From: Mycobacterium sp.
GTDB lineage: Bacteria > Actinomycetota > Actinomycetes > Mycobacteriales > Mycobacteriaceae
Direction of reading: 5' to 3'
Assembly: GCA_020438865.1 (NCBI GenBank)
Contig: JAGQTU010000021.1
Coordinates: 1 to 53,877 of the forward strand
DNA: 53,877 nucleotides
Below are positions 1 to 53,877 of the stretch, piece by piece. Both the position numbers and the translations under genes were made by a program. Positions within the stretch are counted from its first letter, which is position 1. Every line of letters starts with the position of its first letter. The notes beneath the pieces are model-generated. The model saw nothing but the letters and a program-made list of their open reading frames with translations, was not told where the DNA came from and did no database searches.

Positions 1-2
1 CG

Positions 3-311
3 CTGGCCGAGATCGTGCCGACCGAGGTGGCCGCGGCGGCACTGGTGATCGTCGGCGCGATGATGTTCTCTCAGCTCAGGCATGTCGACATCAGCGAATT
101 CTCGGTGGCGCTACCCGTCGTGCTGACGGTGGCCACCATGCCGTTCAGCTACTCGATCGCCAATGGCATCGGGGTCGGCTTCGTGACCTGGGTGGTGGTG
201 CGTTCGGCGGCGGGCAAGGGCCGCGAGATCAGCCCGCTGCTCTGGATCGTCGCCGCCGGGTTCGTGGTGTACTTCGCCCGCAGCTGGATCCAGTCGACGG
301 TCGGGGTGTAA
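3..311 (+). CDS. NCS2/AzgA-type nucleobase permease, C-terminal fragment
   Basis: The reading frame is open from the left edge (first whole codon at base 3) to the TAA ending at 311, so only about 102 C-terminal residues are visible. They form roughly three hydrophobic segments. Stretches such as EIVPTEVAAAALVIVGAMM and MPFSYSIANGIGVGF are typical of the last membrane helices of the NCS2 xanthine/uracil/adenine permease family (AzgA/PbuG branch). These are proton-coupled purine importers of the inner membrane. The substrate cannot be told from this part of the protein. A GTG at 15 is internal and not the start. Family assignment rests on sequence pattern alone. Confidence 0.75.
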   Translation: MAEIVPTEVAAAALVIVGAMMFSQLRHVDISEFSVALPVVLTVATMPFSYSIANGIGVGFVTWVVVRSAAGKGREISPLLWIVAAGFVVYFARSWIQSTVGV

Positions 312-379
312 ATAGCGCTCACGTCATTATTCGCGAACGATTCCGTTTCGGGCTGTACCTGCGGGTATGGTGCTCTTTC

Positions 380-1048
380 GTGGGGAGACACAGGTTAGCC
401 AAACCGCGACGCCGCTGGCCGGTGCCGCTGGGGGCGCTTGTGGTCGCCGGCGTCGCCGCGTCGCTTGCCAGTGGGGCCAGTGCGCATCCGCGTCCCGAGG
501 CCGCGCCGGTGTGCTGTCCGGAACTCGTCGCCGGATTCACCGACCTGTCGGCCGCGCCCGCAGCCTCCCGCTACAAGGTCGTCGCCAGCACCGAGACGTC
601 GTTCGCGATCAGCACGCTCGCCGCCGACCGTAGTTTCCGGGGCCGCCTGCTGCCGGTCGGGGTCGCCCCCGAGCGCGGGTTGCAGGTCGAGACCATCCTG
701 GTGGCCCGTGCGGTCAGCGCCGCCTTCCCGGAGATCCACAACATCGGCGGCGTACGCCCGGACGCCTTGAAGTGGCATCCCAACGGCATGGCGATCGACG
801 TGATGATCCCCAACTACCAGACCCCGGCGGGCAGGGAACTCGGTAACCGCATCGCCGCCTTCGCCCTGCAGAACGCCGCGAAGTTCCACCTCAACCACGT
901 GATCTGGCAGCGGATGCTCTACCAGGGCAGCGGCCCGCCCAAGCTGATGCCCAACATGGGCTCTGACGACGCCAACCACTACACGCACGTTCACATCGCC
1001 ACCGACGGCGGCGGCTACCCCACCGGCCTCGAGTCCTACTTCGGCTGA
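380..1048 (+). CDS. Exported Zn-peptidase-like protein (ARB_07466-type C-terminal domain)
   Basis: A 222-residue secreted protein. The N-terminus has a basic RRR stretch (10-12), a hydrophobic core and a probable signal peptidase site after ASA at residue 35. The C-terminal two thirds resemble mycobacterial exported proteins of the Rv0320 type. H133 and D140 in HPNGMAID, together with HYTHVHI near residues 200-206, give an H-x6-D...H-x-H pattern as in LAS/M15-type peptidoglycan peptidases. A role in cell-wall peptide cleavage is therefore plausible but not proven. Two adjacent Cys (44-45) follow the signal. The start is the GTG at 380; no ATG fits this frame. It stands alone, 68 bases after the permease. 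Confidence 0.75.
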   Translation: MGRHRLAKPRRRWPVPLGALVVAGVAASLASGASAHPRPEAAPVCCPELVAGFTDLSAAPAASRYKVVASTETSFAISTLAADRSFRGRLLPVGVAPERGLQVETILVARAVSAAFPEIHNIGGVRPDALKWHPNGMAIDVMIPNYQTPAGRELGNRIAAFALQNAAKFHLNHVIWQRMLYQGSGPPKLMPNMGSDDANHYTHVHIATDGGGYPTGLESYFG

Positions 1049-1155
1049 GCCGAGCCGACGCACCGCGTCGAAAAGAACGCCGCGGGCCCCCGCCTGTTGC
1101 TACGTTCCCCTGCACCGCCGGGTCGAGAAGCCGGCCGCGGGAAAGGAACACGCCC

Positions 1156-2007
1156 ATGACACGACCGATCACACCCCGGATCACACGTAGCGCCCTGCTC
1201 GGCGAGTTCTTCGCCGAGTTCTTCGGCACCATGATCCTGATCCTGTTCGGCGTGGGTGTGGTCGCCCAGGTCGTGACCGGCGGGTTCCCCACTACGACCG
1301 GCGCCACCGGCGACTACAACTCGATCGCCTGGGGTTGGGGGCTGGGTGTCACGATGGCGGTGTACGTCGCCGGCCGGCTCAGCGGCGCGCACCTCAACCC
1401 GGCGGTCACGGTCGCGCTGGCCGCGTTCAAGGGTTTCAGCGCGCGCAAGGTCGTCCCCTACATCGGTGCCCAACTGGCGGGCGCCTTCGTCGGCGCGCTG
1501 CTGGTGCGGTGGGCCTATTCCGACGCCATCAACCGCGTCGACCCCGGCCACACCAAGGCCACCCAGGGCATCTTCTCCACCTCGCCGGATATTGGCGTCT
1601 CGATCCCGACGGCGTTTCTCGACCAGATCATCGGGACCGCCATCCTGGTGATGGTGATTTTCGCGCTGACCAGTGCGGTCAACAATCCGCCGCTGGGCAA
1701 CACCGCGCCGCTGTTCATCGGCCTGCTGGTGGTCGGCATCGGCCTCGGGTGGGGCGCCAACGCCGGCTACGCCATCAACCCGGCCCGTGACTTCGCGCCC
1801 CGCATCGCGTCCTGGCTGACCGGTTACCACGACGCCATGTATTCGACCAACGGGCCGGAGCTGTACTTCTGGCTGCCCATCGTGGCCCCGTTGGTGGGCG
1901 GGCTGATCGGCGGTGCGCTGTTCGTGTTCGGTATCGAACGCTTCCTGCCCGCCGCCATCACCGAGCCCGCCGAGATCGGCGTCGTCGAGCCGACACCGTT
2001 GCGCTGA
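1156..2007 (+). CDS. MIP-family channel, glycerol facilitator (GlpF) type
   Basis: A 283-residue integral membrane channel with the two half-helix signatures of the aquaporin family, NPA at residues 81-83 and NPARD at 208-212. The Asp directly after the second NPA-R, the long loops and the length close to E. coli GlpF (281 aa) favour an aquaglyceroporin passing glycerol or small polyols over a strict water channel. Six membrane helices fit the hydrophobic pattern. The ATG at 1156 is preceded by GGGAAAGGAAC, a good ribosome-binding site. No glpK or glpD gene lies beside it, so the physiological substrate is inferred only. Confidence 0.9.
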   Translation: MTRPITPRITRSALLGEFFAEFFGTMILILFGVGVVAQVVTGGFPTTTGATGDYNSIAWGWGLGVTMAVYVAGRLSGAHLNPAVTVALAAFKGFSARKVVPYIGAQLAGAFVGALLVRWAYSDAINRVDPGHTKATQGIFSTSPDIGVSIPTAFLDQIIGTAILVMVIFALTSAVNNPPLGNTAPLFIGLLVVGIGLGWGANAGYAINPARDFAPRIASWLTGYHDAMYSTNGPELYFWLPIVAPLVGGLIGGALFVFGIERFLPAAITEPAEIGVVEPTPLR

Positions 2008-2072
2008 CGGCTTTGCGCGGCATGTCTGCCTACAGTGATGTCCAGACACCCCGGCGACCTGGAGCACACCTC

Positions 2073-2570
2073 ATGGAACTTCGCGGTACGGCCTTCATCC
2101 CGCTGACGGCGGCCCTCATCCTCGTGCCACTGCTCGGCACGCCCCTCGCACACGGCGACCCGGCGCCCAACTGGTCGGGCAACTACAAGATCACCTTCCA
2201 CACCGACCAGAAGTCGGGCACCAGCATGGCCGCGACCCAGAGCGAGGAGCCGTACTCCGCGACCTACGAGTTCAGCACCGACTGCTCGTCGGGCACCTGC
2301 GTCGCTTCGGCGGTTGACGGCCCGACGCCGAAGGACAACGTCAGCAAGGCGGTCAAATTCGACTGGACGGGTTCGCAGTGGTCGCGGACCAACAACTGGC
2401 GGTGGGACTGCCTGCTTCCCGACCGGACGATCACCTACGACCCGGCCACCTCGGTGACCACCTACCTGCCGCAGGCCGACGGTTCGCTCACCGGAACGTT
2501 TCAGACCACCATCAACTCCGGCGCCTGCCAGGGCACGGTGACCATTCCGGTGACCGCCGTCCCGGTGTGA
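2073..2570 (+). CDS. Small secreted protein, conserved in mycobacteria, function unknown
   Basis: A 165-residue protein beginning at the ATG at 2073, which lies behind GGAGCACACC. The upstream in-frame ATGs would only add a non-signal-like extension. An N-terminal hydrophobic stretch ends in AHG at about residue 28, so the mature protein would start DPAPNWSG. The mature part is polar, rich in Thr/Ser/Asp and contains four cysteines (DCSSGTC, WDC, GAC) that could form two disulfides in the periplasm or outside the cell. I recognise the style of mycobacterial secreted proteins of unknown function but cannot assign a role. Confidence 0.75.
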   Translation: MELRGTAFIPLTAALILVPLLGTPLAHGDPAPNWSGNYKITFHTDQKSGTSMAATQSEEPYSATYEFSTDCSSGTCVASAVDGPTPKDNVSKAVKFDWTGSQWSRTNNWRWDCLLPDRTITYDPATSVTTYLPQADGSLTGTFQTTINSGACQGTVTIPVTAVPV

Positions 2571-2620
2571 CGCTCGCCGACCACCGCACATTCGCCTGAC
2601 CGGTGGAGCCGACCTTTGCC

Positions 2621-3790
2621 ATGCTGGGCACCATGGCCCGCCTCCCCCGCCGAATCGCTTCGGAACTGAACGCGAAGCTGCGCAGCCCCGAGACCGCAGC
2701 GGTGGTGGCGGGAATCGAGAGCAGGCTCACGCAGCGCCGCCGCGAACAGAAGATCTCCTCCGGCGCGTTCCGTGGCCTGCACGTGATCGTCTATCGCGGC
2801 TTCGTCGCCGACGGCGTGGCCAAGGTCCGCGTCAAGGTGATCGAGACCCCGGAACTGCCCGGCGACAGCCGCATCCCCTACTGGGACACCGCCGAGGCGA
2901 ATCTGCGCAGGCACGCCGCGCTCGACATCGTCGGAGCCGAGGTCGAGTTGCGGATCGGCAAGCACAGCGCCACCGAGGTCACCGACGATCACGGATTCGC
3001 CAACTTCTCGCTGCGAGTGCCCAACCTGCGGGTGGGCTGGCACGAGGCGAGCGCCGTGACCACACCGATCGGCGGCGGCGAGTCGGCCTCTGGCACCGGG
3101 GAGGTGGTCAAGCCCGCGCGCGGGGCACCGTTCCTGGTGATCTCCGACATCGATGACACCATCCTGCTCACCGGGCTGACCGAGGGCGTGACGATGGTGC
3201 TGCGGACGGTGCTGCGCGACGTCACCGAGCGCCGGGCGATCCCCGGCATGGCGGCGCTCTACCAGGGGCTGGCCCGGGGCCTCCCCAGCCGGTCGGGCAA
3301 CCGGAAGCCGGCGCCGACGTTCTTCTACGTGTCGACCGGAAGCTGGTCGTTCTACCCGATGCTCGACGAGTTCATCGACTCCCGTGGATTCCCGGCCGGT
3401 CCGATGTTCCTCACCGACTGGGGGCCGACCGAGCGGTACCTGCGGCGCAGCGGGGCCGAGCACAAGCGCACGGCGATCCGCCGGATCTTCGAGGCCTATC
3501 CCGACATGCAGTTCGTCCTCATCGGCGACAGCGGGCAGCGCGATCCGCTCACCTACGAGGAAATGGCCCGCGAGTTCCCCGGTCGGGTCAAGCTCGTCAT
3601 CATCCGGCAGGTCGGTGCCGACGACGACGGGCGCAATACCGAATTGGTGTTGCGGGCAACGGAATTGCGCGATGAGGCGATCCCTTTGTACCTGGTGCCC
3701 GATGCTTCCGTCGCCGCGGGTCTGGCCCATGAACTCGGCCTGTGCGACGAGGCCACCCTCGCCGAGGTCCGCGAGGAATCCGCGCCGTAA
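2621..3790 (+). CDS. App1-like phosphatidate phosphatase (DUF2183)
   Basis: About 389 residues. The C-terminal half carries the HAD-type catalytic signature SDIDDTIL (D176, D178), followed by STGSWSFYP and later IGDSGQRDP. These three blocks define the App1/DUF2183 phosphatase family, whose yeast member is a Mg-dependent phosphatidate phosphatase. The N-terminal half is the usual beta-rich accessory domain. The substrate here (phosphatidate or another phospholipid) is inferred. The start is uncertain: GTG 2603, ATG 2621 and ATG 2633 are all in frame; 2621 is chosen because TGGAG precedes it. It converges with the radical SAM gene, 12 bases apart. Confidence 0.8.
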   Translation: MLGTMARLPRRIASELNAKLRSPETAAVVAGIESRLTQRRREQKISSGAFRGLHVIVYRGFVADGVAKVRVKVIETPELPGDSRIPYWDTAEANLRRHAALDIVGAEVELRIGKHSATEVTDDHGFANFSLRVPNLRVGWHEASAVTTPIGGGESASGTGEVVKPARGAPFLVISDIDDTILLTGLTEGVTMVLRTVLRDVTERRAIPGMAALYQGLARGLPSRSGNRKPAPTFFYVSTGSWSFYPMLDEFIDSRGFPAGPMFLTDWGPTERYLRRSGAEHKRTAIRRIFEAYPDMQFVLIGDSGQRDPLTYEEMAREFPGRVKLVIIRQVGADDDGRNTELVLRATELRDEAIPLYLVPDASVAAGLAHELGLCDEATLAEVREESAP

Positions 3791-3802
3791 GGGCGTGCCC
3801 GG

Positions 3803-5359
3803 CTAGATCGTATTGACCGGCGTCCGGCGTTCGACCATTTCGCGCGACATCATGTGGTGGTGGTAGTGCATCGCGCATTTCACCACACAGATGAAGGCGA
3901 AGTTGGGGTCCGGGCGCCGGCGCAGGATCTTCGTCATCCGGCGTCGGTAGAGCCGGCGCAGGTCCGGGTCGGGAATGTTCTTCATCAGCAATAGGAACAG
4001 GCCCATCGCCCGGGCGGCGTCGAGCGACTGCGATTTCCACTTCCGCAGCGGGTGTTTCCGCCAGTAGGCGTTGCGGACCCGGGCGAAATCGAAATGCCGG
4101 GTGAGGTAGAGATTCTCCAGCCGGTCGAAGTAGAAGTCCGCGTCGTAGAGCTCCTCCATCAGACCGACGTAGCCGTCGCGCAACTCTTCCCGGCTCATGC
4201 CCAACGGGATCACGTTCGTGCCGAACGGCTGCGCGTCGTCGAGATCCAGCCGGCCTTCGCTTCGCAACCGGGCGTGCAGCGGGGTCTTGGGGATGGCCGA
4301 GAGCATGCCGACCATCGCATGCATGATGTCGGTCTGCTGAATGAAGTCCAACTGCTCCTTGAAGATTCGGGTGTCGTCGTGGTCGAATCCGACGATCATG
4401 CCGCACCAGACCTCCAGGCCGGAGTCCTGCACCTTGCGGACCCGATCGACGATCGTTCCCCCCCGGACGTTCTGGAACTTCTTGGTTTCGCGCAGAGATT
4501 CCTCGTTCGGGGTTTCGATACCGATGAAGACCACGGTGATGTTGGCGGCGACCATCAGCGCCATCATGTCCTCGTCCTCGGCGAGGTTCAGCGACGCCTC
4601 GGTGAAGAACTGCAACGGATAGCCCTCGGCGGCCTGCCATTCCGCGATATCGCGCAACAGCTCCTTGGCGGCGACCTTGTTCCCGATCAGGTTGTCGTCG
4701 ACGATGAAGGCGATCAGCAGCTTGTGCCGGCGCAGCGCCTCCAGTTCGGCGATCACCTGGGCGCTGGTCTTCAGCCGCGGCTTGCGCCCGAACGTGACGA
4801 TGATGTCGCAGAACTCGCATTGGAACGGGCAGCCACGACTGAACTGGACGCTGCCGAACAGGTAGTTCTTGGTGTCGATCAGGTCGTAGCGCGGCACCGG
4901 CACGGTCGTCATGTCGGTCCGCTCTAGCTGTTCGTAGCGGGCCTGATGTCGCCCCTCGGCCCATTCGGCGAGGAATTGCGGCCAGGTGGTCTCCGCCTCG
5001 CCGACGAAGATCGCGTCGGCCAGCCCCTCGAAGTAGTCCTCCTGGACGGTGACCCACGGGCCGCCGACCACGGTGAACACGTCCCGGGCCTTGAGCTCGC
5101 CGAGGATCTCCCGCATCCGGACCCGCTGGACGCTCATGCCCGTGAGCCCCACGATGTCGGCCCGGGCCACCACGTCGTAGTCGATCGGTTCGACGTTCTC
5201 GTCGACGATCGTCACCCGGTGGCCCTCCGGGGTGAGCGCGGCGAGCAACGGCAGGCAGGCGGTGGGCAGATTGCATTTCTTGCCCAGCATCGGCAGGGCG
5301 TGCTCCAGGCCCCAGTACGACGCCTCGAACCGAGGATTGATCAGGACGATATTTGCCAT
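3803..5359 (-). CDS. B12-binding-domain radical SAM protein (DUF4070-type)
   Basis: A 518-residue enzyme. Residues 1-135 form a cobalamin-binding-type Rossmann domain, without the DxHxxG lower-ligand motif. The radical SAM core begins with C177-x3-C181-x2-C184 (GCPFQCEFC), which would hold the [4Fe-4S] cluster and SAM. A C-terminal region of the DUF4070 type follows. Relatives include HpnP-like hopanoid methylases and many uncharacterised enzymes that methylate or rearrange lipids and natural products; the substrate here is unknown. MANIVLINPR at ATG 5359 is chosen because GGAG lies 9 bases upstream. An in-frame ATG at 5365 is too close to it. It is divergent from the DUF4185 gene, and the hairpin at 5368-5395 contains its ribosome-binding site. 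Confidence 0.85.
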   Translation of the reverse strand: MANIVLINPRFEASYWGLEHALPMLGKKCNLPTACLPLLAALTPEGHRVTIVDENVEPIDYDVVARADIVGLTGMSVQRVRMREILGELKARDVFTVVGGPWVTVQEDYFEGLADAIFVGEAETTWPQFLAEWAEGRHQARYEQLERTDMTTVPVPRYDLIDTKNYLFGSVQFSRGCPFQCEFCDIIVTFGRKPRLKTSAQVIAELEALRRHKLLIAFIVDDNLIGNKVAAKELLRDIAEWQAAEGYPLQFFTEASLNLAEDEDMMALMVAANITVVFIGIETPNEESLRETKKFQNVRGGTIVDRVRKVQDSGLEVWCGMIVGFDHDDTRIFKEQLDFIQQTDIMHAMVGMLSAIPKTPLHARLRSEGRLDLDDAQPFGTNVIPLGMSREELRDGYVGLMEELYDADFYFDRLENLYLTRHFDFARVRNAYWRKHPLRKWKSQSLDAARAMGLFLLLMKNIPDPDLRRLYRRRMTKILRRRPDPNFAFICVVKCAMHYHHHMMSREMVERRTPVNTI

Positions 5360-5367
5360 GGTCATTA

Positions 5368-5395
5368 GCTCCGGGTCGGCTCGCCGACCCGGAGC
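5368..5395 (-). promoter_or_regulatory. Perfect hairpin enclosing the radical SAM gene's ribosome-binding site
   Basis: Bases 5368-5379 (GCTCCGGGTCGG) and 5384-5395 (CCGACCCGGAGC) are exact reverse complements with a 4-base loop. Read on the minus strand, the 3' arm ends in CGGAGC, which holds the GGAG Shine-Dalgarno. It lies 2 bases before ATG 5365 and 8 before ATG 5359. In mRNA this 12-bp GC-rich stem would bury the ribosome-binding site. It may instead be, or also be, a DNA operator. Confidence 0.7.
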
Positions 5396-5529
5396 CGAGT
5401 CCTGAATTCGCTGGTCATCTGGCCCAGCGTAACACCAAGGCCGGGTCCGGCGATGGTATAAAAAGCGGTGGACAGAAGTTTGCCGCGTCGGTCGGGAAGG
5501 CGCAGGGTGGTGCGGGTTCGTCAAATGTC

Positions 5530-5550
5530 GCGGGAGCGGGCCGCTCCCGC
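5530..5550. promoter_or_regulatory. 21-bp GC palindrome in the divergent promoter region
   Basis: GCGGGAGCGG (5530-5539) and CCGCTCCCGC (5541-5550) are exact reverse complements around one central base. With almost no loop it fits a dimeric regulator's operator better than an RNA hairpin. It lies about 145 bases before the DUF4185 start and 170 before the radical SAM start, so it could serve either gene. No regulator gene is adjacent. Confidence 0.4.
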
Positions 5551-5696
5551 CGTTCATACCGACTGCAAGAACCGGAACAAACGTCCCAGAATCGCCTCCC
5601 CAGCAAACTCCCATGGGTCACAATTGCCCCGTCGGCTGACGCTGTCGGCCGGACATGTGTCGGGGGGCACCGCTACACGCTGGGGGAACGACTGAC

Positions 5697-8420
5697 ATGG
5701 CCGCAGGCAGATACATCGGACGGGTCGGAGCGCTGGCCGTCGCGTTGGGGGTTGGCACGGCAGTGGGGTCAGGCTACGGCTTGGCCTGGGCCGATACCAC
5801 GGGAACCTCGGACTCGGACTCGACGTCGTCGTCATCGCAGTCCTCGTCGACGAGTGGATCGACGGACACCGGATCAAAGACCACCACGGGCGAGTCCACG
5901 ACGACGGGCACCACGACCGGCACCACCACGTCGACCGGCGGCAGCACCACGTCGACCGGCGGCAGCACCACGTCCACCGGCGGCAGCACCACGTCGACCG
6001 GCACCACCACGTCGACCGGCGGCAGCACCACGTCGGACTCCCAGCCCACCACGTCCTCCACGACCGGCACCACGAGGACGAGCACCTCGGGCACTCAGAT
6101 CACAACGGGCTCCACCACATCGGTGACGACCGGCTCCGGATCCTCCACCGACCCGAAGTCCACGCTGAGCGCGCAGGGGGTGGTGGAGGGCAGCACCACC
6201 GAGTCACGCACCACCTCCCAGCCGACAAGCACCTCCCCGTCCACCAAGGTCGAGAAGCCCACCGAAACGACGGCCGTCACCCAGCCGACAAGCACCTCCC
6301 CGTCCACCAAGGTCGAGAAGCCCACCGAACCGACGGCCGTCACCCAGCCGACGCCGAGCCCCACGCCCAACCCGGAACCAACACCGCAGGCTCAGCAGCA
6401 GACGGTGCCTGACAACAAGTCATCGTCGACCACCCAGTCCTCGAGCAACCCGCAGCCGACCACCGCCACCGCGACGACGTCGCGGGTGCCGACGACCACG
6501 CTGAGTGCGAACACCCAGTCGACCGCGACCTCGGTCACCGCGCCGACCGCCCTCACCGAACCGTTGTTGAGCCGGTCCCTGGTCACCGCCCTGGCCGCAT
6601 CCGCCCCGACGCCGGTCTCCCTGCTGTCGCCGACGGCCGTCCCGCCCCCGGTCAGCCCCCCGTCTCCGGTCGCCCGCGCCGTGACGAGTCTGCTGTCCGT
6701 CTTCGGCATCGACCTGCTGGCCGGCACCACTCCGGTGGCACCCGCACAGTCGCCGCTGCTGTGGGGGCTGCTGGGATGGGTGCGACGGCAACTGGCCGGT
6801 GCGGTCCCCAGCACCCCGCAGATCTCGACGATGACCACCTCGCTGTTCACCGCCCAGCCGGTCGGCGCGCTCGACCTCGATCCGGCCGCAACCGCGCCGG
6901 CGGCGACGGTGGACGCGGTGGAGCCCATCGCGCTGGATGCCGCGGCGCCGGCCGCGCTGGATGTGGCGACACCTGCCACCTTCGGTGTCGAAGAGTCGGC
7001 CGCGCTGGATGTGGCGACACCTGCCACCTTCGCTCTCGACGATTCGGGCCCGGTGGATGCGACGGCCGACCCGGCGACGGACCCAACGGCCCTGGACACC
7101 GCCACGCCGATGATGATGGCGGCCGCGGTGGAGCCGGTCGCCCTGGCGGCAACCGCCCCGACCACCTTCGCCGCGCCGGTCACCCTGGCCGCGGCCGCGC
7201 TGGCTGCGCCGGCACCGGGGTTCCCCGCCCCGGGCGCCCAGCTGAGCCCCTCGACGAACTTCATCAGTTGGCTGACCGGCAACTTCCCGGACAACTACAC
7301 GTTGTCCCGCTTCGGAATCAACGGCACCGACGTGGGCATCATCTGGGACAACGGCATGGTGGACGATCCGTCCACGCCCTACAACGAGCACCAGTTGCTG
7401 ATCGCGTTCGGCGACACGTTCGGCGACCCCAACGCCCCGGGCCAGCAGTGGCGGTCCAATGTCCTGCTGCGCACCTCGGACCTGGTGCTGTCCGACGGCT
7501 TGTCGATCCCCAACGGCACCGTGATCAATGCCGCCGATCTGTCCACCTACTTCGGCGGTGCGCCGCTTGCCTATGTGAACTTCGCCAAGCAGATCATCGA
7601 CGACCCCAATCTCGGCCCCGCGGTGACGATCATCCCGACCGCAGGCATCTCCGTCCCGACGCCGGGAACCATGTTCGGCGTCACGCAATACATCAACTTC
7701 ATGGCCGTCCAGCAGTGGGGCAATCCGGGCTATTGGACCACCAGCTATTCGGCGATCGCGTACTCACAGGACAACGGCCAGAACTGGACCGTCGCCCCGT
7801 CCACCGTTCGCCTCAACCAGTGGTGGACCGGGAACCAGAATTTCCAGCAGGTTTCCTACGTTCGGCCGGATGACGGCTACGTCTACATGTACGGCACGCC
7901 CAACGGGCGCCAGGGCAACGCATATCTGGCCCGGGTGCCCGAGCAGTCGATGCTGGACCTGACCAAGTACCAGTACTGGAACGGCAGCGCGGCGGCCGTG
8001 CCCGGCCAGCCGGGCCCCGCGGGGCAATGGGTCACGGGCAACCCGGCGGCGGCGACAGCCATCTTTCCGATCCAGACCATCACCAGTGTTGGTGCCTGCG
8101 GAGCACTCTCTCAGAGCCGGGGTGCCGGCTCCACCACCAGCGAGATGTCGGTCCAGTACAACGCTTACCTGAAGAAGTACATCGCCATGTACACCGACCA
8201 GAACAACAGCGTCGTGATGCGCACATCCGACCTGCCGCAGGGCGCATGGTCCTACGCCAAGGTGCTGATGAACCAGCAACCCGGCGGCATCTACGCACCG
8301 ATGATGAACCCGTGGTCGCCGTCGACCAAGGGCACGGGATCCGATCTCTACTGGAACCTGTCGCTGTTCAGCACCTACGACGTGATGAACATGCGTACCG
8401 ACCTGTCCAAAGTGAACTGA
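5697..8420 (+). CDS. Large secreted DUF4185 protein with Ser/Thr- and Ala/Pro-rich linker
   Basis: A 907-residue exoprotein. A signal peptide (residues 1-32, ending AWA) is followed by about 250 residues of Ser/Thr/Gly low complexity made of near-identical repeats (GGSTTST; TSTSPSTKVEKPTE). A hydrophobic Ala/Pro/Val-rich region follows to about residue 515. The C-terminal 390 residues (from NFISWLTGNFPDN, through LLIAFGDTFGDPN and VRPDDGYVYMYGT) match the mycobacterial DUF4185 domain, a predicted beta-propeller of unknown activity. The Ser/Thr/Pro stretch suggests a cell-wall spanning or mannosylated stalk displaying the propeller. ATG 5697 is chosen over the in-frame ATG at 5655 because the signal peptide starts there, with GGGGGAACG upstream. 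Confidence 0.85.
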   Translation: MAAGRYIGRVGALAVALGVGTAVGSGYGLAWADTTGTSDSDSTSSSSQSSSTSGSTDTGSKTTTGESTTTGTTTGTTTSTGGSTTSTGGSTTSTGGSTTSTGTTTSTGGSTTSDSQPTTSSTTGTTRTSTSGTQITTGSTTSVTTGSGSSTDPKSTLSAQGVVEGSTTESRTTSQPTSTSPSTKVEKPTETTAVTQPTSTSPSTKVEKPTEPTAVTQPTPSPTPNPEPTPQAQQQTVPDNKSSSTTQSSSNPQPTTATATTSRVPTTTLSANTQSTATSVTAPTALTEPLLSRSLVTALAASAPTPVSLLSPTAVPPPVSPPSPVARAVTSLLSVFGIDLLAGTTPVAPAQSPLLWGLLGWVRRQLAGAVPSTPQISTMTTSLFTAQPVGALDLDPAATAPAATVDAVEPIALDAAAPAALDVATPATFGVEESAALDVATPATFALDDSGPVDATADPATDPTALDTATPMMMAAAVEPVALAATAPTTFAAPVTLAAAALAAPAPGFPAPGAQLSPSTNFISWLTGNFPDNYTLSRFGINGTDVGIIWDNGMVDDPSTPYNEHQLLIAFGDTFGDPNAPGQQWRSNVLLRTSDLVLSDGLSIPNGTVINAADLSTYFGGAPLAYVNFAKQIIDDPNLGPAVTIIPTAGISVPTPGTMFGVTQYINFMAVQQWGNPGYWTTSYSAIAYSQDNGQNWTVAPSTVRLNQWWTGNQNFQQVSYVRPDDGYVYMYGTPNGRQGNAYLARVPEQSMLDLTKYQYWNGSAAAVPGQPGPAGQWVTGNPAAATAIFPIQTITSVGACGALSQSRGAGSTTSEMSVQYNAYLKKYIAMYTDQNNSVVMRTSDLPQGAWSYAKVLMNQQPGGIYAPMMNPWSPSTKGTGSDLYWNLSLFSTYDVMNMRTDLSKVN
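5930..6031 (+). repeat. Tandem 21-bp coding repeats (Ser/Thr/Gly)
   Basis: A unit beginning GTCGACCGGCGGCAGCAC recurs at 5930, 5951, 5972 and 6011, with a shorter 18-bp variant at 5993. All units stay in frame, so changes in copy number lengthen or shorten the exoprotein stalk without breaking it. Confidence 0.8.
6219..6344 (+). repeat. Two tandem 63-bp coding repeats
   Basis: Units 6219-6281 and 6282-6344 differ at a single base and encode two successive 21-residue blocks containing TSTSPSTKVEKPTE. The near identity indicates a recent in-frame duplication inside the DUF4185 gene. Confidence 0.85.
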
Positions 8421-8428
8421 GGAGCGTC

Positions 8429-8785
8429 GTGGCGAAAGTTGGTTTCTGGATTGTCTGGGGCATCCCCGCCCGGGGACGCGAGCGACAGGCCCTCGAGGCG
8501 GTCCGGGAGGCGACCCGCGAACTGGAGAACCTGCAGGAGGAGGGCCGCATCGAACACTTCGACATGGTCGTCCTGATGCCGCAGAACATCGACTTCGGCG
8601 GCTTCTGCCTGATCAGCGGCAGCCGAGAGCAGATCGACTCGTTGCGCAACGATGACGACTTTCAGCGCTGGGTCCTTCGGCTGCAGATGGTCTCCGACAA
8701 GGTCGGGGTGATGGATGCCTGGGTCGACAAGGGCGTGCCCATCGCCCTTCGCCTCTACGAAGAGGCGCTCAGGAAGGTCGAGTGA
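8429..8785 (+). CDS. Conserved hypothetical protein, 118 aa
   Basis: The start is the GTG at 8429, behind GAGGAG, which overlaps the stop codon of the DUF4185 gene. The two are therefore probably co-transcribed and coupled. The protein (VAKVGFWIVWGIPARGRER...) alternates short beta-like and helical stretches, with no signal peptide or membrane segment, as in small ferredoxin-like alpha/beta-barrel proteins. I see no catalytic motif and cannot name a function. Its last 17 bases overlap the end of the convergent gene at 8769-9488. Co-occurrence with a secreted propeller protein is the only functional hint. Confidence 0.75.
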   Translation: MAKVGFWIVWGIPARGRERQALEAVREATRELENLQEEGRIEHFDMVVLMPQNIDFGGFCLISGSREQIDSLRNDDDFQRWVLRLQMVSDKVGVMDAWVDKGVPIALRLYEEALRKVE

Positions 8786-9488
8786 GCGGTTCGACGTGGT
8801 GGATGTCGACGGCCACCAGGGTCGGCAACGGCAGCGGCCGGCCGAATGGGCCCCGCGGATAGACCCGCCGGGTCGTCGGCAGCCACAGTCCGCCGAACCG
8901 GCGGTAGTCGGTGCACAGGTGTGCCGCCCTGGCCCAGGACCCGACGACCTCGGCGGTGTAGTCGTGACGCACCAGCCGCCCGGACTGGTCGAAGTGCAAC
9001 TCCTGCGTCGCGCAGTGGGTGGGAATGCCGTCCGGGTAGCTCACCCGCAGCCGGGTACCGGTCGCCTGCCGATCCGATACTGCCACCGAGACGCCCGGGT
9101 AGGACAGCAGGAACGGCAGGGTCAGGTAGTTCCACATGGCGTAGCAGCAGAAGTATGCGAAATCGATTGCATCCCAGCGCAAGAAGCGCCCATGACTGAA
9201 TGCCTCGCGCGGGTTGTCCCGGGCTGCGAGCACCGAACCCGCGGCGTCGCGGACCTCGACGCGCTGACCGCCGCGAAGGATGGCGCTGTTACCGGCGGCG
9301 GGATAGTCGTGCAGAACGACCCGGGGCTCTCGGGTGTCGATCGTCAGACGCGCATGATTCTGGGGAGCAATGTGTTTGGTGGTGAACAGGAATCCCCACG
9401 CGGAGATCTCGACTTCGATGGCCGATAGCGACCGCCAGTAGTCCAGCCCGCCGTGTGCATCGAAGATGCCGTCCAGCGCCGCGGTCAT
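8769..9488 (-). CDS. Conserved hypothetical protein, 239 aa
   Basis: The likely start is ATG 9488 (MTAALDGIFDAHGGLDYW); the longer open frame to 9683 has no protein-like composition. The sequence is soluble-looking with many short beta-strand patterns (HARLTIDTREPRVVLHDY, LHFDQSGRLVRHDYTAEVV), reminiscent of small-molecule- or lipid-binding beta-sheet folds. No signal peptide or clear catalytic motif is visible. It is convergent with, and overlaps by 17 bases, the preceding hypothetical gene. Function unknown. Confidence 0.7.
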   Translation of the reverse strand: MTAALDGIFDAHGGLDYWRSLSAIEVEISAWGFLFTTKHIAPQNHARLTIDTREPRVVLHDYPAAGNSAILRGGQRVEVRDAAGSVLAARDNPREAFSHGRFLRWDAIDFAYFCCYAMWNYLTLPFLLSYPGVSVAVSDRQATGTRLRVSYPDGIPTHCATQELHFDQSGRLVRHDYTAEVVGSWARAAHLCTDYRRFGGLWLPTTRRVYPRGPFGRPLPLPTLVAVDIHHVEPLTRPS

Positions 9489-9815
9489 GGGACGACGATA
9501 CTCAGCCGGGCTCGTCGACCTCGTTCCTCGATCAGTTCGACACCGGCCTGCGCGGCGGTGGCACCTGCCCCCTCCGCCCCAACCCACTCTTCGGACCCTA
9601 GTGATGCACATTCGCTGGCGGCGGTCCACTCTTGGCGATGACGGACAGGTGTCCGAGCAATTCGCTGGTAATTGCGTTCTCAACCGCGTGGAGCGGAATT
9701 TGCTGGTATCCCAGCATCCGCGTTGTTAGCATCGTCACAGTCGCCTCGAACTATTCGCGCGGTGAAAGGGGATTTCCCCTGGTCGGCGCTGCGAAAGGCC
9801 AGCGGTGACCAGGTG
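9489..9815. other. Intergenic region without a recognisable gene
   Basis: About 330 bases lying between a minus-strand gene start and the sigma-factor promoter block. Short open frames lack plausible starts or composition. Two small palindromes are present: TGCTGG-TATC-CCAGCA at 9701-9716 and AGGGGA-TT-TCCCCT at 9767-9780. Either could be an operator; I see no other structure. Confidence 0.5.
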
Positions 9816-9918
9816 GACCGAAAAAATGTCCAGAAAAGTGTCACGCCGGACCCCGGTCGCTACTCCTACCTGTGACAGCGGCCCAGCCGGGGCCGCGGAC
9901 GCCGCCAAGGAGCACTCG
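9816..9918 (+). promoter_or_regulatory. Sigma-gene promoter and leader block (copy 1)
   Basis: This block is shared with 11581-11685. Common elements in the same order are an A-rich tract, AAGTGTCA (9836-9843), 12 unconserved bases, GTCGCT (9856-9861), CTCCTACCTGTGA (9863-9875), AGCGGCCC, and finally CAAGGAG 7 bases before an ATG. Exact conservation of the two boxes and of their spacing, with unconserved bases between, is what a sigma-factor promoter pair looks like. The most economical reading is autoregulation by the ECF factor encoded just downstream. Confidence 0.7.
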
Positions 9919-9996
9919 ATGCGCACCAGCCACACCGGCCTGACCGGCGCCTACGCGCTTCCGTCGGACGGGACGCCCGGGGCGGCCCTCCGATGA
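9919..9996 (+). CDS. 25-aa leader ORF coupled to the ECF sigma factor gene
   Basis: ATG 9919 lies 7 bases after AAGGAG, and the frame ends at TGA 9994-9996, overlapping the sigma factor's ATG 9993 as ATGA. The peptide (MRTSHTGLTGAYALPSDGTPG, then AALR) aligns without gaps to the N-terminus of the membrane protein encoded at 11686: M1, T3, T9, A13, D17 and G21 are identical and several other positions similar. The sigma gene has no good Shine-Dalgarno of its own, so leader translation probably delivers ribosomes to it. It may be the relic of a duplicated N-terminus. Confidence 0.6.
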   Translation: MRTSHTGLTGAYALPSDGTPGAALR

Positions 9997-11543
9997 CCGC
10001 GGTAATCGACTGGGACATCGTCAGCGACGCCGAGCTGGCCGCCGCGGCCGCGGACGGCAACCAGGCGGCCTTCGCCGGCATCTATGACCGCTACGCGGAC
10101 CGACTGCACGACTTCTGCGTGGGTATGGTGCGGGACCGCGAGGCCGCGGCCGACTGCGTCCAGGACACCTTCGTCACAGCGGCAACACGGCTCTCCTCCC
10201 TGCGTGAGCTGGACAAACTCCGCCCGTGGCTGTACGCCATCGCGCGCAACGAGGCGCTGCGGCGCATCCGGGAGCGCAACCGTGAGCAACCCTCGGACGA
10301 ACTGCCCGAGGTGACTTCGGCCGAACCGGGTCCCGACGTCATGGCCTCCCGCACCGAGCTGGCCACGCTGATCGCCCAGGTCGCCGACGGGCTCTCCGAT
10401 CGCGACCGGGCGGTCCTGGAACTGACCTACCGACACGGCCTCGACGGCCCCGAGCTCGCCGAAGCCCTCGGGGTGAGCGCGGCGGGCGCCCGCACGATGA
10501 CGCACCGGCTGCGCGAAACCATCGAGCGGTCCCTCGGGGCGCTGCTGGTCGCCCGGCGCGCCCGGACCGGGCAGGGCTGCCCGGAACTGGGCGAATTCCT
10601 CTCCGACTGGGACGGCGAGTTCACCATCCTGATGCGCAAACGCATCGCCCGCCATATCGACACCTGCCCCGGCTGCCAGGAGCAACGGGGCAAGATGGTG
10701 AACCCCGTCGCACTGCTCGGCGGCGCGCCGCTGTTCATCCCGGCACCCGCCGCCCTGCGGAAACAGACGCTGGACCGCATCCAGCTCGTCTGCGCCCAGA
10801 AAGCCATGACCGGTCCCGCATCCCCCGGTTCGACCGGGCCCGGCGGCGCGACGGGTGGGGCCGCGGGCCTGGCGACCGTCCCCGCTGCGCCCATCCCCGA
10901 TCGATCCGATGACTCCGCGGCGTTCGTCGACGAGCCCGGAACTGAGGCCGGCGACGGTGCCGAGGACGCCGAGAAGCGCAGGCGCCGGCCGCTGTTGCTG
11001 TTCCTGTGGCTCGGGGCGGCGGGGATCGCCGCGCTCGTCCTGGCCTTGCTGTGGCCCTTCACCCGGAACAGCTCGCTGGACCCCGTCGTCATCACGCAGA
11101 GCCCGACGCAGCCCAGTCCCACGCTGTCGAGCCCGCCGCAGACCACCCCGCCGCCGTCGGCGCCCCCGTCGACCAGTGCGGAGCTTCGACCGACGGTCAT
11201 CCCTTACGTTCCGCCCCCGTCGCAGCCCTACATCGCCCCAACCGAGTCGGCCCCACCGTCCCGGCCCCCCGCAAGTACAAGGCCGGCTACGCCGCCGACC
11301 CGGACGTCGAGTGCAAGCCCCTCATATGCCCCGCAGCGTTCGGGAGGGCCGGCCGCCACGACCGGCTCGGGTGGCAACGGCAGGAACGGCGCCGGCGGCC
11401 CCGGGCGGGGGTCGTCGGGCTCGTCGGGTTCGGGCAGCTCGACGGGCTCGGGCGGGTCGACGGGCGGCTCCACCGGCGGCTCCACGGGATCGACCGGTTC
11501 ACCGCGTTCCGGCGGCAATTCCATCGGCTCGAGCGTGCCCTGA
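9993..11543 (+). CDS. ECF sigma factor fused to zinc-finger anti-sigma, membrane and Pro-rich domains
   Basis: 516 residues. Residues 15-95 are sigma region 2 (FAGIYDRYADRLHDF, DCVQDTFVTA, LRPWLYAIARNEALRR). Residues 133-190 are region 4 (LSDRDRAVLELTYRHG plus helix-turn-helix). Then H221-x3-C225-x2-C228 (HIDTCPGC) matches the zinc-binding anti-sigma motif. A single membrane helix lies at about 333-354, and some 160 outward-facing Pro/Ser/Thr- and Gly/Ser-rich residues follow. The protein thus appears to join an ECF factor with a membrane anti-sigma in one chain, a layout known in some actinobacterial ECF groups. It should be held at the membrane until a surface signal frees or cleaves it. 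The start is coupled to the leader by ATGA. Confidence 0.85.
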   Translation: MTAVIDWDIVSDAELAAAAADGNQAAFAGIYDRYADRLHDFCVGMVRDREAAADCVQDTFVTAATRLSSLRELDKLRPWLYAIARNEALRRIRERNREQPSDELPEVTSAEPGPDVMASRTELATLIAQVADGLSDRDRAVLELTYRHGLDGPELAEALGVSAAGARTMTHRLRETIERSLGALLVARRARTGQGCPELGEFLSDWDGEFTILMRKRIARHIDTCPGCQEQRGKMVNPVALLGGAPLFIPAPAALRKQTLDRIQLVCAQKAMTGPASPGSTGPGGATGGAAGLATVPAAPIPDRSDDSAAFVDEPGTEAGDGAEDAEKRRRRPLLLFLWLGAAGIAALVLALLWPFTRNSSLDPVVITQSPTQPSPTLSSPPQTTPPPSAPPSTSAELRPTVIPYVPPPSQPYIAPTESAPPSRPPASTRPATPPTRTSSASPSYAPQRSGGPAATTGSGGNGRNGAGGPGRGSSGSSGSGSSTGSGGSTGGSTGGSTGSTGSPRSGGNSIGSSVP

Positions 11544-11580
11544 CCTTGGCTTTTCCGCCCATCGCACGACACCGGCCGGT

Positions 11581-11685
11581 GGCCGAAAAAAACTCTTCCA
11601 AAAAAGTGTCATGAGTTGCCCACGTCGCTGCTCCTACCTGTGAGAGCGGCCCGATCGGGACCGCGAACACCGCAAGGAGCCCGCC
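11581..11685 (+). promoter_or_regulatory. Promoter and leader block (copy 2)
   Basis: This is the second copy of the block at 9816-9918. An A-rich tract is followed by AAGTGTCA (11604-11611), 12 unconserved bases, GTCGCT (11624-11629), CTCCTACCTGTGA (11631-11643), AGCGGCCC and GCAAGGAG before ATG 11686. The presence of both elements upstream of the membrane protein gene makes that gene the first predicted regulon member of the neighbouring ECF factor. Confidence 0.7.
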
Positions 11686-12153
11686 ATGAGCACCACCTAC
11701 GCCGAGCCGACCGCCACCTTCGCGTTCTCCCCCGACTTGCCGACGGGCCCGGAGTTCGCGATCACACCCGAGTACACCGCCACCCACTACACCCTGGGTT
11801 CGGACGACCCGACGGCCCTGGCCTGGTCGCTGAGCCCGCTGGGTGACCCGGCCGCCGAGGACGACGACCTGTTCATCGATGCCGGCGAGCACCACCGTGA
11901 GTCGGCGATCAAGATCCGCACCGGTGGCGCACTGGCCGCGATCGTGCTCGGCGCCGCGGGCATGGGTGCCGCGGTGGGCATCGCGATGGTCGACTTCTTC
12001 GATACGCCGACCCTGCCGGCGGTCGTCATCCCCGCCGCCAACGCCCCGGCGCCGGCCCCGATGGCCCCGCACTCCGGGTCCCCCGCCACCGTCGCACCGG
12101 CTCCCGCGCAGCTGGTCGCCATCCCGTTGCCGGCCAACGCCCGTCCGATCTGA
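11686..12153 (+). CDS. Single-pass membrane protein, likely ECF-regulon member
   Basis: 155 residues. A polar, acidic N-terminal half (MSTTYAEPTATFAFSPD...) precedes one membrane helix at about residues 83-104 (Ala/Gly/Val-rich), then a Pro/Ala-rich tail of some 45 residues probably facing outwards. AAGGAG lies 6 bases before the ATG. The N-terminal 21 residues resemble the leader peptide before the sigma gene, and the promoter region is duplicated from it. No enzymatic motif is visible. It could be a partner or sensor for the membrane-tethered sigma factor, whose exported tail is similarly Pro-rich; this is inference from context. Confidence 0.75.
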   Translation: MSTTYAEPTATFAFSPDLPTGPEFAITPEYTATHYTLGSDDPTALAWSLSPLGDPAAEDDDLFIDAGEHHRESAIKIRTGGALAAIVLGAAGMGAAVGIAMVDFFDTPTLPAVVIPAANAPAPAPMAPHSGSPATVAPAPAQLVAIPLPANARPI

Positions 12154-12213
12154 GCACGTCCCATTGCGGCCGCGCTCTCGGGACACGGCGGGCGCGGCGA
12201 CGCAGTTACTCGC

Positions 12214-13023
12214 TCAGCGGCTATGGCCGGTCGGGCGCGCAACTGGCACAACTTCATCGATGCTTCGCCGGTGGTGTCGCCGTTTGGCGAGGATGAACAC
12301 AAAGCCAAGGCCCAGCACCAACTCGCCGAACGTCTCCTTGATCTCGCCGAGGCTATACGCGCAGGGATAAGTGGCGTGGTAGGCCGCCGGGATACGTATG
12401 AACAAGCGGTGGAAGCCCCAGTAGAGCACCTGGTTGTAGATGAACATCGTTGACAGCGCTATCGGAAGGATCGGCATGAACTTCTCCAACCGCCTCCGAG
12501 GCCCTGCCCAGAGCCCGAGGACGGGGGGAAGGACGCCGACCGCGAACAACAGGCTCGCGAACAACGTGTAGGAGTTGATGGCGTGCAGCGCCGTCAGATT
12601 GTGCAGGTTCGTCTCGTGTTGTGCATTGATCTCGGATATCGACGGCGGTGTCTCGATACCGAGGAGGCGCTGGCCCCAGCTCTCCTCTTCGCCGGCCAGG
12701 ATGAAGAGGAGCAGCCCGAATCCCAACAGTGAGATCCGCCGCAGGCGCGGCCACGCCGGGTCACCGCGCACCTCCCACCACATCACGAAACAAACGACCG
12801 TGCCCGCGAGCAGTCCGAGCACCCCGAGGGCCTCGATCGGATGTTCCTCCGCGACCAGCCATTCGGCCACGTTCCCGGGGAGGAACATCGTGCAGTACGT
12901 CAGGGGCATGAACACCAACAACGCCAGCACTACCGGCCATGATGACGGTGGTCCGTCGTCGCGGAGGATCCGGTCCCGAATGTTGTGCCAACGCGTGGAA
13001 TGCGGCACGAGCGGATCCGCCAT
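12214..13023 (-). CDS. Multi-pass membrane protein of unknown function
   Basis: 269 residues from ATG 13023 (MADPLVPHSTRWHN), with about six to seven hydrophobic helices. A conserved-looking polar block, AGEEESWGQRLLGIETP followed by NAQHETNLHN, lies between helices. The same EE-x-WGQR...ETNLHN pattern occurs in uncharacterised membrane proteins of diverse bacteria. Its acidic and His residues could bind a metal or form an active site in the membrane. The upstream in-frame extension to 13296 lacks membrane-protein character. It is convergent with the ECF-regulated gene, 60 bases apart. Function not assigned. Confidence 0.75.
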   Translation of the reverse strand: MADPLVPHSTRWHNIRDRILRDDGPPSSWPVVLALLVFMPLTYCTMFLPGNVAEWLVAEEHPIEALGVLGLLAGTVVCFVMWWEVRGDPAWPRLRRISLLGFGLLLFILAGEEESWGQRLLGIETPPSISEINAQHETNLHNLTALHAINSYTLFASLLFAVGVLPPVLGLWAGPRRRLEKFMPILPIALSTMFIYNQVLYWGFHRLFIRIPAAYHATYPCAYSLGEIKETFGELVLGLGFVFILAKRRHHRRSIDEVVPVARPTGHSR

Positions 13024-13225
13024 AGAAGCCCTGTTCGCTTGCGTTGCCAACCGCCGAGGCCAGACGGTGTCAGCGGTGCTGAACCGACGGTACGTCGGTT
13101 TGCATTCTGGAGAAGGTAGCAGTTGGAGCGTGGATGGGCAGCCCGAAATGTTTGAACAATCAATTCCAAATCGGGAATCAGTACGCCGCTCGGCCATCGG
13201 CTCAAATCCCCGATGAGCGGAAAGC

Positions 13226-13603
13226 TCACCCGACCGGCGCGATACCCGCGGTCGATATCGTGAAGCCCAGCCCGGGAGCCACCCTGCACGCCACACCGCT
13301 CTCCTCGGATCGGCAGGTGAACGGGCCGATCCCGGTCGTCTGGCGGTAATGCGACGTGGTCGCCTCGAGAGGCGGGTCGCTCATGCAATTCTCGCCGTCG
13401 CAGACGTCGAACTCCCACTCTGGGTTCATCGAAACGCTTTGCGGCGGCTGTCTCGAGACGCAGTAGGCGGTATCGGGTAAGCCGGCGCGCTGGAAGTCGA
13501 GCTCGCAGCTGATGTTGCCCGTGCGGGCAGGGTCGATCCAGCCGCCAAGGCCGGGACACAAGGCGGGTCGCCGCCGTGGCGGTGACTGACCGCTGCGGCC
13601 CGT
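13226..13603 (-). pseudogene. 5'-truncated secreted Cys-rich protein gene
   Basis: The open frame encodes GNISCELDFQ, PDTAYCVSRQPPQSV, CDGENCMSDPP, GPFTCRSEESGVACRV and ends GFTISTAGIAPVG. I know this pattern from small mycobacterial exported proteins with paired cysteines. Those begin with a signal peptide, but here the frame runs back only to an in-frame stop at 13604-13606. The only possible start is a TTG at 13561, and no signal sequence is encoded. The upstream part appears to have been lost where the SDR gene's 3' end now lies. A cytoplasmic TTG-initiated product is possible but unlikely. Confidence 0.5.
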
Positions 13604-14614
13604 TCAGCCGGCTCGATCTGCGGCCTGGCGTCGACCACCCCGAAAGAAGCGCGCCGCTTCGGCGATGGCTTCGGCGGTCGGCCGGGGGTGCCAGCCGAGT
13701 TCCCGGACCGCCTTGCCGTGATCCAACGGGGTCATGATGTGCATCAGCCGCACCGACAGCGGGGTCAGCTTGGAGTCCTTGCCGAGGAGCCGGGCGACGG
13801 GCTGTGCGATGGTGGCCAGCACGCTCAGCACCCGTAGCGGTACCCCAAGACGCGGTGGAGTGACTCCGACTGCCGCACAGGCGGTTTCATAGATCTCTCG
13901 GGCGCTCATGAACCGCTCGGAGACGATGTAGCGCTCCCCCGGCCTACCCTCGGTTGCGGCCAGGATCAACGCACGGGCGGCATCGTCGATACCGACGACC
14001 TCGGCGGCGGCCCCCGCGATGTAGAACGGCAGCTTGCCGCGCACTGCTGCGGCGACCAGGCCGCCGTGCGGGGTCGGCAGGTAGTCCCCGCTGCCATAGG
14101 TGTTCGCCACACACATGGCCACCGCCGGCAATCCCCGGTCGCGATGATAACGCAGCACCAGGTCTTCGGCCTGCACACGGCTCCTGATGTAGTCGCCCCC
14201 GGCATCTACCCAGTTGTTCGGTGTCGTCTCGTCGGCCAGGCCGGTCTTCGTGATACCCACGGTCCCGATCGAACTGGTGTACACGAAACGGGACAGGCCG
14301 GCCCCAACGGCGGCGTGGAGGACATGGCGCAACCCTTCGACGTTGGTGCGATAGATCGGGGCCGGGTCACGCAGCCAGGCTCGGGCGTCGACGACGCAGT
14401 AGTAGACGACGTGGCAGCCCGTCATGACTGTGCGCAGGGCATCGTCGTCGAAGATGTCGCCGTATCTGACATCGACGTTGAGGCCGTCGATACCGCGGGT
14501 GGAACTCGTCCTCCGAATCATCACCCGCACGTCCTCGCCTGCGTCGACCAGTTGGCGCACCACATGCGAGCCGAGGAATCCGCTGGCACCGATGACCAGC
14601 TTGATGCCCGCCAC
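13604..14614 (-). CDS. Extended SDR (NAD-dependent epimerase/dehydratase or 3-beta-HSD-like)
   Basis: 336 residues starting with GTG 14614. The nucleotide-binding motif GASGFLGSHVV is at the N-terminus, YTSSIGTVG supplies the catalytic Ser region, and the active-site Tyr is Y142. The residue four places later, normally Lys in the YxxxK motif, is Arg (YIRSR, R146), while the following QAEDLVLRY is as expected. The SDR would oxidise or reduce a hydroxyl or keto group of a sugar, sterol or related substrate; the substrate is unknown. It is the last gene of an operon with the alcohol dehydrogenase (2 bases apart) and the SnoaL-like protein. Confidence 0.85.
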   Translation of the reverse strand: MAGIKLVIGASGFLGSHVVRQLVDAGEDVRVMIRRTSSTRGIDGLNVDVRYGDIFDDDALRTVMTGCHVVYYCVVDARAWLRDPAPIYRTNVEGLRHVLHAAVGAGLSRFVYTSSIGTVGITKTGLADETTPNNWVDAGGDYIRSRVQAEDLVLRYHRDRGLPAVAMCVANTYGSGDYLPTPHGGLVAAAVRGKLPFYIAGAAAEVVGIDDAARALILAATEGRPGERYIVSERFMSAREIYETACAAVGVTPPRLGVPLRVLSVLATIAQPVARLLGKDSKLTPLSVRLMHIMTPLDHGKAVRELGWHPRPTAEAIAEAARFFRGGRRQAADRAG

Positions 14615-14616
14615 CC

Positions 14617-15654
14617 CTACGCCCCTTGAGGTTTGACGATGATTCGCGGCGGACCCTGGGCCTTACGGGCCATCGCCAACGCCTCGGGCACCTCGTCGAG
14701 GCCGATCGTCATCCCGATGCTCGGCCGCGGGTCCAGGCTGCCGTCACACACCGCAGCCAAGGTGTCGTACCAGTCCTCGAAACCCGGTGCGCCACCGAAC
14801 TGCAGGCGGATGCCCTTACGGGTGGCGGGGGCGATCGCCAGGGTGTCCTCGGTGTAGTGCCCACCAGCGCAGCACACCAACGAGTTGTGCGGGCAGTCGG
14901 CCACGATCCGGTCGACGATGCCGGGTGCGCCGACGCATTCGAAGATCACACACCGTGGGTTGGCCACGGCTGCATAAGCGTGCCGCCGCCACACGTCGTA
15001 GGGCGACTGCGCGGCCGGGTCCACGACGAAGTCGGCTCCGAAGGCTGTCGCGAGGTCCCGTCGGTCGGCGTTGAAGTCACTGACGATGATCGGTGTGATG
15101 CCCCGCCGTTTGAGGGCGGCGACGGCCGACAGCCCGATCGCCCCCGCACCGACCACCACCGGAACATCCCGATCGGTGAGTCCCGCAAGGCTGGCGTAGC
15201 CCTCTCCCACCGCGAAAGCATCCACCAGTGCCACGGCATCGTCGGTGATGTCATCGGGCACCAGCCGGGCCAGATCCTGGCCCACCAGCATCAACTCGCC
15301 GAATCCCCCTGGCGCGTCGGCATGCTGGCCGATGATGTGTCCGCCGCCCTCAGCCGGCAGGAACGGGATGCTGGTCACCCGCGCCCCGATCGGGAACCGC
15401 CCCGCATCCACCCCGGGGCCGTGGCCGACCACCTCGCCGACGAATTCGTGACCCATCACGATGTCGCGGTGCGGGTCGTAACCGCCGAAGAGTGGGTCGT
15501 CCGGATCGCCCTGCCCGCCATGATCCATGAAATGAACGTCGGATGCGCAGATCGCACACGACAAGGTGCGCAGCAGGAGGTGCCCCGGTCCCGGCTCAGG
15601 ATCGGGCGTATCACGGACCTGCAGCCGACCGTCTCTCAACACCACCGCTCTCAT
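14617..15654 (-). CDS. Zinc-type alcohol dehydrogenase (MDR family)
   Basis: 345 residues from ATG 15654 (MRAVVLRDGRLQVRD). The N-terminal GroES-like domain has CAICASDVHFMDHGG, giving the catalytic Cys, and GHEFVGEVVG, giving the His-Glu pair. The Rossmann domain has VVVGAGAIGLSAVAALK, followed by SDFNADRR, which suggests NAD preference. The four-Cys structural zinc lobe of classical alcohol dehydrogenases is missing between the catalytic domain parts. It probably oxidises a hydroxylated substrate in the same pathway as the adjacent SDR. It lies 1 base after the SnoaL-like gene and 2 bases before the SDR, a tight operon. Confidence 0.85.
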   Translation of the reverse strand: MRAVVLRDGRLQVRDTPDPEPGPGHLLLRTLSCAICASDVHFMDHGGQGDPDDPLFGGYDPHRDIVMGHEFVGEVVGHGPGVDAGRFPIGARVTSIPFLPAEGGGHIIGQHADAPGGFGELMLVGQDLARLVPDDITDDAVALVDAFAVGEGYASLAGLTDRDVPVVVGAGAIGLSAVAALKRRGITPIIVSDFNADRRDLATAFGADFVVDPAAQSPYDVWRRHAYAAVANPRCVIFECVGAPGIVDRIVADCPHNSLVCCAGGHYTEDTLAIAPATRKGIRLQFGGAPGFEDWYDTLAAVCDGSLDPRPSIGMTIGLDEVPEALAMARKAQGPPRIIVKPQGA

Positions 15655-15655
15655 C

Positions 15656-16090
15656 TCAGTGTGCCTGCCGCAGTTGGTAACTGGTCAGCATCCGCGTCAT
15701 GGTGAAAACCCGCTTGCCGATTCGCCAGCCGTCCGCCGTGTCGACCAGTTCATCGTTGTACTGGCCCACGGCGTCGATCCAACCATCGGGATCGACCGCC
15801 AGCGCCTGCACGGTGTGGACGTAGCTCACCGCGGTAGCGCGCGACGGGCCGGCCATGGTGACCACAACGTTGTGCAGCATGTGCTTGGTGTCGCGCATCC
15901 CGGCATGGGCGGCGGTCATGAACTCGGTGATCTTCCGCGCGCTGTTCCACCGGCCGATATCCCCGTAGTCGCTGACGGCGTCGGTGGTCGAGCAGGTGGC
16001 GAAAAGCTCCCAGTCCTTGGTGTCGATGGCGGTGGCATAGCGGTGGATCAGCGCGGTGATCTGTTCAGGTGCACCTGGAGGTTCCGTCAC
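15656..16090 (-). CDS. SnoaL/NTF2-like protein
   Basis: 144 residues from ATG 16090. The opening pattern ITALIHRYATAIDTKDWELFATC and the later DGWIDAVGQYNDELVDTADGWRIGKRVF are typical of the SnoaL_4/NTF2-like cone fold. That fold is used by small hydratases, isomerases and dehydrochlorinases, and by non-catalytic binding proteins. As first gene of the SnoaL-ADH-SDR operon it may act on the same steroid-, terpenoid- or ketone-like substrate; this is inferred from neighbours only. Transcription probably starts in the 109-base region carrying the 23-bp palindrome, shared with the divergent TetR gene. Confidence 0.8.
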   Translation of the reverse strand: MTEPPGAPEQITALIHRYATAIDTKDWELFATCSTTDAVSDYGDIGRWNSARKITEFMTAAHAGMRDTKHMLHNVVVTMAGPSRATAVSYVHTVQALAVDPDGWIDAVGQYNDELVDTADGWRIGKRVFTMTRMLTSYQLRQAH

Positions 16091-16118
16091 TGCCGCATGC
16101 CCCGCTTCGTGTCGATTC

Positions 16119-16141
16119 AGACGAGACGGAGCGTCTCGTCT
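16119..16141. promoter_or_regulatory. Predicted TetR operator, 23-bp palindrome
   Basis: AGACGAGACG (16119-16128) and CGTCTCGTCT (16132-16141) are exact reverse complements with a 3-base centre (GAG). The site lies between the divergent TetR gene (start 16200) and the SnoaL operon (start 16090), 28 bases from the latter. Arm length and position fit a TetR dimer controlling both directions. Confidence 0.75.
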
Positions 16142-16199
16142 TGCCTAGAGTAGGTCTGGCGGTCCACGCTGTAAAGCACACGAACTCGAGGACGGACGG

Positions 16200-16775
16200 A
16201 TGGTCACCGAAGTCAAGCCGCGCCGGCGCAGCGAGAAGTCGCGCGCCGCGATCTTCGCCGCCACCCGGGAGTTGGCCGTCGAACGCGGCTACGACCGCTT
16301 CACCATCGAAGCGGTCGCGGCCCGTGCCGGCGTCGGCAAGCAGACCATCTATCGCTGGTGGCCCAGCAGACCCGCGCTGATCTCCGAGGTGCTGCTGGAG
16401 GACTTCGCCAAGTTCAGCTTCTCGGTTCCCGACACCGGCGACCTCGGCGCCGACCTGGTGCGGTGGGCTCGCCGCCTGGCGCGCGGGCTTACCACCGGCG
16501 AGTTCTCCGCCTCTTTACGCATCCTGACCGCCAGCGCGATGGAGGACACCGAGACCGCGGGCAGGCTGCGCACCGCATTCAGCAAGCCGTTGCGTACGGC
16601 AGTCATAGCCAGGGTGCGGGCCGACGGGCGGTTGGACGATGCCCACGCCCAGGCGGTCGCCGACGCCGTCGTCGGCGGCGTGGTCTACCCCGTCCTCGAA
16701 GAGGGGCGCTCGTATCGGCCGGTCCGCGCCGAGCATCTGGTCCGGACGGTAGTCGCGGGAGTCGCCGGCAGCTAG
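16200..16775 (+). CDS. TetR-family transcriptional regulator
   Basis: 191 residues from ATG 16200. The N-terminal DNA-binding domain (SEKSRAAIFAATRELAVERG, then FTIEAVAARAGVGKQTIYRW) is a clear TetR helix-turn-helix; the C-terminal half would bind the inducer and form the dimer. It is divergent from the SnoaL-ADH-SDR operon and separated from it by a 23-bp perfect palindrome. It is therefore most simply the operon's own repressor, relieved by a pathway substrate. The C-terminal domain is of the type with LRRAF/LRTAFSKPLR helices. The inducer is unknown. Confidence 0.9.
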   Translation: MVTEVKPRRRSEKSRAAIFAATRELAVERGYDRFTIEAVAARAGVGKQTIYRWWPSRPALISEVLLEDFAKFSFSVPDTGDLGADLVRWARRLARGLTTGEFSASLRILTASAMEDTETAGRLRTAFSKPLRTAVIARVRADGRLDDAHAQAVADAVVGGVVYPVLEEGRSYRPVRAEHLVRTVVAGVAGS

Positions 16776-17131
16776 TTGGCACACCCCGCCGCTACCTTGC
16801 GCCACGCGGAAAGGGCAGCCTGATGACGGTGCGCGCGCTCGTGCTTACTGCGGCCGGCACCGGGCTCGCGGTCTCCGCCGTGGGGCTGAGCCGCCCGGTG
16901 CTGGAGTCGAGGCCCCTGTCAGACGAGGCGGTCCGGCAGGTCCCGCCGGTAATGACGGTGTCCGGCCGGGGCCGCTGGACCAGCGGCCCTGATCAGCGGC
17001 CCGGGCACAAAGTCCTCAGTTTTCTTGTCCGGGGAAACGGTTACCGGCGTTTGCCCCGTGTTCTTGCTATGTTCACCCGCAATCAACCTCGTGTTCACCA
17101 CCGGTGATGCGGACAGGCCAGGGAGGTGGCG
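16776..17131. other. Intergenic region upstream of the phosphate-transport operon
   Basis: 356 bases. An ORF at 16823-17107 (94 codons, ATG behind AAAGGG) has an N-terminal hydrophobic stretch but no recognisable family. Its 3' end coincides with the regulatory repeats at 17049-17103, so I do not call it a gene. The remainder holds the promoter for the downstream pit gene. Confidence 0.45.
17049..17103 (+). promoter_or_regulatory. PHO-box-like array of 11-bp direct repeats
   Basis: Five consecutive 11-mers can be read: GTTTGCCCCGT, GTTCTTGCTAT, GTTCACCCGCA, ATCAACCTCGT and GTTCACCACCG, starting at 17049, 17060, 17071, 17082 and 17093. Two carry the full GTTCACC core known from actinobacterial PHO boxes (PhoP in Streptomyces; mycobacterial RegX3 sites are related). 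The array ends 28 bases before the start of a phosphate transporter gene, which supports phosphate-starvation control. Confidence 0.65.
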
Positions 17132-18160
17132 GTGGAGATCGGGCTCATCGTCGCCATCGGCTTCGCCCTGGCCTTCGCCCTGACCAACGGCTTCCACGAT
17201 GCGTCCAACGCGATCGCCACCCTGGTCGCGACGCGGGGCGCCAGCCCAGGTCAGGCGGTCGTGCTGTCGGCGGTGTTCAACATGGCCGGGGCCGTCTTCC
17301 TCGGCACCGCCGTCGCCGACACGATCGGCGGGATCGTCACCGTTCCGCAGTCCCAGATGGTCTCCGTCGTCGGGGCCGGACTGGCCGGGGCGACGGCATG
17401 GAATGTCTTCACCTGGTGGCGCGGACTGCCGTCGTCGTCCGGGCACTCCCTGGTCGGCGGGCTGGCCGGGGCGGCGATCGCCGACGGGCTGCTCTCGGGC
17501 TACGGCGGCCTGAAGTCGGTCAACTGGGGCGGTCTCAACGGCTGGCATCCCACCGGGGTGATCGGTGTGCTGGTCGCGCTGATGATCTCGCCGGCCCTGG
17601 GCTTCGTCTTCGCGCTCCTGCTGCTGCGGGTGCTCCGGTTGGCCAGTCGCCGGTGGACGACACGATGGAACCTGCCGGTCCGCGTCAGCGGTTGGGCCGC
17701 CGCCGCGGGCCTGTCGTTCAGTCACGGCGGCAACGATGCGCAGAAGGCGATGGGCGTCATCGCCGTTCTGCTCCTGGCCTCCGGCCAGACCGCCGCGCTG
17801 ACCGTCCCGTTGTGGGTGAAGATCATCACGGGCGTCGCCCTCACCGTGGGCACGGCGCTGGGTGGGTGGCGCATCGTCAAGACCATCGGGCAACGCATCT
17901 TCAGCCTCACTCCGCTGGACTCCTTCACCAGCCAGGCCACCTCCACGGCGGTCATCCTGGGTGCCTCGCTGGTCGGCGCGCCGGTCAGCACGACCCAGGT
18001 GGTGGCCTCATCAGTCGTCGGCGTGGGTGGCGGCCGGCGGCGGTGGAAGCACGTGCGCTGGGAGATCGTGCGTGAGATGGCCCTGGCCTGGTTGACCACC
18101 ATTCCCGCGGCTGCCCTCCTGGCAGTCGCCGTCCTTCTCGCATGGAGAGCAGCACTATGA
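17132..18160 (+). CDS. pit: Low-affinity inorganic phosphate transporter (Pit family)
   Basis: 342 residues. The two duplicated family signatures are present: TNGFHDASNAIATLVATRGASP near the N-terminus (partly quoted here) and SFSHGGNDAQKAMGVIA in the second half. About ten membrane helices fit. Pit proteins import phosphate as a metal-phosphate complex driven by the proton gradient. GTG 17132 is preferred because GGGAGG lies 5 bases upstream; the GTG at 17126 overlaps that ribosome site. The stop overlaps the DUF47 start (ATGA). The PHO-box-like array directly upstream suggests induction when phosphate is low. Confidence 0.9.
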   Translation: MEIGLIVAIGFALAFALTNGFHDASNAIATLVATRGASPGQAVVLSAVFNMAGAVFLGTAVADTIGGIVTVPQSQMVSVVGAGLAGATAWNVFTWWRGLPSSSGHSLVGGLAGAAIADGLLSGYGGLKSVNWGGLNGWHPTGVIGVLVALMISPALGFVFALLLLRVLRLASRRWTTRWNLPVRVSGWAAAAGLSFSHGGNDAQKAMGVIAVLLLASGQTAALTVPLWVKIITGVALTVGTALGGWRIVKTIGQRIFSLTPLDSFTSQATSTAVILGASLVGAPVSTTQVVASSVVGVGGGRRRWKHVRWEIVREMALAWLTTIPAAALLAVAVLLAWRAAL

Positions 18161-18786
18161 GTACCACGACCAACCGCAGGCGCCGCTGGTTCCTTCCGGA
18201 GACCCCCGATGTGCTCGCCATGCTGCACAGGCAGGCCGAGATAACCGCGCGCGGCATCGACGCGTTCGCCGAATGGGCCGCCGGGGCAACCGCACGCGCC
18301 GAGGATGTGCGCGACGCCGAACACGCCTGCGACGAGGTGCGCCGCGAACTGGTCGACACGGTTCGGCAGGCGTTCACCACACCGATGCAACCCGAGGACC
18401 TGTTCCAGCTGTCCTGCGACCTCGACCGGGTGATCAACGGCGCGAAGAACACCGTGCGCGAGGCCGAGACCATGGGCTTCCCCCCGGATCCCGCCACCGC
18501 CGAAATGGCGGGCCTGCTCGCCGAGGGGGTGCACCACCTTGTCGCGGCCATCAAGGCGTTGAGCGGTGTGCGCGGCCTGTCGGCGACGAAGACGGCCGAC
18601 GCCGCGGTGAAGTCGCAACGCGACCTGGAGCGGGTCTACCGTGCCGCCGCCGGCGACCTCCTCGCGCTCAGCGACTTCCACGTCGTGGTCGCGCGGCGGG
18701 AGTTCTACCGCCGCATCTCGGCGATCTCCGACGACATCGTCTCGGTCGCCGACCGCATCTGGTACTCGCGGGTCAAGGAGTCCTGA
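18157..18786 (+). CDS. DUF47 (PhoU-like) partner of the phosphate transporter
   Basis: 209 residues from ATG 18157, overlapping the pit stop by ATGA. The protein is almost wholly alpha-helical with repeated acidic and basic heptads (AEHACDEVRRELVDTVRQAF, EDLFQLSCDLDRVINGAKN). This is the pattern of DUF47 proteins, which resemble PhoU and are usually encoded beside Pit transporters. It probably gates or regulates Pit in response to cellular phosphate. The in-frame ATG at 18142 lies inside the pit coding region and is less likely. It is convergent with the universal stress protein gene, only 7 bases apart. Confidence 0.85.
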   Translation: MSTTTNRRRRWFLPETPDVLAMLHRQAEITARGIDAFAEWAAGATARAEDVRDAEHACDEVRRELVDTVRQAFTTPMQPEDLFQLSCDLDRVINGAKNTVREAETMGFPPDPATAEMAGLLAEGVHHLVAAIKALSGVRGLSATKTADAAVKSQRDLERVYRAAAGDLLALSDFHVVVARREFYRRISAISDDIVSVADRIWYSRVKES

Positions 18787-18793
18787 GACGGGC

Positions 18794-19666
18794 TCAGCCG
18801 CGCGGCCACACGATCATCGGAACCGGTAGCGCGCGCATGATCTTGCTGGCCGTGTGGCCGAGGAAGAGCCGCTTCGGCTGGGCCAAGCGGCTGGACCCGA
18901 TCAGGACGATCTCGCTGTCCTCGAACTCCAGTCCCTGCACGGCGTCCTCGAGCGACTCGCCGTGTCCCACAACGCTTGTCACCGCGCATTCGGCGGGAAG
19001 GGCCGCGGTCGCCTTGGCCACCAGTGTCGCCGCGTGCTGCTCGGCCCGCTGTGTCCAGTCCCGGCGCCGGTCTTCGCTGCCGCCCTCCCCGACGGCCACC
19101 AGCGACATCAGTCGAAGCGGAACCTTCCACTCTTCTGCCAGGTGGACTGCGGCGTCGAGCAGATTCTCGGCCCCCGGTTGCATGCCGACCGCACAGGTGA
19201 TCCGGCTGATCACGGGATGGGCTTGGTAACCCGCCGGAGCGAGGGCGACCGGCACCGCCGATGCGTGCAGCAGGGCATCGGCCAGGCTGCCCAGTCCGAA
19301 GCGCCCACTGCGAACGCGGTGGTAGGTGCCGACGACGATCAGCCCTGCCTCCCCGCGATCGGGGTCGGTCGCCGCGTCCAGCAACCCCTGGGTGATCGAA
19401 TCGGCGTGCTGCAGGTGACCTTCCGCGTGCACGTCCTCCGGGACGTGGCTCAGCCCGTCCTCGAGCCATTCCCGCGCCTGGGCCTCGACCTCGGCATTGA
19501 ACGCCTCGTCGGGTGAATACATATGGAACGTCGGTGCGTCGCTGGGCAGCACCGAGATCAGATCGAGCGCCGCGCCCGACGACCGGGCCAGCGTGGCAGC
19601 AAGATTGACACCGTCAACGCCGCGCTGACGTGGCCCATACCCGACGACGTACCGCATGGCTGGCAC
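18794..19666 (-). CDS. Tandem-domain universal stress protein (UspA family)
   Basis: 290 residues containing two Usp domains. Domain 1 ends with the ATP-binding-type motif VVGTYHRVRSGRFGLGS...PVAL (about residues 110-138). Domain 2 ends with LIGSSRLAQPKRLFLGHTAS...VIVW (about 258-287), in which the final Ser/Thr-type position is GHTAS. Mycobacterial tandem Usps bind ATP or cAMP and modulate growth under hypoxia or stress; the ligand of this one is unknown. Start is ATG 19666 or ATG 19657 (MRYVVGYG). It is divergent from the APC permease, with TGTGG-TAAG-CCACA in the 136-base gap. Confidence 0.85.
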   Translation of the reverse strand: MPAMRYVVGYGPRQRGVDGVNLAATLARSSGAALDLISVLPSDAPTFHMYSPDEAFNAEVEAQAREWLEDGLSHVPEDVHAEGHLQHADSITQGLLDAATDPDRGEAGLIVVGTYHRVRSGRFGLGSLADALLHASAVPVALAPAGYQAHPVISRITCAVGMQPGAENLLDAAVHLAEEWKVPLRLMSLVAVGEGGSEDRRRDWTQRAEQHAATLVAKATAALPAECAVTSVVGHGESLEDAVQGLEFEDSEIVLIGSSRLAQPKRLFLGHTASKIMRALPVPMIVWPRG

Positions 19667-19802
19667 GCTACACGGATGAGCGGCCCCAAACCCGCGACTG
19701 GAGAAACGTGCTCATGCGCCGACCAAACGGCGCCGACGGCGGCTGTCGTTGTGGTAAGCCACAGGGAATGGATCGCCACGCCTCAATCACGACGGGACCA
19801 CG

Positions 19803-21176
19803 ATGACTCAGGTTGACCCAGGGTCGACGGGAACGACCCAGCTCGCCCGGACGCTGGGTCTGTGGGCCATCGTCGGCCTCGGCCTGGGCTACATGACGCC
19901 CACCGTCGTCTTCGACACTTTCGGCATCGTGTCCTCCGAGACCGGGAACGTCGTCCCGACCGCCTACGTGTTGGCGCTGGTGGTCATGGTGTTCACGGCG
20001 ATCAGCTACGGGCGGATGACTCGGATCTTCCCGTCGGCCGGGTCGTCCTACACCTACACGTCGGCGACGATCAGCCCCAACGTCGGGTTCCTGATCGGCT
20101 GGGCGGCCCTGCTCGACTATCTGCTGTTGCCCTTGGTCAACGCCCTGATCATCCGCAGCTACATGTACGCGTTCTTCCCCGACGTGCCGTCCTGGCTCTG
20201 GGTCGTCGTCTACGTCGCGGCCATCACGGCGATGTGTCTGTTCAGCATGACCAACACCTCGCGGGTGAACATGATCCTGGTCGTCTTCGAGGTCGTTCTG
20301 ATCGGAGTGTTCCTGGTGCTGGCGGCCAAGTCCCTGATGGACGGGATGGGCAACGGGACCATCTTCTCCACCCGCCCGGCCTGGCACGACGGTGTGCACC
20401 TCAACCTGGTCATCACCGGTGCCACGATCGTGGCGTTCTCCTTCATCGGTTTCGACGCCATCACCATGTACACCGAGGAGGCCAAGGACGCCTCGACGGT
20501 GCCGAGGGCGATCGTGCTGGCCCTGCTGATCGGCGGCGCCATCTTCTTCACCGCCGCCTGGTTCACCCAGTCCCTGTTCCCGGACATCTCCGACTTCAGT
20601 GAGGAGTCGCTGCAGAACAGCGCACTGCCGCAGATCGCGTTCATGGTCGGCGGGCACCTGTTCAAGATCCTGCTCACCTCGGCGGCGTTCGCCGCCACCG
20701 TCGCCTCCAGCCTGGCATCGCACGCGTCGGTGTCCCGCCTGCTCTTCGTGATGGGGCGCAACGGCCAGGGGCCGATCGGCCGGTTCTTCGGATATCTGCA
20801 CCCGAGTTTCCAGACCCCGGCGTACGCGATCCTGTTCGTGGGAGCGGTCTCGCTGCTGGCGATCTCGTTCAACCTGGACTTCGTGGCGTCACTGATCAAC
20901 TTCGGAGCGCTGATCGCCTTCACGTTCGTGAACCTGACAGTGATCGTGTACTTCGCCTACCGACGCCGGGAGATCAACGGGGCCCGGCAGATCTTCACCA
21001 ACATCGTGCTGCCGTTGATCGGTATGGGGTTGACGATCGTGCTGTGGATCTACCTGTCGGCGGAGTCGACGCGTTACGGCATCACCTGGTTCATCATCGG
21101 AATCGGTGTGCTGCTGTGGATCACGCGGTTCTTCCGCCGTCCCCTGACCATCAACATGGGCGAGGCGCATTCCTGA
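19803..21176 (+). CDS. APC-superfamily amino acid/polyamine permease
   Basis: 457 residues with about twelve membrane helices. The first helix contains GLWAIVGLGLGYMTPTVVFDTFG, whose GLG-YM stretch is the unwound substrate site of APC transporters (quoted in part: IVGLGLGYMTP). RIFPSAGSSYTY and AFSFIGFDAITMYTEEAKD are further family signatures. The sequence is closest in style to PuuP-like putrescine and amino-acid importers, proton-driven, in the inner membrane; the exact substrate cannot be read. ATG 19803 follows GGGACCACG. The gene is monocistronic, divergent from the Usp gene. Confidence 0.85.
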   Translation: MTQVDPGSTGTTQLARTLGLWAIVGLGLGYMTPTVVFDTFGIVSSETGNVVPTAYVLALVVMVFTAISYGRMTRIFPSAGSSYTYTSATISPNVGFLIGWAALLDYLLLPLVNALIIRSYMYAFFPDVPSWLWVVVYVAAITAMCLFSMTNTSRVNMILVVFEVVLIGVFLVLAAKSLMDGMGNGTIFSTRPAWHDGVHLNLVITGATIVAFSFIGFDAITMYTEEAKDASTVPRAIVLALLIGGAIFFTAAWFTQSLFPDISDFSEESLQNSALPQIAFMVGGHLFKILLTSAAFAATVASSLASHASVSRLLFVMGRNGQGPIGRFFGYLHPSFQTPAYAILFVGAVSLLAISFNLDFVASLINFGALIAFTFVNLTVIVYFAYRRREINGARQIFTNIVLPLIGMGLTIVLWIYLSAESTRYGITWFIIGIGVLLWITRFFRRPLTINMGEAHS

Positions 21177-21395
21177 GCAACGTCCGCTTGCTTTTCGCGG
21201 CGGTTACGCCATGTTTCCGACAGGTGACACCAGCTTCGAAGAGATCTGCTGCGGGGGCCGAAATAGACTGCGGCACAGCGGTTTCAGCCGAGGGACGCGG
21301 CTCGTTATGGACTCCTGAATGCCGGGACGATGGTCCTTACGATTGGGGCCCGATGGTTTCGGTGGTTTGCGACGACTTCGGGCTACGGTTTGACC

Positions 21396-21620
21396 ATGAA
21401 GCCGGAATGGAAAGCCTCCGAGTACAGCTACCACATCAGGTGGTCGGCCGCGGAGCGCGGCTATGTGGCGTCCGTCGCTGAGTTCCCAGCGCTCAAATCG
21501 CCGCCGAAGCCGACCCCACACGCCGCGTTCGACGCGTTGACGGCCTCGGTCGTCGCCAGGCTGCGTCAACTGGACGAGGACGGCCAGCCCAGGCCAGCGG
21601 CGTTGGCGCAGGCCGGCTGA
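21396..21620 (+). CDS. Orphan HicB-like small protein
   Basis: 74 residues from ATG 21396. The sequence YSYHIRWSAAERGYVASVAEFP followed by a helix (AAFDALTASVVARLRQL) is the partial RNase-H-like fold of HicB antitoxins (motif quoted in two parts in families: RWS...GYVA...EFPAL). There is no C-terminal DNA-binding domain and no HicA toxin gene on either side. It is therefore either a solitary HicB-fold protein, common in mycobacteria, or the remnant of a toxin-antitoxin pair. It converges with the TetR gene at 21627, 6 bases apart. Confidence 0.7.
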   Translation: MKPEWKASEYSYHIRWSAAERGYVASVAEFPALKSPPKPTPHAAFDALTASVVARLRQLDEDGQPRPAALAQAG

Positions 21621-21626
21621 ATAGCG

Positions 21627-22184
21627 TCACGGGGCGATGCCGCGCAGGAAGATGTCGACGGCCCCGCGGATGTAGTCGGGTTGGCTGGGCCGCGCGTACC
21701 AGATCGCGTCGGCGCAGATCGTCGACGCGAACATCTGAACCGCGGTGACCGGGTCGACGTCGTCGCGCAGTTCTCCGCGCCGCGCAGCGCGCCGAAACAT
21801 CTCGGCGTGTGCGTCGAATCGGTTGTCGCTGTAGTCCTTTCGGACGTGCGTGAAATCGGCCTCGGCGGACTGCGGTAGTAGTGAACGCAGGTAGCGCATA
21901 CCCGGCTCGGTGCGCGACAGCGCCGTCAACTGTTCGACGAACGCCATGACATCGCCGTGCAGTGAGCCGGTGTCGGGCGTCGGCATCTGCTCTGGGCCGG
22001 TGAGCAGCATCGCCTCCATCAGCAGTACGCGACGGTCGTGCCAGTGGCGCGCGATCGCATTCACGTCGACGCCGGCCCGCTTCGAAACTCCGGACAGGGT
22101 GAAATCGTCGACACCCACTGCCGCGAGTTCCGCCATGGCGGCGGCCCGAATGGCTGTCTGCGGCTCGCCGTCGGCCTTTCCCAT
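21627..22184 (-). CDS. TetR-family transcriptional regulator
   Basis: 185 residues from ATG 22184 (MGKADGEPQTAIRAAAMAEL). The helix-turn-helix is FTLSGVSKRAGVDVNAIARHW, slightly degenerate but in the right place, and a TetR-type helical ligand domain follows. The frame remains open upstream to 22256, but that part overlaps the control region of the divergent regulator and looks non-coding. The two regulator genes share a 116-base promoter region, so mutual or auto-regulation is likely. No obvious target operon is adjacent. Ligand unknown. Confidence 0.8.
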   Translation of the reverse strand: MGKADGEPQTAIRAAAMAELAAVGVDDFTLSGVSKRAGVDVNAIARHWHDRRVLLMEAMLLTGPEQMPTPDTGSLHGDVMAFVEQLTALSRTEPGMRYLRSLLPQSAEADFTHVRKDYSDNRFDAHAEMFRRAARRGELRDDVDPVTAVQMFASTICADAIWYARPSQPDYIRGAVDIFLRGIAP

Positions 22185-22300
22185 ACCACCATTAAAGCCG
22201 AGTTGGATGCACCGGGACCCGATGCCGCCGATTGAATTCAAGCCCCGTGCGCGCACCCGATGCCATACTGACGCCCAGGGGTCGGCTCGGGAGGGTTGCC

Positions 22301-22984
22301 ATGCAGGCGAGGAGCGAAGAGACGCACAGGCGAATCATCGCGGCCGGTGTCGACCTGTTCGACGAGATCGGGTACGGAAGCACCTCACTTCAGGAGATCA
22401 TCGAGCGAGCGCAGATCACCAAGGGCGCGTTCTACTACCACTTCAGCACCAAGCAGACGGTGGCCGAGGCGATCATGGCGGAGGCCGAGTGCGCGTTCCG
22501 GGAGACCGTCCTGCGGGTGCTTGCCGACACCTCCCTGTCGGCGCTGGACAACGTGATAACACTGACGTTCGTCATTCCTCAGATGCATGTGCAGGACAAA
22601 CTCACCCAGGTCGCCAACAAACTGCGGCAGTCGCTGGCTCAAGTCAGTGGTGCCGGTTCGACCGCCTACCAACAGCGTCGTGAAGCCACGTTCCCGCTGT
22701 TGACCGCGGCACTCGGCAAGGCCGTCGCCGCCGGCGACGTCCGGGACGGGATCGACGTCGACAAACTGGGGTGGACGATGTGGGCGACCGCGGTCGGTAA
22801 CCGGGTGTTGTGCGACGCAACGGACGCCGACATCATCGGCTGCACCGCAGATATGTGGGAGATCATCCTGCCGGCCATCGTCACCCCGCAGCACCTCCCC
22901 TACTTCCAGCAGCGCCTCGAGCGCTTGGGGGTGGACAGCCTGTCGGGCTACCTCCGGCGACAGCCGTTCGGCCCGCGCGACTGA
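22301..22984 (+). CDS. TetR-family regulator, ScbR/gamma-butyrolactone-receptor-like
   Basis: 227 residues from ATG 22301, with GGGAGGG 6 bases upstream. The N-terminus QARSEETHRRIIAAGVDLFD, then TSLQEIIERAQITKGAFYYHF, is a textbook TetR DNA-binding domain. Its wording is close to the ScbR/ArpA-type autoregulator receptors of Streptomyces. Mycobacteria carry such proteins without a known butyrolactone synthase, so the ligand is open. It is divergent from another TetR gene and followed by the Tat-lipoprotein amidase 67 bases downstream, which has its own GTG start and may be independently transcribed. Confidence 0.85.
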   Translation: MQARSEETHRRIIAAGVDLFDEIGYGSTSLQEIIERAQITKGAFYYHFSTKQTVAEAIMAEAECAFRETVLRVLADTSLSALDNVITLTFVIPQMHVQDKLTQVANKLRQSLAQVSGAGSTAYQQRREATFPLLTAALGKAVAAGDVRDGIDVDKLGWTMWATAVGNRVLCDATDADIIGCTADMWEIILPAIVTPQHLPYFQQRLERLGVDSLSGYLRRQPFGPRD

Positions 22985-23051
22985 CATGCCGAATTGCTTG
23001 ACTGCCTTCAACTTCCCGCGATCCGAAGTCTGCCGTCATTAAGGTGACACC

Positions 23052-23867
23052 GTGGCGAACCCGCAAAGCTTCCCGGGTGCTGACGACACGGTCGTCAGTC
23101 GACGCCGGCTTCTGGCGATCGCGAGCAGCGGACTGACAGCAGTCGTCGCCGGATGTTCGGTGGGATCGGAGCCCGGTGCGCTCGCAACTCCAACGCCTCG
23201 GAACACCGCACCACCAGCCCCCGCGGTGGGCGCGGTCCCGGCTTCGCCATTGACGGCCGTCGAGTCACCGCCGGCTGCACCATCCGGGGTGATGTTATGC
23301 CGAGCCGCCTGGGGAGCCCGCCCCGCGCAGCCCGGTGGTCGGCCGCAAACGATCACCCGGATGACCCTCCATCATTCGGCCGTGGCACTTCCCGACAACC
23401 GCCAGATCATTGCTCGGTTACAGCAACACCAGCGGTATCACCAAGTCGACAAGGGGTGGGTCGACATCGCTTATCACGCCGCCGTTGACCGCGAGGGCAC
23501 CATCTTTCAGCTCCGCGACACCGCGATCGCCGGGGACACCGCAACCGACTACGACACGACCGGGCATTTTCTGGTACTGGCCGAAGGCAACTTCGACGAG
23601 GAAACCGTCAGCGAGGCCCAGCTGCGCGGTACCGCTCTAGTATTCGCCTGGGCGGCCCGGCGGTTCGGAATCGGCGTCGATACATTGGCTGGCCACCGGG
23701 ACGTCGCGTCGGGGACCTCGTGCCCGGGGCAGAACCTGGAAGCGCATATGACGTCCGGTGACCTCAACGCGCGAATCGCCGACCTGCTCGTTACCGGCTT
23801 CGAGTTGCAGCTGCTGTGCGGTTCGGAAGCGGACGAGCGGGTCGCCGCGATCCAGGCGGGGCGATGA
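23052..23867 (+). CDS. Tat-exported lipoprotein N-acetylmuramoyl-L-alanine amidase (PGRP fold)
   Basis: 271 residues. The signal has a twin-arginine motif SRRRL (16-20), a hydrophobic core and a lipobox VVAGC with Cys35 as lipidation site. The enzyme would therefore be folded before export and anchored at the outer face of the cytoplasmic membrane. The catalytic domain (from CRAAWGARPAQPGGRP) belongs to the PGRP/T7-lysozyme amidase family. The zinc ligands are visible as H107 or H108 (LHHS), H215 (GHRD) and C224 (TSCPG). It should cut the MurNAc-L-Ala bond of peptidoglycan. The start is the GTG at 23052. The stop overlaps a doubtful small ORF (ATGA). Confidence 0.9.
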   Translation: MANPQSFPGADDTVVSRRRLLAIASSGLTAVVAGCSVGSEPGALATPTPRNTAPPAPAVGAVPASPLTAVESPPAAPSGVMLCRAAWGARPAQPGGRPQTITRMTLHHSAVALPDNRQIIARLQQHQRYHQVDKGWVDIAYHAAVDREGTIFQLRDTAIAGDTATDYDTTGHFLVLAEGNFDEETVSEAQLRGTALVFAWAARRFGIGVDTLAGHRDVASGTSCPGQNLEAHMTSGDLNARIADLLVTGFELQLLCGSEADERVAAIQAGR

Positions 23868-24013
23868 GGAGCCGAGGCCCGCACCCGGACCCGGTGTCCA
23901 CATGCTTGCAGATGGCGCGACCGCCGGAGAATCAGCTGCCGTTGTTCCCGAACACCCCTGCCGCGTCCGGAATCGCAGCATCATTGCTAGATGGCCCCGC
24001 CGCACCGGTCTGA
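23864..24013 (+). CDS. Possible 49-aa ORF overlapping the amidase stop (doubtful)
   Basis: The ATG at 23864 overlaps the amidase TGA as ATGA, and the frame runs 49 codons, overlapping the start of the next gene by 23 bases. The predicted peptide (MRSRGPHPDPVSTC...) contains ENQLPLFPNTPAA, polar and Pro-rich with no signal or membrane segment. The coupling geometry is the only argument for translation. It could equally be an accident of high-GC sequence. Confidence 0.25.
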   Translation: MRSRGPHPDPVSTCLQMARPPENQLPLFPNTPAASGIAASLLDGPAAPV

Positions 24014-24716
24014 CTCGGTGGCGGACACCACGCGAGAACGGCGACCGGTGTCGCCGGCGTTGCGGTGGATCGCCGTTGCCGGTGTCCTGATCGGTGCGGT
24101 GTTGTATTCGAACTGGCTGCTCGAGATGGCCTTCACGCGGAGCTTGCCCGACCCGGACCTGTTCATCAGCGAACTCGCCGCTGCGAACCAACCGCATGGT
24201 GAGTGGTTTCGAGGCTGCGACCTGGTTGCGGCGGCCGTCCTCGTCATCGCGGCCACCGCCGCCCTTGTCGGGGGTCGTGGCGACCGGTGGAGCAGCACCG
24301 GATGGTGGGCGCTCGGTGTCTTCGCCGTGACGACCGCCTTGGACAGCACCGTATGGATGCTGGTGTGCGCACCGAGTTCGGACGTCGCATGCGCTGCGCG
24401 CGAAGCCTCGGGCGCTGTACCGCTAGGGCACCAATTGCACCAGCTCAGCAGCGTGACGGGGGTACTCGCCGCAATCGTGTCGTTGTCTGCGTTCGTCGTG
24501 GTCGATCTCCGCCAGCGCGCCCCGGGGCGTCATGTCGGGCTCTTCCTGCTGGCCGCGTTGATCGGGACGTCGGTATGGACGACAGTCGCGGTCGCCATCG
24601 ACAGCGCTACCGGCATCGGAGCCGGCGAGGTAGGGATCGCGCAGCGGGTTCAGCTGGTCGCGATCGCCGGCTGGCTCATCTTCGTCGCCGTCCGCACCGC
24701 CAGATTCCGTCGGTGA
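23991..24716 (+). CDS. DUF998-type integral membrane protein
   Basis: 241 residues with about six membrane helices: RWIAVAGVLIGAVLYSNWLL, a helix ending VAAAVLVIAATAALVGG, and four more. The second loop has a Cys pair (MLVCAPSSDVAC). Conserved-looking LGHQLHQLSSVTGVLAAI resembles the HxxxS...D region of DUF998 proteins, whose function is unknown; the family is distantly related to ceramidase-type membrane hydrolases. ATG 23991 is used, but GTG 24018 is also possible. It ends 4 bases before the alpha/beta hydrolase gene, so the two form an operon and may act together on a lipid or signal molecule. Confidence 0.75.
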   Translation: MAPPHRSDSVADTTRERRPVSPALRWIAVAGVLIGAVLYSNWLLEMAFTRSLPDPDLFISELAAANQPHGEWFRGCDLVAAAVLVIAATAALVGGRGDRWSSTGWWALGVFAVTTALDSTVWMLVCAPSSDVACAAREASGAVPLGHQLHQLSSVTGVLAAIVSLSAFVVVDLRQRAPGRHVGLFLLAALIGTSVWTTVAVAIDSATGIGAGEVGIAQRVQLVAIAGWLIFVAVRTARFRR

Positions 24717-24720
24717 TTCC

Positions 24721-25614
24721 GTGAGCGAACGCGTCGATGTCGACGTCGGTGGATATCGGGTCCAGGTCCGCATCGACGGGAACACCGGCCCGGTTGTGGT
24801 GTTGTGCAGCGGCCTCGGGGGCCGGCAGCTGCACTGGAGCGACAGCGTCGCGGACCTTGCGCGCGACCACACGGTGGTGCGATTCGACCGACCCGGAACA
24901 CCGCTGACGGGCAACCCAGCGTTGAGTGTTCCTCGGACTGTCCGGGGCGAGGCCGACCGGATCGCCGCCGTCCTCGATGCGGTGGCCCAGCCGAATCCCG
25001 CAGTGGTGGTGGGACATTCGGTAGCCGGCTTCTATGCCGAAGGATTTGCCCGCCTGTACCCAGATCGCACCCGCGCACTGCTGCTGCTCGATTCCAGCAT
25101 CGCCCCCGAACATCCGCTGCTCGCACTCCCCCGGCCCGCCAAGTTGGCCGTCGCCGGCGCCGCGGCAATGCTGCTGGACAGGCTACATCTGAAGACAGCC
25201 CTTGGCCGCGCCGGCCTGACGCTACTGCAGCGTCGACGCCCCGGCGGGCTGGACGCACAGTCGCGCTCTGAGATACGCAGCGCCGCTGCCGATCCGGGAC
25301 TGCCGACGGCGCTGCTCACCGAATACATCGCATACCACGCCCTCGCGGCCGAGTTGTGCGCCCTGCGGAACGCCTGCCCGCTTCCAGCGGTACCGCGCAT
25401 AGTGGTCACCGCGCACACGGGTTGGCGTACCCAGCGCTGGCGGGCTCAGCAGATCCGGCTTGCCGCGACCCTCGGTGCGGCGCACGAAACGATCGCCCCC
25501 GCGGGGCACCTCGTCATGATCGAACAACCGTTTCGCACCGCCGAGGTGATCCGGAGGATCGGACGGTCGGCTGCGGACAACGGTGACTCCGCCGCACCGC
25601 CAAACCGCTTCTGA
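24721..25614 (+). CDS. Alpha/beta hydrolase
   Basis: 297 residues from GTG 24721, 4 bases after the DUF998 gene. The oxyanion region is VVLCSGLGGRQLHW, the nucleophile elbow is VVGHSVAGF with Ser100, and the catalytic His is H263 (APAGHLVMIEQP). The family covers esterases, lipases, epoxide hydrolases and C-C hydrolases; nothing in the cap region (LDRLHLKTALGRAGLTLL) points to a substrate. No signal peptide is present, so it is cytoplasmic. The tight pairing with a DUF998 membrane protein suggests shared regulation and possibly a common membrane-derived substrate. Confidence 0.85.
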   Translation: MSERVDVDVGGYRVQVRIDGNTGPVVVLCSGLGGRQLHWSDSVADLARDHTVVRFDRPGTPLTGNPALSVPRTVRGEADRIAAVLDAVAQPNPAVVVGHSVAGFYAEGFARLYPDRTRALLLLDSSIAPEHPLLALPRPAKLAVAGAAAMLLDRLHLKTALGRAGLTLLQRRRPGGLDAQSRSEIRSAAADPGLPTALLTEYIAYHALAAELCALRNACPLPAVPRIVVTAHTGWRTQRWRAQQIRLAATLGAAHETIAPAGHLVMIEQPFRTAEVIRRIGRSAADNGDSAAPPNRF

Positions 25615-25721
25615 ACTGCTACTTCTCTTGCGGGACAGCCAGTCGGGGCCCGCGAGTGAGCGCAATCGGCTACGGTCCCTTCATCTCCGTGAATAGTCAA
25701 ACGCTGACCAAGGGGAGTCTG

Positions 25722-26420
25722 GTGGCAGATGGCAACCTGAAGTACGCGGCACGCAAGCTGGTTCTTGGCGCCGTGATTTCCGCTTCGATCGCAACGGCGG
25801 TGGGTTCGGCCGGCGTTGCCGACGCGACATGCACGTCGGTGCGGGGCACCGGCGCTAGCGCCCACTGCGCAGATGAGCCGTCCAGCTTCTCGGTCCAGCT
25901 CGACGAGAAGTCCTCGGTTTCGGCGCAGGGCATCCTCGGCGGACGCGGGGCGAGCACCAGCAAGGGTGATGACACCGCGGGTGTTCCCTCTGGTGCCGAA
26001 CTCGCACCCGCGCCCAGAGACCTCGGCACCACGTACTCGGCCGACGATCCCGTGCTGGTTGCCGAAAGCATGCTGGGCACAGACGTATTCGGCCCGTATG
26101 GCTGCGAAGATTTCGTCGACGCCGCTCATGGCCTCACCACCGAGACCGGCATTGCGCACGACGCGGCACTGTCCTTCTACCAGTCACTGGCCGCCCGTGG
26201 GCTCGACCACCACGAAACGCCCATCCCGCGTGGCGCCTTGGTGTTCTCCAAAGGTGCCTACGGGAACCATGTCGACATCTCCCGGGGCGACGGGACCTTT
26301 GTCTCCGGGGGCGTACAGGGGCTCTCGCCCGGTTACGGGGACGGCCACCAGGTGCAGATCCTGCCCAGCGCCAACCTCGGGTCCTGGACGATGTACGGTT
26401 GGGTCTACCCGCCTTGGTAG
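25722..26420 (+). CDS. Secreted cysteine-peptidase-like protein (CHAP/NlpC-type pattern)
   Basis: 232 residues. GTG 25722 is chosen because AGGGGAG lies just upstream and a signal peptide follows (KYAARKLVLGAVISASIATAV... ending near VADA). A linker of Ser/Gly/Ala precedes a C-terminal domain with GCEDFVDAAHG (Cys128) and YGNHVDISRGDGTFVSGG (His183). The Cys...His spacing and the PRGALVF...NHVDI wording resemble papain-like CHAP/NlpC peptidoglycan amidases, so a role in cell-wall turnover is plausible. The longer frame starting at 25656 would put the signal peptide internally. Confidence 0.7.
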   Translation: MADGNLKYAARKLVLGAVISASIATAVGSAGVADATCTSVRGTGASAHCADEPSSFSVQLDEKSSVSAQGILGGRGASTSKGDDTAGVPSGAELAPAPRDLGTTYSADDPVLVAESMLGTDVFGPYGCEDFVDAAHGLTTETGIAHDAALSFYQSLAARGLDHHETPIPRGALVFSKGAYGNHVDISRGDGTFVSGGVQGLSPGYGDGHQVQILPSANLGSWTMYGWVYPPW

Positions 26421-26887
26421 GACAACGTCGGTAGCGCTCCCCGCACGAACCGAATCCGCAACCTCGAGGGGGCCCGGCTTCGAACCGCCTTACCTGCCGG
26501 GACGCCGCTGATGTGAACGATGCGACCACCCGGATGTGATGTGGCTGCAAATCGCGCAATTCTCGCCCCTGCGCCACGTTCGGTGCCGTGATGTTCTGCA
26601 AGTTGGGCTACAACAACAAGCTCAACACGGACGCCGATCGCGTTGACGCCAACGGGTCCTGTTACCGATCTTTTGCCTTTCGCGACATCCTGTGTCCGGC
26701 GACACTCGCGGGCCACCTACGTCTCACAGTGCCCCCGCCGGGGCGCGCCGTGGTTGATGCCCGCGCGAGGCAGCGAACCGATTCGTCGGCGCGAAGCGCT
26801 CCTTGCTCCGGGGTTATGGCCGGGTTCGTCGAGGCAGTCGCTGGTGCTGCCGCGAATGGCCAGCGCTGACGGCAAGGCTCCGCTTAA
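26421..26887. other. Intergenic region before the GGDEF gene
   Basis: About 470 bases without a convincing gene. A 93-codon frame at 26588-26869 has Arg/Ala-biased, patternless composition and no ribosome site. The region must contain the promoter of the GGDEF gene. I looked for a c-di-GMP (GEMM) or cobalamin riboswitch and saw neither conserved core. Confidence 0.5.
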
Positions 26888-26902
26888 CCTCCTAGCAGGA
26901 GG
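26888..26902 (+). promoter_or_regulatory. Small hairpin enclosing the ribosome-binding site of the GGDEF gene
   Basis: CCTCCT (26888-26893), AGC, AGGAGG (26897-26902): the 3' arm is itself the perfect Shine-Dalgarno, 5 bases before ATG 26908. A 6-bp stem with a 3-base loop would compete with ribosome binding and could be opened by a protein, a small RNA or temperature. Confidence 0.5.
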
Positions 26903-26907
26903 GTCCA

Positions 26908-28179
26908 ATGGGACGGGAATCGGCTCGGCTGAACGTCAACAGCGAGGTGGCGTTGGAGGCTGCATTCGAGCACCTGTACAACGCCGTGGTCATCACCGAC
27001 GCCGACTTCGCCGGTGGCCCCCTCATCCAGCGTTGCAACCCGGCCTTCTGTGCGATGACCGGTTATACGGAGGAGGAGTTGATAGGTCAGTCCCCACGCA
27101 TCCTCCAGGGGCCCGACACCGATCGAAAAGTCATTGATCAGCTCAGTCGCAAGATCCGGGCTGGTGAGTTCTTCGAGGGCAGCACCATCAACTACCGCAG
27201 GGACGGCCTGCCCTATTTCGTCCAGTGGAACATCTCGCCGGTACGCGATGCCGACGGTGCGATCGTGGCCTACATCTCTATCCAGCAGGACATCACGGCA
27301 CGAATTGCCGCGGAACGCGAGCGTAGCCTGCTCGCCGAGGCGCTCAACGCGGCGAGCGATCCGGTGATCGTCATGGACAAGAACTTCATCATTGTCTTCG
27401 CCAACAATGCCTTCGGTCGCGAGGTTGGACGCCCTGTCGAAGACCTTCTCGGGCGATCAGCGTTCCAGTTGAAGCCCGTGACCCCAGAGGGCTTGGCCGA
27501 GCCGCAGATTCGACGAGTCCTCGCTGAGGGCAACCCCTACCACGGGGTGGTGTCCTTCGAACTCGCCACGGGCGAATGGCTGCACGTAGACCTGAGCATC
27601 TCTAGCCTCATCGGCTATCACGACCCCGAGGGTCACTATGTGGCGATCGCGCCGAACATCACCCACCTGGTCGAGCAGCAGATGGCCCTGCAGGAAATGG
27701 CCGATGTCGATGTACTCACCGGACTGCTGAACCGACGCTCCGGGCAGGTCGCCCTTGAGATCGAACTTCAGCAGGCTGCGCGCTCGCGTGCGCCGCTGAG
27801 TGTGGCCATGGGCGATATCGACCATTTCAAACGGATCAACGACGGCCTTGGCCACGCAATCGGCGACGATGTCCTGCGATCGGTGGCAGCGTCGCTGCGC
27901 GGCGGCATGCGCAGCAACGACACCGCCATTCGTTGGGGTGGTGAGGAGTTCCTCATCCTGCTCCCGAACACCCCTCTCGACGATGCGGTGCTTCTCGCTG
28001 AGCGGGTCCGAAACCTGGTCGCGGCGATCCCACAGGTGGCGTCCGAACCAGTGACGATTTCCTTAGGAGTCGGCCAGTGGCGACCGGGCGAGAGCGTCGC
28101 GGCGTTCATCGAGCGCATCGACGCCGCGATGTACGCGGCGAAGGCTGGCGGCCGTAACCGCGTCGTCTCATCCCACTGA
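26908..28179 (+). CDS. PAS-PAS-GGDEF diguanylate cyclase
   Basis: 423 residues without membrane segments. The first PAS (about 20-135) is of the LOV-like subtype (NPAFCAMTGY, GQSPRILQGPDTD). However, the position of the flavin-adduct Cys in GRNCRFLQG is Pro63, so it should not form a light-driven adduct. The second PAS spans about 140-255. The GGDEF domain (about 265-423) has GGEEF at 344-348 and an intact RxxD inhibitory site (R335-S-N-D338) five residues before it. It should thus make c-di-GMP from GTP with product inhibition. No EAL domain is present. It stands alone, behind a hairpin-enclosed ribosome site. Confidence 0.9.
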   Translation: MGRESARLNVNSEVALEAAFEHLYNAVVITDADFAGGPLIQRCNPAFCAMTGYTEEELIGQSPRILQGPDTDRKVIDQLSRKIRAGEFFEGSTINYRRDGLPYFVQWNISPVRDADGAIVAYISIQQDITARIAAERERSLLAEALNAASDPVIVMDKNFIIVFANNAFGREVGRPVEDLLGRSAFQLKPVTPEGLAEPQIRRVLAEGNPYHGVVSFELATGEWLHVDLSISSLIGYHDPEGHYVAIAPNITHLVEQQMALQEMADVDVLTGLLNRRSGQVALEIELQQAARSRAPLSVAMGDIDHFKRINDGLGHAIGDDVLRSVAASLRGGMRSNDTAIRWGGEEFLILLPNTPLDDAVLLAERVRNLVAAIPQVASEPVTISLGVGQWRPGESVAAFIERIDAAMYAAKAGGRNRVVSSH

Positions 28180-28336
28180 ACATGTGTGTCGGTGGGTGGA
28201 CGGCGCGGGTCGCGGCCATCCCGACCGGGTAGAGGGCCCGCGGTGAGCAGTGGTGAAATCGAGCGTTCGGAGGCCATGAGGTGGGGTCCGGCGCAGCTAG
28301 CCTGCGACCGCACTTACAACGCTTCAGGTGCCGCGG

Positions 28337-29008
28337 TCAGGGTGTCGATGTCGGCGGGTTTTGGTGTGGCGTGGTCACGATCACCTCGGAGACCAAGCCC
28401 CAGGAGTGGACGACATGCTCGCTGCAAGTTGTCCATCCTCGGGCGAGCATCTGATCCAGCCGAACGGGCCGACAGCCTCCGAGCAGCTGAGGCGCGTGCC
28501 GCCACACCATAGTCCACAGGCCCGATATCAGTCGTTCGAAGCGGGTGATCCCGGGCCTGAGGCTGACCAGGCACAGCCTCCCGTCATCGGTGAGGATTCG
28601 TTCGAACTCATCCAGCACCACGACCACGTCGGTGCTGTCGAGCAGATCGAAGACGTAGGTGCAGACGATACGGTCGGCACTGTTGCTTGCGGCGGGCAAC
28701 GGCATCGATCCGTCGACCAGGCGGACCTGTGCACGGTCGCCCCACGGCGCAAGCCGGTCAGTGGCCAATCCGACCATCACGGGGCTGACATCCACTCCCA
28801 GATAGCGTGCGGTCGGCGGCAACAACCGCAGCATGTTGGCTGCCAGCCGGCCGGTGCCGCAACCGAACTCGAAGATGACATGCGCGTTCTGCGGTACGCA
28901 GTCAGCAACTAATCGCGCAATGGCGCGGTCTTCGTAGAATTGCCAATCCTGGACCCGGCCGATCCGGTCATATACCGCCCTTGCTTGCGCTGCACTTAAC
29001 GCCGCCAT
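28337..29008 (-). CDS. Class I SAM-dependent methyltransferase
   Basis: 223 residues from ATG 29008 (MAALSAAQARAVYDRIGRVQDW). Motif I is IFEFGCGTGRLA; the acidic residue after beta-2 lies in YLGVDVSPVMV; motif post-II DRIVCTYVFDLLDS and motif III ILTDDGRLCLVSL follow. The overall style is that of UbiE/Methyltransf_11 enzymes acting on quinones, lipids or small molecules. The acceptor is unknown. The open frame extends to 29110, but that extension is Arg-rich and unlikely. It is divergent from the membrane protein at 29312 and convergent with the GGDEF gene. Confidence 0.85.
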   Translation of the reverse strand: MAALSAAQARAVYDRIGRVQDWQFYEDRAIARLVADCVPQNAHVIFEFGCGTGRLAANMLRLLPPTARYLGVDVSPVMVGLATDRLAPWGDRAQVRLVDGSMPLPAASNSADRIVCTYVFDLLDSTDVVVVLDEFERILTDDGRLCLVSLRPGITRFERLISGLWTMVWRHAPQLLGGCRPVRLDQMLARGWTTCSEHVVHSWGLVSEVIVTTPHQNPPTSTP

Positions 29009-29311
29009 TTTCTGCCTCGACTCACGCGACCGGCCTCGGCCGGCATCTGACGACCTTGGTGCGGCAAATCCCTGCCGGTGGCGGGTCGGCCGCGTTCCGA
29101 ACCATAGCAATGTGAAGGCTCTCTAACGCGTTTCAGCGACGAGCCCGATTCGGGCCGGAATGCTAGCCGCCCCAAGGGTCTATTGATCCTGCCGTGTGCG
29201 TTCGAGCGTACCGCCGGTCTTCTAACCTGGACTTCAGTCCCTATCGCGGCGAGTTCACCAAATGGTCCGATACAAGGGGCTGCAGCGACAGGCGCATCAG
29301 GAGGATGGTCC
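29009..29311. other. Divergent promoter region, methyltransferase and membrane protein
   Basis: 303 bases between two divergent starts. No recognisable gene, palindrome or riboswitch was seen. An AGGAGG ribosome site at 29299-29304 belongs to the downstream membrane protein gene. Confidence 0.4.
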
Positions 29312-29758
29312 ATGAACGTTTCACAACAGTCGCAGAGCCGGACACGCATGTTCTCTCGCGTGCTCGGACCTTTCCTGGTCATTGTCGACGTCACGGCTAT
29401 AGCCCGCGCTTCGACCATGCAAGAACTACTTTCGCAGTTCGAGGCGAATTCGCTGTGGACCTGGGTGACCGGCGCCTTCATCCTGATATTCGGCCTTATC
29501 ATCGTCGCCGCTCACCAATTCTGGCGAGGCGCCGCGGCGATCATCGTGTCCGTGTTGGGCTGGCTGGTCACGCTACGCGGACTGCTCCTTCTGGCCTTTC
29601 CCAAGACTTTCGTCTCCATAGCCAATTCCATGATTGGCTCACAAACGTGGTGGGTGGCGCTTTGCACCGCTGCCGTCCTGGTCGGACTGTACTTGACCTA
29701 TGTTGGCTGGACCCAGGACGACCGAAGGGGCTTACGGCACACGAAAGAGTTTCGCTGA
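29312..29758 (+). CDS. Small four-helix membrane protein
   Basis: 148 residues from ATG 29312, with AGGAGG 7 bases upstream. Four hydrophobic stretches are visible: around RVLGPFLVIVDVTAIA, LWTWVTGAFILIFGLIIV, AAAIIVSVLGWLVTLRGLLL and WWVALCTAAVLVGLYLTYVGW (partial quotes). A charged C-terminal tail ends the protein. It has no motif that I recognise as catalytic. It is the last gene before the tRNA-derived repeat marking the left edge of the island. Confidence 0.7.
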   Translation: MNVSQQSQSRTRMFSRVLGPFLVIVDVTAIARASTMQELLSQFEANSLWTWVTGAFILIFGLIIVAAHQFWRGAAAIIVSVLGWLVTLRGLLLLAFPKTFVSIANSMIGSQTWWVALCTAAVLVGLYLTYVGWTQDDRRGLRHTKEFR

Positions 29759-29862
29759 AGCCTGCGCTACCAACAATGCTGCGCTTCTGGGCGCGAGCAC
29801 CGGCTTGCGACGCGTTTGAGGTGGTGGCACTCCACCCGTGGTATCTGAACTCCTGGTTCTCT

Positions 29863-29903
29863 GGTCGGGCTGACAGGATTTGAACCCGCGACCACTTGAC
29901 CCC
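29863..29903 (-). repeat. Displaced 3' half of tRNA-Pro, presumed att site
   Basis: 41 bases repeat 32704-32744 in the same orientation with one mismatch (29887 against 32728). They cover the acceptor 3' side, T arm, variable loop and part of the anticodon stem and loop of tRNA-Pro(GGG). No 5' half follows, so it is not a functional tRNA. This is the footprint expected where an element integrating into a tRNA 3' end displaced the original end. Confidence 0.7.
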
Positions 29904-30036
29904 AGCTAGAAGCATCCCGTTCGCCGACGTTCTCCACCATCCGCCGGTGTGGCCATCCGCCGCAGTTCAAAGGTGGTCTTGAACGTCCAGCGACGTCTCT
30001 GGACGCGGAGGGATACACAGCGAGGGAACGTCCCCT

Positions 30037-30381
30037 GGGGTGGTGTAAGTAGCGGCGTGTCGGTGCCGACGTAGAGGGGCCATCGCGTGAGTCTCTGTGG
30101 TGAAAAGACCAAGGATCACTACCGAGAGGAACAACGCGATGGCCCTGGACCAGTCTGCCTTGTTGGAGGTGCTCGATGCACTACGCACCGCCGATGCCGG
30201 TGAGCGGATCACCCAAGCCGCCGAGACGATCTACCAGGCGCTGATCGACGCGGAGCTGGCCGCGTTCATCGGTGCTGCGCCTCATGAGCGCACCGAGGCC
30301 CGCACCAACCAGCGCAACGGCTCGCGCCCGCGCACGCTGAGCACGATCGCCGGGGATCTGGAGCTGCGGATTCCCAAGCTT
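30037..30381 (+). mobile_element. Truncated IS256-type transposase (left end only)
   Basis: From ATG 30139 (after GAGAGGA) the frame encodes MALDQSALLEVLDALRTAD, AELAAFIGAAPHERTEARTNQRNGSR and LELRIPKL (quoted in parts). This is the N-terminal domain of IS256/Mutator-family transposases, normally about 400 residues. Homology stops after residue 81 at about base 30381; twelve unrelated residues then lead to a TGA at 30420. The DDE catalytic domain is absent. Roughly 100 bases upstream are probably the element's left end; its exact terminus is a guess. Confidence 0.65.
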
Positions 30382-30822
30382 TGCGCCGAGGGTGCGCCTG
30401 GAACAGAGTGTGAATCATGATGCGCAAGCTCTTCTCCGCAAGTGTCTAGCTGGCATCGTCATCATCGTCATCATCGTCATCATCGGCGCCCGGCACTGGC
30501 ATCCGCCGCGCCGAACCTCAGCGAATCAGGACCATCAATGTCGAATTCGCCGACGACACCGACGCCCACGACGACATCCGCAACCAACGCCCCATATCCG
30601 GGATATATGGGCTACTGACTGACCCGTTAGCGCGGCGGGTCGGGTTGCACCAGGCCGGCGTATGGGCCCTGGAAATTGCGCAGTGTGAGTTGTCACTGAC
30701 GGACCGTCCCACGGGGGAGTCGCCGAGTGTGGTGTCTCAGCTGGTCATTCTCTGGACGGCGGCGACATCGCAGAGGAAGGTGAGCTGTGGCAATGGGGAG
30801 AAGCGACCGGAGAGGAGATGTC
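30382..30822. other. Non-coding remnant region in the island with a 9-bp tandem repeat
   Basis: No credible gene. At 30454-30485 the unit CATCGTCAT occurs three times in a row plus a partial fourth copy. A 7-bp inverted repeat, CCCATAT...ATATGGG, lies at 30591-30611. Short frames read through the repeat encode only low-complexity His/Arg or Ile/Val runs. The start of the cNMP gene's ribosome site (GAGAGGAG) closes the region. Confidence 0.5.
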
Positions 30823-31281
30823 ATGAGGACCCTTGAGGGCATTCTCGCTGAGCATCCGTTCTTCAGCGGGTGGGACCCGCGCTACTTTCAGCTCACCGTC
30901 GGATGCGCGTCGAACGTCCGCTTCAATGCCGGTGAGTTGCTCTGTCACGAGGGCAGAGAGGCCAATACCTTCTATCTCATTCGCGAAGGAAGGGTCGCTC
31001 TCGAAGTCTATTTCCCAGGGCGGGGCCGCGTGACGATGGAGACGGTGGGAGGGGGCGAGATGCTCGGATGGTCATGGTTGATCCCCCCATATCGGTGGGG
31101 ATTCGACGCGCGCGCGGTGCAGATGACCCGAGCGATCGCGTTCAACGGCAAGTGCTTACGTGATAAATGCGAAGCGGATCACGAGATGGGCTATGACCTG
31201 GTGAAGCGGGTGGCGTCGTCGCTCGGCCAGCGCTTGGACGCGACGCGATATCGGCTGCTGGACATGTATGGAACCGCTTGA
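30823..31281 (+). CDS. Stand-alone cyclic-nucleotide-binding domain protein
   Basis: 152 residues from ATG 30823 with GAGAGGAG upstream; an in-frame GTG/ATG extension from 30787 is less likely. A Crp/cNMP beta-roll is readable: FNAGELLCHEGREANTFYLI, REGRVALEVY, TVGGGEMLGWSWL. The phosphate-binding cassette usually reads GE-x6-R; here GEMLGWSWLIPPYRW keeps G-E but the Arg is shifted and the loop altered, so nucleotide binding is uncertain. There is no helix-turn-helix, so it is not a complete Crp regulator. It could sense a ligand and act through protein contact. It is part of the island cargo. Confidence 0.75.
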   Translation: MRTLEGILAEHPFFSGWDPRYFQLTVGCASNVRFNAGELLCHEGREANTFYLIREGRVALEVYFPGRGRVTMETVGGGEMLGWSWLIPPYRWGFDARAVQMTRAIAFNGKCLRDKCEADHEMGYDLVKRVASSLGQRLDATRYRLLDMYGTA

Positions 31282-31319
31282 ATGGCCGTGTCTACCCGGG
31301 CGTTTTCCGGCATGGTAGA

Positions 31320-31424
31320 TCAGTTCGTGCTGCACACGCATTCGAGGCATAGCTTCTGGTTGGGGCCGGCGCAGCCCCAGGCCCCTGGGTCCGCGATGAC
31401 CTTAGGCCCTACCCCGTCCGGCAT
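31320..31424 (-). CDS. Possible tiny Cys-rich peptide gene
   Basis: ATG 31424 to TGA 31320 would encode 34 residues, MPDGVGPKVIADPGAWGC followed by a tail with CLECVC, giving four cysteines that could bind metal or form disulfides. It lies antisense in the 194-base gap between the cNMP gene and the small membrane protein gene. No clear Shine-Dalgarno precedes it. Its non-random, protein-like wording is the only support. It could also be the 3' end of a longer gene lost in island decay. Confidence 0.3.
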   Translation of the reverse strand: MPDGVGPKVIADPGAWGCAGPNQKLCLECVCSTN

Positions 31425-31475
31425 CAAGTGACGACATTGCAAAATGCACGAAACTAAACGGGAGGGAACACCAAG

Positions 31476-31688
31476 ATGTACCGATTCCTGGCTGGCCTGT
31501 TCACTGGCCTCGCCATCACCCACCTCGGCTTCGCCTTGTTCGCCGACATGAATTCTGTGCGGATCTTCGGCAGGACTTGGAGTGCAGGAGCGGTTTGGAC
31601 TGAATTTGTGGTTTATGCCGCGCTCGCGCTGCTGTTCGCCTACCTCGGCTGGCGGACAAAAGCCGCCGGGGCAACGCGAAATACTTGA
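31476..31688 (+). CDS. Two-helix small membrane protein
   Basis: 70 residues from ATG 31476, with GGGAGGG 9 bases upstream. Helix 1 is about residues 4-23 (FLAGLFTGLAITHLGFALF) and helix 2 about 40-60 (VWTEFVVYAALALLFAYLGW), linked by a short polar loop; both ends are basic. The strong ribosome site and clean hydrophobic pattern support a real gene. I do not recognise the family. It is part of the island between the cNMP protein and the cutinase. Confidence 0.65.
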   Translation: MYRFLAGLFTGLAITHLGFALFADMNSVRIFGRTWSAGAVWTEFVVYAALALLFAYLGWRTKAAGATRNT

Positions 31689-31774
31689 ATTGCTATACCG
31701 GCGCACGCTCCGGGCGGGACAAAAGGCCTCAGATCCCGGTGAAGTAAGTCCCCGCCATCCCGGGACTGTCCACA

Positions 31775-31804
31775 GCCTGCGAGTTGGCAGCCTGCGAGTT
31801 GGCA
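31775..31804. repeat. 15-bp tandem duplication
   Basis: GCCTGCGAGTTGGCA occurs twice back to back (31775-31789 and 31790-31804) in the 208-base gap upstream of the cutinase gene. The copies are identical, so it is a recent slippage or a doubled binding site about 95 bases before the start codon. Confidence 0.8.
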
Positions 31805-31896
31805 AGGGGCGACGGAACCTGCCGTGTGGGCGGCGCGCCGCCCCCTATTTGGCGAATAGTCCGGCTTTCGAATCACGGTTATGAGGACACTGTGGA

Positions 31897-32601
31897 ATGA
31901 GCACGAACCGTCTTCGTCGTCTTCTAACTCTTGCGGCTATCGCCGCCTCGGGCGTCAGCCCGTCGCTCCTCGCATGTAACTTTCCGTCCGCCTCGGCCGA
32001 TCCGTGTCCGGATATTCAGGTGGTGTTCGCTCGCGGCACCGACGACCCTCCCGGGCTGGGTGCAACGGGACAGGCATTCGTGGATGCGATGCGCCCGCTC
32101 GTCGGCGGCAAGTCGCTCGATGTATATCCAGTCGCCTACCCGGCGAGCCTGCGATGGACGGACGGGGCGGAGGACGGCATCAAAGATGCGAGCGCACACG
32201 TCGAGTCGATATCGCATGCCTGCCCCAACACCAAGATGGTCCTCAGCGGCTACTCGCAAGGCGCTGCGGTGATGGGCTTCGTCACCTCGGCTGCCGTCCC
32301 GGACGGGATCGACCCGGCGACGGTGCCCCAACCGATGGCACCCGTAGTGGCCGACCACGTGTCCTCGGTTGTGCTCTTCGCGCTGCCAAACGAGAGGGCG
32401 TTGAACCTATTCGGGGCCCCGCAACTCGTCATCGGTCCCCTGTATCAGGCTAAGACCATCAAGGTCTGCGCAGCCGACGACCCGATCTGTTCGGACGGCA
32501 TGAACTTCGCCGTACACATGAATTACCCGAGCAACGTGGCCATGATCGACGAGGGTGCGAATTTCGCGGCCGCTCGTCTTGGTGCAGATCAGCATGCCTG
32601 A
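31897..32601 (+). CDS. Secreted cutinase-family serine esterase
   Basis: 234 residues. The signal peptide ends around SASA at residue 35, and the mature protein starts DPCPDIQVVFARGT, the standard cutinase opening. The nucleophile elbow is GYSQG with Ser120; Asp195 (DDPIC) and His207 (HMNYPS) complete the triad. The cysteines of CPDIQ, HACPN, KVCAADDPICSDG match the usual disulfides. Relatives are the Culp esterases of mycobacteria (for example the CFP21 type), which act on medium-chain lipid esters outside the cell. It is the largest cargo gene of the island. A 7-bp hairpin (32636-32654) follows it. Confidence 0.9.
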   Translation: MSTNRLRRLLTLAAIAASGVSPSLLACNFPSASADPCPDIQVVFARGTDDPPGLGATGQAFVDAMRPLVGGKSLDVYPVAYPASLRWTDGAEDGIKDASAHVESISHACPNTKMVLSGYSQGAAVMGFVTSAAVPDGIDPATVPQPMAPVVADHVSSVVLFALPNERALNLFGAPQLVIGPLYQAKTIKVCAADDPICSDGMNFAVHMNYPSNVAMIDEGANFAAARLGADQHA

Positions 32602-32635
32602 ACAGCCACACGAGTGAACCGTGCGGATTGCTGTA

Positions 32636-32654
32636 CCTACCCGGTATGGGTAGG
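32636..32654. terminator. Weak terminator-like hairpin
   Basis: CCTACCC (32636-32642) and GGGTAGG (32648-32654) pair around a 5-base loop, 35 bases after the cutinase stop and between it and the opposing tRNA gene. There is no T-run on either strand, so it could act in both directions only weakly. Confidence 0.35.
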
Positions 32655-32705
32655 AGAAAAGACGGCCTCGATTTCCCGGGAACCGCCTCCACCAGAATCT
32701 TTCGG

Positions 32706-32779
<74 letters not shown>

Positions 32780-32885
32780 CGGCGCTGCCGGGATCGCCGG
32801 CAGCAGATCGAAAGCCTACCGCAGCCCCAACGCCGGTCCCAATCGCCGGTCCGGGTGTCGCGGGCCCCTCGTAGGCTCGTCAGCA

Positions 32886-34379
32886 ATGAGCAGATCCGCG
32901 TCCGACGACACTCCCCTGTGGCTTTTCGCCGACCAGCTCGGCCCGGCCGTCTCCGGCGGCGAACACGCCCACCGCGAGGTCGTGCTGGTCGAGGCCGCCT
33001 CGGCGCTGCGCCGTCGCCGCTACCACCGCCAGAAGCTGCACCTGGTGCTCTCCGCGCTCCGCCACGCCCACCGCGACCTGGGCGAACGGGCCACCCTGCT
33101 GCAGGCCGACAGCTACCTCGACGCGCTAGGCCGCTACGGCCGCCCCGTCCTCGTCCACCAGCCGACATCGCACGCCGCGGAGGCGTTCGTCCACCGCCTG
33201 CATGATCAGGGACTGGTCGCCGACGTCCTGCCCACGCCCACGTTCGCCCTGCCCCGCGCGGACTTCGCCCAGTGGGCGGGCGGCCGCAAGCGCTTCCGGA
33301 TGGAGGACTTCTACCGCGAGCAGCGCCGCCGCTTCGACGTCCTGATGGACGGGCGCGAACCCGTCGGCGGCCGCTGGAACTACGACCCGGAGAACCGCGA
33401 GTCACCGCCCCGCAAGCAACGCACCCTCGGCCTACCCGGCCCCTATCAGCCCGACGAGGACGACATCGACGCCGAGGTTCGCGCCGACCTGGACCGGATG
33501 GACCTCCCCACCGTCGGTGTCGACGGCCCGCGCCTGTTCGCGGTCACCCCCGCCGAAGCGCGGCAGTCACTCGCCCACTTCATCGAACACCGGCTGCCGT
33601 CCTTCGGCCGCTACGAGGACGCCACCATGGGTCAGGACTGGGCGATGGCGCACTCGCTGCTGTCGGTGCCGCTGAATCTCGGCGTGCTGCATCCCCTCGA
33701 CGCCGTCGAGGCCGCCGAACAGGCTTACCGGCGCAAGCACGCGGAACTGCCCGCGGTGGAAGGGTTCATCCGCCAGATCCTGGGCTGGCGCGAATATATG
33801 TGGCACCTGTACTGGCATTTCGGCCCCGACTACACGGACAACAACGCGCTCAATGCGACTGTGCCACTGCCGGATTGGTGGACCGGGCTGGACGCCGACG
33901 ACGTGACCGCCGAATGCCTCCGCCACGCGCTGGCCGGGGTGCGTGACCGCGGCTGGGCCCACCACATTCAGCGCCTCATGGTCTTGGGCAACCATGCCCT
34001 GCAGCGAGCGTATCGGCCCGACGAGCTGACCGAGTGGTTCGCCACCGCCTTCGTCGACGGCTTCCGCTGGGTGATGCCGACCAACGTCATCGGGATGAGC
34101 CAGCACGCCGACGGCGGCCTGCTCGCCACCAAGCCCTACGCCTCGGGCGGGGCCTACATCAACAAGATGAGCGACCACTGCGCCGACTGCGCCTATGACC
34201 CGAAGAAGCGCCTTGGTGATGACGCCTGCCCCTTCACCGCCGGCTACTGGTCGTTCGTGCACCGCAACCGCGACATGCTCGCCAAGAACAACCGCACCCA
34301 ACGCTCGGTGTCGACGATGGACCGGTTGACCGACCTCGACGCCGTGCTCGAGCAGGAGGCCGACCGGCGGCGGTTCTAG
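32886..34379 (+). CDS. Fe-S cluster (6-4) photolyase / cryptochrome (FeS-BCP, PhrB-like)
   Basis: 497 residues from ATG 32886. The N-terminal antenna domain begins PLWLFADQLGPAVSGG, and the C-terminal FAD domain includes IQRLMVLGNHAL, WVMPTNVIGMSQHADGG and KPYASGGAYINKMS. Cys344, Cys432, Cys435 and Cys448 have exactly the spacing of the four [4Fe-4S] ligands of Agrobacterium PhrB as I remember them (350, 438, 441, 454, a constant shift of 6). This identifies the prokaryotic (6-4) photolyase class, which repairs UV (6-4) photoproducts with blue light and a ribolumazine antenna. It begins 106 bases beyond the tRNA-Pro, outside the island. Confidence 0.9.
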   Translation: MSRSASDDTPLWLFADQLGPAVSGGEHAHREVVLVEAASALRRRRYHRQKLHLVLSALRHAHRDLGERATLLQADSYLDALGRYGRPVLVHQPTSHAAEAFVHRLHDQGLVADVLPTPTFALPRADFAQWAGGRKRFRMEDFYREQRRRFDVLMDGREPVGGRWNYDPENRESPPRKQRTLGLPGPYQPDEDDIDAEVRADLDRMDLPTVGVDGPRLFAVTPAEARQSLAHFIEHRLPSFGRYEDATMGQDWAMAHSLLSVPLNLGVLHPLDAVEAAEQAYRRKHAELPAVEGFIRQILGWREYMWHLYWHFGPDYTDNNALNATVPLPDWWTGLDADDVTAECLRHALAGVRDRGWAHHIQRLMVLGNHALQRAYRPDELTEWFATAFVDGFRWVMPTNVIGMSQHADGGLLATKPYASGGAYINKMSDHCADCAYDPKKRLGDDACPFTAGYWSFVHRNRDMLAKNNRTQRSVSTMDRLTDLDAVLEQEADRRRF

Positions 34380-34395
34380 ACGGGCCGGTGAGCGC

Positions 34396-34701
34396 TCAGC
34401 GGGGTGGGCACTCGCAGTCGCTGAGGATCAGCGTTGCGCCTTCCGGGCACGGCGGTGAGGACTGGCAGATCGACGTCGGCGAATCCGGGTCCACCGCATC
34501 GCCGCCCGACGCCTGGCGCCACTCGGGGGAAACGGTCGAAGACTCCCCGTTGGTCGCCGGGACGCACACCCCGAACTGCCCCATCGTCATGCCACTGGAG
34601 CAGTTGTCGGCCAGTGCGGTGCCGCCTTCGACCGGCGCGACGAAACCCATTGTCGCGCCTGCGACTACCAGGCCGATCGCGGCTCGGCGCAGGCTGTGCA
34701 T
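34396..34701 (-). CDS. Small secreted six-Cys protein
   Basis: 101 residues from ATG 34701. A signal peptide (LRRAAIGLVVAGATMGFVA... ending ALA, about residue 31) is followed by a mature part of about 70 residues with six cysteines (NC, VC, IC, PC, DC, EC), probably three disulfides. Its ATG shares a base with the upstream gene's TGA (TGATG), so translation is coupled. The mature sequence (MTMGQFGVCVPATNG, GATLILSDCECPP) matches no family I know. Convergent with the photolyase gene. Confidence 0.65.
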   Translation of the reverse strand: MHSLRRAAIGLVVAGATMGFVAPVEGGTALADNCSSGMTMGQFGVCVPATNGESSTVSPEWRQASGGDAVDPDSPTSICQSSPPCPEGATLILSDCECPPR

Positions 34702-35015
34702 CAGCCGGGCGCGGTGCCGGGACAGACGGCGGGCAGCAATCCTATTGCGGTCGACATAGCCGCCTGGTTCTGACAGGAGTGGATCCCGGAATCGGGCACC
34801 GCGGGTCCCGGTGTCGATGGAGTGGCGGCTGCCGGACCCTGCCCGCCGGCCGAACACGGCGGAGGCTGATAACCGCGCTGAAAGCAGTCGGCCACCGCGG
34901 TACCCGCAGGCGGGTCGGCCACCAGTCCGATCGCCGCGACCGCAATCGGGGTGGCGGCGAGAACAGCCAACCACCACCGGCGCCCGGCCGGGTTCCGCGT
35001 CGACGGCCTACCCAT
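34701..35015 (-). CDS. Small secreted Pro-rich four-Cys protein
   Basis: 104 residues from ATG 35015 (MGRPSTRNPAGRRWWLAV). The basic start and hydrophobic core (LAATPIAVAAIGLVA) form a signal peptide ending near TAVA, and the mature protein starts DCFQRGYQPPPC. A Pro/Ala/Ser-rich middle (AAATPSTPGPAVPDSG) precedes SCQNQ and AVC. Its stop overlaps the next secreted-protein gene (TGATG), making a two-gene operon of small Cys-containing exoproteins. Both end their signals with the same A-D-C/N type junction, so they may be distant paralogues. Function unknown. Confidence 0.6.
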   Translation of the reverse strand: MGRPSTRNPAGRRWWLAVLAATPIAVAAIGLVADPPAGTAVADCFQRGYQPPPCSAGGQGPAAATPSTPGPAVPDSGIHSCQNQAAMSTAIGLLPAVCPGTAPG

Positions 35016-35192
35016 CAACGGCCCGCCGGGAAGAGAAACAGCACGCCGCCCCCTGTGTCCACACCTTGGGCTTCCTTTCCGCGCATGCAAAGGCTGGGGG
35101 TTGATCTTCCCCGATCCCGGAAGTCCGCGGTCGGGTTTTCGGCAGGTCGCGGGACTTCTTAAGAAAACCTCGGACCCGTTTGGGCTGCGGTG

Positions 35193-35975
35193 TCAGACCG
35201 ACAGCAGGCGGTACAGCCCGATCAGACCAACCACCACGATCACCGCTCGCAGCGCGTTCGGCGACAGCCGGCGCCCGTAACGGGCGCCCAACCATCCGCC
35301 GACCAGCGATCCGGCCGCGATCAGCCCGGCTGCGGGCCAGCTGATCCGATCGAACGCCACCAGCGTGTAACCCACCGCGGCCACCACGTTGACCAACAGC
35401 GACAGCAGGTTCTTCGCCGCGTTCATCCGTTGGATGTCCTCCGGCAGCAGCGCCCCCATCACGCCGATCAGCAGGATGCCCTGTGCCGCGGTGAAGTAGC
35501 CGCCGTACACCCCCACCGCGAACGTGCCGAACACCAACGCCGCCATCCGCGCGGGCGAGACGTGCTCGGCGGACCGGCCGGCCTCCTCGGCCCGCCGTCG
35601 TGCATAGGCCTGGATGCGCGGGCCGATCACCACCAGGATCAGGGCCAGCACCAGCAGCACCGGCACCACCCGGGCGAACACCTTCTCCGGCAGGTGCAGC
35701 AGCAGGAACGCACCGATGGCCGCCCCGGTCAGCGACGCCGGGATCTGCCACCGCAGCCGATCCCACTGCCCGTTCAGTTCCGCGCGATACCCCCAGGTTC
35801 CCGACACTCCCCCGGCCACCAGGCCGATCGCGTTGGACATCGTCGCCGTCCCCGGCGGGAAGCCGAGCGTCACCAGCGTCGGGAAGGTGATCAGGGTGCC
35901 CGAACCCACCAGCGAGTTGATCGCGCCGGCGCCCATCCCGGCCAGAAGGATCAGCATCATGTGGGCGACGGACAC
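35193..35975 (-). CDS. TauE/SafE-family (sulfite exporter type) permease
   Basis: 260 residues from GTG 35975 (the alternatives ATG 35960 or 35957 are equally possible; no clear ribosome site distinguishes them). About eight membrane helices occur, with the duplicated family pattern GAGAINSLVGSGTLITFPTL in the first half (quoted in part) and GVYGGYFTAAQGILLIGVMG in the second. TauE/SafE proteins move sulfite, sulfonates or other organic anions; the substrate is not readable. It is divergent from the nitroreductase gene with 69 bases between. An imperfect hairpin (GAAGTCC...GGACTTC) follows its stop at about 35122-35162. Confidence 0.85.
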   Translation of the reverse strand: MSVAHMMLILLAGMGAGAINSLVGSGTLITFPTLVTLGFPPGTATMSNAIGLVAGGVSGTWGYRAELNGQWDRLRWQIPASLTGAAIGAFLLLHLPEKVFARVVPVLLVLALILVVIGPRIQAYARRRAEEAGRSAEHVSPARMAALVFGTFAVGVYGGYFTAAQGILLIGVMGALLPEDIQRMNAAKNLLSLLVNVVAAVGYTLVAFDRISWPAAGLIAAGSLVGGWLGARYGRRLSPNALRAVIVVVGLIGLYRLLSV

Positions 35976-36044
35976 CCACGCAACACTAACGAGCACCCTC
36001 CGTCGCCTTCGAATCCGCCGGACCACCACGTAGCCTCGGGAACC

Positions 36045-36740
36045 ATGAGCCAGCCGACGAACCCGGTCCCGACCACCGACGAAGCGCTTGCGGGCCTGAA
36101 CATGCCGCTGATCGAGGCGATGATGACCCAACGCGCGGTCCGCCGCGTTCGTCCCGATCCGGTCGACGACGCCGTCGTGCGCAAGTGCATCGAGCTCGCG
36201 TTGCGTGCGCCGACCGGTTCCAATGGGCAGAACTGGGAGTTCGTTGTCGTCAGGGATCAGCGCGTGAAAGATCAACTCGCCAAACGCTATCGGCAGGCCT
36301 GGGCACCCTACGGCGCGATCGGCAGGCGGGTGGCCGGCAAGGACGAGTCGATGCACAAGATAATGCGGGCGGTGCAGTGGCAGGTGGACCACTTTTCCGA
36401 GATCCCGGTGCTGGTGGTGCCGTGCCTGCGCGCGGGAAGCCGCCTGCCGTACGCGCCGAACCCGTTCGTCTCGGAGTCGTCGTTCTTCGGCTCGATCTAC
36501 CCCAGCGTGCAGAACCTGCTGCTGGCCGCCCGCGCGATGGGGCTGGGCGCCTCCCTGATCACGCTGCCGCTGTGGAGCGTGACCTCGGCCCGCAAGATCC
36601 TCGGGCTGCCGCTGACGGTGACGCCGGTCTGCGTCGTTCCGCTGGGCTGGCCGCGCGGGCGCTACGGCCCCACCACCCGCAAACCGGTCGACGAGGTGAT
36701 CCACCTGGATTCCTACGGCAACCGGGCTTGGAAGGACTGA
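36045..36740 (+). CDS. Nitroreductase-family FMN oxidoreductase
   Basis: 231 residues from ATG 36045. The family pattern is clear: MTQRAVRRVRPDPVDDAVV with the FMN-phosphate-contacting Arg pair, LRAPTGSNGQNWEFVVVRD, and in the second half SVQNLLLAARAMGLGASLITLP and VPLGWPRGRYGP. These are NAD(P)H-dependent dimeric flavoproteins reducing nitro-compounds, quinones or, in specialised members, other conjugated substrates. The natural substrate is unknown. It is monocistronic, divergent from the TauE gene and convergent with der, 35 bases apart. Confidence 0.85.
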   Translation: MSQPTNPVPTTDEALAGLNMPLIEAMMTQRAVRRVRPDPVDDAVVRKCIELALRAPTGSNGQNWEFVVVRDQRVKDQLAKRYRQAWAPYGAIGRRVAGKDESMHKIMRAVQWQVDHFSEIPVLVVPCLRAGSRLPYAPNPFVSESSFFGSIYPSVQNLLLAARAMGLGASLITLPLWSVTSARKILGLPLTVTPVCVVPLGWPRGRYGPTTRKPVDEVIHLDSYGNRAWKD

Positions 36741-36775
36741 TCAGCGCTTGCGTTTGGCGCGCTGCCGACGGTCGC

Positions 36776-38185
36776 TCAGCGCTTGGGCTTCGGGCCCCTT
36801 TTCTCCCGGACGCGGACGTTGATCCGGATCGGGGTGCCCTCGAAGCCGAAGGTCTCCCGCAGCCGGCGCTCCAGGAACCGCCGGTAGCCGGCTTCCAGGA
36901 AGCCGGTGGTGAACAGCACGAACGTCGGCGGGCGGGCGGTGGCCTGGGTGGCGAACAGGATCCGCGGCTGCTTGCCGCCGCGCACCGGTGGCGGGGTGGC
37001 CGCCACTACTTCCTTGAGCCAGGTGTTCAGTTGTCCGGTCGAGATGCGGGCGTCCCACGACGCCAACGCGGTCTCCATCGCGGGCACCAGCTTCTGCACC
37101 GCCCGGCCGGTCTTCGCGGATATGTTGACCCGCGGCGCCCACTGCAGCTGCGCCAGTTCCCGGTCGATCTCCCGGTCCAGCAGATAGCGCCGGTCCTCGT
37201 CGACCAGGTCCCACTTGTTGAACGCCAGTACCAGCGCCCGGCCGGCCTCGATCACCATCGACAGCACCCGCTGATCCTGTTCGGTGATCGGCTCGGAGCC
37301 GTCGATGAGAACTATCACCACCTCGGCGGCGTCGATGGCGCTGTGGGTGCGCACCGAGGCATAGAACTCGTGGCCGCTGGCCTGGCCGACCCGGCGGCGC
37401 AGCCCCGCGGTGTCGACGAATCGCCAGATCTTGCCGTCCAATTCGATCAGCGAGTCCACCGGGTCGACGGTCGTGCCCGCGACGTCGTGAACCACCGAGC
37501 GTTCCGAGCCGGACAACTTGTTCAGCAGCGAGCTCTTGCCCACGTTCGGTTTGCCCACCAGCGCCACCCGCCGGGGTCCCCCACCGGCGGAGGCGGTTTC
37601 GGACACCTCCGGCAGCGCCTCGACGACCTTGTCGAGCAGGTCGGCCACCCCGCGGCCGTGGATGGCGCTGATCGGGTGCGGCTCACCGATCCCGAGCGAC
37701 CACAACGCCGCCGCGTCGGCCTCACCCTTCTCGTTGTCAACCTTGTTGGCCGCCAGGAAAACCGGCTTGCCGGAACGCCGCAGGATGCGCGCGGCCGCCT
37801 CGTCACCGGCGGTGGCGCCGACCACCGCATCGACCACCAGGATCACCGCGTCGGCGGTCTTCATCGCCACCGCGGCCTGATCGGCCACCAACTGCTGCAG
37901 CCCCTTGGCGTCGGGCTCCCAGCCGCCGGTGTCCTGCACGACGAACCGGCGCCCGGTCCACGACGCGTCATAGGACACCCGGTCACGGGTGACGCCGGGT
38001 AGATCCTGTACGACGGCCTCGCGCCGGCCCAGAATGCGGTTCACCAGGGTCGATTTACCGACGTTGGGCCTGCCGACGACGGCCACCACCGGCGGCGGCC
38101 CGGCGTCCTCGGCGGTGTCGTCGAACTCGCCGCCGTCGGGGATCTCCCATTCGCTCTCGTCGGACCAGGTCCCGTCCTGCGTCAT
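36776..38185 (-). CDS. der: Ribosome-biogenesis GTPase Der (EngA)
   Basis: 469 residues with two GTPase domains in tandem: [13 protein letters not shown] and NKVD in the first, [12 protein letters not shown] and NKWD in the second. A KH-like C-terminal domain ends KRGPKPKR. Der binds the 50S subunit and is essential for its late assembly. The N-terminal acidic extension (about 25 residues, [15 protein letters not shown]) is usual in actinobacteria. The ATG at 38185 overlaps the cmk stop (ATGA). It is the last gene of the long minus-strand array; M. tuberculosis Rv1713 is the equivalent. Confidence 0.97.
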
Positions 38186-38868
38186 CGCACCGCCCGGCTT
38201 CGCTGTTCGACCAACTCGAGCAGGTGCGCCACGACCTGGTCCTGGGTCATGTCGCTGGTGTCGACGATCACCGCATCCGTCGCGGGCCGCAGCGGTGAGG
38301 CCGCGCGGGTGGAGTCGAGGTGATCACGGCGGCGCACATCGGCCAGCACGGTCGGATAGTCGTCGGGCAGCCCGGCGCGGATGTTCTGGTCGTTACGCCG
38401 CCTGGCCCGGGTTTCGGCCGAGGCGGTGAGGAAGATCTTGACGTCGGCATCGGGCAGCACGACGGTGCCGATGTCGCGGCCCTCGACCACCACGCTGTCG
38501 GCGCCGGCGGCCAGGTCGCGCTGCAGTTCCACCAGCCGGGCCCGCACGGCCGGCACCGCGGACACCGCCGAGACGGCACGAGTGACCGCTTCGCCGCGGA
38601 TCTCGGCCGAAACATCCTCGGGGCCAAGGAAATCACGATCATGGTCCGGGTCGTATCCCACCGAGATCGGCACGTCAGCGGCGGCCGCGATGGCCTCGGG
38701 ATCGGCTAGGTCGACCCCGCCGCGCAGGATCGACAGCGTCACCATCCGGTACATCGCCCCGGTGTCGAGGTAGCGAGCGCCCAGGGCGCGCGCCAATCCC
38801 CTTGATACCGTGGACTTTCCGGTTCCGGCCGGACCGTCGACCGCCACCACTACGGCGCTCCGGGTCAC
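38182..38868 (-). CDS. cmk: Cytidylate kinase
   Basis: 228 residues from GTG 38868. The P-loop is [15 protein letters not shown], followed by [13 protein letters not shown] and later [24 protein letters not shown], all hallmarks of bacterial CMP/dCMP kinase, which phosphorylates CMP and dCMP with ATP. It overlaps rluB upstream (GTGA) and der downstream (ATGA), so the three genes are translationally coupled. Expected length for the family is about 225 residues. Equivalent to Rv1712. Confidence 0.97.
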
Positions 38869-39608
38869 ATGCCCACCGCCTTGTACAGGTCGCCGACTTC
38901 CTTGCGGGTCAACGCCCGGATGCTGCCAGGACGCTGGTCGCCGAGGGTCACCGCACCGATGTCGGTGCGCACCAGCGACTCCACCGGGTAGCCGGCGGTG
39001 GCCAGCATCCGGCGCACGATGCGTTTGCGCCCCTCGTGCAGGGTCACCCGAACCAGCGTCTTGCCCGGCACCGCGTCGACGACGGCGAAATCGTCGACCT
39101 TGACCGGTCCGTCGTCGAGTTCGATGCCGGCCCGCAGCGTCTTGCCCAGCCCGCGCGGCACCGAACCGGTCACCGTGGCCAGGTAGGTCTTGGGCACCTC
39201 GAAGGAGGGATGCATCAGCCGGTGGGCCAACTCGCCGTCGTTGGTGAGCAGCAGCACGCCCTCGGTGTCGGCGTCGAGGCGTCCGACGTGGAACAGCTTC
39301 TTGTTGCCCCGCACCCGATGCTCCACCAGATCGCCGATGCAGGGCCGGCCGCGGTCGTCCGACATCGTGGAGTGCATCCCGCGCGGCTTGTTCACCGCCA
39401 GATAGACCATCGTGTCGTCGAGCACGATCCGGGCCCCGTCCACCCGGATCTCCGCGGTCGCCGGATCCACCCGGGTGCCCATCTCGGTGACGACACGCCC
39501 GTCGACCTCGACGCGGCCGTCGAGGATCATCCGCTCGGCCACCCGCCGCGACGCAATCCCGGCCTGCGACAGCACCTTCTGCAGCCGGATGCCCTCCGGG
39601 TCAGCCAT
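38865..39608 (-). CDS. rluB: RsuA/RluB-family rRNA pseudouridine synthase
   Basis: 247 residues from ATG 39608, which overlaps the scpB stop by 8 bases; a longer start at 39626 is possible. An N-terminal S4 RNA-binding domain ([22 protein letters not shown]) precedes the catalytic domain with [18 protein letters not shown], where the Asp of RLD is the nucleophile. The [13 protein letters not shown] block is specific to the RsuA/RluB/E/F group. In E. coli RluB modifies 23S U2605; specificity here is inferred. Equivalent to Rv1711. Confidence 0.93.
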
Positions 39609-40296
39609 CGGTGTCACGGTCGACATCGAAGGTGATGTGCTGCTCGGCTTGCGGCACGCCGGCGAGCTTGGCGAAACGTGGCTCGCTGTCCAGGTTTTCG
39701 CTTAGATCGTCGATCACGTCGACGTCGGGCAGCAGCGGCGCGATGTCGGGCAGGTCGGTCAGCGATGACAGCCCGAGGCGTTCGAGGAACAGTTCGGTGG
39801 TGGCGAAGGTGGTCGCACCGGTGTCGGTGTCCGTGCCCGCCTCGGTGATCAACCCGCGGGCCACCAGGGTGCGGATCACCGCGTCGACGTTCACCCCGCG
39901 CACCGCGCTGACCCGGGCCCGGGTCACCGGCTGGCGGTAGGCCACCACCGCCAGCGTCTCCAGGGCCGCGCGGGTGAGTTTGGAGCGTGAGCCGTCCAGC
40001 AGCAGCCGCTCCACATACGGTGCGAACCGGGCGCGGGTGTACAGCCGCCAGCCCCCGCCGGCCTCCCGCAGGTCGATACCGCTGTCGCGCTCGGTCAGCG
40101 CCGCGGCCATCTGCTGCAGCTTGTCGGTGACGCGGTAGACCGGCTGTTCGGTCGCCGTGGCCAGCGTCTGCACGCTGACCGGGGTGTCCACCACCAGCAG
40201 CAGCGCCTCCAGCACCCGGGTGAGCTCGTCGTCGTCCAGTTCGGCGGTGGCGACGTCGATACCCAGGTCGTCGAGCTCTACTGCGTCGTCGGTCAT
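39601..40296 (-). CDS. scpB: Segregation and condensation protein B
   Basis: 231 residues from ATG 40296, overlapping the scpA stop (ATGA). Two winged-helix domains are readable: LTRVLEALLLVVDTPVSVQTLA, then RAALETLAVVAYRQPVTRARVSAVRGVNVDAVIRTL (quoted in part by family motif). ScpB with ScpA and SMC forms the bacterial condensin that organises and segregates the chromosome. A longer acidic C-terminal tail (PLLPDVDVIDDLSENLD) is common in mycobacteria. Equivalent to Rv1710. Confidence 0.95.
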   Translation of the reverse strand: MTDDAVELDDLGIDVATAELDDDELTRVLEALLLVVDTPVSVQTLATATEQPVYRVTDKLQQMAAALTERDSGIDLREAGGGWRLYTRARFAPYVERLLLDGSRSKLTRAALETLAVVAYRQPVTRARVSAVRGVNVDAVIRTLVARGLITEAGTDTDTGATTFATTELFLERLGLSSLTDLPDIAPLLPDVDVIDDLSENLDSEPRFAKLAGVPQAEQHITFDVDRDTDG

Positions 40297-41114
40297 GATT
40301 GGTTCAGCTCTTCTTCCAGCTCGGCCCTGGCCAGCTCGTCACTCGTCGGACGGTCTCCGGTCCACGAAATCTGCAGAGGACCAAGCGCTTCTGGCTGCTC
40401 GAATGCTACCGCCCGGCTCCGATACAGCTCGAGCAGCGCCAGGAACCGCCCGACGATCTGCAGCGGTTCCTCGCAGTCGGCCACCAGCTCGGAGAACGAC
40501 GCCCACTGGCCCGGCCCGCGCTGCTCCAGCAGGGCGAGCAACCGCTCGGCCTGTTCGGGAACCGAAACCGTTTGGACGTGCAGGTGCTCGGTGGCCACCG
40601 TGGGCACCGGACGCGGCGTGAAGGCGGCGGCCGCTATCTGGGCGAAGCTCAGCGGGTCGACGCCGATCATCACCTCGGGAAGCAGCTCGGAGAACTGGTC
40701 CTCGAGGGCCACCGCACGCGGGTAGCTGCGCAGGGCGGCGGCCTCCAGCTCGGCGAACATCTCCGCGACGTGCTTGAACGCCCGGTACTGCAGCAGCCGC
40801 GCGAACAGCAGGTCGCGGACCTCCAGCAGGGCCAGGTCGTCCTCGTCGTGCACCTCACCGGCCGGCAGCAGCCGCGCCGCCTTGAGGTCCAGCAGGGTGG
40901 CGGCGATCACCAGGAACGTCGTGGTCTCATCGAGCTCCATCACCCGGCCGATCTCGCGGGTGTAGGCGATGAACTCGTCGGTCACCTGGTGCAGCGCTAC
41001 CTCGGTCACGTCCAGGCGGTGCGCGAAGATCAGCTGCAACAGCAGGTCGAACGGACCCTCGAAGTTGGTCAGCCGGACTTGGAAACCCTTGTCGGCCGCA
41101 GGCTCGGCCGTCAC
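40293..41114 (-). CDS. scpA: Segregation and condensation protein A (kleisin)
   Basis: 273 residues from GTG 41114, which overlaps the parA stop (GTGA). The frame stays open far upstream through parA, but that part is parA in another frame. The N-terminus has VRLTNFEGPFDLLLQLI and the EVALHQVTDEFIAY helix of ScpA that binds the SMC neck; the C-terminal winged helix contains WASFSELVADCEEPLQIVGRFLALLEL. ScpA bridges the SMC heads together with ScpB. Equivalent to Rv1709. Confidence 0.95.
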   Translation of the reverse strand: MTAEPAADKGFQVRLTNFEGPFDLLLQLIFAHRLDVTEVALHQVTDEFIAYTREIGRVMELDETTTFLVIAATLLDLKAARLLPAGEVHDEDDLALLEVRDLLFARLLQYRAFKHVAEMFAELEAAALRSYPRAVALEDQFSELLPEVMIGVDPLSFAQIAAAAFTPRPVPTVATEHLHVQTVSVPEQAERLLALLEQRGPGQWASFSELVADCEEPLQIVGRFLALLELYRSRAVAFEQPEALGPLQISWTGDRPTSDELARAELEEELNQS

Positions 41115-41983
41115 TTGCCGAAGCGGTCGATGACCTCGCGGGCCAGCGATCGGTATGCCTGTGCGCCAGTCGATTTCGGCGCCCAGGTGGTGATGGGCTC
41201 GCCGGCGACGCTGGTCTCGGGGAAGCGCACGGTGCGGCTGATCACGGTGTCGAACACCAGGTCTCCGAAGCGCTCGAGCACCCGGGCCATGACCTCGCGG
41301 GCGTTGACGGTGCGGCTGTCGTAGCGGGTGATCAGGATTCCGCTGATCTTCAGCTTCGGGTTGAGCCGGTCGTGCACCTTCGCCACGGTGTCGGTCAGCA
41401 GCGCCAGCCCGCGCAGCGAGAAGTACTCGCATTCGGTGGGAATCACCACGCCGTCCGAGCAGGCCAGTGCGTTGACCGTCAGCAGACCCAAGGACGGCTG
41501 GCAGTCGATCAGCACATAGTCGTAGCGGTCCAGCACCGGATGCAGGGCCCGGGCCAGGGTCTGTTCCCGGCCGACCTCGTTGACCAGTTGGATCTCCGCC
41601 GCGGACAGGTCGATGTTGGACGGCACCAGGTCCAGGTTCTTCACTCGGGTGTGGATCAGCACGTCGTCGATCGACACCCGCGGCTCGATCATCAGGTTGT
41701 GCACGGTGGCGGCAAGGTCGTAGTGCGGGACACCCAGGCCCGCCGACAGCGCTCCCTGCGGGTCGAGGTCCACCAGCAGCACCCGGCGGCCGTATTCGGC
41801 CAGGGCCGCACCCAGGTTGATGGTCGAGGTGGTCTTGCCGACCCCGCCCTTCTGGTTGCACATCGAGATGACGACGGCGGGCCCGTGCGAGGCCACCGGC
41901 TGCGGCTCGGGAATGTGGCGGGGCGGGCGACCGGTGAGACCGACCGGTGCGTCGCCGTCTGCCTCGTCGGTCACGCCGGGCAC
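41111..41983 (-). CDS. ParA/Soj-family ATPase
   Basis: 290 residues. The deviant Walker A motif is CNQKGGVGKTTSTINLG, Walker B lies in YDYVLIDCQPSLGLL, and VVIPTECEYFSLRGLALL is typical of chromosomal ParA/Soj proteins. It is the Rv1708-type ParA paralogue linked to scpAB, not the ParA of the parAB locus near oriC. It probably acts in chromosome or protein positioning on the nucleoid. The start is GTG 41983; GTG 41974 is an alternative. It overlaps scpA by GTGA. 116 bases separate it from xerD. Confidence 0.9.
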   Translation of the reverse strand: MPGVTDEADGDAPVGLTGRPPRHIPEPQPVASHGPAVVISMCNQKGGVGKTTSTINLGAALAEYGRRVLLVDLDPQGALSAGLGVPHYDLAATVHNLMIEPRVSIDDVLIHTRVKNLDLVPSNIDLSAAEIQLVNEVGREQTLARALHPVLDRYDYVLIDCQPSLGLLTVNALACSDGVVIPTECEYFSLRGLALLTDTVAKVHDRLNPKLKISGILITRYDSRTVNAREVMARVLERFGDLVFDTVISRTVRFPETSVAGEPITTWAPKSTGAQAYRSLAREVIDRFGK

Positions 41984-42099
41984 CTCCGGACCAGGGGTAG
42001 CTGCGGCGTTGCGGACATCCGCGCAAGTCTAACGGGGTGTCCGGCCCGCGAGAGGCAGACCCGCGACAACGGGACCCCCGATATCGGGCCGGGGCGTCG

Positions 42100-43076
42100 T
42101 CAGGCCCGCGGATGGGCGCCGGCCCACACCTCACGCAGCGCGTTGACGGTGACCAGGGTGTAGATCTGCGTGGTCGTCACCGAGGCGTGGCCGAGCAGTT
42201 CCTGCACCACCCGCACGTCGGCGCCGCCGTCGAGCAGGTGGGTGGCGAAGGAGTGCCGCAGCGTGTGCGGCGAGACCGCCGCGGTGATGCCCGCCCGCTC
42301 GGCGGCGTCCTGGAGCACCTGCCAGGCGCTCTGCCGCGACAGTCGGCCGCCGCGGGCGTTGAGGAAGATCGCCGGGATGCCGCGTCCCCGGCCGGCCAGC
42401 TCGGGGCGCCCGCGCACCAGGTAGGCGTCCAGCGCCGTGATCGCAGGGCGGCCCACCGGAACCAGGCGCTGCTTGCCGCCCTTGCCGCGCAGCAGCACCG
42501 AGCGGGCGTGGGTGTCGATGTCGTCGACGTCGAGCCCGACGGCCTCGGAGATCCGCGCGCCAGTCGAGTACAGCAGCTCCAGCAGCGCCCGGTTGCGCAG
42601 TGTCAGCGGGCCGTCCGACGGACCTTCCCCGCCGGCTCCCTCCAGCAGCCGGAGCACCTCGTCGACGGTCAGGCTCTTCGGCAGCCGCCGGCTCGGGGTG
42701 GGCGGCCGGACCGCGCGGGCGACGTCGACGTCGATGACCCCTTCGGCGGCGGCGAAGCGGTGCAGCCCGCGCACCGCGATCACCGCCCGGGCCGCCGACA
42801 CCGCCGACAGCGCGGTCACCCCGGCCTCGGGGTCGCCGCGGCGCAGCGCGACCAGGAACTCGCTGACGTCGGTCTCGGTGACGTTGCGCAGGTCGTCGAT
42901 GCCGCGGGCGGTCAGGTGTTCGGCGTAGCGGCGCAGATCGCGGCGATACGACACCAGGGTGTTCGCCGCAACCCCGCGCTCGATGGTGAGGTGGTCGAGG
43001 TAACCCTGCAGCTGGCCGTCGAGGGCGGTTCGGAGGGCAGGAGCGGAGCGACCCGGGATATCGGTGGAGAAGGTGG

Positions 43077-43080
<4 letters not shown>
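42100..43080 (-). CDS. xerD: Site-specific tyrosine recombinase XerD
   Basis: 326 residues from ATG 43080, overlapping the nudix stop (ATGA). The N-terminal SAM-like domain ([23 protein letters not shown]) and catalytic core are complete: Arg in [26 protein letters not shown] supplying His and Arg, [11 protein letters not shown] with the second His and the nucleophilic Tyr. XerD with XerC resolves chromosome dimers at dif near the terminus. Genomic context (nudix, pyrG) matches Rv1701, so it is the housekeeping recombinase and not an island integrase. Confidence 0.95.
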
Positions 43081-45504
<2,424 letters not shown>

Positions 45505-45584
45505 CTAGCTGGGGCCTGCCGACCCACGGAATCTCACCCTAACACCGACGCCGACAAGTCGTCGCTGACACGCGGCGGGGGCCA

Positions 45585-46526
45585 TTACTGCGGAATCGTC
45601 ACCGACGACGAGCCGGGCCCGATGCCGAACTTGCCGGGCCGCCCGCCGTTGATCAGGCTCTGCAGCGCCAGCACCGTGGTTATCCGCCCGGATTCGACGC
45701 CGATGTCGTCCACGGTGCTCACCGCGTCAGCCATCCCGGCATCCGCCCTGGCCACAGCCACCGCGGAGGTGCCGGTGGCCGAGCCGTCGCGGCCCGCGAG
45801 CACGGTGCCCAGCCCGTGCGGGGCCAATGCGGCGGCGAAACGGGCCACCGTGGAGCCCTGGTTGCCGGCGTTGTCGCCGAGCGCCCCGCCGGTGACCACG
45901 ACCGCGGTGTTGGCCGCGCCGATGCGGTCGCCCTCGTAGGTCAGGAAGCCGGTGTCGCGCAGGGCGGCCAGCACGGTGTCGCGCTGGGTGTCGTCGGCGG
46001 GCAGCACGGCCGGATCGCGGTTGATCAGCAGGGCGATGCCGAGCAGGTCACCGGCCTGCGAACCCTGGTCCACCAGCGTGGTGCTCAACTGGGCGCCGGC
46101 CGGCACGATCGAGGAGTTCACCACCGAGCGGAGTTTCTCCGCCGAGTTGGCGTCGACGAACTCCTGAGTCAACGCGATGGTTCCGGTCAGCGTGCCGCCG
46201 GACTGGCCGACCAGGCGCGCCATCGCCTCCACGTCGTCGTTGTCGGCGTCCGGAGTGCGGAACAGCACCACCGACTTGCCGGCCAGCGCGTCGTGCACCA
46301 TGCGCCCCGACATCTGGGTGTCGAAATCACTGGCCGCGCTGAGTTTCTCGTTGAGCGCGTTGCGCTGATCGCTCAGCGCGGTGATCTGCTTCTGCAGATC
46401 CTGCTTCTCGTTGCGCAGTCCGGACAGCAGTGTGTCGGAAAGCAACCCGGAGCCCAGCACGACACCGACGGCCAGTGCGATGAACACCGCTGCCAGTGAA
46501 ATGGCATGGTGGCGTAACGAAATCAC
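45585..46526 (-). CDS. mctB: MctB/SteB-type envelope protein (copper transport or septation)
   Basis: 313 residues from ATG 46526 (MISLRHHAISLAAVFIALAVGVVLGSG). One N-terminal membrane helix or uncleaved signal is followed by a coiled coil (EKQDLQKQITALSDQRNALNEKL, quoted in part) and an alpha/beta domain. M. tuberculosis Rv1698 is described as the outer-membrane copper-efflux protein MctB. The Corynebacterium homologue SteB works with SteA in cell separation. The adjacent steA gene, 31 bases upstream, favours a joint envelope role. It ends Ser-rich (GPGSSSVTIPQ). Confidence 0.9.
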   Translation of the reverse strand: MISLRHHAISLAAVFIALAVGVVLGSGLLSDTLLSGLRNEKQDLQKQITALSDQRNALNEKLSAASDFDTQMSGRMVHDALAGKSVVLFRTPDADNDDVEAMARLVGQSGGTLTGTIALTQEFVDANSAEKLRSVVNSSIVPAGAQLSTTLVDQGSQAGDLLGIALLINRDPAVLPADDTQRDTVLAALRDTGFLTYEGDRIGAANTAVVVTGGALGDNAGNQGSTVARFAAALAPHGLGTVLAGRDGSATGTSAVAVARADAGMADAVSTVDDIGVESGRITTVLALQSLINGGRPGKFGIGPGSSSVTIPQ

Positions 46527-46557
46527 AGCCGATCAGCCTCTCTGCTCGCCGTCCCCG

Positions 46558-47742
46558 CTAGGTCACCCAGCCCTGCACCAGGAGCACGAAGCGATTCCAG
46601 TAAGCCGTGATCCAGTCGAGCACGATGGTGTCGGTGCGCGAGACCCACAGTGCGGCGATGATCGCGATCAGCACGGCGAGGATCAGCATGGCGATCGCCC
46701 CACCCGAGATGTGGTTGCGGTACAGGGTGGCAACGGCTTTCGCGTCGACCAGCTTCTCCCCCACCTTCAACCGGGTCAGGAACGTCGACGGGTTGCTCTG
46801 CTGGCGGGAGCGGTCGAAGAACTCCTCGATGCTGGCCGACTGGCCCACCGTCACGATCAGCGACGCGCCGTGGTGGTCGACGAGCAGCAGCGCCAGGTCG
46901 GCCGCGGACCCGGCGGCCGGGAACGTCATCGCCCCGACACCGAGGTCCTGGATGCGTTCGAGCCCGTTGGCGTGTCCGTCGGCGTCGGCGGGCAGCACCA
47001 CCTGGGCGCCGGACTTGAGCACCTCGGCGCTCATCTGCTCGGGGTTGCCGACGATCAACTGCGGCCGGTGGCCGGCCTTGCTGAGGATGTCCGCGCCGGC
47101 ACCCACGCCGACCAGGACCGGCTGGTACTCCTTGATGAACGGCTTGAGGGCCTTTAGGTCGTCCTCGGCGCCCGGTCCGTCGGCGACCACCACCACGTGG
47201 CGGCGGTAGACGTCGACGTCGATGTCGGGGATGCCGATCCCGTCGATGAGCAGCGGTGACTCGCTGCGGATGAACTCGATGGTGTTGCCGGCGAACGCCT
47301 CCAGATGGGCCACCAGCCCGGTCTTGGCGTCATGCATCAGGTCGGCGATCTCCTCGTCGCTGCGCTCCACACCGTGCACCAGCCGACGGTCGCCGGCGTA
47401 CACGGCGCCGTCGTGCAGCCGGATCTTCGCGCCGTCCTTGATCTTCTTGAAGACCTCGGGGCCGGCGTTGTCGATCAGGGTGATGTGGTTGGCGACCAGC
47501 ACCTCGGGGCCGAGGTTCGGGTAGCGACCCGAGATCGACGGTGAGGCGTTGACCACTCCGGCGATGCCCGCGTCCACCAGACCGTCGGCCGTCATCCGGT
47601 CCAGGTCGAGGACGTCGAGGACGACGATGTCGCCCGGGCCCACCCGGCGCAGCAGGCGGTCGACGTCCTTGTCGACCCGGGCCGTACCCGTGACGCCCGG
47701 TCGTGCACTGGTGTTACGCGAGAGCAGCGCTGACATCTTCAT
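46558..47742 (-). CDS. steA: SteA-type cytokinetic ring protein
   Basis: 394 residues from ATG 47742 (or 47736). The N-terminal part (ARVDKDVDRLLRRVGPGDIVVLD) and the central thiamine-pyrophosphokinase-like domain (VLVGVGAGADILSKAGHRPQLIVGNPEQM, quoted in part) are followed by one C-terminal membrane helix (AIAMLILAVLIAIIAALWV). Corynebacterial SteA localises to the septum and modulates cell separation with SteB; Rv1697 is the M. tuberculosis equivalent. Nucleotide binding by the domain is inferred. The promoter region upstream carries a repeated TGTCAC-type motif. Confidence 0.9.
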   Translation of the reverse strand: MKMSALLSRNTSARPGVTGTARVDKDVDRLLRRVGPGDIVVLDVLDLDRMTADGLVDAGIAGVVNASPSISGRYPNLGPEVLVANHITLIDNAGPEVFKKIKDGAKIRLHDGAVYAGDRRLVHGVERSDEEIADLMHDAKTGLVAHLEAFAGNTIEFIRSESPLLIDGIGIPDIDVDVYRRHVVVVADGPGAEDDLKALKPFIKEYQPVLVGVGAGADILSKAGHRPQLIVGNPEQMSAEVLKSGAQVVLPADADGHANGLERIQDLGVGAMTFPAAGSAADLALLLVDHHGASLIVTVGQSASIEEFFDRSRQQSNPSTFLTRLKVGEKLVDAKAVATLYRNHISGGAIAMLILAVLIAIIAALWVSRTDTIVLDWITAYWNRFVLLVQGWVT

Positions 47743-47806
47743 GGGGCGATTCTGTCGGCGGCATACCGTATCGTCCGGGAGGCGCGCCGTAACTCTGGCC
47801 CCACAA

Positions 47807-47831
47807 GTCACATCTTGTCACATCTGTAACA
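47807..47831. promoter_or_regulatory. Repeated GTCACATCT motif upstream of steA
   Basis: GTCACATCTT (47807-47816) is followed directly by GTCACATCTG (47817-47826). The latter lies within a near-palindrome, TGTCAC-ATCT-GTAACA (47816-47831), with one mismatch between arms. It lies 65-90 bases before the steA start and just after the recN stop, so it may be part of the steA-mctB promoter. Confidence 0.4.
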
Positions 47832-47836
47832 GAGGC

Positions 47837-49597
47837 TCAGGACGTGATGCGGTCCTCCTGTGCGGCGGCGAGCAGTTCCCGGGCGTGGGCCCGGCCGGTG
47901 TCGGATTCGCCCAGTCCGGCCAGCATGCGGGCGAGTTCGGCGACCCGGTCGTCGTCGTCGAGCCTGCGTACCGTGCTGGCGCCGTTGCCTGCGCTGTCGA
48001 CCACCAAATGCACGTCGGCGTACGCCGCGACCTGCGGCAGGTGTGTGACGACGATGACCTGATGGCTGCGCGCCAGCCGGGCCAGCCGACGGCCGATCTG
48101 GACCGCCGCGCGGCCGCCGACACCGGCGTCGACCTCGTCGAAGACCATGGTGGTGCCCTCGGCGGATGCGGCCAGCACGACCTCGAGCGCGAGCATCACC
48201 CGGGACAGCTCACCGCCGGACGCGCTGCGGCTCAGCGGCAGCACCTCGGTGCCGCGGTGCGCGGCGAAACCGAACTCGACGCCGTCGACGCCGTCGCTGC
48301 CGGCGTGCGCCAACTCCCCGGACGGCATCCGCAGCGGCGCGCTGTCGTCCTCCCGGGCCGGCATGGTACGCACCTCCACGGCGAAGTCGGCGTCGGCCAT
48401 CGCCAGCCCGGACAGCTCGGCGGTGACCGCCTTCGCCAGTCCCCTGGCGGCCTTCGCCCGGGCCTTGGACAGGTCGGTCGCGGCGGCGACCACCTGCCGG
48501 GCCAGCTCGTCGACGCGGCGCGCCAGCCCGGTCAGTGCCTCCTCGGACACGTCGAGCTGAGCCAGGCGTTCCCGGGACTCCGCGGCCCACTCCAGCACTC
48601 CGTCGACGTCCGCGGCGTACTTGCGGGTCAGGCTGCGCAGTTCGGCCTGGCGCGCCAGCTTGGTCTCCAGCGAGCTGGCGTCGCCGGGCAGATCGGCCAG
48701 GAAGTCGCCCAGCTCGCGGGCGGCGTCGCCGACCACGGACTGCGCCTCGGTGAGCTGGCGGGCCAGCGCCCGTAAGGCGGCGTCATCGGTGGAGTCCAGC
48801 AGGGCGATCGCGCGGCCCAGGGTGTCGGTGGCGGCGCGCGGCTCGGCGTCGGCGGTCTCGTCGTCGGCCCCGGACAGCGCGGCGCGGGCACCCGCCGCCG
48901 CCTCGCGTAGCGCGTCGAGCTCGGAGAGGCGACGGATGTCGGCCACCAGCGCGTCGTCCTCACCCGGGGTGGGATCGACGCCGTCGATCTCGGTGAGGGC
49001 GAACTTCAGCCGATCGGCCTCCTGCGCCAGCTCCCGGGCGCGGTTGGTCCGGTCGACGAGGTCGCGGCGGGCGATCTGCCATTCGTCGCGCAGCTTGCGG
49101 TAGCGCTCCAAGCGGGCATCGACCCCGGCGAACCGGTCCAGCGCGCCGCGCTGCTGCTCGGGGCGCATCAGCCGCAGCTGGTCGTTCTGGCCGTGCAGGG
49201 TCAGCAGCCCGTTGGTGAACGTGGTCAACGACTTCGCCGGCACGCTGCGGCCGCCCAGATACGCCCGCGACGGGCCTTCCCGGCTGACCGAGCGCAGCGC
49301 GATGATGCTGCCGTCGTCGTCGCGGTCGGCCCCCGACGAGTCAAGGATGTCGTCAACCTGCGCCGCGGTGGCGGCGTCGAGATCAGCGGTGTCGAACCGG
49401 CCCTCGACCACGGCCCGGTCGGCCCCCGAGCGTACCCGGGACGCGTCGGCGCGGGCGCCGCCGAGCAGGTGCAGCCCGGTGACCACCATGGTCTTGCCGG
49501 TACCGGTCTCCCCGGTCAGAACCGTCAGGCCTCGGTCGAACTCGGCGGTGGCGGACGTGATCGCGCCCAGCGACTCGATCCGGATCTCGGCGAGCAT
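47837..49597 (-). CDS. recN: DNA repair protein RecN
   Basis: 586 residues from ATG 49597. The SMC-like ATPase head is split: Walker A LTGETGTGKTMVVTGLHLL near the N-terminus, and LSRSASGGELSRVMLALEVVL (signature) and MVFDEVDAGVGGRAA (Walker B) near the C-terminus. Coiled-coil arms between them contain QNDQLRLMRPEQQRGALDRF. RecN acts in double-strand break repair by tethering DNA. The family's usual length is 550-590 residues. It lies 6 bases after nadK. Equivalent to Rv1696. Confidence 0.97.
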   Translation of the reverse strand: MLAEIRIESLGAITSATAEFDRGLTVLTGETGTGKTMVVTGLHLLGGARADASRVRSGADRAVVEGRFDTADLDAATAAQVDDILDSSGADRDDDGSIIALRSVSREGPSRAYLGGRSVPAKSLTTFTNGLLTLHGQNDQLRLMRPEQQRGALDRFAGVDARLERYRKLRDEWQIARRDLVDRTNRARELAQEADRLKFALTEIDGVDPTPGEDDALVADIRRLSELDALREAAAGARAALSGADDETADAEPRAATDTLGRAIALLDSTDDAALRALARQLTEAQSVVGDAARELGDFLADLPGDASSLETKLARQAELRSLTRKYAADVDGVLEWAAESRERLAQLDVSEEALTGLARRVDELARQVVAAATDLSKARAKAARGLAKAVTAELSGLAMADADFAVEVRTMPAREDDSAPLRMPSGELAHAGSDGVDGVEFGFAAHRGTEVLPLSRSASGGELSRVMLALEVVLAASAEGTTMVFDEVDAGVGGRAAVQIGRRLARLARSHQVIVVTHLPQVAAYADVHLVVDSAGNGASTVRRLDDDDRVAELARMLAGLGESDTGRAHARELLAAAQEDRITS

Positions 49598-49603
49598 CGT
49601 CGC

Positions 49604-50521
49604 TTACTGCCCGCGCCAGCCGGTGACGGGCAGGCGGAACTTGCGGACCAGCCGGTCGGTGAACGGCGCGCTGTCCAACCGAACCCACTGCAGTGGGGTG
49701 CCGCATTTGGTCACCTCGAGCCGCCCGCCGGCCGGGACCGTCATCTCGCGGCGGCCGTCGCAGAACACCAGCGCGTCGTGGCTGTCGGCGTCGATCTCGA
49801 TGGCGATCATCGCGTTGGGGCTGGTCACCATCGGGCGGGCGAAAAGCGCATGGGCGTTGTTGGGCACGACCAGGATGGCCTCCAGGTCCGGCCACACCAC
49901 GGGGCCGCCCGCCGAGAACGCGTACGCGGTGGACCCGGTCGGGCTCGACACCAGCACACCGTCGCAGCCGAACGCCGACACCGGCCTGCCGTCGATCTCC
50001 AGGACCACGCCGAGCACTCCCAGCCGGGGACCCTTCTCCAGACTGGCCTCGTTGAGCGCCCAGCCATGAGAGATCACCTCGCCGTCGGCCCGGATCAGGA
50101 CGTCGAGGGTCATTCGCTGTTCCACGCGGTAGTTGCGGCTGACGACGTGCTCGAGCACGGTGTCGATGGCCTCGGCCTCGGCCTCGGCCAGGAAGCCGAT
50201 CCGGCCCAGGTTCACCCCGAGCACCGGGATCTCGGCGTTGCGGGCCAACTCCGCGGCGCGCAGGAAGGTGCCGTCGCCGCCCAGGACGAGCACCAGCTCA
50301 CAGCCCGCGGCGGCATTCTCATGGGCGTCGACCACCTCGGCACCCAGCTCCTCGAGGCCGGCCAGATCCAGCCGCTCGGCGCCCCGGTCGACGGCCTCGG
50401 CGGTCAACACGCGAAGGCCGATCCCGTTGTCGCCCAGGACCTTCTGCACCCGGCGCGCCGTCTCGGTGGCCTCGTCGCGGCCGGTGTGCACCACCAGCAG
50501 CACCACCCGGTCACGGGTCAT
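49604..50521 (-). CDS. nadK: NAD kinase
   Basis: 305 residues from ATG 50521, overlapping the tlyA stop (ATGA). The open frame extends to 50821 but that part is tlyA in another frame. The kinase motif [17 protein letters not shown], the [11 protein letters not shown] block, [13 protein letters not shown] and [20 protein letters not shown] are all family hallmarks. It phosphorylates NAD to NADP using ATP or polyphosphate (PpnK). It is encoded directly before recN. Equivalent to Rv1695. Confidence 0.97.
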
Positions 50522-51327
50522 TGCGGTCCCTCCGCGACGGCGCGGCGCACCGCGGCATCCAGTTCGTCTCCGGTCAGTGCGCGATCGGTGTCCGCGCGCA
50601 GCCACAGGAAGTACTCCACATTGCCCGACGGGCCGGGCAGCGGGCTGGCCGTGACGCCGACGGTCTGCCAGCCCAGTCCGGACGCCCGCGCGGCGACGGC
50701 CCACACGGCGTCGCCGCGCAGCCGCGGATCGCTCACCACACCGCCGGCGCCCACCTGGTCCTTGCCGACCTCGAATTGCGGTTTCACCATGGGAACGATA
50801 TCGGCGTGCGGTTGACAGCAAGCAGTCAGCGCGGGCAACACCGTCGCCAGCGAGATGAACGACAGGTCGGCGACGGTCAGGTCGACGGGACCACCAATCG
50901 CCGCCGGGGTGAGATCACGGACGTTGGTTCGCTCGATCACCCGCACCCGCGGATTCGACCGCAGCGACCAGGCCAGCTGGCCGTATCCGACATCCACCGC
51001 GACCACCTCGGCGGCGCCCCGGTCCAGCAGGACTTCGGTGAAACCACCGGTCGAGGCGCCGGCATCCAGGCACCGGCGTCCCGCGACGTCGATGCCGAAG
51101 GCATCGAGCGCGCCGATGAGCTTGTGCGCCCCGCGCGACACCCAGGTCTTCTCGTCGGATCCCTCCACGACGAGGGCGGCGGTGACAGCCACCGCGGTGG
51201 CCGGTTTCACCGCGGGCATCCCGTCGATCCGGACCCGTCCGGCGCCGATCAGCTCGGCGGCCTGCTGGCGGGAGCGGGCCAGGCCGCGACGGACCAGCTC
51301 GGCGTCGACCCTGGTGCGCCGCGTCAC
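50518..51327 (-). CDS. tlyA: TlyA, 2'-O-methyltransferase for 16S/23S rRNA
   Basis: 269 residues from GTG 51327, preceded by in-frame GTG 51333. The N-terminal S4-like domain ([21 protein letters not shown]) and FtsJ-like methyltransferase domain ([40 protein letters not shown]) are complete. Mycobacterial TlyA methylates C1409 of 16S and C1920 of 23S rRNA, and its loss gives capreomycin and viomycin resistance. The Arg-Ala-x-Trp-like linker between domains reads [12 protein letters not shown]. Equivalent to Rv1694. Confidence 0.96.
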
Positions 51328-51334
51328 GGCGACC

Positions 51335-51514
51335 TCAGCCCTTCTCCACCGACTCCAGCGCCCGGACCAGCACCTGGTGCGCTTCCTCCAGCCGGCGTCC
51401 GATCGCGTCGATGTCGACGTCGGCTCCTTCGGCCTCGGCATCGGGCAACTCGGCGAGCAACGCATCGACCTGCGCGCGGATCTGTTCGGGATCGGTGTTC
51501 ATCTCACCGCTCAC
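51335..51514 (-). CDS. Small acidic helical protein (Rv1693-like)
   Basis: 59 residues from GTG 51514, which overlaps the HAD gene's stop as GTGA, or 55 residues from ATG 51502 (MNTDPEQIRAQVDALL). The protein is acidic (AELPDAEAEGADVDID) and ends with an amphipathic helix (IGRRLEEAHQVLVRAL). It lies exactly where M. tuberculosis has Rv1693, a small conserved protein of unknown function, between the HAD phosphatase and tlyA. Conservation of position and coupling argue that it is translated. Confidence 0.8.
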   Translation of the reverse strand: MSGEMNTDPEQIRAQVDALLAELPDAEAEGADVDIDAIGRRLEEAHQVLVRALESVEKG

Positions 51515-52533
51515 GCTAGCTGATCCGGCGCGGTGAGCAGCGCCCAGCGGTCCAGCGCGGCGCGGGCGGTGTCGTCACCGGCGAGCACCGCGACCCGGCC
51601 GCCGGCCGCGTCGGCATCCCATACCGCGCGGGCGGTGGCCCGCACAACCGACAGGTCATCACCGGGGTCGGCGCCGGTGGCGGTGACGGTGACCGCCGAA
51701 TCGTTCGTGCTGACCCGCCAGGCGGGGTGGCCGGTGACCACCAGCGTCTGCGCGTCGGCGTGCAGGCCGCGCAGGTCCGCGGCGATGTAGGTGGGCCGCT
51801 CCGCGGGGCGGGCATGCACGGCTTCGGCCGCGGTGCTGACCCCGGTGAGCACCATCAGGCTGGGCAGATCCGCGGCGTTCGCGCCGGCGATGTCGGTGTC
51901 GAGCCGATCGCCGACCACCAGCGGGGCGTGGAAGTCGCCGCGTGCCAACGCATCCGACATCAGTGTGGGCGCCGGCTTGCCCGCGACCTGCGGCTCGGCC
52001 TCGGTGGCGGTGCGCAGCGCCGCGACCATCGCCCCGTTTCCCGGCAGCAGCCCGCGTTCGGTGGGCAGTGTCTTGTCGACGTTGGCGGCCACCCACAGCG
52101 CACCCGCTCGGATGGCGAGGGCCGCCTCAGCCAGGTTGGCCCAGCAGGTCTCGGTGGAGTGTCCCTGCACGACGGCGGCCGGCTGCCCCGCGGCCAGCCG
52201 GACCGGTCGCAGGCCGACCGCGGAGATCTCGTCGCCGAGGGCGTCGGTGCCCACCACGAGCACCGCCGAGCCGGCGGGCAGTTGATCGGCGAGCAGCTTG
52301 GCGGCGCTCTGAGCGCTGGTCACCACATCGGCGGCATCGGCGGCGAACCCCAACTCGCGCAAGTGCTCGGCGACGTCGCCCGCCGCGCGGGAGGCGTTGT
52401 TGGTGACGAACAGGGCGCGGGTGTCGGTGGCTTCCAGCGCCGCGACCGCCCCTACGGTAGGCGCATGACCGCGAAACAGGGTGCCGTCCAGGTCGAGCAG
52501 TAGGCAATCATGTTGCTGGGCAAGGCTTCCCAC
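51511..52533 (-). CDS. HAD-IIA phosphatase (NagD/PGP-like)
   Basis: 340 residues from GTG 52533; the frame remains open to 52800 but that part is the TPR gene in another frame. Motif I is CLLLDLDGTLFRG (two catalytic Asp), motif II lies in ALFVTNNAS, motif III is the Lys of VAGKPAPTLM, and motif IV is LVVGDRLDTDIAGAN. HAD-IIA enzymes dephosphorylate small metabolites such as 2-phosphoglycolate, glycerol phosphate or nucleotides. In mycobacteria the Rv1692 orthologue has been described as a glycerol-3-phosphate phosphatase in membrane glycerophospholipid recycling. It lies 1 base after the TPR gene. Confidence 0.9.
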   Translation of the reverse strand: MGSLAQQHDCLLLDLDGTLFRGHAPTVGAVAALEATDTRALFVTNNASRAAGDVAEHLRELGFAADAADVVTSAQSAAKLLADQLPAGSAVLVVGTDALGDEISAVGLRPVRLAAGQPAAVVQGHSTETCWANLAEAALAIRAGALWVAANVDKTLPTERGLLPGNGAMVAALRTATEAEPQVAGKPAPTLMSDALARGDFHAPLVVGDRLDTDIAGANAADLPSLMVLTGVSTAAEAVHARPAERPTYIAADLRGLHADAQTLVVTGHPAWRVSTNDSAVTVTATGADPGDDLSVVRATARAVWDADAAGGRVAVLAGDDTARAALDRWALLTAPDQLA

Positions 52534-52534
52534 G

Positions 52535-53368
52535 TCAGGCGAGCTCGCTGACCCGGTCTTCGGCGTCGGTGACGCCGTCGAGGTCGGCCGCGGCGGCGTG
52601 GATGAACCACTGCAGGGCGTCGTCCCCGCGGCCGAGCGCCAGCAGGGTTTCGGCGTATGCGTAGAACAGCCGGGCCGCCGTGGTCCCGGTGCGCGCCGGG
52701 TCCGGAAGCGGACTGGACAGCAACGCCAGCGCCTGGTCAAGCTGTCCGAGGTCCGCCCGGGCCCCGGCGGCGACGATGCGCATCTCATCGGCGTCGTCAC
52801 CGTTCAGTTCGGCCGCTTCCGGGCTGCGGGCCAGTTCGATGGCGCGTTCCGGGCGGCCGACGCCGCGCTCGCAGTCGGCGATCAGCGGCAGCAGTTGCGA
52901 CTTGCTGCCCATCCGGCGGGCGGCGCGGAACTCCGAGAGGGCCTGGGCCCAGTCCCCGCAGTGGTAGGCCGCCACCCCGACGGCTTCGCGGACCGCGGCG
53001 ATGCGGCCCGAACGGGCGCGGGCGGCCTGGGCATGGGCCAGCGCCGCTTCGGGATCCTCCTCGATCAGCTCACCGGCGGCGACCAGGTGACGGGCCACCG
53101 TGTCGGCGGTGCTGCGATCCAAAGTCGAAAGCTCACGCCGGATTTCGGGGGCGAGTTGCTTGGCCTCGATGGTCGGTGGGATCGCCGGACCGGCCGGCTG
53201 GGGCGAGGCCTCCTCCGGAGGCGATGAGTGCTGGGGTTGAGCGCGACGAGCCCGCCCCGGCCCGCCGGACCGGGGTGCCGATGAGCCGCGGTCGCGACGC
53301 GGAGCGCCGGTCCCGGGGGGACGACGCGACGGTCGCCCGTCTGCGTTGCCTTGCCTGTCGTCGGCCAC
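52535..53368 (-). CDS. Tetratricopeptide-repeat protein (Rv1691-like)
   Basis: 277 residues from GTG 53368, with GAAAGG 5 bases upstream. The first 65 residues are Arg/Pro/Gly-rich and probably disordered. The rest is a series of helix pairs of TPR type (DPEAALAHAQAARARSG, GDWAQALSEFRAARRMG, GQLDQALALLSSPLPDP, GRGDDALQWFIHAAAAD). No catalytic residues are seen, so it is likely a protein-protein adaptor. It is the first gene of the long minus-strand array, its promoter lying between the rRNA terminator and 53368. Equivalent to Rv1691. Confidence 0.88.
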   Translation of the reverse strand: MADDRQGNADGRPSRRPPGTGAPRRDRGSSAPRSGGPGRARRAQPQHSSPPEEASPQPAGPAIPPTIEAKQLAPEIRRELSTLDRSTADTVARHLVAAGELIEEDPEAALAHAQAARARSGRIAAVREAVGVAAYHCGDWAQALSEFRAARRMGSKSQLLPLIADCERGVGRPERAIELARSPEAAELNGDDADEMRIVAAGARADLGQLDQALALLSSPLPDPARTGTTAARLFYAYAETLLALGRGDDALQWFIHAAAADLDGVTDAEDRVSELA

Positions 53369-53419
53369 TGGTGCCTTTCGGTTGATTCAAACTTGTTCAG
53401 TAAAGGATACGGTCAGCGC

Positions 53420-53450
53420 CGATATCGCCACCATTCGGATGGCGATATCG
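53420..53450. promoter_or_regulatory. 31-bp inverted repeat upstream of the TPR operon
   Basis: CGATATCGCCA (53420-53430) and TGGCGATATCG (53440-53450) are exact reverse complements with a 9-base spacer. It lies 51 bases before the TPR gene start and 31 bases beyond the rRNA terminator. Each arm contains the palindromic core CGATATCG. There is no T-run on either strand, so an operator for the array's promoter fits better than a terminator. Confidence 0.55.
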
Positions 53451-53481
53451 CAAAGGGCGTTGATGCCATGTGCCGTAATGG

Positions 53482-53511
53482 AAATGCCCCCCGATTTCTC
53501 GGGGGGCATTT
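53482..53511 (-). terminator. rRNA operon terminator hairpin
   Basis: AAATGCCCCCCGA (53482-53494) and TCGGGGGGCATTT (53499-53511) form a perfect 13-bp stem. On the minus strand, in the direction of rRNA transcription, the loop is GAAA, a stable tetraloop. It follows the 3' end of 5S rRNA by about 12 bases. The T-rich 3' side is short (ATTTCC), as is common in mycobacteria. Confidence 0.85.
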
Positions 53512-53522
53512 CGTTAATGTGT

Positions 53523-53637
53523 GTTCGGCGGTGTCCTACTTTTCCACCCGGGTTGGGTAGTATCATCGGCGCTGGCTGGCTTAGCTTCCGGGTTCGGGAT
53601 GGGTCCGGGCGTTTCCCTGCCGCTATGGCCGCCGTAA
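53523..53637 (-). rRNA. rrf: 5S rRNA
   Basis: Read on the minus strand the gene starts TTACGGCGGCCATAGCGGCA and ends with GTAGGACACCGCCGAACAC. The internal segments GGGAAACGCCCG, CCGAACCCGGAAGCTAAGCC and GATGATACTACCC are the usual mycobacterial 5S sequence. The 5' GGCGG and 3' CCGCC ends pair to form helix I. End positions are accurate to a few bases. Confidence 0.93.
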
Positions 53638-53734
53638 CTCTATTTCATTGTGTGGATGAAGTTTTGTTTTGGTGGTGGGGTGTGGTTGTTGGGGTTTGTG
53701 GAATATGTGTGTGGTTGCGAGTGTGTGTTGTAAG

Positions 53735-53877
53735 TTTTCGGCCGGTTAGTGCCAGTTCCCTGAGCCCCTTGCGGGGTGTGTAGGTCTGGTCTATCGATCC
53801 CGTGTTCTGCGGGGGGCCTTATCCCACTTGATGGGTGAGAAGCCTGGTCTTGGAGAAGGTTTCCCGCTTAGATGCTT
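53735..53877 (-). rRNA. rrl: 23S rRNA, 3' end (partial)
   Basis: From the right edge, the minus strand reads AAGCATCTAAGCGGGAAACC, then GATAGACCAGACCTACACAC, CAGGGAACTGGCACTAACCGG and CCGAAAACTTAC. This is the extreme 3' end of actinobacterial 23S rRNA. The 3' terminus is placed at about 53735 and could be a few bases off. The roughly 100-base spacer to 5S (53638-53734) is T/G-rich on the plus strand. The rest of the gene lies beyond the window. Confidence 0.93.

Follow-up and report, generated by a model that had tools for sequence, protein, structure and literature searches.

Our analysis supports a model whereby each of two repeated intergenic blocks in a 53,877-nucleotide stretch of Mycobacterium DNA (the window, which is the entire contig C132 of a 4.96-Mb assembly of 366 contigs) serves as a promoter-leader unit that is recognised by the ECF sigma factor whose gene lies at 9993..11543 (+, 516 aa). 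This sigma factor would be held at the membrane by an anti-sigma domain of its own and would activate its own operon. Judging from the sequence evidence set out below, we place the probability of this reading at roughly 0.8.

The two blocks form a genuine repeat: every box that an earlier note on this DNA had named lies at its place and in the order given, and the local alignment of the blocks scores 108, against a best score of 33 in 300 shuffles. Block 1, on the forward strand, comprises an A-tract with TGTC as the -35 region (9834..9842), a 20-base spacer (9843..9862), the box CTCCTACCTGTGA (9863..9875), which would run from the -10 region through the likely transcription start, a leader hairpin with arms GCGGCCC and GGGCCGC around the loop AGCCG (9878..9896), an AAGGAG ribosome site (9907..9912) and a leader ORF of 25 codons, the start of which we corrected to 9919, and which overlaps the start of the sigma gene in ATGA (9919..9996). 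Block 2, on the same strand, repeats the A-tract and TGTC (11602..11610), CTCCTACCTGTGA (11631..11643), a hairpin with a different loop and an added bulge (11646..11664) and the AAGGAG site (11674..11679), here before a partner gene of 155 aa (11686..12153). Throughout the 4.96-Mb assembly, the pattern AAGTGTCA-N10..14-GTCGCT occurs only at 9836-9861 and 11604-11629, both times as N12, and its reversed control has no match. The window also encodes, at 5655-8420 (+), a 921-aa protein with a DUF4185 domain (E 4.7e-90) after a long Ser/Thr-rich stretch.

The similarity between the blocks runs on into the coding starts, for about 43 bases beyond the start codons in the local alignment, as would be expected if the promoter and start region had recently been duplicated in place, with no wider regulatory meaning. 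Such a duplication may account for the likeness of the pair in the window, but not for the element itself, because the same element precedes unrelated genes in dozens of genomes, where the spacers diverge and the boxes are conserved. The pattern scan and the scan of 297 genomes described below already refute duplication as the sole explanation, and we regard it as very improbable.

Comparison across genomes redefines what is conserved. The element consists, in order, of the A-tract, TGTC, a 20-base gap, CTCCTACCTGTGA, the hairpin, the ribosome site and the start codon, and its conserved spacing is TGTC-N20-CTCCTACC. When stretches around the sigma genes of genus genomes were fetched blind to the element and then scanned for CTCCTACCTGTGA with at most two mismatches, a TGTC-like box was seen by eye 20 bases 5' of CTCCTACCTGTGA in 18 sites outside the window; a match at position 6825 (+) of locus L058 is a chance match and was excluded. 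Across 36 sites the spacer varies, whereas the A-tract, TGTC and CTCCTACC hardly change, the G of TGTC and two A columns being fully invariant; these sites were picked by pattern with at most two mismatches, which inflates the conservation of the boxes and leaves the spacer columns unaffected. Of 104 distinct strings, 93 have a gap of 20 between TGT[CG] and CTC[CT]TACC, although many come from stretches fetched using that gap. GTCGCT (9856-9861 in block 1), which the earlier note had taken for a conserved -10 box, falls inside the variable spacer, where it is weakly preferred: it is exact in 3 of the 36 sites, two of which are the window's own, and present with at most one mismatch in 8, and we rejected it as the -10 box. 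Likewise, AGCGGCCC, previously read as a plain box, is the 5' arm of the hairpin. The earlier pattern with N11-13 matches 5 of 201 family genomes (this genome twice, four others once), so that as stated it is not the conserved element. Downstream, the start codon follows the motif at a median of 43 bases in the collected sites, and 47 of 49 sites have a start codon accompanied by a ribosome-site-like stretch within the 20-75 bases searched, the other two reaching contig ends.

Typical ECF promoters carry the boxes AAC and CGT. The boxes here are unlike this classic pair, and 13 bases is long for a -10 element, two points in favour of the alternative that the element is the operator of a separate, co-inherited transcription factor, or the promoter of another sigma factor, with the ECF factor being just one of the targets. 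What speaks against this alternative is that the element, with TGTC and a -10-like box spaced almost as in ECF promoters, fits the geometry of ECF41 promoters, given in the available text of PMC3426412 as TGTCACA-n16-CGTC with a spacer of 16 +/- 1. The ECF41 -35 box shares TGTC with our element at a similar distance from the -10 box and, counted from TGTCACA, CTCC occupies in the element the place of the ECF41 CGTC (PMC3426412). By this analogy, the placement of TGTC and CTCC suggests that the element is an ECF promoter at which transcription would begin near the conserved TGA. Our searches of the open-licence literature yielded no recognised earlier description of the element (TCCTACC, found in one published paper, is there an unrelated array probe); as far as those searches show, the promoter, the leader hairpin and the regulon are new.

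The strongest support for the sigma factor as the reader of the element comes from their co-occurrence. Among 98 genus genomes, 18 have the sigma region at E < 1e-80, including the window genome; the other 17 share 59-69% identity with the window sigma factor, and six more genomes hold distant ECFs only. A pattern scan of the 98 genomes with at most three mismatches gave 52 sites versus 2 for the reversed pattern, and 44 of the 52 fall in the 18 sigma-positive genomes; with at most two mismatches, sites are present in 13/18 sigma-positive versus 2/80 other genomes. We then scored 297 genus genomes with R1, a covariance model built from 44 sites of the 98 genomes, at a cut-off of E 1e-5, and searched the same genomes for the sigma factor at 1e-40, with scoring confined to the 16 and 9 top candidates, respectively, in each genome. 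R1 sites were found in 67 genomes and the sigma factor in 62 (both in 60, sigma only in 2, site only in 7, neither in 228), that is, sites in 60/62 sigma-positive versus 7/235 sigma-negative genomes. For the 199 genomes outside the training 98, which we infer from the handle numbers to be a subset of the 297, the corresponding counts are 43, 1, 5 and 150, with sites in 43/44 sigma-positive versus 5/155 other genomes; the 199 include a near twin of the window genome (G453). Because the genomes share ancestry, p-values from Fisher tests on these counts overstate the association and are not true probabilities. What holds of the earlier proposal that the promoter is tied to the encoded sigma factor is thus this association, the conservation near orthologues and the position before start codons, while the GTCGCT box and the single partner gene were abandoned.

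All sigma candidates were scored in the nine discordant genomes. Two (G209, G473) have the sigma factor without a site at E 1e-5, and the seven with a site only were still sigma-negative at 1e-12. In three of these (G246, G386, G470) a partner-type gene follows the site and is truncated by a contig end, and its closest kin, compared by eye, directly precedes the sigma gene in G124 and G069; a fourth (G445, 55% complete) has a divergent pair of sites near a contig end, an arrangement found beside the sigma gene in G394. The last three (G211, G364, G462) lack a contig-end explanation and favour the operator alternative; the sites of G211 and G246 belonged to the R1 training set. At a loose E of 0.05, R1 matches 35/98 genomes; 18 of these are sigma-negative, and in many the match covers only the hairpin half. 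To look beyond the genus, we ran R1 at E 1e-4 on 201 genomes of the family, of which 15 belong to the genus, and it matched 4 of the 186 others. Two of these, from one genus, have a 53-54% identical sigma gene at a distance of about 0.45 kb, and the site there precedes a gene for a 49-aa peptide. The other two matches (G032, G021) are weak, and the sigma factor is absent from the fetched stretch; the G021 site precedes a DGPF-type protein and is, we suspect, a cross-match to the promoter of another ECF group. The element and the sigma factor thus stay together in two genera although the neighbouring genes differ, which argues against a separate regulator, and we consider that alternative unlikely. 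Used as a query against plasmids, the sigma factor gave two distant matches (35-41% identity).

The domain structure of the protein fits a membrane-tethered sigma factor. It contains sigma region 2 (10080..10283; PF04542, E 5.1e-13) and region 4 (10377..10520; PF08281, E 2.1e-6), both of which, like TIGR02937, score above cut-off, and its profile matches the SigW, SigH and sigma-E structures; with regions 2 and 4 it is an ECF sigma factor. These regions are followed by a CHCC zinc finger, C196-X24-H221-X3-C225-X2-C228 (10578..10676), which is invariant in 10/10 aligned proteins, by one predicted membrane span (residues 334-352, 10992..11048, hydropathy 2.59) and by a C-terminal tail rich in proline, serine and glycine. 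The Pfam match to zf-HC2 is below cut-off, but HX3CX2C is present in 20/20 orthologous genes (three genomes supply two each, and a paralogue on contig C365 is left out), in keeping with a C-terminal zinc finger of the anti-sigma type. A span after the finger is predicted, by hydropathy only, in the window protein and 15 of the 20 orthologous genes, and these 15 share the finger and the proline-rich tail as well, in line with the earlier view of a sigma factor with its own membrane anti-sigma domain; the span-less orthologues (in G232, G209, G201, G269 and G270) end soon after the finger. Compared with HKST-UBA43, a Mycobacterium MAG with 89% identity to the window sigma gene over the best segment, dN/dS for the sigma gene is 0.11. 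Some genomes have four to six sigma matches, suggesting an expansion of the family; two loci, L108 (in G257) and L047 (in G052), hold two sigma paralogues within a few kb.

By domain order, the sigma factor matches the fused-anti-sigma kind represented by ECF48, ECF52 and ECF53, which are likewise actinobacterial and show the same succession of sigma2, sigma4, zinc finger, membrane span and long outer tail (PMC8999054). ECF48, for which the example in that review is from Mycolicibacterium (PMC8999054), is the likely group, judged by taxon and domain order alone; for ECF48, we found no promoter or regulon in the open-licence literature available to us. SCO4117 of Streptomyces coelicolor, an ECF52 member, has the zinc finger, the span and a proline-rich extension in common with the window protein, and positive autoregulation has been proposed for it as it is here (PMC5826349). 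SCO4117 differs in its C-terminal carbohydrate-binding domain (PMC5826349), for which the window protein has no Pfam match at E 0.1, and ECF52 as defined therefore does not fit; moreover, the motif CSGYN-17-SRHA, given as putative in the available text of PMC5826349, is not matched by TGTC and CTCCTACC. ECF41 factors have a SnoaL-like extension (PMC8999054), again without a Pfam match in the window protein at E 0.1, and a single local target has been detected for them. IutY of Pseudomonas putida (ECF243) is also a sigma factor with a fused membrane anti-sigma, for which activation by proteolysis has been shown, but it belongs to an iron-starvation cell-surface signalling system, unlike the window sigma factor (PMC8999054).

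The leader ORF of block 1 looks like the beginning of the partner gene, a resemblance that the earlier note had missed. Over the first 50 coding bases, the observed match was reached by 0 of 5000 codon shuffles and by 46 of 5000 protein shuffles. The partner protein contains LAWSLSPLGDP, one predicted span (11935-11991) and an Ala/Pro-rich tail, has no Pfam or NCBIfam match at E 0.1 and has a dN/dS of 0.33 against HKST-UBA43; a simple text match for LAWS or AWASSPLGDP places 10 of the 47 genes that come first after a site in a loose set with it. In relatives, the slot between promoter and sigma gene holds a one-span protein (G124, G069, G257, G263, G229) or a small secreted-type protein (G408, G343), and in G330 a script search found no such ORF. 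We suggest that the leader ORF is probably a remnant of the partner-type gene that sits in this position in several relatives. Alternatively, the leader ORF could sense a condition, as a regulatory upstream ORF or through an attenuator peptide, as the retention in HKST-UBA43 of the leader length and of the stop/start overlap might indicate. Amino-acid constraint is not seen in the leader, however, with a dN/dS of about 1.1 against HKST-UBA43 (8 non-synonymous and 3 synonymous changes over 25 codons, a comparison of low power). Given this ratio beside those of the sigma and partner genes, and the longer membrane or secreted proteins that fill the slot in relatives, or the lack of such an ORF in G330, a sensing peptide is less likely than a remnant and on the whole improbable. 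The remnant may still serve translational coupling, because its stop overlaps the sigma start.

The hairpin, which had also escaped the earlier note, covaries in sites new to the model. The best stem begins 0-2 bases past the motif in 40/46 leaders, versus 17/46 after one shuffle each, and for 37 sites outside the R1 training set the summed folding energy is -408, compared with a mean of -274 and a best of -304 in 200 shuffles. In A2, an alignment of 39 rows (37 of them new) that was fitted to R1 and is thus biased towards the model, 77% of hairpin cells pair, versus 36-45% in slid versions, two-sided changes are seen in 6 of the 7 pairs, and none of 500 shuffles reached the covariation score. 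The unfitted alignment A1 also scores above all 500 shuffles, with 67% of hairpin cells pairing; its count of two-sided pairs is unremarkable (reached in 82/500 shuffles), and its modest pairing is perhaps due to variation in loop length. Some sites lack the hairpin (e.g., L108:5002).

The regulon appears wider than the single co-regulated partner that had been proposed: this genome contains six R1 sites, and others have up to 15 matches. In addition to the two in the window, three sites lie on C365: one precedes a sigma paralogue without region 2, another an acyltransferase gene, and the third, which is on the opposite strand, a CDP-alcohol phosphatidyltransferase-like gene. The sixth, on C29, precedes a gene for a 128-aa secreted-type protein. 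The paralogue (225 aa; L061, 5114-5788, -) has region 4 (Pfam match below cut-off), the zinc finger and its own copy of the promoter; the sigma match at this locus spans residues 89-233 with one internal stop, behind which the ORF begins. It has a counterpart in HKST-UBA43 (L183), and a dN/dS of 0.24 between the two genomes suggests that the gene is kept. Elsewhere, the recurrent first genes encode an alpha/beta hydrolase, a BioF/Kbl-end-like fragment, small secreted proteins and lanthipeptide-like precursors, and 23/47 first genes fall outside these classes. The BioF/Kbl-like proteins, of which one copy was scanned, resemble only the C-terminal part of such enzymes and have 127-160 aa (L097, L110, L117 and, as a tandem pair, L190).

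Three loci (L058, L060, L197) are class I lanthipeptide-type clusters with span-less relatives of the sigma factor. The span-less sigma factors of G269 and G270 and that of the other genus adjoin a lantibiotic dehydratase and an ABC transporter; peptidase C39 was detected in 2/3 of these clusters, and LanC was identified in the other-genus cluster only, the one place where a candidate was scanned. In these clusters the promoter precedes short precursor genes whose leaders resemble LALRRQSIRTLTADEL--AHGG; for three lanthipeptide-like precursors NCBIfam gave no name.

We therefore favour, at the strength given at the outset, a mechanism in which the sigma factor carries its own inhibitor, namely the CHCC zinc finger, the membrane span and the proline-rich outer tail, and would be silent while held at the membrane. 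An envelope signal would probably trigger proteolytic release of the sigma part, as is expected for fused-anti-sigma ECF groups of Actinobacteria (PMC8999054). The free sigma factor would then direct RNA polymerase to promoters of the form A-tract/TGTC-N20-CTCCTACC, including that of its own operon, which would provide positive feedback, that of the one-span partner at 11686 and those of scattered envelope, lipid and secreted-protein genes. Transcription would probably start near the conserved TGA, in which case most transcripts would open with the GC-rich hairpin. Its position at the 5' end invites the guess that it protects that end, or it may set the level of expression, while the leader ORF, as a remnant gene, may couple translation to that of the sigma factor. 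A fuller version of this model, which we offer tentatively, combines a sigma-defined regulon with a covarying hairpin that most of its members would share shortly after the transcription start, promoter and leader being inherited as a unit, and with the paralogue lacking region 2 as a possible brake; if it were true, the sigma factor would set both transcription and RNA fate.

With these results, a fused-anti-sigma ECF factor of mycobacteria gains a readable promoter, and with it a predicted regulon in about one-fifth of the sampled genus genomes (62/297). This regulon would comprise one-span proline-rich partners, small secreted proteins and lipid enzymes and, in the clusters that we read, class I lanthipeptide genes together with the span-less form of the sigma factor. 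The targets of the anchored sigma factors, and the reason why their transcripts would share a common 5' hairpin, thereby become testable.
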